A stretch of 25,330 bases of DNA. Origin: a virus. This document shows, in pieces, positions 1 to 25,330 of the stretch. The stretch lies in the IMG/VR virus record IMGVR_UViG_3300034102_000833, positions 1 to 25,330 of that record. The stretch is one strand, 5' to 3'. The notes under the pieces are model-generated. The model searched no databases. It worked only from the letters and a program-made list of their open reading frames with translations, and was not told the origin of the DNA. Every line of letters begins with the position of its first letter. The first letter of the stretch is position 1. A program made the position numbers and the translations under genes.

Positions 1-141
1 TTGATTGAATATCAAGCTAAAACAATAGAGAAACATACAAAACAATTAGAAGAAAATGTTCATACAAAAGTATTAATATCTCAATTAGAAAAAAAAGTAG
101 ATAAATTAGAAAAAGAATTAGATACCGCAAGAGGTAAATAA
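1..141 (+). CDS. C-terminal part of a coiled-coil protein (5' end outside window)
   Basis: The frame is open from the first base to a TAA at 139-141, giving 46 visible residues. They are almost all charged or polar, with hydrophobic residues at heptad-like spacing (LISQLEKKVDKLEKELD), so a coiled coil is likely. There is no membrane segment in the visible part. The TAA overlaps the ATG of the next gene by one base, which suggests translational coupling. A TTG sits at base 1, but a start there is unlikely to be the true one; the gene probably begins upstream. I do not recognise the family. Its place before the lysis genes would suit a small accessory or lysis-related protein, but that is only a guess. 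Confidence 0.55.
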   Translation: MIEYQAKTIEKHTKQLEENVHTKVLISQLEKKVDKLEKELDTARGK

Positions 142-356
142 TGATTGAAGCAGTATTTGCATTATTAATGTATATGAATGGTAAGCTAGAAGGATATTCT
201 CCTAAAGCTAATATTGCAGATTGTTTAGAACAAAAAAGAAAAGTAGAACGTGATGGTAACCCAAGTGTTACTTCATGGAGTTGTAAAGAAGTAAAAGCCA
301 TTATAGAAACAGATAAACATGGCGTTAAAAGAATCAAAGAAGTTAAACAAGATTAA
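141..356 (+). CDS. Small protein with hydrophobic N-terminus, unknown function
   Basis: This 71-residue protein starts at an ATG overlapping the previous stop codon (TAATG). Its first 12 residues (MIEAVFALLMYM) are hydrophobic. That is shorter than a normal signal peptide or membrane span, so export is possible but not shown. The rest is hydrophilic and lysine-rich, with cysteines at residues 28 and 48 that could pair if the protein is exported. It lies directly before the glucosaminidase gene, so a role in lysis is possible. I do not recognise a named family. Being a real gene is supported by the coupled start, the absence of a competing frame and the tight packing. Confidence 0.6.
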   Translation: MIEAVFALLMYMNGKLEGYSPKANIADCLEQKRKVERDGNPSVTSWSCKEVKAIIETDKHGVKRIKEVKQD

Positions 357-409
357 TTGTATTAACAACCTTGCAGTTGGATGCTGCTTATTAAATCACT
401 GTAAATGTC

Positions 410-1009
410 ATGACAATAAAGAGTATAATAATAAAATATTTGATAGTAGCTCTACTAGCATTTGTATTAGGTACATTCTTCCCAAATCCAGTCGTCAAGA
501 AGAAAACTGAGAACGCCACAATCGCCTGGGCCAAGAGCCTAGGATTTGGTCCCCCGAGGTTTGAATATAATAACAACCAAGAATTCATTACCTCCCTTAA
601 AAAGTGTATCACTTACCTCAATTTTGACATCCCTACAAATAAACACATAAATACAGAACTTATAGTTGCACAGGCTATAGTAGAATCTAACTATGGAACA
701 TCTAGGTTTGCACGAGAAGGCCATAATTTGTTTGGTATAAGAATATGGTCAAAAGAAGGTATGCTGCCTTATAAACAACCAGATCATATAGATTGGCGTG
801 TTAGAGTCTTTAAAAGTAAGTGTGATTCTGTTAAATATTATATAGAAATTTTAAATACAAAAAAAGTGTATGCAGAATTTAGAAGAGTTAGAGAATTAAC
901 ATTAAATAGAAACCCTATTGCAATGGCTAAAACTTTAGATAATTTTTCTACAAATAAAGAGTATGAAAAACATGTAATAGATGTTATTAATAAATTAAGA
1001 AAAGAATAA
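410..1009 (+). CDS. Membrane-anchored glucosaminidase-type lysin
   Basis: This is a 199-residue peptidoglycan hydrolase of the FlgJ/Bax-like N-acetylglucosaminidase kind. Residues 5-24 (IIIKYLIVALLAFVLGTFFP) form an N-terminal membrane segment or uncleaved signal anchor, which would place the enzyme on the periplasmic side or hold it in the membrane until release. The catalytic domain runs from about residue 80 to the end: the AIVESNYGTSRFA motif carries the likely catalytic Glu92, followed by GHNLFGI (104-110), both hallmarks of the family. It should cut the glycan strands of the host wall. The M15 peptidase at 1512-1970 would cut the peptide cross-links. Codons for residues about 24-50 (bases 480-560) are far richer in G+C than the surroundings. 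Family assignment is strong; the anchor type (SAR or permanent) is inference. Confidence 0.85.
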   Translation: MTIKSIIIKYLIVALLAFVLGTFFPNPVVKKKTENATIAWAKSLGFGPPRFEYNNNQEFITSLKKCITYLNFDIPTNKHINTELIVAQAIVESNYGTSRFAREGHNLFGIRIWSKEGMLPYKQPDHIDWRVRVFKSKCDSVKYYIEILNTKKVYAEFRRVRELTLNRNPIAMAKTLDNFSTNKEYEKHVIDVINKLRKE

Positions 1010-1014
1010 ATATA

Positions 1015-1515
1015 ATGGAACCAAAAGTATTTAAAGGTATTTTAGATAAAGAAGACTTTGAAAAAATAAAATATTTTTTTATGGATGTTAATACATCTTG
1101 GTTTTATCAATCTAAAATGATTATGTCTTCAAAAAAAGATGATAGAGGATATTTTAGTCATGCATTATTTCACAATAATAGAATAACTTCGAATGCTTAC
1201 GATTTAATGTTACCTTTACTTGAAAAATTAAATGCAGGTCCGATTATTGGAATTAGAGCTAATTTAAATATAAAATCAGATAAACAATATTTTTGTGATT
1301 TTCACACCGATGGTAATTATGAAGAAGCTTTAACGGCAATATATTACTTGAATAAAAATAATGGTTATACAGAGTTTGATGATAAAGAAAAAACTAAGGT
1401 ATATTCAGAACCTAATAAAATTGTTGTATTTAATTGTAAACTTAAACATAGAATGGTAAGTCAAACTGACGAAAATAGGAGATTATTAATAAATATAAAT
1501 TATTTTCCAAAATGA
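1015..1515 (+). CDS. 2-oxoglutarate/Fe(II)-dependent oxygenase
   Basis: This 166-residue protein has the signature of the 2OG-Fe(II) oxygenase superfamily on a double-stranded beta helix. The iron ligands are visible as H97-T-D99 in FHTDG and H145 in LKHRM, with R155 or R156 nine to eleven residues later as the likely 2-oxoglutarate anchor. The length matches the small prolyl-4-hydroxylase-like and phage oxygenases. Such enzymes hydroxylate or demethylate proteins, nucleic acids or small molecules; the substrate cannot be read from the sequence. It sits between two lysins, five bases after the glucosaminidase, and its stop overlaps the M15 peptidase start (ATGA). It is therefore probably expressed late with them. 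Family call is firm, role unknown. Confidence 0.85.
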   Translation: MEPKVFKGILDKEDFEKIKYFFMDVNTSWFYQSKMIMSSKKDDRGYFSHALFHNNRITSNAYDLMLPLLEKLNAGPIIGIRANLNIKSDKQYFCDFHTDGNYEEALTAIYYLNKNNGYTEFDDKEKTKVYSEPNKIVVFNCKLKHRMVSQTDENRRLLININYFPK

Positions 1516-1970
1516 TACTAAGTAAAAGCTTTACATTAAATGAATTAACAAAGTCTCAAGAAGCAACGAGACTTGGAATAGATAATATTCCAAACGAAGA
1601 ACATATAGAAAATTTAAAAATACTTTGTGAAAAAATACTACAACCACTAAGAGATTATTATGGTATGCCTGTTTCTGTATCTTCTGGATATAGATCAGTT
1701 GCACTTTGCGAAGCTGTAGGATCTTCAGCTAAAAGTCAGCATACTAAAGGACAAGCTGCAGATTTTGAGATATTTGGAGTAGCTAATAAAGATGTTGCAG
1801 ATTTTATTACACAGAATCTTGAATATGACCAATGTATACTTGAGTTTTGGAATGAAAATGAGCCTAATAGTGGGTGGGTTCATTGTAGTTATTCAAAAGA
1901 AAGCAATAGAAAGCAGTACTTGAAGGCACAGAAGGTAAGTGGTAAAATTGTATATTCACCAATGGTTTAA
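1512..1970 (+). CDS. Peptidase M15-type peptidoglycan endopeptidase/carboxypeptidase
   Basis: This is a 152-residue zinc peptidase of the M15 (D-Ala-D-Ala carboxypeptidase, M15_3-like) family. The zinc ligands are visible: H77 and D84 in SQHTKGQAADFE, and H124 in GWVHCSYS. SSGYR (58-61) is the usual conserved turn before them, and E111 is a candidate catalytic glutamate. The length is that of a single catalytic domain without a cell-wall-binding domain, as is usual for phages of Gram-negative hosts. There is no signal peptide, so it needs a holin (perhaps the 23786-24016 product) to reach the wall. The start ATG overlaps the oxygenase stop by four bases. With the glucosaminidase it makes a two-enzyme lysis set. 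Confidence 0.9.
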   Translation: MILSKSFTLNELTKSQEATRLGIDNIPNEEHIENLKILCEKILQPLRDYYGMPVSVSSGYRSVALCEAVGSSAKSQHTKGQAADFEIFGVANKDVADFITQNLEYDQCILEFWNENEPNSGWVHCSYSKESNRKQYLKAQKVSGKIVYSPMV

Positions 1971-1972
1971 TC

Positions 1973-2077
1973 ATGCCAATAGGAAGATCACAAATACCTC
2001 AACAAATAGAAGGAAAACTTCGTGGAGCAAAACCATCTAGAGCTATGCTTGCATATAAAAAAAGAAAGAAAAAATAA
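1973..2077 (+). CDS. Very small basic protein (34 aa), unknown
   Basis: An ATG two bases after the M15 stop opens a 34-codon frame that ends in TAA at 2075-2077. That stop overlaps the next gene's ATG by one base (TAATG). The product begins MPIGRSQIPQQIEGKLRGAK and ends in a run of basic residues (YKKRKKK). The exact fit between two genes and the coupled junction favour a real gene. I do not recognise a domain. A lysine/arginine tail of this sort could bind DNA or RNA or an acidic partner. It opens a run of five small genes up to 3102. Confidence 0.55.
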   Translation: MPIGRSQIPQQIEGKLRGAKPSRAMLAYKKRKKK

Positions 2078-2322
2078 TGACTAAATTATGTTCTAGAGGA
2101 AAATCAGCAGCAAAAGGAAAATTTAAAATTTGGCCAAGTGCTTATGCAAGTGCTTATGCTTCAAAAATCTGTGCTGGTAAAATAAAAGATCCTTCAGGCA
2201 AGAAAAGAAAAGATTGGAAACCTAAAGGTGCCTACATGGGTAAGTTTATAGAAGTAGAAATGAATGATAAAAATTATTCTAATGAATCTTTAAAAGATTA
2301 TTATGGAGATTTATTAAAATAA
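2077..2322 (+). CDS. Small basic protein with SAYASAYA motif, unknown
   Basis: This 81-residue protein is strongly basic in its first 55 residues and more acidic at the C-terminus. Its centre carries KFKIWPSAYASAYASKICAG, with cysteines at residues 5 and 32. I remember similar YPSAYANAYA-type small proteins from marine phage genomes, but no function is known to me. The ASAY repeat comes from a perfect tandem 12-base repeat (2135-2158). Both ends overlap neighbours by one base, placing it in a coupled series of small genes. Two cysteines are too few for an ordinary zinc finger within one chain. Confidence 0.7.
   Translation: MTKLCSRGKSAAKGKFKIWPSAYASAYASKICAGKIKDPSGKKRKDWKPKGAYMGKFIEVEMNDKNYSNESLKDYYGDLLK
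2135..2158 (+). repeat. Tandem 12-bp direct repeat inside a small gene
   Basis: CAAGTGCTTATG occurs twice, head to tail and without mismatch, at 2135-2146 and 2147-2158. It encodes the repeated ASAY unit of the 81-residue protein. Because the unit is a multiple of three, gain or loss of a copy would not break the frame. Confidence 0.85.
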
Positions 2323-2783
2323 TGTCGGAAAATAAAAACAAAGAAGAATCTACAATAGAACTTGCTAAAAGAGTAGGTTCTAAAGAAGCAGCAAGACTTA
2401 TTACTGAGCAAAAAGCAAAACAAAAACAAGAAAAAGGATTTGAAAAAACAGGACAATACTACTTTGATCTTGGTTTAAAACAAGGTGGTCTTGCAAAATG
2501 GTTTAATGAGAATTGGGTAGACATTTCTGCCCCTAAAAAAGGAGGAGGTTACAAAGAATGTGGAAGAAAATCAGCGAATGGTTCAAAAAGAGGTTACCCA
2601 AAATGTGTTCCTGCGGCAAAAGCAGCAAGAATGAGTGAGAGTCAAAAGAGATCAGCAGTAATTAGAAAAAGATCTGCAGCTAATGTTGGTCCAAAACCAA
2701 CAAATGTTAAAACAATAGTAAATAAACCTAAAAAAATGAAAGATGGTGGTATATATAACATGACAAAAATGAGGTATATTTAG
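2322..2783 (+). CDS. Basic small protein with KKGGGYxxCGR motif, unknown
   Basis: This 153-residue lysine-rich protein has three parts. The N-terminus is charged and helical. The central segment reads WVDISAPKKGGGYKECGRKS, followed by GYPKC (Cys80 and Cys95). The tail reads SESQKRSAVIRKRSA and ends in a KKMKDGG motif near residues 137-143. I recall this CGR...YPKC arrangement as a domain of unknown function in marine phages and large algal viruses, but cannot give a database name with confidence. The KDGG/KKGG motif recurs in two virion-cassette proteins (17840-19063 and 20551-21552), which hints at a shared partner. It starts on a TAATG junction. Confidence 0.7.
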   Translation: MSENKNKEESTIELAKRVGSKEAARLITEQKAKQKQEKGFEKTGQYYFDLGLKQGGLAKWFNENWVDISAPKKGGGYKECGRKSANGSKRGYPKCVPAAKAARMSESQKRSAVIRKRSAANVGPKPTNVKTIVNKPKKMKDGGIYNMTKMRYI

Positions 2784-2786
2784 ATT

Positions 2787-2981
2787 ATGATGAAAAATAA
2801 AAATTTAAGTTCTAAAGCAGACTTAGATAAAGACGGAAAACTGTCTTCTTATGAGAAAAAAAGAGGAATGGCTATTGAACAATCTATGTCTGAAGAGCCT
2901 ATAAAAGCTCAAAAAGGTAAAATGATAGTTAAAGGTCAAAAAGAAATACAAGTTAAAAAACAATACTTCGGAGAATATTAA
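2787..2981 (+). CDS. Small EF-hand-like protein
   Basis: This 64-residue protein carries one canonical EF-hand loop at residues 12-23 (DLDKDGKLSSYE). Asp12, Asp14, Asp16 and Glu23 are at the calcium-ligand positions 1, 3, 5 and 12, and Gly17 is at position 6. The rest is lysine-rich. EF-hand loops normally work in pairs, so a lone loop may dimerise, bind calcium weakly, or stabilise a virion part in calcium-rich seawater; these are inferences. Two ATG codons stand in tandem at the start (2787 and 2790); either could be used. It belongs to the small-gene series before the connector genes. Confidence 0.65.
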   Translation: MMKNKNLSSKADLDKDGKLSSYEKKRGMAIEQSMSEEPIKAQKGKMIVKGQKEIQVKKQYFGEY

Positions 2982-2982
2982 A

Positions 2983-3102
2983 ATGGGAATGAAAACATAT
3001 TTAAAAGCAGGAATAACTCCAAAAAACACACCAGCAAAAGTTGCAGGTATGTTAAAAGGATTTAGTGCTAAGAAAGTTTCTAAAAACGTTAAGAAAAAAT
3101 AA
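2983..3102 (+). CDS. Very small basic protein (39 aa), unknown
   Basis: An ATG one base after the preceding stop opens a 39-codon frame ending in TAA at 3100-3102. The product starts MGMKTYLKAGITPKNTPAKV and ends in KKVSKNVKKK. It has no acidic residue that I can see, so it is extremely basic. I do not recognise it. Its support is the tight fit between neighbours and the shared composition of this small-gene series. An ATG in another frame overlaps its stop at 3102, but the connector gene is better started at 3109. Confidence 0.5.
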   Translation: MGMKTYLKAGITPKNTPAKVAGMLKGFSAKKVSKNVKKK

Positions 3103-3108
3103 TGTCTA

Positions 3109-3798
3109 ATGGCTACTTCAGGAACTACAACATTCGATCTAGACATAGATGATATTATTGAAGAAGCCTATGAACGTTGTGGTGTAAGAACTAACAGCGG
3201 ATACAATATAAAATCAGCAAGAAGAAGTTTAAACATTTTATTTTCTGAATGGGGAAATAGAGGTGTTCATCTTTGGAAAGTTGTTCTTAAAGAACAGTTA
3301 CTTACTGCTGGTACATCAACTTATAATACACCTCAAGATTGTAGTGACGTGTTAGAAGCTTATGTTTCAACTGCTCAAACAGTAACTGAAACAACTAACG
3401 ATATTTCATTAGATAAAATTGATAGATCTGCTTATGCAGCTCTTCCTAATAAAGGACAACAAGGACAACCTTCACAATACTATGTGGATCGTCAAACTAA
3501 TCCAAAAATCAGTTTATATTTAACACCAGATTGTGCTCAATACATTTATTTAAAGTATTATTATATTAGTAGAATTCAAGATGCTGGTGATTATAATGAT
3601 CAAGCTAATGTTCCTTATAGATTTTTACCATGTATGATATCTGGACTTGCATATTATCTAGGACAGAAATTTTCCCCAGATAGAGTGCAAGGATTAAAAC
3701 TAATATATGAGGATGAGTTACAAAGAGCTTTAGAAGAAGATTCTCAAAGAACAAGTTCTTTTATTTCACCTTATTCTTACTTTGGAGATGGAGTTTAA
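3109..3798 (+). CDS. Head-tail connector protein, P22 gp4-like
   Basis: This 229-residue protein resembles the P22 tail accessory factor gp4 group. The N-terminal IDDIIEEAYERCGVRT is followed by SARRSLNILFSEWGNRG, helices typical of the ring that sits under the portal and joins head to tail. The C-terminal half (PYRFLPCMISGLAYYLGQKF) also has the helical character of this family. It should form a dodecameric ring that closes the DNA exit channel after packaging. It heads a three-gene connector block, with stop and start overlapping at 3798. I assigned the family from remembered motifs, not from a search. Confidence 0.7.
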   Translation: MATSGTTTFDLDIDDIIEEAYERCGVRTNSGYNIKSARRSLNILFSEWGNRGVHLWKVVLKEQLLTAGTSTYNTPQDCSDVLEAYVSTAQTVTETTNDISLDKIDRSAYAALPNKGQQGQPSQYYVDRQTNPKISLYLTPDCAQYIYLKYYYISRIQDAGDYNDQANVPYRFLPCMISGLAYYLGQKFSPDRVQGLKLIYEDELQRALEEDSQRTSSFISPYSYFGDGV

Positions 3799-4148
3799 TG
3801 GCATTCGCAAGAGGTAAAAGATCGTTATCTATTTCTGATAGATCAGGAATGCAATTTCCATACGTGGAAATGAAGAGAGAGTGGAATGGTTCTTTTGTTC
3901 ATTATACTGAATACGAACCAAAACAACCTCAATTAGATCCAAGACATCATAAAGCAGATCCACAAGGACTTAAAAACGCTAGAGCAGATACTGTTCCTGG
4001 TGGAGGATGTTTAGTAGAATTAGATTTATATTTTTGGCCTGGACAATTTTTATCTAATGGAATGCAACCTGGAATAAGTGGAGATACTATTAATTCAAAA
4101 AGATCAGCTTACAGTGCAGTTGGAAATGTAACTATTATTATAACATGA
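3798..4148 (+). CDS. Connector-block protein of unknown function
   Basis: This 116-residue protein begins MAFARGKRSLSISDRSGMQF and contains EWNGSFVHYTEYEPKQPQ and a proline- and histidine-rich stretch (DPRHHKADPQGLKNARAD). I remember proteins of this pattern next to adaptor genes in marine phages, always without a function. It has no membrane segment and ends in beta-rich sequence. It overlaps both connector proteins (TAATG at its start, ATGA at its end), so a structural role at the head-tail joint is likely. That role is inferred from position only. Confidence 0.65.
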   Translation: MAFARGKRSLSISDRSGMQFPYVEMKREWNGSFVHYTEYEPKQPQLDPRHHKADPQGLKNARADTVPGGGCLVELDLYFWPGQFLSNGMQPGISGDTINSKRSAYSAVGNVTIIIT

Positions 4149-4828
4149 CATACGCAGAACTAGTACAAAAGATTAGAGATTACACAGAAGTAGGTTCAGA
4201 AGTTTTAACTTCTACTATTGTAAATGGTTTTATTAGAGATTCTGAATTTAAAATATTTAGAAACACAGATGCAGATTATTCTAGAGAATATGCAACTTCA
4301 TCATTTACAGCTGGTAATAAATATTTAACTTTACCTAATACAAACCAATCTTCTGGCTCAACTACTACAAGAGTTGCTTTAATAGTTCGTTCTGTGGTTG
4401 TTACAAATAGTTCTTCTGTTCAAGTAGCATTAGAACCTAGAGATGATACATTTATAACTGAATATAATGCATCAGGTTTAACAGGATTTCCAAAATATTA
4501 TGCAACTTTTAGAGAAAATGCTATTGAAGTAGCCCCTACACCAGATTCAACTTATGTCGTAACTTTAGACTATGTTTATACACCAGATGGTTTAAGTGCC
4601 ACAAATACTGAAACTTATATAAGTATTAATGCACCAGAACTATTATTATATGCGTGTTTAGTTGAAGCTTTTGCATATCTTAAAGGTCCGATGGATATGT
4701 ACAAATTGTATCAAGAGAAGTATAATGAAGCATTACAAGGATTTGCGTTGGAACAAACAGGTAGAAGACGCAGAGACGAATTTCAAGATGGCGTATTACG
4801 CATTAAGCTTAATTCACCATCCCCATAA
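4145..4828 (+). CDS. Head-tail adaptor protein, SU10-type
   Basis: This 227-residue protein matches a widespread phage adaptor pattern. MTYAELVQKIRDYTE opens the N-terminal helix, GFIRDSEFKIFRN follows, then a middle beta domain ending in FPKYYATFRENAIEVAPTPD, and APELLLYACLVEAFAYLKGP with the closing helix YQEKYNEALQGF. This arrangement is the one I associate with SU10-like head-tail adaptors. It would form a second ring below the portal or gp4-like ring and receive the tail nozzle. Start and preceding stop overlap (ATGA). The family is recognised from sequence pattern. Confidence 0.75.
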   Translation: MTYAELVQKIRDYTEVGSEVLTSTIVNGFIRDSEFKIFRNTDADYSREYATSSFTAGNKYLTLPNTNQSSGSTTTRVALIVRSVVVTNSSSVQVALEPRDDTFITEYNASGLTGFPKYYATFRENAIEVAPTPDSTYVVTLDYVYTPDGLSATNTETYISINAPELLLYACLVEAFAYLKGPMDMYKLYQEKYNEALQGFALEQTGRRRRDEFQDGVLRIKLNSPSP

Positions 4829-4849
4829 TAACTATAAGGAGTACAATAT

Positions 4850-5281
4850 ATGGCAATAACACAAGCAGTATGTAATTCATTTAAAGCAGAACTTTTAGGT
4901 GCAGTACATGATTTCGATTCAGGTTCTGGACAAGTATTTAAACTTGCACTTTTCCAATCAAACGCAACTTTAGATCAAAACACAACAGTATTTACATCAA
5001 CAAATGAAGCATCAACTGGTGGACAATATACAACAGGTGGCGGAATACTCGCTGGACAACAAGTATCTTTAGATACAAGTACAGCGATCATTACATTTTC
5101 TGATTTATCATTTACAGGTGTAACATTAACAGCAGATGGTGCATTAATTTATAATACATCCGCTTCTAATAAAGCTGTATGTGTTTTAAGTTTTGGTGGA
5201 GATAAAACAGCAACTTCTGGAACATTTACAATTTTGTTTCCAGCGTTTACAGCAGCAAATGCAATATTAAGAATAGCTTAA
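4850..5281 (+). CDS. Conserved phage virion/tail protein
   Basis: This 143-residue protein begins with a short helix (AVCNSFKAELLGAVHDF). Beta-rich sequence follows, including FKLALFQSNATL, GGQYTTGGGILAGQ and ADGALIYNTSASNKAVCVL, ending in FTILFPAFTAANAILRIA. The pattern is very common in tailed phages, where it is annotated only as a structural or tail protein. A clear ribosome binding site, AAGGAG at 4836-4841, lies eight bases before the ATG and fixes the start. It opens the fibre block, so it may be a small spike or adaptor at the tail tip. Confidence 0.7.
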   Translation: MAITQAVCNSFKAELLGAVHDFDSGSGQVFKLALFQSNATLDQNTTVFTSTNEASTGGQYTTGGGILAGQQVSLDTSTAIITFSDLSFTGVTLTADGALIYNTSASNKAVCVLSFGGDKTATSGTFTILFPAFTAANAILRIA

Positions 5282-5291
5282 AGGTGGTTTC

Positions 5292-5735
5292 ATGGCGTTC
5301 GTTATTAACGATAGAGTCAAGGAAACTACAAGCACAACTGGAACAAGCACAGTTACATTAACTGGTGCACAGTTAGGCTTTCAAAGTTTTTCTGATGGCA
5401 TAGGAGCAGGTAATTCAACTTACTATACGATTGCTTTAGGCAATCAGTGGGAAGTGGGTATTGGCTCGTTAACGAACGCCACAACCTTTACAAGAGATTC
5501 AGTTATCTCTAGTTCAAACACAAGTAATTTAGTAAATTTTTCATCAGGAGTAAAAGATATATTTTGTGCACTACCAGCAACATATACTCCATCTCCTGTA
5601 ATGGAAGCACAAACATTTGTAAATACACACGCAACAACAATTAGTGAAGATCAAACAATTCAATCTGGAGTATTAGCAGGACCTGTTAGTATAACAGGAA
5701 CACAAACAGTAACAGGAAGTTTAGTAATAGTATAA
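5292..5735 (+). CDS. Conserved tail/fibre-associated protein
   Basis: This 147-residue protein carries a familiar phage pattern: NDRVKETTSTTGTSTVTLTG, then GFQSFSDGIGAGNSTYYTIA, QWEVGIGSL and RDSVISSSN...VNFSSGVKDIFCALPA. Many phages have this domain at the start of fibres or as a separate small tail protein. The last 40 residues (ATTISEDQTIQSGVLAGPVS and after) look like a beta-helical fibre shaft entry. A ribosome binding site AAGGTGG at 5281-5287 precedes the ATG. The role as fibre adaptor is inferred from family habit and position. Confidence 0.7.
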   Translation: MAFVINDRVKETTSTTGTSTVTLTGAQLGFQSFSDGIGAGNSTYYTIALGNQWEVGIGSLTNATTFTRDSVISSSNTSNLVNFSSGVKDIFCALPATYTPSPVMEAQTFVNTHATTISEDQTIQSGVLAGPVSITGTQTVTGSLVIV

Positions 5736-6457
5736 TGGGTGGAATTTTACAAGTTGATACAATTCAGAATAATAATGCGACAACGCTTATTACTCAAACG
5801 AATAGTACAACATTAACATTTGGAGTATCGGGACAGAATATAGTTATTCCAAGCGGTGTAACATTTAATACTGCTAGTGCTACAGTTAATTTACCTTCAT
5901 CAATAATTACAGGACAAACTGCAGTAACAACTCCTGCAACAGATGATGTATTATTATGTTATGATACTTCTGCAACAGCTTTAAGAAAAATAACATTTGC
6001 TAATTTTGGAAATGCTCCAGCTTTTATGGCATTTAATGATGGTAGCACTACTCAATCAATTTCAAATAATACAGGTACAGAAATAACTATTTTTAATACA
6101 GAACTATTTGATAGTAATAGTGCTTTCAATACTGCGACTGGTCGTTATACACCACAAGTGGCTGGTAAATATTTTTTTACTGCTTCATTATATTTTGGAA
6201 ATTCATTTGCTAATAATTTTAATATGTTTTTTATTGCTAAAAATAATGCAGCAGATGCTAATTCAACTGATGAAGTTTGTTTTATTACTAGACAATCAGC
6301 AGATGCACTAGTAACAAATGGAATTTTAGATATGAATGGAACAAGTGATTTTGTTTCTGTTATTTTTCTTCAACAATCAGGCGGAAGTAGAACTGTTGGT
6401 GGAGCTGGTGGAGCATCTCTTACATTTTTTGGTGGCTACAGATTAATAGGAGTATAA
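5735..6457 (+). CDS. Tail fibre with C1q-like head domain
   Basis: This 240-residue protein has two parts. Residues 1-60 are a fibre segment (LQVDTIQNNNATTLITQTNS, then a GVTFNTASATVN motif) shared with two other genes here. From about residue 92 a C1q/TNF-like jelly roll follows: PAFMAFNDG, NTELFDSNSAFNTATGRYTP, AGKYFFTASLYF, and GASLTFFGGYRLIGV at the end. C1q-like domains form compact trimers and act as receptor-binding heads in phage fibres, so this is a candidate host-recognition protein. It overlaps the preceding stop (TAATG). Confidence 0.8.
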   Translation: MGGILQVDTIQNNNATTLITQTNSTTLTFGVSGQNIVIPSGVTFNTASATVNLPSSIITGQTAVTTPATDDVLLCYDTSATALRKITFANFGNAPAFMAFNDGSTTQSISNNTGTEITIFNTELFDSNSAFNTATGRYTPQVAGKYFFTASLYFGNSFANNFNMFFIAKNNAADANSTDEVCFITRQSADALVTNGILDMNGTSDFVSVIFLQQSGGSRTVGGAGGASLTFFGGYRLIGV

Positions 6458-6458
6458 T

Positions 6459-6791
6459 ATGGCAAATTTATCAAATAAAATAAAACTATATGCAAATAGA
6501 GAAATAGATTTTCTTAAAGATGTTATTTTAAAAAATGATGCTGAAAGTGGCGGAAAAGATTATATAGCTGAATGGAATCTGGATATACCTAAACCAACAT
6601 TAGCACAATTAGATGCCTTTGAAGCACAAGCTAATGAAGTTGAAAGATTAAACCTAGTTAAAGCAAATAGAGCAAACGAATATCCTGACTTTAAAGAATA
6701 CCTAGATGGTATTGTTAAAGGTGATAATAATCAGGTACAAAAATATATTAATGATTGTTTAGCAGTTAAAGCTAAATACCCAAAGGAATAG
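6459..6791 (+). CDS. Small fibre-associated protein (tail chaperone-like)
   Basis: This 110-residue charged, helical protein ends in NEYPDFKEYLDGIVKGDNNQ and AVKAKYPKE. The pattern YP...LD...KGD...K.KYPK is common in small proteins encoded beside tail fibres (XkdW-like or fibre assembly-like). Unlike its neighbours it is rich in Lys and Glu and has no beta-strand repeats, so it is more likely a helper of fibre assembly than a fibre. The segment IAEWNLDIPKPTLAQLDAF also fits such proteins. Function is inferred from this resemblance. Confidence 0.6.
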   Translation: MANLSNKIKLYANREIDFLKDVILKNDAESGGKDYIAEWNLDIPKPTLAQLDAFEAQANEVERLNLVKANRANEYPDFKEYLDGIVKGDNNQVQKYINDCLAVKAKYPKE

Positions 6792-6792
6792 A

Positions 6793-8043
6793 ATGTCTCA
6801 ACTAAAAGTAAACGCACTTGTATCATACAGCGGTAACACGGTTACCTTAGGCACATCTGGAGACACGATTACTGTAGCAAGTGGTGTTACATTTAATACA
6901 GGAAGTGCTACAGTCAATTATCCAGCAGGCTCAATCACGGATGCTGCGATAAGTTCAACAGCAGCTATTCAACAATCTAAAATATTAGGAAGTCCTGACT
7001 TTAGAAATATTGTCATCAATGGGGCTATGAGTATTGCACAAAGAAATACAAGTGTGGCTTCTATAACTACTCCTGGATATTATACTTTAGATAGATGGTT
7101 ATTTGATGTAGGTTCACTTGGAACTTGGACGATGTCGCAATCAACTGATACACCAACTGGACAAGGTTTTGCTAACTCTCTAAAATTAGATTGCACAACT
7201 GCTGATGCTTCTCCATCTGCTGGTGATTTTTTATTAATAAGAACAAGATTTGAGGGACAAAATTTACAATATTTAAAAAAAGGAACTGCTAATGCGTCAT
7301 CTTTAACAGCATCATTCTGGGTTAAATCTACAAAAATTGGAACATTTATTTGTGAATTAGAAGATATTGATAATACTAGAAGTATATCTAAATCTTATAC
7401 GGTAAATACTACTAACACTTGGGAATTTAAAACAGTTACATTTCCTGGAGATACAACGGGTGCATTAGATAATGATAATGGAAATAGTTTAGATTTACTT
7501 CATTGGCTAGGTGCTGGATCTAATTTTACATCAGGAACTTTAGCAACATCTTGGGGGACAATAGTGAATGCAAACAGAGCCGTGGGCCAAGTTAATATAG
7601 CCGACAATACAGCAAATGATTTTTTAATTACTGGAATACAATTAGAAGCTGGAACAAGTGCAAGTGATTTTGAGTTCTTACCTGTTGATGTTAATTTAGG
7701 AAGATGTTTGAGATATTTTCAAAAATCTTATGCTTATGCTACAGCACCTGGAACAAACACTCAAACAGGGATGGTTTTGCAAACAGGTTCAGCTATGGGT
7801 TCTGGTTATATTGGAAGTGATATAAAGTATCCAGTTGAAATGAGAGCAACACCAACTGTCACTTCTTACACTGAAAGTGGAACTTCAGGTAGTATGAATT
7901 ATGCTTTATCAGGTTCAAGTGGAACTGCAAGTACTGTAAATTTTGTTTCTAGTAATAAAACTCAAACTTTACAATTAACAACAGGTTCATCTTTTGTAGT
8001 AGCACAACTAACTGGGCATTGGACAGCAAGTGCAGAATTATAA
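6793..8043 (+). CDS. Modular tail fibre with jelly-roll binding domain
   Basis: This 416-residue fibre begins with MSQLKVNALVSYSGNTVTLG and the segment GVTFNTGSATVNYPAGSITD, which closely matches the 5735-6457 fibre. At about residue 73 a carbohydrate-binding-like jelly roll starts: FRNIVINGAMSIAQRNTS, YYTLDRW, SFWVKSTKIGTF and DFLITGIQLEAGTSASDFEF. This domain is common in phage fibres and resembles sugar-binding modules. FLPVDVNLGRCLRYFQKSYA leads into a variable C-terminal beta domain, probably the receptor tip. Head exchange behind a shared stem is suggested. Confidence 0.8.
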   Translation: MSQLKVNALVSYSGNTVTLGTSGDTITVASGVTFNTGSATVNYPAGSITDAAISSTAAIQQSKILGSPDFRNIVINGAMSIAQRNTSVASITTPGYYTLDRWLFDVGSLGTWTMSQSTDTPTGQGFANSLKLDCTTADASPSAGDFLLIRTRFEGQNLQYLKKGTANASSLTASFWVKSTKIGTFICELEDIDNTRSISKSYTVNTTNTWEFKTVTFPGDTTGALDNDNGNSLDLLHWLGAGSNFTSGTLATSWGTIVNANRAVGQVNIADNTANDFLITGIQLEAGTSASDFEFLPVDVNLGRCLRYFQKSYAYATAPGTNTQTGMVLQTGSAMGSGYIGSDIKYPVEMRATPTVTSYTESGTSGSMNYALSGSSGTASTVNFVSSNKTQTLQLTTGSSFVVAQLTGHWTASAEL

Positions 8044-8045
8044 TT

Positions 8046-8222
8046 ATGATTACTAAAATAGAAAAAATTTACGATTTACAAAATAAATTTAATAGTTATA
8101 GAATGACTAAAGATAATATTATTTCTTTAGTACCACTAGACCCAGCTAACACAGATTACCAGTCAATACAAAAGTGGATTGCTGAAGGTGGAACTGTTAT
8201 AGATAATGGAGGAAATAACTAA
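8046..8222 (+). CDS. Small tail-associated protein (58 aa)
   Basis: I start this gene at the ATG at 8046, two bases after the preceding stop. An in-frame ATG at 8019 would overlap the fibre gene by 25 bases and add the poor sequence MDSKCRIII. The product has a charged helix and then LVPLDPANTDYQSIQKWIAE with GGTVIDNGGNN. The pattern PLD..N.DYQ.I..W..EG is a frequent small element near phage tail fibres. A role in fibre assembly is plausible but unproven. The stop overlaps the next ATG (TAATG). Confidence 0.6.
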   Translation: MITKIEKIYDLQNKFNSYRMTKDNIISLVPLDPANTDYQSIQKWIAEGGTVIDNGGNN

Positions 8223-8692
8223 TGACCAGCACTTTAAGAGTAACCACGATTCAAAATTCAAACACTAGTAATATCATTACCCAGACCAATACTACAACAT
8301 TAACGATTGGGGCATCAGGGCAAACTATTGCATTTTCAGCACCTATAAATAATCCAACAGTTACCAACTACACAGAAAGTGTAGTTACGATAGGAACTGT
8401 TACTACATCTAATACTATATCTTTAGCAAGTGGTACAGTTCAAACAGCAACTCTAACAGCTTCAACAGCATGTACCTTTACAATGCCAACTGCAACTGCT
8501 GGTAAATCATTTGTACTTTTATTAAAACAAGCGGCAGCAACAGGAAATGGTACGGCAACATTTACAAGTGTTAAATTTCCAGCATCAGGTGCACCAACAA
8601 TTACAGCAACTGCTGGTAAAATGGATATTTTAACTTTTGTAGCAGATGGTACTAATTGGTACGGATCTTATACACAAGGTTATACTCCATAA
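8222..8692 (+). CDS. Short tail fibre protein
   Basis: This 156-residue, threonine-rich beta protein begins LRVTTIQNSNTSNIITQTNT and TLTIGASGQTI, nearly the same as the start of the 5735-6457 fibre. The rest is a beta domain (SGTVQTATLTASTACTFTMP, GKSFVLLLKQAAATGNG, FVADGTNWYGSYTQGYTP) that often ends marine phage fibres. It has the common stem but a different, smaller head. It overlaps both neighbours by one base. It is likely one of several trimeric fibres on the tail. Confidence 0.7.
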   Translation: MTSTLRVTTIQNSNTSNIITQTNTTTLTIGASGQTIAFSAPINNPTVTNYTESVVTIGTVTTSNTISLASGTVQTATLTASTACTFTMPTATAGKSFVLLLKQAAATGNGTATFTSVKFPASGAPTITATAGKMDILTFVADGTNWYGSYTQGYTP

Positions 8693-9519
8693 TGTTTGCG
8701 TCAAAAAATTCATTTTTTACAGGATTAACAATACCTATTCGATATTTAGTAGTTGCAGGTGGAGGAGGAGGCGGTGTTGCTCATGCGGGTGGTGGAGGTG
8801 CGGGAGGATTTAGAACTGCATCAGGGTTTACAGTATTTAGAGGAGTATCTCTTACAGTTACAGTAGGTGGTGCTGGTGCTGCTGCTACTAGCAGGGCTGC
8901 TAACGGTTCAAATGGAGGTGATTCAGTATTTTCTACAATAACTTCTACTGGTGGTGGTGGAGGTGGAACTGAATATAAAGCTGGTAGTATTGGGGGTAGT
9001 GGTGGTGGTGGCGCAACTCTTGCATCTGGTGCAGCGGGAACTTCTGGGCAAGGTAATAGTGGCGGAAATTCTACTACTACATTTGCTGGCGGAGGTGGAG
9101 GTGGAGCAAGTGCAGCGGGATCAGCTACATCACCTACATCAGCAGGTGATGGGGGAAATGGTTTACCATCTAACATTTTTGCTCCTCCTGGTTTTTCATT
9201 TAATTATGCAGGGGGTGGTGGTGGAGGTTGTTTTGGAAATTTTAATGGTGTAGTCACGAGAGGACTTGGCGGTTCTGGTGGTGGTGGAGATGGTAATTTT
9301 GGAAATAATAATGGAAGTGCAGGAGATACTAATACTGGCGGTGGTGGAGGGGGTGGAGGATTTGGAGATGAGACTGCTTATGCAGGGGGTTCTGGAATTG
9401 TAATTTTAAGTTACCCAAACTCTTTCCCTGATGCAACTACAACTGGATCACCAGGATTTTTTAACTTAAGTGGATTTAAAATTTATAGATTTTTAGGATC
9501 AGGTACTATTACTTTTTAA
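8692..9519 (+). CDS. Polyglycine-rich tail adhesin
   Basis: I start at the ATG at 8692, which overlaps the previous stop (TAATG). An in-frame ATG at 8656 would run 37 bases into the previous gene. The 275-residue product opens IRYLVVAGGGGGG and has about eight runs of four to seven glycines, separated by short polar loops. It closes with SGIVILSYPN and GFKIYRFLGSGTITF. This layout is a known glycine-rich phage domain; in T4-like adhesins, such repeats fold as packed polyglycine-II helices that expose variable loops for receptor binding. That fold is inferred here. A second gene of this type lies at 12034-13008. Confidence 0.75.
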   Translation: MFASKNSFFTGLTIPIRYLVVAGGGGGGVAHAGGGGAGGFRTASGFTVFRGVSLTVTVGGAGAAATSRAANGSNGGDSVFSTITSTGGGGGGTEYKAGSIGGSGGGGATLASGAAGTSGQGNSGGNSTTTFAGGGGGGASAAGSATSPTSAGDGGNGLPSNIFAPPGFSFNYAGGGGGGCFGNFNGVVTRGLGGSGGGGDGNFGNNNGSAGDTNTGGGGGGGGFGDETAYAGGSGIVILSYPNSFPDATTTGSPGFFNLSGFKIYRFLGSGTITF

Positions 9520-9521
9520 TT

Positions 9522-9902
9522 ATGGCTCATTTTGCACAAATAGACACAGACAATAATGTTATTAATGTTGTAGTGATTCATAACAATGAATTACTAGACC
9601 AAGATGGTAATGAAGTAGAACAAAAAGGTATTGATTTTTGTAAATCATTATTTGGTGAAAATACTAAATGGATTCAAACATCATACAATGGAAATATTAG
9701 AAAAAATTACGCAGGAATAGGTTATACTTACGATGAAACAAGAGATGCTTTCATTGCACCTAAACCTTATAATTCTTGGATACTTAATACAGATACTTGT
9801 AGATGGGGAGCACCTATTCCTATGCCAACAGATGGTAAGGCATATACATGGAGTGAAGAAACATTAACCTGGATAGAAACTTCCAATAATCCAATACTTT
9901 AG
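9522..9902 (+). CDS. Conserved marine-phage tail protein
   Basis: This 126-residue protein begins MAHFAQIDTDNNVINVVVIH and contains GIDFCKSLFGENTKWIQTSY, RKNYAGIGYTYDETRDAFI and PYNSWIL. I know this pattern from many marine phages (cyanophage and SAR11 phage types), where it sits next to fibre genes without a known function. Tryptophan- and tyrosine-rich strands suggest a compact beta domain. It ends the first fibre block; the next 82 bases are non-coding. Confidence 0.75.
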   Translation: MAHFAQIDTDNNVINVVVIHNNELLDQDGNEVEQKGIDFCKSLFGENTKWIQTSYNGNIRKNYAGIGYTYDETRDAFIAPKPYNSWILNTDTCRWGAPIPMPTDGKAYTWSEETLTWIETSNNPIL

Positions 9903-9914
9903 TCATCCTTAACA

Positions 9915-9932
9915 ATATGATATAATTCATAT
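9915..9932 (+). promoter_or_regulatory. Putative extended -10 promoter inside a palindrome
   Basis: TGATATAAT at 9918-9926 is a perfect extended -10 element (TGnTATAAT). It lies inside an inverted repeat: ATATGA (9915-9920), TATAAT (9921-9926), TCATAT (9927-9932), where the arms are exact reverse complements. The -35 region at 9898-9903 (TTTAGT) is weak, as extended -10 promoters allow. A repressor or activator could bind the palindrome. It would drive the second fibre block from 9985. In AT-rich DNA such matches can be chance, so this is moderate evidence only. Confidence 0.4.
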
Positions 9933-9933
9933 C

Positions 9934-9968
9934 GGGAAAGGTCTTCCACATACACATCAATCTTTCCC
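9934..9968 (+). repeat. Inverted repeat in the 9903-9984 intergenic gap
   Basis: GGGAAAG at 9934-9940 and CTTTCCC at 9962-9968 are exact reverse complements separated by 21 bases. In RNA they could form a 7-bp stem with a large loop in the 5' leader of the 9985 gene. No U-run follows, so it does not look like a standard intrinsic terminator. An mRNA-protecting hairpin or a protein site is possible. Confidence 0.45.
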
Positions 9969-9984
9969 ATTATAGGATTATTAT

Positions 9985-10896
9985 ATGTTTTTTGGAGCAA
10001 CAGCCTTTGCAGAAGCACCTTTCTCATCAGAAGGCATTATAAATCAATCAGTTGAAGTCACAGGTCTTCAATTACAAATTAACGTCTCAACGGTTGCTAT
10101 ATCATTAGGTGTAGATGTTAATTTAACTACAAATTTATTACAAACTGAAGTTACAAGCGTAGTCATTACTGCAGACGCTAATGCAAATGTAACAACTAAT
10201 TTATTACAAACTGCTTTAGGTAATGAAACTATTACCACAGATCAAAATATTAATGTAACAGGTAATTTATTACAATTTGAAATTGATAGTGTTTCAATTA
10301 TTGCAGGAGCAAATGCCTTTATTGCTGCAGGTGCAGAACAAGAACTTCAAACTGCAATTAATAGTGTAACTATAGATATACCAGTTACAGTAACTTTAAC
10401 TGGTTCACAACTTAATACATTTTTAAATAGCGTAGATGCTCAAGCAGTAACTATTGCTACATTATCTACTAATTTAATTCAATCAAATGTTTCAAGTGTA
10501 GCTATTACAGCAGATGCTAATACAAACGTATCTACTAATTTAATTCAAACTGCATTAGGTAATGAAGCTATTAGTGCAGATGCTAATGTAAATTTAACAA
10601 CTAATTTATTACAAACTGCTTTAGGTAATGAGTCTGTAGTTGTTGATACCGATGTATTATTAACTACTAATTTAATACAATCTAATTCAGGTTCAGTAGT
10701 TATAGGTATTGGAGTTCCTGTAACAGGGGTTCAAATGCAAATGTCTACAAAAACACCTGTAGTCGTAGCATGGGCCGTGATCCCTACTAACGTAACTAAT
10801 GCTTGGGTAACCGTAAGTACTAATACAATTAATACTTGGGCAACTATAAGCACCAATACAACTAACACTTGGGCAGTGGTTGATATTGCAGCTTAA
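9985..10896 (+). CDS. Repeat-built fibre (solenoid) protein
   Basis: This 303-residue protein consists almost wholly of repeats. After MFFGATAFAEAPFSSEG, about ten units of roughly 22 residues follow the pattern [V/I]..[T/S].[A/N].. N[V/L]TTNLLQTALGNE, alternating strand and turn. The C-terminus switches to an 11-residue unit starting with Trp (WVTVSTNTINT, WATISTNTTNT), ending WAVVDIAA. Such regular valine/threonine/asparagine repeats suggest a beta solenoid or fibre shaft. There are few charges and no cysteine. I recall similar repeat proteins in marine phages, without a function. AGGA and an AT-rich leader precede the ATG. It is the first gene after the 82-base gap. Confidence 0.75.
   Translation: MFFGATAFAEAPFSSEGIINQSVEVTGLQLQINVSTVAISLGVDVNLTTNLLQTEVTSVVITADANANVTTNLLQTALGNETITTDQNINVTGNLLQFEIDSVSIIAGANAFIAAGAEQELQTAINSVTIDIPVTVTLTGSQLNTFLNSVDAQAVTIATLSTNLIQSNVSSVAITADANTNVSTNLIQTALGNEAISADANVNLTTNLLQTALGNESVVVDTDVLLTTNLIQSNSGSVVIGIGVPVTGVQMQMSTKTPVVVAWAVIPTNVTNAWVTVSTNTINTWATISTNTTNTWAVVDIAA
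10190..10631 (+). repeat. 37-bp exact direct repeat within the solenoid gene
   Basis: The same 37 bases occur at 10190-10226 and 10595-10631, starting TAACAACTAATTTATTACAA and continuing to GGTAATGA. The distance of 405 bases is a multiple of three, so both copies are read in the same frame and encode TTNLLQTALGNE. A related but diverged copy lies between them near 10530-10565. Recombination between the copies would delete whole repeat units in frame. Confidence 0.85.
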
Positions 10897-10908
10897 CACT
10901 TATATAAT
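10880..10908 (+). promoter_or_regulatory. Putative sigma70-type promoter before the 10918 fibre gene
   Basis: TTGATA (10880-10885) and TATAAT (10903-10908) are separated by exactly 17 bases, matching the bacterial consensus at 11 of 12 positions. The -10 lies in the short gap between genes. Initiation about seven bases downstream would begin only a few bases before the ATG at 10918, so the message would have almost no leader. AT-rich DNA gives chance matches, but the correct spacing and intergenic site support it. Confidence 0.45.
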
Positions 10909-10917
10909 AGCTTAATT

Positions 10918-12027
10918 ATGGCATCATCCTATTCTACCGATCTTAAACTTGAATTAATGGTTACTGGCGAAAACGCTGGTACATGGGGAGATAAAACCAA
11001 TACTAATTTAAATTTATTACAACAAGCTATTGCTGGTTTTGAATCTATTACATTAACTTCTACGAATACTACATTATCCATGACTAATGCTGCTATTTCT
11101 GATGCTAGAAATGCAGTTTTAAAATTTACAGGAGCTATTACAGCAAACTGTACAATATTTGTTGCATCGGGTATTGAAAAAACTTATATTTTAGAAAATG
11201 GTACTACAGGAAACTTTACTGTTGCTTTAAATCAAGTAGGTGGAGCTTCAGCTATATTTTCAGGAACAGATAAATCATCAAAATTAGTTTATTTAAATGG
11301 TACTGACGTTGTAGATTTAGGATTAGTTAATCTAACAGGAACACAAACCTTAACAAATAAAACATATTCTTCAGCTATAATATCTTTAGGTGCATCTATG
11401 GATACTAATGGTTTTAATATTTCATTTGATAATGCAACTGGAATAGATGATGATTCAGGTAATCAACAAATTATATTTAATAAAACCGCATCAGCAGTAA
11501 ATGAATTAACAATTGCAAATGCTGCAACAGGAAATTTTCCAAATATATCTGCAACAGGAAGTGATGCAAATATTGGTATTAATTTAACTCCTAAAGGTGT
11601 TGGAGAAATTACATTTAATGGTACGGGTAAAATTCAACAAGTTTTAGAAAAAGTAACTGTAACTAATACTGCAACTACAGGAACTGTTACTTACGATCTT
11701 TTAGAGCAAGCAGTGTTATATCATACAGGAAATGCTTCAGGACAATTTACACTTAATTTTAGAGGAAGTAATTCTACTGCATTAAATACTATGGTTGCTG
11801 CTGGAGAATCTGCAACAGCTGCTTTTTTAAATACCAATGCCACTACTGCTTATTATACAACTTTTGTGACAATTGACGGAACTTCAACTAATGTTTCAAC
11901 AAAATGGCAGGGAGGTTCGACTCCTACTTCTGGAAATTCATTATCTATTGATGCTTATAATTTTACAATTATTAAAACAGCAGCATCAACTTACACAGTA
12001 TTAGCAGCTCAATCACAATTTAAGTAA
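10918..12027 (+). CDS. Tail fibre protein, marine podovirus type
   Basis: This 369-residue protein begins MASSYSTDLKLELMVTGENA followed by GTWGDKTNTNLNLLQQAIAG, a start I know from many marine phage fibres; it likely attaches the fibre to the tail. The middle contains TGTQTLTNKTYSSA and FDNATGIDDDSGNQQIIFNK, beta-helical shaft segments. IGINLTPKGVGEITFNG follows, then a C-terminal beta domain (LLEQAVLYHTGNASGQFTLN to SFTVLAAQ-like end). It should form a trimer. It probably has its own promoter at 10880-10908. Receptor unknown. Confidence 0.8.
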   Translation: MASSYSTDLKLELMVTGENAGTWGDKTNTNLNLLQQAIAGFESITLTSTNTTLSMTNAAISDARNAVLKFTGAITANCTIFVASGIEKTYILENGTTGNFTVALNQVGGASAIFSGTDKSSKLVYLNGTDVVDLGLVNLTGTQTLTNKTYSSAIISLGASMDTNGFNISFDNATGIDDDSGNQQIIFNKTASAVNELTIANAATGNFPNISATGSDANIGINLTPKGVGEITFNGTGKIQQVLEKVTVTNTATTGTVTYDLLEQAVLYHTGNASGQFTLNFRGSNSTALNTMVAAGESATAAFLNTNATTAYYTTFVTIDGTSTNVSTKWQGGSTPTSGNSLSIDAYNFTIIKTAASTYTVLAAQSQFK

Positions 12028-12033
12028 TTTATC

Positions 12034-13008
12034 ATGCCTGTAATTACTACTTTTGGAGGAATGTCCGCAAGGGGTTTTGGTTTTGGAAGTGTAAGTAAAA
12101 TTATTGCTACAGGAGGTACAATAACCACTCAAACTATAGATGGTGTTATTTACAAAGTTCATACATTTACATCAAGTGGTAATTTTGTAATTCAAAATCC
12201 TGGTAAAAGTAAAACTGTAGAAACTTTTTTATGGGGTGGTGGAGGTGGAATCGGAGGATTTACACCGCCCGAAGGTATATCTCCTGGAAGAAATGGGGGT
12301 GGAGGTGGTGGATCAGCTTATGCTAGAAATTTAGGATTAGGTATAAGTACAGAAACTTTAAGTGTTTGTGTAGGAGGAGCTGGAGGAAGAGGACAGGATG
12401 ATCCAGGAGCAGGAGGATCAGGTATCACTATTTCTGGAACAAATTATTATTTTGGAGGAGCTGGGATAAAAGGAACTGTTCCCTTTTCATATTACGGTGG
12501 AGGCGGAGGAGGAGCTTCCGCTATCATTAGAGGTACAACAGGATTAATAGTAGCTGCTGGAGCTGGAGGAGGTGGAGGAAGTGAACGTGTATCTCCTGCA
12601 GGAAATGGTGGTGGAGGTAATTTAAATGGAGATAATGGAAGTGGTGGAACTGTAGGTGGAGTAGCAGGAGCTTCTGCAAACACCAATGGTTTAAACGGTG
12701 CTCCAGGCCCTCATTCTACAGGAGGAGGCGGTGCTGGAGGAGTAAATGGTGGTGGAGGTGGAGGATCTCCAGGAGGAGATTTTACAGGAGCGGCAGGAGG
12801 AGGTGGAGGAACATCTACTGCTGGAACAGGCACAGGAACTAATGTCGTAAATGGTTCAACTGCAGATGGTGGAACTGCAGGAAATGATGGCTATACATCT
12901 TACAATAATGCTAATTATGGAAGAGGTGGAGGAGGTGGATATTTTCCAACTCATATAAATGCAAATCCAGGACTTGTTGTAATACGTTATCCAATAGGAA
13001 CAGTTTAA
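12034..13008 (+). CDS. Second polyglycine-rich tail adhesin
   Basis: This 324-residue protein begins with a short beta segment (ATGGTITTQTIDGVIYKVHT, FTSSGNFVI). It then has about ten glycine runs of four to seven residues from LWGGGGGIGGF at residue 67 to RGGGGGYF near 300, and ends PGLVVIRYPIGTV. The loops between glycine runs differ fully from those of the first polyglycine protein, while strand motifs (xVVIRYP versus IVILSYP) match. This is what a shared scaffold with different receptor-contacting loops would look like. It lies directly before the large nozzle protein. Confidence 0.75.
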   Translation: MPVITTFGGMSARGFGFGSVSKIIATGGTITTQTIDGVIYKVHTFTSSGNFVIQNPGKSKTVETFLWGGGGGIGGFTPPEGISPGRNGGGGGGSAYARNLGLGISTETLSVCVGGAGGRGQDDPGAGGSGITISGTNYYFGGAGIKGTVPFSYYGGGGGGASAIIRGTTGLIVAAGAGGGGGSERVSPAGNGGGGNLNGDNGSGGTVGGVAGASANTNGLNGAPGPHSTGGGGAGGVNGGGGGGSPGGDFTGAAGGGGGTSTAGTGTGTNVVNGSTADGGTAGNDGYTSYNNANYGRGGGGGYFPTHINANPGLVVIRYPIGTV

Positions 13009-13009
13009 T

Positions 13010-15202
13010 ATGCCACTTAAAAAAATACCCTTACCTCCAGGTTTTGATAAAAATGATACAGCTTCTCAAGCAGAAGGACGCTGGATAGACGGAGATAATG
13101 TTCGTTTTCAATATGGTTCACCTGAAAAAATAGGAGGATGGAGTCAGATTAGCCCTAGTATTTTAGTAGGAGCAGGTAGAGATATACACTCTTGGTTTGA
13201 TTTAACAGGTAGACGTTATGTTGTAATAGGTACAAATAAAGTTTTATATGTTCTTTTTGGTGAAGAACTTTATGATATTACTCCACTCAAAACAGCTTTA
13301 ACAGGATGTACTTACACCTCTACAACAGGATCTACAACTGTAACTATTAATAAAACTTCACATAATTTTGAAGTTGGAGATTTACTTTTATTTTCATCAG
13401 TAACAACACCAGGACCAACTACAACAAGTTTTACAACAGCTGATTTTGAAACAAATACTTTTCAAGTTATTTCTGTTCTTAACGCAAATACATTTACAGT
13501 TACAATGCCTGTAGCGGAATCAGGTACAGGAGTTACTGCGGGTGGAACAATTACTACAAATCCTTATGAAACAGTGGGGCCTATTGGTTCAACTTTTGGT
13601 TTTGGATATGGTACAGGATATTATGGTGGAACAATACCTACATCTGTAATTACATCATTGGATGGAGATATTAGTAATACTACAACAACTATTACTGTTG
13701 TTTCTACAACAGGGTTTCCAACTCCACCTCCAAATGGAAGAATAGATATTGGAACAGAATTAATTAACTATACAGGTAAAACTTCAACAACATTTACGAG
13801 TTGTATTAGAGGTGTGGACGGCTCTACAGCTGCATCACATTTAAGTGGTGTGGTTGTATCAAATGCTACTGATTGGACTGATTGGGGAGAACAATCTAAT
13901 ACTAATGCCGTAACTTTAGATGCAGGATCATGGTCATTGGATAACTTTGGAGAATTATTAATAGCAACAATTAAAAATGGAAAAACTTTTTCATGGGATC
14001 CTAACGCAGGTTCTGGTGTTACTACACGTGCAATAATATTAGCAGGTAATCCTACATCAACTGTTTTAACAAGAGTGTCTGATCGAGACAGACATTTAAT
14101 TCATTTTGGTACTGAAACTGCAATTGGAAGTCCAGCATCTCAAGATCCTATGTTTATTCGTTTCTCGGACCAAGAAGATATTGAAGTGTATGACCCAACA
14201 TCAACTAATACAGCGGGTACGTTTAGATTAGATAATGGTAGTAAAATTGTAGCAGCAGTAAAAGGTAAAGATTATATGTTAGTTCTTACAGATGAAGCAG
14301 CTTATACTATGCAGTTTGTTGGACCTCCTTTTACATTTAGTATTAGACAGGTTGGATCTAATTGTGGATGTATTGGTCAGCATGCAGCAGTCTTCGTAGA
14401 CGGAGCTGTGTATTGGATGGGAGATTCTGGAAACTTCTTTGTATTTGATGGAACAGTTAAAACATTACCATCTACAGTTGAAGATTTTGTATTTACTACA
14501 CAAGGAGATAGCTTAGGTCTTAACTTTACAAATGGTGAATTAGTATTTGCAGGACATAATAGTTTATTTACAGAAATAAGTTGGTTTTATCCACAAGCTT
14601 CAGCTACACAAATAAATAGAGTAGTTACATATAATTATGAATTACAATCTTGGGCAACAGGATCATTGTCAAGAACAACTTATGAAGATTCTCATGTATT
14701 AGAAAACCCAACAGCAACTAAATACATAGACACTTTAATTCCTAATGTACCTACAATTAATGGTGTGACTGAAAGTGGTAGTTATGTATTTGAACACGAA
14801 GTAGGAGTTAATGAAGTTATATATACTACAAGTACACTTACAACAAATATAGCAATATCGGCATTTGTAAAATCAGGAGACTTTGATTTAGATATTGATG
14901 GAGATGGAGAATACTTTATTAAGATAAGAAGATTTATTCCAGACTTTAAATATTTAGATGGTAATACTAAAGTAACATTATTCTTTAAAGCTTATCCAGC
15001 AGATACAACATCTGCACAAGGAGAAACAACGGTTGGACCCTTTACAGTAACTTCAACAACAGATAAGATAGATACCCGTGCAAGAGGAAGACTTGCCGCA
15101 ATTAAAATAGAAAACGATGCACTTGACGACAACTGGCGTTATGGGATATTTAGAGTAGATATTCAACCAGACGGTAGAGGTGGAAGTGCTCCACAAACAT
15201 AA
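13010..15202 (+). CDS. Tail nozzle / DNA-stabilising protein, P22 gp10-like
   Basis: This 730-residue protein opens PLPPGFDKNDTASQAEGRWI and DGDNVRFQYGSPEKIGGWS, the typical start of the P22 gp10-like packaged-DNA stabilisation family. Later parts fit a beta-propeller: DNFGELLIATIKNGKTFSWD, RDRHLIHFGT, FIRFSDQEDIEVY, CIGQHAAVFVDGAVYWMGD and NRVVTYNYELQSWATGS. It should form a ring at the end of the adaptor, closing the channel and carrying fibres. It is longer than P22 gp10 (about 470 residues). Residues about 105-290 hold inserted beta domains, including DGDISNTTTTITVVSTTGFP and CIRGVDGSTAASHLSG. Confidence 0.8.
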   Translation: MPLKKIPLPPGFDKNDTASQAEGRWIDGDNVRFQYGSPEKIGGWSQISPSILVGAGRDIHSWFDLTGRRYVVIGTNKVLYVLFGEELYDITPLKTALTGCTYTSTTGSTTVTINKTSHNFEVGDLLLFSSVTTPGPTTTSFTTADFETNTFQVISVLNANTFTVTMPVAESGTGVTAGGTITTNPYETVGPIGSTFGFGYGTGYYGGTIPTSVITSLDGDISNTTTTITVVSTTGFPTPPPNGRIDIGTELINYTGKTSTTFTSCIRGVDGSTAASHLSGVVVSNATDWTDWGEQSNTNAVTLDAGSWSLDNFGELLIATIKNGKTFSWDPNAGSGVTTRAIILAGNPTSTVLTRVSDRDRHLIHFGTETAIGSPASQDPMFIRFSDQEDIEVYDPTSTNTAGTFRLDNGSKIVAAVKGKDYMLVLTDEAAYTMQFVGPPFTFSIRQVGSNCGCIGQHAAVFVDGAVYWMGDSGNFFVFDGTVKTLPSTVEDFVFTTQGDSLGLNFTNGELVFAGHNSLFTEISWFYPQASATQINRVVTYNYELQSWATGSLSRTTYEDSHVLENPTATKYIDTLIPNVPTINGVTESGSYVFEHEVGVNEVIYTTSTLTTNIAISAFVKSGDFDLDIDGDGEYFIKIRRFIPDFKYLDGNTKVTLFFKAYPADTTSAQGETTVGPFTVTSTTDKIDTRARGRLAAIKIENDALDDNWRYGIFRVDIQPDGRGGSAPQT

Positions 15203-15366
15203 TGGCTAAAATAAATATATACATTCCAGAACCTCAAGAACCTTATACGGTTGATAATTTTAGACAGATTAATCAAACGTTAGAGACTTTACAAAATCAA
15301 TTAAATACTTCATATCTTAATGATCTTAAAAATGAACAAGTACGATTTGAATGGTTTATTAGCTAA
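15202..15366 (+). CDS. Small conserved protein (54 aa), unknown
   Basis: The ATG at 15202 overlaps the nozzle gene's TAA by one base, and its own TAA at 15364-15366 overlaps the next ATG. The 54-residue product begins MAKINIYIPEPQEPYTVDNF and continues RQINQTLETLQNQLN, a short strand followed by a helix with coiled-coil spacing, ending VRFEWFIS. I recall similar short proteins beside tail genes in marine phages. Coupling on both sides makes it convincing despite its size. Function unknown; it may be a small trimeric tail part. Confidence 0.65.
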   Translation: MAKINIYIPEPQEPYTVDNFRQINQTLETLQNQLNTSYLNDLKNEQVRFEWFIS

Positions 15367-15704
15367 TGGCAAATTTTTATAAAAATCAAGGTTTTGTTTT
15401 AGGTACAACTTTAACTACTATATTAACTATTAATACTAGTTCAGTTGGAATTGTTAAAAGTATTAGCGTAACCAATGAACACAATAGTAATAATTTAGTA
15501 GAGTTTGATTTACACGATGTTTCAACAAGCACTAATTATAGGTTTTATAATGTAGATATGACTGCTGATAGCACAGACCAAGCAGCAGGCCAAGTTTTAA
15601 ATTTAGAAGCAGGAGATAGTATAAAAGCTCAGGCTGAAGTAAGTGGTGTTGTTAAAGGTGTTATAAGTTATTTATTGATAGATAGATCACAGGAGAATGG
15701 CTAG
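15366..15704 (+). CDS. Small beta-sandwich virion protein
   Basis: This 112-residue protein reads as a single beta sandwich: QGFVLGTTLTTILTI, GIVKSISVTNEHNSNNLVEF, a polar middle, AAGQVLNLEAGDSIKAQAEV, and GVVKGVISYLLID at the end. The motif LEAGDSIKA.A is common in small phage tail knob or decoration proteins. It lies after the nozzle gene in a coupled set (TAATG), so a virion role is likely. I do not recognise a named family. Confidence 0.65.
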   Translation: MANFYKNQGFVLGTTLTTILTINTSSVGIVKSISVTNEHNSNNLVEFDLHDVSTSTNYRFYNVDMTADSTDQAAGQVLNLEAGDSIKAQAEVSGVVKGVISYLLIDRSQENG

Positions 15705-15828
15705 AAAAGTAAGTAATGGATCAGGCTCTTTTATTAAACGTACTAATAAAAAAAGACCTGGGAGACACAGTAAAAGTCCAAATAAAAGAAACGATCATAA
15801 AGAATATCGTGGACAAGGAAGACGATAA
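15697..15828 (+). CDS. Very small basic protein (43 aa) of marine-phage type
   Basis: The ATG at 15697 overlaps the previous gene by eight bases, is preceded by AGGAGA, and opens a 43-codon frame ending TAA at 15826-15828. The product has GSFIKRTNKKRPGRHSKSPN and ends EYRGQGRR. I recall the pattern IKRT.KKRPG.H.KS...YRGQGR as a recurrent tiny protein in marine phage genomes. No function is known to me. Its charge suggests nucleic-acid or capsid contact. It is too short for most automatic gene finders. Confidence 0.65.
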   Translation: MARKVSNGSGSFIKRTNKKRPGRHSKSPNKRNDHKEYRGQGRR

Positions 15829-15844
15829 TAGTGTATAAATAGCC

Positions 15845-16069
15845 ATGCCAAATAAAACAGTAATTATTAATGGAGAAGAAGTTCCAGTTATTCCAGCTAA
15901 AGCTGAAGAGATAATTAAAAATAAAGAAACGGGACAGATTTATTCTAGTCTTGAAGAATTTAAGGCAGATGTTGCAAATCCTAATACCCCAACTAAAGAA
16001 GAACATTTACAGCAAGATCTAAAAATAACAGTTGCATCTTTACAGGTTTTTGGTAAAACCAAGGAATGA
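15845..16069 (+). CDS. Small acidic protein, unknown
   Basis: This 74-residue protein begins MPNKTVIINGEEVPVIPAKA and has ETGQIYSSLEEFKADVANPN, then a helical end (EEHLQQDLKITVASLQVFGK). It is acidic to neutral, unlike the basic small proteins before it. Short proteins with GQ.Y.S.EE.KAD.ANP occur near virion genes of other marine phages as I remember, with no function. It overlaps the glycosyltransferase gene by four bases (ATGA), so the two are probably translated together. Confidence 0.65.
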   Translation: MPNKTVIINGEEVPVIPAKAEEIIKNKETGQIYSSLEEFKADVANPNTPTKEEHLQQDLKITVASLQVFGKTKE

Positions 16070-16980
16070 ATCCTTACGGCGGCACCGAAATTCAATTAGA
16101 GTATTTACACAAATACGTAAATAAAGACCTTCTTAATAAAGTTCAAATTACAACTTCTGTTCCAGAAAAAACTCCTATTGTTATAGATAAGCCAAATATT
16201 CTTTGGATACATAATAGTTATGATCAACCTAATCTTATGCCTTGGTTTCAAAATAAATTAAACCACGGTAAGTATGATTGGTATGTTTTTAATTCACATT
16301 GGACATATGAAAAGTATAGATACTTTTTTAGTCTACCAACGGAGTTATGTTTAGTTATCAAAAATGGTTTTGATGATGATCTAATAATAAAAACAGATTT
16401 CAAACCTAAAGATAAAATAAAATTAGTTTATACTTCAACACCATGGCGTGGACTAGATGTTCTATTAGATGCTATGGAACAAATTAAAACAGATAAAGTA
16501 GAGTTAGATGTTTACTCAAGTACAGAGATTTATGGAGATCATTTTAAAAATAATAATGATAAACAATTTACAGATTTATATGCTAAAGCAAAATCAATGA
16601 AGAATGTAAATTATAAAGGTTATTTAAATCATAAAGAATTAATGAAGATACTACATACTTATGATTGTTATGTTCATCCATCTACATTTGAAGAAACTTT
16701 TTGTGTAGCTGCCATGGAATCGTTAGCAGCGGGCCTTGTTGTAGTGACCACGGACCTCGGTGCTTTATATGAAACATGTGCTGAATTTCCAGTATATGTT
16801 CCTCATCAGAATAACAAAAAACTATTAGCTTCTCAATTTGCTGCAGTCATAGATAAGTTATCAGTAATGATGAATGACGTAGATGAAACAAAAATGAAAT
16901 TTCAACAACAATACTATAGACAATTTTATCATTGGAATGTAATAAAGACTTATTGGGAGAATTTTTTAAATGGCGTATAA
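16066..16980 (+). CDS. GT-B glycosyltransferase (GT4-like)
   Basis: This 304-residue protein has the two-domain GT-B layout of family GT4. The N-terminus NPYGGTEIQLEYL has the nucleotide-sugar glycine loop, and ILWIHNSY and DWYVFNSHWTYEKY follow. The C-terminal domain begins LVYTSTPWRGLDVLLDAMEQ and carries the E-x7-E motif: Glu210 and Glu218 in EETFCVAAME, then SLAAGLVVVTTDLGAL. It transfers a sugar from an activated donor to an unknown acceptor in the cytoplasm. It overlaps the GT-A gene after it by eleven bases. Between tail and ejection genes, virion or host-surface glycosylation is likely. Bases 16720-16765 are unusually G+C-rich. Confidence 0.85.
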   Translation: MNPYGGTEIQLEYLHKYVNKDLLNKVQITTSVPEKTPIVIDKPNILWIHNSYDQPNLMPWFQNKLNHGKYDWYVFNSHWTYEKYRYFFSLPTELCLVIKNGFDDDLIIKTDFKPKDKIKLVYTSTPWRGLDVLLDAMEQIKTDKVELDVYSSTEIYGDHFKNNNDKQFTDLYAKAKSMKNVNYKGYLNHKELMKILHTYDCYVHPSTFEETFCVAAMESLAAGLVVVTTDLGALYETCAEFPVYVPHQNNKKLLASQFAAVIDKLSVMMNDVDETKMKFQQQYYRQFYHWNVIKTYWENFLNGV

Positions 16981-17797
16981 ACAACCTATAAGTATCTTTG
17001 TAGCAACACCTGTTCATTCAGATGTATCCATTCATTATTTTAAAGCTTGTTTAGAATTTCAAAAAGAATGTTTTGTTAGAAAACTACCTGTAATGTTTCA
17101 AGTTATGAAAAGTAGTTTGGTAACACAGGGAAGACAATTATGTGTATCTGGATTTATGGAATCTAGTTGTACTCATATGTTATTTATAGATTCCGACATT
17201 TCTTTTAATTATAAGATGATTGAAAGGATGGTTAATTATGACAAAGAAATTTGTCTTGTTCCATATCCAATTAAAGGATTAGATTTTGATAAAATAAAAA
17301 GTAGAATTAAAGAAGGTTCAACTTTAGATCCTAGAGTATTAGGTAATCAATATACAATGTCTGTTCCAGATCCTACCAACGTTAAAGTTGAAAATGGTTT
17401 TATAGAAGTTGAAAGAGGTCCTGCTGGATGTATGTTAATTAAAAGATCAGTAATAGAAAAACTAATAAAAGAATACCCAGAATTTACAATAAACCAACAT
17501 ACTTTAATTGATGGTAAATTAGTTAAAAGAAAGCATATGTATAATTTCTTTGATACCTACTGGAATAAAGATGATAAAACCTATACAGGAGAAGACTTTT
17601 ATTTCTGTAAATTATGTAAACATGCAGACATTAAAATGTATGCATTAGTAGATGAATATATCTCCCATCATGGAGAATTTAGTTATACAGGTAGATTAAT
17701 AGATGAGTTTAAAAAGACAGATACCTCTACTGAAATAGAAGGAAAAGTAATCAATAGCGATATAGATCCTAATATCTCTGATATTGCTAAGAGCTAA
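16970..17797 (+). CDS. GT-A glycosyltransferase
   Basis: This 275-residue protein looks like a GT-A fold glycosyltransferase. ISIFVATPVHSDVS is the first strand, QGRQLCVSGFMES follows, and HMLFIDSDISFN holds the metal-binding DxD (Asp74, Asp76). Later, ERGPAGCMLIKRSVIEKLI and YTGEDFYFCKLCKHADIKMY contain the usual GED acidic site, and a histidine follows in EYISHHGEF. It should use a metal-bound nucleotide sugar. It starts within the last eleven bases of the GT-B gene. The two enzymes may act in sequence to build a short glycan. Donor and acceptor cannot be told from sequence. Confidence 0.8.
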   Translation: MAYKQPISIFVATPVHSDVSIHYFKACLEFQKECFVRKLPVMFQVMKSSLVTQGRQLCVSGFMESSCTHMLFIDSDISFNYKMIERMVNYDKEICLVPYPIKGLDFDKIKSRIKEGSTLDPRVLGNQYTMSVPDPTNVKVENGFIEVERGPAGCMLIKRSVIEKLIKEYPEFTINQHTLIDGKLVKRKHMYNFFDTYWNKDDKTYTGEDFYFCKLCKHADIKMYALVDEYISHHGEFSYTGRLIDEFKKTDTSTEIEGKVINSDIDPNISDIAKS

Positions 17798-17804
17798 TAA
17801 ATTC

Positions 17805-17829
17805 GTTAAAATGGTTAATTAGTTAACTA
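17805..17829. repeat. GTTAA iterations and palindrome between genes
   Basis: In the 42-base gap before the ejection cassette, GTTAA occurs three times (17805-17809, 17814-17818, 17822-17826) at 8-9 base steps. The last copy is part of a perfect 10-bp palindrome, TAGTTAACTA (17820-17829). Spacing near one helical turn could suit a protein binding site. No good -35/-10 pair is seen. Chance is possible in AT-rich DNA. Confidence 0.35.
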
Positions 17830-17839
17830 TTTATTATAT

Positions 17840-19063
17840 ATGGATCCATTAACAATTGCCCTCGCCATATATGGGGGATATCAAGGTTATAAAAGTTCTA
17901 AGAAAGCTGGTGCTAGTGGCCTAGGAAGAATATTAGGTACAGCTATCGGAGCATATGGTGGATACAATTTAGGAACAGGTATTGGAAGTTTAATGAGTGC
18001 AGCACCTGCGGCTGCAATAGAAGGTGGAACTCAAGCTGGATTATCAGCTCTTACTAATCAAGGTGGAATCGCAGCATTACAAAATTTTGGAGGTAATGCT
18101 ATTACAGAAGCAGCAACACAAGCAGCAACACAAGCAGCAATAGAAGGTGGAACACAAGCTGGTCTAGGAGCATTTAATCCTTACGCTGGAATGCCTACAG
18201 GCATAGAAGGTGGTTTAGGGTTTGATCAATTACAAACATTATCTGCTACACCATCGGTTGCACCATCAGTAGCAATGCAAGATCTTTCAGGAACGACTTT
18301 AGGAAACACTAATATAAATATACCTCAAACACCTCCAGCAGCTGAAACTTCTTTCTTGGATACAGCAAAACAAAAAGCAAAAGATGCATATAGTTATGCA
18401 TTTGAAAAACAAGTTAAGGGTGGAGTTCCAGGAGAAAAAGAATTAGATATTGGTAAAGCAGCTATATTTGGATTACCTGCACTAAGTTATTTATCAGGTG
18501 CATTTGAAAGAGAACCTTATGAAAGAAGTATGTTTACGTACAATGTAAACTATCCAGATTTATATAGATCAAGAAAATTTTATACACAAGATCCTAAAAC
18601 TGGAGAGGTTAAAGAATTAGAACAACAAGAATATATTCCAGAAGAAAGAGCGGATGTACAAAGTGGAGATAAATTTGGTCCGTACAAAAGAGAAACAATT
18701 ACATTACAACAAGGCGGACTTGCTACTTTAAATCATTTTAAAGATGGTGGAGTTAATTATTTACCATCAAAAACTATTCATGATGAAGATGATGAAGATA
18801 ATTATATAAGAACTAATGGTTATGTAGAAGATGGTGCTGGTAATGGAGATAAAGAAGAAGATACAATGTTAGCTCAATTAGCAGATGGAGAATTTGTTAC
18901 AAGAACAGACGGTGTTTTAGGAGCAGGTATATTAGCAGGAGCTAATCCTAAGAATGCTAAAGAAATGAGAAAACTAGGAGCTGAATTCTTTTATGAACAA
19001 CAAAAACGTTTTAAAAGAATTTATGATTTATTAGATGCAAGCAGAAAAGCAACAGCACATTGA
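17840..19063 (+). CDS. Internal virion / ejection protein
   Basis: This 407-residue protein begins with alanine/glycine-rich hydrophobic sequence (PLTIALAIYGGYQGY, residues 27-52 LGRILGTAIGAYGGYNLG and on), suited to membrane insertion. Residues about 57-110 contain the repeated AAIEGGTQAGL unit. The C-terminal part has LQQGGLATLNHFKDGGVNYL and the conserved ending MLAQLADGEFVTRTDGVLGA with GAGILAGANPKNAKEMRKLGA and FKRIYDLLDASRK. I recall that ending from internal virion proteins of SAR11-type phages. It probably leaves the capsid with the DNA. It is the first gene of a five-gene cassette. Confidence 0.7.
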   Translation: MDPLTIALAIYGGYQGYKSSKKAGASGLGRILGTAIGAYGGYNLGTGIGSLMSAAPAAAIEGGTQAGLSALTNQGGIAALQNFGGNAITEAATQAATQAAIEGGTQAGLGAFNPYAGMPTGIEGGLGFDQLQTLSATPSVAPSVAMQDLSGTTLGNTNINIPQTPPAAETSFLDTAKQKAKDAYSYAFEKQVKGGVPGEKELDIGKAAIFGLPALSYLSGAFEREPYERSMFTYNVNYPDLYRSRKFYTQDPKTGEVKELEQQEYIPEERADVQSGDKFGPYKRETITLQQGGLATLNHFKDGGVNYLPSKTIHDEDDEDNYIRTNGYVEDGAGNGDKEEDTMLAQLADGEFVTRTDGVLGAGILAGANPKNAKEMRKLGAEFFYEQQKRFKRIYDLLDASRKATAH

Positions 19064-19523
19064 TAATGTGTCGGTATTGCCAATCAATACCAAAAATACT
19101 AAAAGTAAATTAGACTTAATAGTATTTAAACCGAATGAAGTTGCTGGTGTATGGGTTTTAGTTAAAGATCTAATACAAAAAGCTTGTGAAAGGGCAGGAT
19201 CTTTTGCAGATGCTGAAGACGTAAAGATATGGTTAGAAAAAGGAGCCATGCAATTATGGGTAGCATTTGATGGTAAAGATAAAAAAATTAAATGTGTTTG
19301 TGTTACTGAAATAAGACAGTATCCTAAATACAAAGTTTGTGACTGTAAAATAACTACAGGAACAGATTATAGAAGTTGGGTAGATTTTATGGATAATGTA
19401 GTTAATTGGGCAAGATCAATAGGATGTAAGAAGATGGAAATATTTACAAGACCAGGTTGGGAAAAAATTCTTAAACATAAAGGATTTATAAAAACACACG
19501 TGCAATTAGAGAAACCATTATGA
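19035..19523 (+). CDS. GNAT-fold internal virion protein candidate (T7 gp13-like position)
   Basis: This 162-residue protein looks like a GNAT acetyltransferase fold: LVKDLIQKACERAG helix, AMQLWVAFDGKDKKIKCVCV strands, WARSIGCKKMEIFTRPGWEK and a final ILKHKGFIKTHVQLEK. The acetyl-CoA loop (Q/RxxGxG/A) is not evident, so it may be catalytically dead. T7 gp13 is a GNAT-like protein needed for internal core assembly, and this gene sits in a comparable position. The ATG at 19035 overlaps the previous gene by 29 bases; an in-frame GTG at 19068 (residue 12), five bases after that stop, is a fair alternative start. Confidence 0.65.
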   Translation: MQAEKQQHIDNVSVLPINTKNTKSKLDLIVFKPNEVAGVWVLVKDLIQKACERAGSFADAEDVKIWLEKGAMQLWVAFDGKDKKIKCVCVTEIRQYPKYKVCDCKITTGTDYRSWVDFMDNVVNWARSIGCKKMEIFTRPGWEKILKHKGFIKTHVQLEKPL

Positions 19524-20551
19524 TTGATTTAAAAAATATTACATTAAAAGAAAAGATAGATTTATTTAAAATACTTTACAAAGAAATTTCTGGTAAAGGT
19601 ATTGAGGGAGATACTGAGCTTGCTCATATTAATGACTTTGAAGCTAGACTTCTTAAAATGCATGGTGGGGCTGGAACTATTAATGAAGAAACAGGACTAA
19701 GACAATATCTTGGCGGAGGTAGCGGAGGTGGTGGAGGACAACCTGATACAACTACTCAATTTGTTAGAGAAGCTCCAGGCATTGAAGAACGTAAAATTGA
19801 ATTAATGGATATAGCACGTAGTGCTGCAGAAAAACCAATATACGAAAATGTACCAGATATTAGAGTTGCAGGTCTTGGAGCATTAGAACAACAAGGAGTT
19901 GGACAAGCTGGAGTTACAGGTGTAGGTCAACCTACAACTCAAGCTGGTATTGGTTCTGTGTTACAAGCACAAGCAGGTCCAAACATTTCTCAATTTTATA
20001 ATCCATATCAATCTTATGTATTAGATGAAATTAATAGACAAGCCTCTATGGCACAAAATCAATTAGCTGGAAAAGCAGTTCAGGCGGGTGCATTTGGTGG
20101 TGGTAGAGAAGGTGTTCAAAGAGCAGAACAAGAAAGAGCAAGACTTGGAACAATTGGACAAGAACAAGCTAGAGGTTTTACAACTGCATTAGGTGCTGCA
20201 CAAAATCAACAACAAATAGGTTTACAAGCTGGGCAACAATTAGGACAATTAGGTCTTCAACAACAAGCTATGTCACAAGCGGATATAAATCAATTAATGG
20301 CTGCAGGTGGATTAGAAAGACAACTTGCACAACAAGCACTAGATGCTGAAAGACAAACTGCATTACAAAAAGCTACAGAACCTTTACAAAGAGTAGAGTT
20401 TTTATCAAACGTATATGCCGCAGGTCCTAAATCAACTTCAGGAATTACAGCTGCAACGGCTCCAACAACGAGTCCTTTAGCACAATCATTAGGCACTGGA
20501 TTAGGAGCGTATGCTACATATCAAGCATTACAACCTAAGGCTACTGCATAA
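19520..20551 (+). CDS. Internal virion / ejection protein, Gln-Ala-Gly-rich
   Basis: This 343-residue protein has a charged N-terminus (residues 1-55), a glycine linker (LGGGSGGGGGQ, 64-74), then a recognisable phage virion region: FYNPYQSYVLDEINRQA near 160, GKAVQAGAFGGGREGVQRAE near 185-205, and a glutamine-rich helical repeat (GLQAGQQLGQLGLQQQAMSQ). Such AGAFGG.R...E proteins are common in marine podoviruses and probably form part of the ejected core. Start overlaps the previous stop (ATGA), end overlaps the next start (TAATG). Confidence 0.7.
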   Translation: MIDLKNITLKEKIDLFKILYKEISGKGIEGDTELAHINDFEARLLKMHGGAGTINEETGLRQYLGGGSGGGGGQPDTTTQFVREAPGIEERKIELMDIARSAAEKPIYENVPDIRVAGLGALEQQGVGQAGVTGVGQPTTQAGIGSVLQAQAGPNISQFYNPYQSYVLDEINRQASMAQNQLAGKAVQAGAFGGGREGVQRAEQERARLGTIGQEQARGFTTALGAAQNQQQIGLQAGQQLGQLGLQQQAMSQADINQLMAAGGLERQLAQQALDAERQTALQKATEPLQRVEFLSNVYAAGPKSTSGITAATAPTTSPLAQSLGTGLGAYATYQALQPKATA

Positions 20552-21552
20552 TGGATAAAGTATTAACTAGAACATTATTTAAAAATGTATACTTACAATC
20601 AGTAAGTAAAAATATAGCACATTTTAAAAAAGGTGGACTTGCTTCCTTAAAAGCTAAACATTATCAATTAGGTGGATTAAGCGAAGGTGAAAGAACAGCT
20701 ATGTTACTTGCTCCTATTGCTACACAGTTATTAACAGGAACTAGACAACCAGGACAATCACAATTAGGTGCAGTTGCTTCTAATATTGGAGCAGCAATAC
20801 CACAAGTGGTTAAAACTAGATTAGATATAGATAAAGCTGAAACAGAAAGATTAGATCAGTTAGCTAAATTAGCAAAAGCACAAGAAGTTAAACCTGGATT
20901 TACAGCGGCTACAGAAGAAGAAAAGAAAAGATTAGAAGCTGCACCTGGTGATTCAGTATTAGTAAAAAGAGATCCTAGAGATCCTACTAATATATTAGAA
21001 TATAAATTTGAATCAAAACAAGAAGATAGAATAGAAAAAATAAGAAAAGCGGTTAATGACTCTAAACAAATAAGTACACTTACTGCATTAGAAAAAGCTG
21101 AAGATTTAATTGGTAAATATACATCTAAAGGAAAAGATATACCAGGTATGGGTCCAATGGGTCAACTTAGTTATTTGCCTGATGCTAAAGAAGTTAGATC
21201 TACATTAGCTTCATTACAAAACATAACTTTAAAAGATAGATCAGGTGCCGCTGTTACTGTTCCAGAATTTGAAAGGCTTAAACAAGAATTATCAACAAGA
21301 TTTTATAATACTGATGAAGATCTTGTTAAATCATTAGTAAGATTTAGAGAAATTGCAAATCAACATTTGGCTTCTCAATTAGGAGGATTTAAAAAAGAAG
21401 ACATAGATCTTTATATTAAAACAGGTGGTTTAGATATTAAACCTTCTCCTCTTCTATCCACTAAATCACAATCACAAACAGGGGTTGAAAAAAGAACTGA
21501 AGGAAGAAAAACATTATCTATAGCAGATCTTAAAAAAATAGCTGGAGAATAA
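20551..21552 (+). CDS. Internal virion protein candidate
   Basis: This 333-residue protein opens with a basic helix and the motif HFKKGGLASLKAKHYQLGGL. SEGERTAMLLAPIATQLLTG follows, a hydrophobic helix, then a long charged helical region (LDIDKAETERLDQLAKLAKA) and a C-terminal alpha-rich domain (KDRSGAAVTVPEFERLKQEL, VRFREIANQHLASQLGGF). No catalytic motif is visible. Composition and place between other ejection candidates suggest an internal core component. The KKGG element matches that in the 17840 and 2322 genes. I do not recognise a named family. Confidence 0.65.
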   Translation: MDKVLTRTLFKNVYLQSVSKNIAHFKKGGLASLKAKHYQLGGLSEGERTAMLLAPIATQLLTGTRQPGQSQLGAVASNIGAAIPQVVKTRLDIDKAETERLDQLAKLAKAQEVKPGFTAATEEEKKRLEAAPGDSVLVKRDPRDPTNILEYKFESKQEDRIEKIRKAVNDSKQISTLTALEKAEDLIGKYTSKGKDIPGMGPMGQLSYLPDAKEVRSTLASLQNITLKDRSGAAVTVPEFERLKQELSTRFYNTDEDLVKSLVRFREIANQHLASQLGGFKKEDIDLYIKTGGLDIKPSPLLSTKSQSQTGVEKRTEGRKTLSIADLKKIAGE

Positions 21553-21554
21553 TA

Positions 21555-23789
21555 ATGGGAATTATTAATATTGAAGGCTTAGGGGACGTACAAATTCAAG
21601 GAGATACTCCTACACAAGAAGAATCTAGAATTATACTTAAAGCTGCTCAAACTAAATCAGAACAAAAAGCAGCATTAGAAAGAACTCCATCCATTAGCGA
21701 TACGGATGTTCCTGAAGATACAGGGGCAGCTGAAAGAATAAAAGAATATGTATCCTCTCCAGAATTTTATAGAGCAGCGTTAGAGATAGCTGGAGGTGTT
21801 GGTGGTTCTATTGCTACGGGAGGATTAGGATTACCTGTTCTTGCAGCTACTAAACTTGGTATGAGATCTTTGCCATTTTTAATACAATTAGCTAAAAGTA
21901 CTGGCGGAGCTGCCCTTGGTGGTGGAACTGCAGCAGGTGCCGCCTCAGTAACTTTTGATCCTAAAGATGATGTTTTTAAAGAAATTGTAAGAGGAGCTGC
22001 TGAACAAGGTGCTGGAGAATTAATAGGAGCCCCTATTGCAATTAAAATTGGTCAGGGAATAACAAAAGTATTAGGACCTAAAATTAGTTTAATAAAAGGT
22101 GCAGAAGAATCAGAATTAATATTAAAACAACAAGCTGATAAAATAAAAGCAAATCCAAAATTATATGATGCTGAATTACAAAAAGCGGCTGGAGATGCTC
22201 AATTAACATTAGGTTTAAAAGCGGATAATCAATTTATAGATACCTTACAAAATATAACAGAAAAATCATTATTTGGAGCTGGTGAAATTAGAGCAGCCAA
22301 AGAAGGTGCTAAAACAGTTGCTGAATCTGCAGTTAAAGATTTTGTAGATCCCTTTATTAAAACACAAGATAAAACAAGTACTGGTAAATTATTTCAACAA
22401 GCAATATCCAATAGTCAAAATTTATGGAAAGAAAGAATGACAGCTGGATATAAAGCTATTGATAAGAAACTAATAGATGAAAATTTAGCTTATAAAAGTA
22501 TAGTAGATATGACTGCTTATAGAAATTTACTTCAACAAGAAATAAATAAATTACCATTAAAAGGTATTAATACACCTAATGTAAAAAGACTTTTACAATC
22601 TAATTTAGATAAGACTCCAAAAGCTTTAAGTTTTTCAGAAGCAAATAATTTAAGATCTGATATTTTATCAATGGGAAGAGATCTAACAGCAAAAGACAGT
22701 GCAAAACAAATAGGAGCACAAAAAGCAATGGCTAAAGGTATTACAGAAGCAATGGATAATACTATGGCATCAAAAACATTTCCCGAAGATATTAAAAAAG
22801 GATATCAAACAATTCAAAATGAATATAAATTAGGAAAACAAGATTTTAATGAAAAAGTAATAACACGTCTATTAGAAAAAGAAGATCCAGCAGTTATATT
22901 TGAAACAATAGTATCTAGATCGGATAAACCAGAAACTGTTAAAAGAACATTGGATATTATAAATAGAAGATTTGCAGCTGAAGGAAATACTGAACTTGCA
23001 AGTCAATTAAAGGATTCTTTAAAAGGGCAATTTTTAAATAATATTATTGGAAAAGCTACAGTAGGTGATGCACAATATGGAACATACATTAATTCAACAG
23101 CATTGAAAAAAAGTTTAGATTCATATGCAGGAACTACAAAAGAATTATTTTCAACAAGTGAAAAAGCTCAATTAGATAAATTAGTTCGCACATTACAGTT
23201 TTCACAAGGTACTCTTTCTAAAACAGGATCAGGGGGTTTGGCTGGAGGTGTATTTATTCAATTAAAACAAGCAGGAGCAGCTGGTTCTATTGTAAGTTTT
23301 GGTGGAGCTGGGTATGCAGGAGGAGGAATATCAGGAGGAGCTGCTGCAATTTTAGCAGGACCTTATGTAGTAGGTAAATTATTATTAAGTCCAAGTTTTA
23401 ATAAATTTTTAATTCAAGGTATTAAAGCACCAACTGCTGGAGAAAAGGCAATTGCTTTTAGACAACTTGTTGCAAAAATGGCAAGTGATGGATTAATTGA
23501 TAAAGAAGAAGCTGATATCGCAATAGAAAATTCAAAGATAATAGAAAAACAACCATTGCAAAAACAAGAACCTAGATCTCAAATTCCTACAGCTCAACCT
23601 GTAGCTCAGGCAACACCAAGTCCTGAATCACCACCTACAAATATATTTGCAGCTAATACGCCAGGAACTCCAATGACAACGGGAGTTACACCAACAGTTC
23701 AACCTACTCAACCTATGGATAAAGCACAACAGTATGCTGGACTATTTCCATTTGATATAGCAGGACAACAAATTGCGAGACAAGGATGA
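21555..23789 (+). CDS. Large internal virion / DNA-ejection protein
   Basis: At 744 residues this is the largest protein here. It begins INIEGLGDVQIQGDTPTQEE, a short beta motif I associate with phage ejection proteins. Glycine/alanine-rich membrane-like segments follow at about 75-130 (GGVGGSIATGGLGLPVLAAT, TGGAALGGGTAAGAASV). Residues 180-540 are long charged helices. A second glycine-rich hydrophobic stretch lies near 555-615 (GGAGYAGGGISGGAAAILAG). The end is proline/glutamine-rich. Two membrane-active regions flanking a helical rod fit a protein that spans the host envelope during DNA entry, like T7 gp15/gp16. No lysozyme motif was seen. Confidence 0.7.
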   Translation: MGIINIEGLGDVQIQGDTPTQEESRIILKAAQTKSEQKAALERTPSISDTDVPEDTGAAERIKEYVSSPEFYRAALEIAGGVGGSIATGGLGLPVLAATKLGMRSLPFLIQLAKSTGGAALGGGTAAGAASVTFDPKDDVFKEIVRGAAEQGAGELIGAPIAIKIGQGITKVLGPKISLIKGAEESELILKQQADKIKANPKLYDAELQKAAGDAQLTLGLKADNQFIDTLQNITEKSLFGAGEIRAAKEGAKTVAESAVKDFVDPFIKTQDKTSTGKLFQQAISNSQNLWKERMTAGYKAIDKKLIDENLAYKSIVDMTAYRNLLQQEINKLPLKGINTPNVKRLLQSNLDKTPKALSFSEANNLRSDILSMGRDLTAKDSAKQIGAQKAMAKGITEAMDNTMASKTFPEDIKKGYQTIQNEYKLGKQDFNEKVITRLLEKEDPAVIFETIVSRSDKPETVKRTLDIINRRFAAEGNTELASQLKDSLKGQFLNNIIGKATVGDAQYGTYINSTALKKSLDSYAGTTKELFSTSEKAQLDKLVRTLQFSQGTLSKTGSGGLAGGVFIQLKQAGAAGSIVSFGGAGYAGGGISGGAAAILAGPYVVGKLLLSPSFNKFLIQGIKAPTAGEKAIAFRQLVAKMASDGLIDKEEADIAIENSKIIEKQPLQKQEPRSQIPTAQPVAQATPSPESPPTNIFAANTPGTPMTTGVTPTVQPTQPMDKAQQYAGLFPFDIAGQQIARQG

Positions 23790-24016
23790 GAAGAATTGTA
23801 AAATCAAGATTAGATGAACATATGATAGATTTATATAATAGAGTAGATAATTTAAAAAAAGATATATCAGTAATTAAAAACAATCATTTAAAGCACATGA
23901 GTTGTTCTATCTATAAAATAGAAAAGAAAGTAGACAAGATCCTTTGGTCCATGATTGGTGGTATGGGAGCCTTGATCCTTACGCTTATAGTTATAGCGTT
24001 TAAATTCACTAAATAA
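23786..24016 (+). CDS. One-TM holin candidate
   Basis: This 76-residue protein has a charged, coiled-coil-like N-terminal part (LDEHMIDLYNRVDNLKKDIS) and one C-terminal membrane span at about 54-72 (WSMIGGMGALILTLIVIAF) followed by KFTK. This shape is that of XhlA-like and other single-span holins or holin-like lysis proteins. It would let the M15 lysin reach the wall. It overlaps the ejection gene by four bases (ATGA), more than 21 kb from the lysins. It could instead be a small membrane-bound virion part. Confidence 0.6.
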   Translation: MRRIVKSRLDEHMIDLYNRVDNLKKDISVIKNNHLKHMSCSIYKIEKKVDKILWSMIGGMGALILTLIVIAFKFTK

Positions 24017-24019
24017 TAA

Positions 24020-24048
24020 TTGACCATTACCAATAGTTAATCTAATAA
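24020..24048 (+). promoter_or_regulatory. Weak putative promoter before the nuclease gene
   Basis: TTGACC (24020-24025, five of six -35 positions) is followed after 17 bases by TAATAA (24043-24048, three of six -10 positions) in the 37-base gap between the holin-like and nuclease genes. Initiation would fall at about the ATG at 24054. The -35 is good and the -10 poor, so this is a tentative call. AGGGG at 24048-24052 lies too close to the ATG to act as a normal ribosome binding site. Confidence 0.25.
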
Positions 24049-24053
24049 GGGGT

Positions 24054-24773
24054 ATGAAACTTATTAGACAAGATTCCAGCTTCATAATTACAGATTTTAA
24101 AAGAATAGATAAGTACCCTTATGTTCGTTACGCAAGGGACGATGACCACGGCCCACGGACCTATTTAGTAGGAGAAAAGAAAGTTCCTTCCGTTACAACC
24201 ATATTAGCCAAGACTGCTTCTAAAGATAAGAAAGCAGCCCTAGATGCTTGGAGAGAGCGAGTTGGATACCAAGAAGCACAGGCTATAACCGCCAAAGCGG
24301 CCTCTAGAGGCACGGAGATGCACTATGTCTTGGAGAACTACATTAATGGTATAGGGTACCTTAATTTGAGCTCAGACGGGGCACAATCACGGCTCATGGC
24401 ACACAAGATTATAGATAACCTAGAGCCTCTTAAAGAAGTCTACGGTAATGAAATAAATCTCCAATATGAAGCTAGATGGGCAGGTTCAACTGATCTTGTA
24501 GGTAAGTTTGATGGTAAGGATACTATTATAGATTTTAAACAATCTAATAAATTAAAGAGAGAAGACTGGATTGAAGATTACTTTTACCAAGTTGCAGCTT
24601 ACTCTCTAGCCCACAAAAAGAATTATGGACCTATAGAGCAAGGCATCATTGCCATCTGTACTAAGGACGGACAGTACCAAGAGTTCAAAATGGACAAAAT
24701 AAAATTATCAGAATATGAGGCAAAGTGGTTTGACAGAGTCGAAAAATTTTATACAATGTCAGTTAATGAATGA
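24054..24773 (+). CDS. PD-(D/E)XK nuclease, RecB/exonuclease-like
   Basis: This 239-residue protein has the order of motifs of RecB-like phage exonucleases. KKVPSVTTILAKT is near 42-54, RGTEMHYVLENY contains His90, GSTDLVGKFDG supplies Asp147, and TIIDFKQS gives Asp160 and Lys162 of the PD-(D/E)XK core. QVAAY (179-183) is the QxxxY motif. It should degrade DNA, probably in recombination or in recycling host DNA. The ATG is the only usable start. Its 5' half is much richer in G+C than the neighbours (30 of 60 bases at 24121-24180). The speD-like gene begins inside its last eight bases. Confidence 0.85.
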   Translation: MKLIRQDSSFIITDFKRIDKYPYVRYARDDDHGPRTYLVGEKKVPSVTTILAKTASKDKKAALDAWRERVGYQEAQAITAKAASRGTEMHYVLENYINGIGYLNLSSDGAQSRLMAHKIIDNLEPLKEVYGNEINLQYEARWAGSTDLVGKFDGKDTIIDFKQSNKLKREDWIEDYFYQVAAYSLAHKKNYGPIEQGIIAICTKDGQYQEFKMDKIKLSEYEAKWFDRVEKFYTMSVNE

Positions 24774-25161
24774 AAATAAATTATTAGTTCACAAGCATCT
24801 AATAGTAAGAGCAGAAGTATACCGTCCGCCAATGGACGAGGAGTTTCTTAGGCGTTGGTTAAGCGAATTCATAGAACAAATCGGAATGAAAGTAATGATG
24901 GGGCCTTATGTTAAATATTCTAACATGGTAGGCAACAGAGGAATTACTGGAGCAGCAATAATTGAAACATCACACATCGTAATGCATATCTGGGATGAAG
25001 TTCATCCAGCACTAATGCAATTTGATGTTTATAGTTGTGGAGAGTTTGATCCAGAAACTATTTGTAAAAAAATAGATAAAGATTTTACAACTCACAAAAT
25101 AGAATATAAATTCTTAGATAGAGAACACGATTTAAAAGAATTATCTAAATCCAATTCTTAA
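24766..25161 (+). CDS. speD: S-adenosylmethionine decarboxylase homologue (SpeD-like)
   Basis: I start at the ATG at 24766, eight bases inside the nuclease gene; an upstream in-frame ATG at 24715 would overlap 59 bases and adds no family sequence. The 131-residue product matches the small bacterial SpeD class. ITGAAIIETSHIVMHIWDE holds the pyruvoyl-forming Ser69 and His74, and FDVYSCGEFDP holds Cys91. SpeD cleaves itself before the serine and makes decarboxylated AdoMet for spermidine synthesis. Here Thr replaces the usual Glu before the serine. Phage SpeD genes are known. Because some SpeD relatives have changed substrate, activity is uncertain. Confidence 0.8.
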   Translation: MNENKLLVHKHLIVRAEVYRPPMDEEFLRRWLSEFIEQIGMKVMMGPYVKYSNMVGNRGITGAAIIETSHIVMHIWDEVHPALMQFDVYSCGEFDPETICKKIDKDFTTHKIEYKFLDREHDLKELSKSNS

Positions 25162-25330
25162 TTTCTTCACCCATAGTCTCAGCAGATATTTTAATCTTAC
25201 GTTTTAATGCAGAGATAATATGACTATCAATTGTTTTATCTATAATTAAATCTATATAAGTTACACTTTTAGTTTGACCAATACGATGTGCTCTATCTTC
25301 TGATTGTTCTCTAATTTCTAAATTATAATT
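25145..25330 (-). CDS. C-terminus of a SNF2-type helicase (partial, minus strand)
   Basis: On the minus strand the frame is open from the right edge to a TAG at 25147-25145, 61 residues. It reads EIREQSEDRAHRIGQTKSVT then YIDLIIDKTIDSHIISALKR, the unmistakable motif VI (Q.EDRAHRIGQ) and following helix of SNF2-family DNA-dependent ATPases. The arginines in motif VI contact ATP. Phage members probably act in replication or DNA remodelling. Its last 17 bases overlap the 3' end of the convergent speD-like gene. The rest of the gene is outside the window. Confidence 0.85.
   Translation of the reverse strand, partial: NYNLEIREQSEDRAHRIGQTKSVTYIDLIIDKTIDSHIISALKRKIKISAETMGEEIKNWI

Follow-up and report, generated by a model that had tools for sequence, protein, structure and literature searches.

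In phage SU10, the trimeric short fiber is held by the nozzle, whose dock loop presents three tryptophans, Trp839, Trp847, and Trp857, in pseudo-threefold symmetry, each of them sitting against Ile24 of one fiber chain (PMC9509320). No case of pseudo-threefold Trp docking beyond SU10 was found in the open-licence PubMed Central literature, and the portions of the literature covered contained no description of fiber attachment in the phages considered here. We analyzed a 25,330-base virus record of IMG/VR, which was taken as a whole and is referred to below as the window. An ORF located on its plus strand (9985..10896), which was confirmed, encodes a 303-residue repeat protein. A cultured member of the same family is gp68 of Pelagibacter phage HTVC023P (QGZ17697.1), which is annotated as a hypothetical protein. 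As does the window protein, gp68 contains 22-residue repeats (z = 10.5 at lag 22), has tryptophans 11 residues apart (three of them), ends in VDIAA, and is encoded upstream from a tail protein gene. It differs by its size (226 residues), by the number of its units (about 8 versus 11), and by its N-terminal wording (LLGITAISQSPIASLG).

Periodicity analysis of residues 21-262 of the window protein revealed a period of 22 residues (z = 11.6 at lag 22 and 6.3 at lag 44), the largest z obtained over lags 2-59 in 1000 shuffles being 5.37. The same residues of four other window proteins gave z values of only -1.9 to 1.3 at lag 22. No 11-residue period was detected in this body region (z = -0.7 at lag 11). 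The body (residues 23-262; 10051..10770, plus strand) comprises eleven units of about 22 residues, the last one being partial. With boundaries placed by us, units 1 to 5 correspond to residues 23-44, 45-66, 67-88, 89-110, and 111-135, and units 6 to 11 to residues 136-157, 158-179, 180-201, 202-223, 224-245, and 246-262. The preliminary description, which proposed about ten 22-residue units followed by 11-residue Trp units, was therefore correct in its outline and required an adjustment to about eleven units, the fifth of which contains 25 residues. This odd unit (AFIAAGAEQELQTAINSVTIDIPVT; 10315..10389, plus strand) is unlike the others, its best paralog displaying just 41% identity at the DNA level.

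The gene contains six 70-nt copies with a spacing of 66 or 207 nt. The exact 37-bp repeat reported in the preliminary description is present (10190..10226 and 10595..10631, plus strand), the two copies being 405 bases (135 codons) apart and in frame, as had been stated. Homogenization of the paralogous units was considered and rejected since each window unit is closer to its orthologs (mean identity 0.85-0.96) than to its best paralog in the same gene (0.41-0.79), indicating that there was no recent turnover of units. The upper value was obtained for comparisons of units 2/3 with units 7/8, a hint of what may be an old block copy. The 37-bp repeat had also been proposed to offer a route to length change. 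This was not borne out, since the body has 262 residues in all ten genes compared, i.e. in the window and in nine close relatives, and only the number of Trp units varies in this set. The longest exact repeat in these genes ranges from 19 to 38 bp, and the closest relatives, proteins of 303 and 292 residues, differ by one 11-residue Trp unit.

The last 41 residues of the protein form a C-terminal ladder of tryptophans (10771..10893, plus strand), Trp263, Trp274, Trp285, and Trp296, which are separated by three intervals of exactly 11 residues and followed by a VVDIAA end. The preliminary description interpreted the 2:1 ratio of the two periods as a sign of one structural pitch, for example in a beta solenoid that narrows toward its tip. 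Comparison of the profiles of the 11-residue and 22-residue units did not support this interpretation, as 36% of 5000 column permutations provided an equally good match. The view of the 11-mer as half of a 22-mer was thus not supported, and the model of a relative presented below (L104) has no solenoid in the ladder.

Scans of viral contigs provided 61, 80 (kept of 102), and 68 loci on partly shared contigs. Loci of the second scan that repeated contigs of the first were left out, and 61 + 98 loci were taken. After exclusion of L052/L053, of incomplete ORFs, and of ORFs of less than 140 residues, 140 complete ORFs were kept, and 83 proteins remained following dereplication at 90%. Over 572 units, the consensus reads V-x-V-T-G-x-x-L-x-x-x-(L/V/I)-G-x-x-x-(I/V)-x-A-(N/D)-A-N. 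Lys, Arg, His, and Cys are almost absent from the 83 proteins (0.6, 0.3, 0.2, and 0.0 percent, respectively). Positions G4, T6, P12, and G17 of the N-terminal segment are invariant or 90% conserved among 59 aligned members and are present in the window protein. With a hand-made pattern, the odd type of unit was recognized in 60 of the 83 relatives, at an offset of 41, 106-110, 128-129, or 173 in 57 of them, indicating that this unit moves mostly by whole units. In the ladder, the spacing was 11 in 148 of the 151 intervals of the family, as determined by a script that counted Trp or Tyr and accepted intervals of 10 to 12 only. Three rungs were found in 44 relatives, two in 22, four in 12, six in 1 (L136, for which the count includes Tyr), one in 2 (L104 and L116, scored in this manner owing to a terminal Tyr, the alignment showing six and four Trp, respectively), and none in 2 (L056 and L061).

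Searching a phage collection with the window protein gave no match at E 0.001, HTVC023P gp68 included; the latter protein was reached by searches from relatives of the window protein. The other named members are proteins of 023Pt_psg01 (URG13121.1, 149 residues; z = 5.0 at lag 22) and DSL-LC04 (WJZ48131.1; z = 11.7). HTVC027P gp68 is a weaker counterpart, with 27.8% identity over 76% of L040. The named phages originate from seawater, or from a lake in the case of DSL-LC04. Three proteins, L056 (750-1907), L058, and L061, share the N-terminus and contain an enclosed domain, about 100 residues long, that is also present in cyanophage structural proteins.

Pfam, PHROGs, and NCBIfam contained no family for the window protein (E up to 1) or for the relatives scanned. 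The window protein had a single sub-cut-off match (16.3 bits versus 125) and no PHROG match. A Pfam scan of 59 members with a threshold of E 1 gave scattered matches to 49 families, with a best E of 0.00022 among the matches listed, and the best E of a sequence-profile search of the PDB was 0.31. The portions of the open-licence PubMed Central literature searched for comparable repeats or for solenoids in phage tails contained nothing on this protein, and the accessible part of PMC12753301 contained nothing on the repeat gene. Together, these results reveal a large and widespread family of tail-module repeat proteins that is not described in the literature searched. The family is ordinary as a phage structural repeat protein, and less so in its combination of a Trp ladder with a near-fixed pairing to a fiber gene.

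The partner gene, o10918 (10918..12027, plus strand), encodes a fiber-type protein whose first 45 residues are conserved and whose C-terminus is more variable. An o10918 homolog was the next ORF in 73 of the 76 dereplicated contigs with at least 700 nt downstream from the repeat gene, as is the case in the window. The exceptions were L041 and L046, in which no ORF of 100 residues started within 130 nt, and L116, in which an o5292-type gene was found instead. In a looser test accepting an o10918 match anywhere downstream, 74 of the 76 contigs were positive, L061 and L116 being the misses. The fiber ATG is located at a median distance of 20 nt past the stop codon, i.e. 23 nt past the last sense codon (76 loci). 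The pairing is kept in HTVC023P, HTVC027P, and 023Pt_psg01, and in DSL-LC04 the next gene matched the profile of the fiber N-terminus with an E of 9.9e-30 in a one-sequence search. The N-terminus of the o10918 protein (100-160 residues) recurs in annotated tail fiber/spike proteins of CRP-901, CRP-902, MinM2, Pag-Yong1, and 023Pt_psg01; in CRP-902 and Pag-Yong1, no ladder protein is encoded directly before it. The module can move, since the repeat gene of L104 and L116 is flanked by o4850-like and o5292-like genes and does not precede o10918.

The surroundings of the two genes also belong to the tail. A homolog of the protein encoded at 13010..15202 (plus strand) was present downstream in 51 of the 55 contigs with at least 2900 nt. 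This protein is a candidate nozzle of the P22 gp10 / SU10 gp17 type, according to the names of its relatives, which are annotated as phage stabilization protein, and to a weak alignment with SU10 gp17. The tail adaptor is encoded at 3109..3798 (plus strand; Pfam SU10_adaptor, E 4.8e-10), followed by o3798 (3798..4148, plus strand), the product of which ends, by eye, in about half a repeat (AVGNVTIIIT). Several tail-fiber-like ORFs are located upstream from the repeat gene. Additional observations in the window include a C1q-like match at 5735-6457 (residues 103-157 of 240, E 3.2e-05), a candidate trimeric fiber tip, and glycine-rich fiber-like proteins at 8656-9519 and 12034-13008 (Gly_rich_2, E 3.4e-21 for the first and a weak 0.31 for the second). 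A group 1 glycosyltransferase is encoded within the structural module (16066-16980), HTVC023P gp77 being annotated alike at a similar place, and a homolog of S-adenosylmethionine decarboxylase is encoded at 24715-25161 (Pfam AdoMet_dc, E 2.9e-17).

Conservation along the two proteins was estimated by the mean pairwise identity, taken over the shorter segment. In the group of proteins designated MFFGATAF (20 proteins, 190 pairs), the N-terminal 20 residues of the repeat protein reached 0.91, its body 0.48, and its ladder 0.80; identity of the fiber was 0.85 for residues 1-45, 0.65 for residues 46-130, and 0.45 beyond. The corresponding values in the HTVC023P group (38 proteins, 250 sampled pairs) were 0.61, 0.56, and 0.82 for the repeat protein and 0.89, 0.69, and 0.67 for the fiber. 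Thus, the conserved ladder of the repeat protein faces the conserved N-terminus of the fiber across the gene junction. This pattern would be expected of a docking pair, but gene linkage or expression signals could produce the same pattern.

Repeat number, which the preliminary description suggested comparing among related phages, varies in the wider family and is constant for the body among the nine close relatives. The length preceding the ladder is mainly 132, 196-201, 216-218, 262-264, 276-284, 325-327, or 347-348 residues, i.e. near whole units, and lengths found once (148, in a cut sequence, 231, 241, 295, 390, and 436 residues) are not all near whole units. In the MFFGATAF group, 18 of the 22 dereplicated members have a body of 262-264 residues, the exceptions being L027 (327), L030 (283), L031 (284), and L034 (198). 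Unit number clusters at 8 and 11. The possibility that it is always 2 modulo 3 (5, 8, 11, 14) was rejected since 9, 10, 12, and 15 occur. A weakly resolved tree of the fiber N-terminus (74 rows) implied 25 changes of unit number and 21 of ladder count. Of the 25 inferred unit changes, an average of 12.0 involved three units, versus 4.8 for a single unit and 5.9 for two, this preference for three units being derived from one tree of 131 columns with 28 of its 70 inner branches open, and the count including L163, whose cut 5' end creates a false change from 8 to 6. This record of repeat numbers offers a natural series for asking how the length of such a protein is constrained.

Modeling of the window protein with an alignment of 59 sequences gave no confident fold (pLDDT 42, pTM 0.24), the best VIA match of the model being the C-terminal domain of tapirin (Z 8.8). 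L104 was modeled for its most regular units, a choice that favors a solenoid, with four sequences in the alignment. In this model, long strands (about 13 residues) and short strands (4-5 residues) alternate, one pair per 22-residue unit, with a pLDDT of 70-80 per ten-residue block over residues 181-260 and of 55.9 overall. Foldseek searches with the L104 model gave a best E of 2.0 in the PDB, none below 1, and of 0.028 in a viral library. VIA alignment of the Foldseek candidates ranked first the receptor-binding domain of the Pam1 tailspike (7eea), a beta-helix, with a Z of 26.9 and 2.8 Å over 320 residues; the two structures align, although the comparison involves the model of a relative, belongs to a class favored by AlphaFold2, and has no counterpart in a sequence match. 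AlphaFold2 over-predicts beta-solenoids for repeat sequences (PMC11795689), and the solenoid is therefore treated as likely rather than established. The body is likely beta-rich and probably forms a beta-solenoid rod, the beta solenoid advanced in the preliminary description being plausible from the L104 model, but not confidently modeled in the window protein itself.

Resemblance of the L104 model to phage tailspike beta-helices, together with a location in the tail module, would suit a protein that is itself the receptor-binding fiber or spike, i.e. a trimeric beta-helix with the C-terminal Trp units as its tip. The dN/dS ratio, which is higher in the body (0.43) than in residues 1-20 (0.21; 45 pairs from ten genes), points in the same direction, but both ratios are well under 1. 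Moreover, conservation of the ladder (0.80-0.82) and variability of the body are the reverse of what is expected from a receptor-binding tip, and it is the downstream protein that has a C-terminus more variable than its N-terminus. We consider this possibility rather unlikely, if still deserving attention, and retain from the fiber-like protein of the preliminary description a repeat protein of the tail/fiber region, without the narrower C-terminal tip. A structural protein of the neck or of the head-tail joint, with no role in fiber attachment, would account for the fusion, in CRP-902, of a repeat array to an o3798-type domain beside the adaptor gene. The near-constant pairing with a fiber-type gene argues against such a protein, which appears unlikely.

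Two further explanations concern the repeats themselves. The ladder may form an alpha-helical coiled coil of the hendecad (11-residue) type that oligomerizes the protein, since AlphaFold2 drew it as a helix in L104 and a made-up ladder query weakly matched tape-measure proteins (best E 0.01). However, the helix is mostly under a pLDDT of 50, and the ladder is rich in Thr, Val, Asn, and Ser, position 6 being occupied by Pro in 31% of 147 units, which makes this explanation improbable. A secreted fiber subunit of the curli type (CsgA/B) would also be built from short repeats with two strands per unit, as found in the L104 model. CsgA contains a short beta-repeat of about 22 residues, a length shared by the window protein. 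Nine genomes of the HTVC023P type are reported to carry a curli secretion system, the curli genes adjoining CsgG, CsgF, and a kinase (PMC9599517). None of the latter three proteins was found among the 24 distinct window proteins scanned, and the neighbors of the repeat gene are tail genes. At E 1, Curlin_rpt (PF07012) matched none of four records (the window, G001, HTVC023P, and HTVC027P), whereas it matched 3 of 14 control genomes, E. coli included. A curli subunit is therefore very improbable.

Our best explanation, which is put forward tentatively, is that the protein may be a virion component acting as a tail strut in short-tailed phages of the HTVC023P type. The conserved N-terminal segment (MFFGATAFAEAPFSSEG..., residues 1-20; 9985..10044, plus strand) is the proposed anchor, which would fix the strut to the tail hub, and the 22-residue units would set its length. 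The ladder, the proposed fiber dock, would bind the conserved N-terminus of the fiber encoded at 10918..12027. Several observations argue against docking. The ladder count varies, as would not be expected of a strict three-fold socket, and the partner is displaced in a few contigs, the next gene being of the o5292 type in L116 and L104 and no close ORF of 100 residues being present in L041 and L046. In addition, CRP-902 and Pag-Yong1 have the fiber N-terminus with no ladder protein immediately preceding it, and a loose Trp row is also found in HTVC023P gp63. A more elaborate version, which we regard as doubtful, would place the fiber socket outside the nozzle, on an adjustable solenoid strut changing preferentially by three-unit steps, the Trp ladder acting as a symmetry adaptor between a single strut and the three chains of the fiber. 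Should the ladder be the dock, the possibility of exchanging fiber C-termini at a constant joint would be explained by one small protein, which would also mark the fiber gene in many uncultured phages.

Among described proteins, CRP-902 gp53 (WED25149.1; L213 11961-12887) resembles the window protein by a repeat array of comparable style, with three Trp at its end, and by its location in the same tail module. It differs by a period of 20 rather than 22 (z = 5.9 versus 0.8), by Trp residues 5 apart, and by fusion of the array to an o3798-type domain. In SU10, the dock loop of gp17 and the ladder have in common three spaced Trp, a short-tailed phage, and an adjoining fiber gene (gp16 in SU10). 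In contrast to the ladder, the dock loop has spacings of 8 and 10, is located inside the nozzle, and contains no repeats, and we claim no homology. The pattern W-x7-11-W-x7-11-W was sought in six-frame ORFs of at least 60 residues. The repeat protein was its sole occurrence in the window, as was gp17 in 30 kb of SU10, whereas HTVC023P contained it in gp68, in gp63 (a loose row), and in several short frames. Thus, the single Trp row of the window belongs to a separate protein, unlike that of SU10. In an alignment of five nozzles, the proteins of the window, HTVC023P, HTVC027P, and CRP-902 lacked the Trp839 segment and had no Trp at position 857, and position 847 was Trp in CRP-902 and Tyr in the other three. 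Absence of the dock loop from these nozzles is read from a weak alignment because gp17 shares very little sequence with the 13010 protein, their BLASTP comparison giving short stretches only (25 residues for the best, E 0.001). By analogy, a ladder with a modal count of three, encoded beside a fiber gene, would be a natural substitute for the SU10 dock loop and would perform, as a separate protein, the function of the three Trp of the nozzle.
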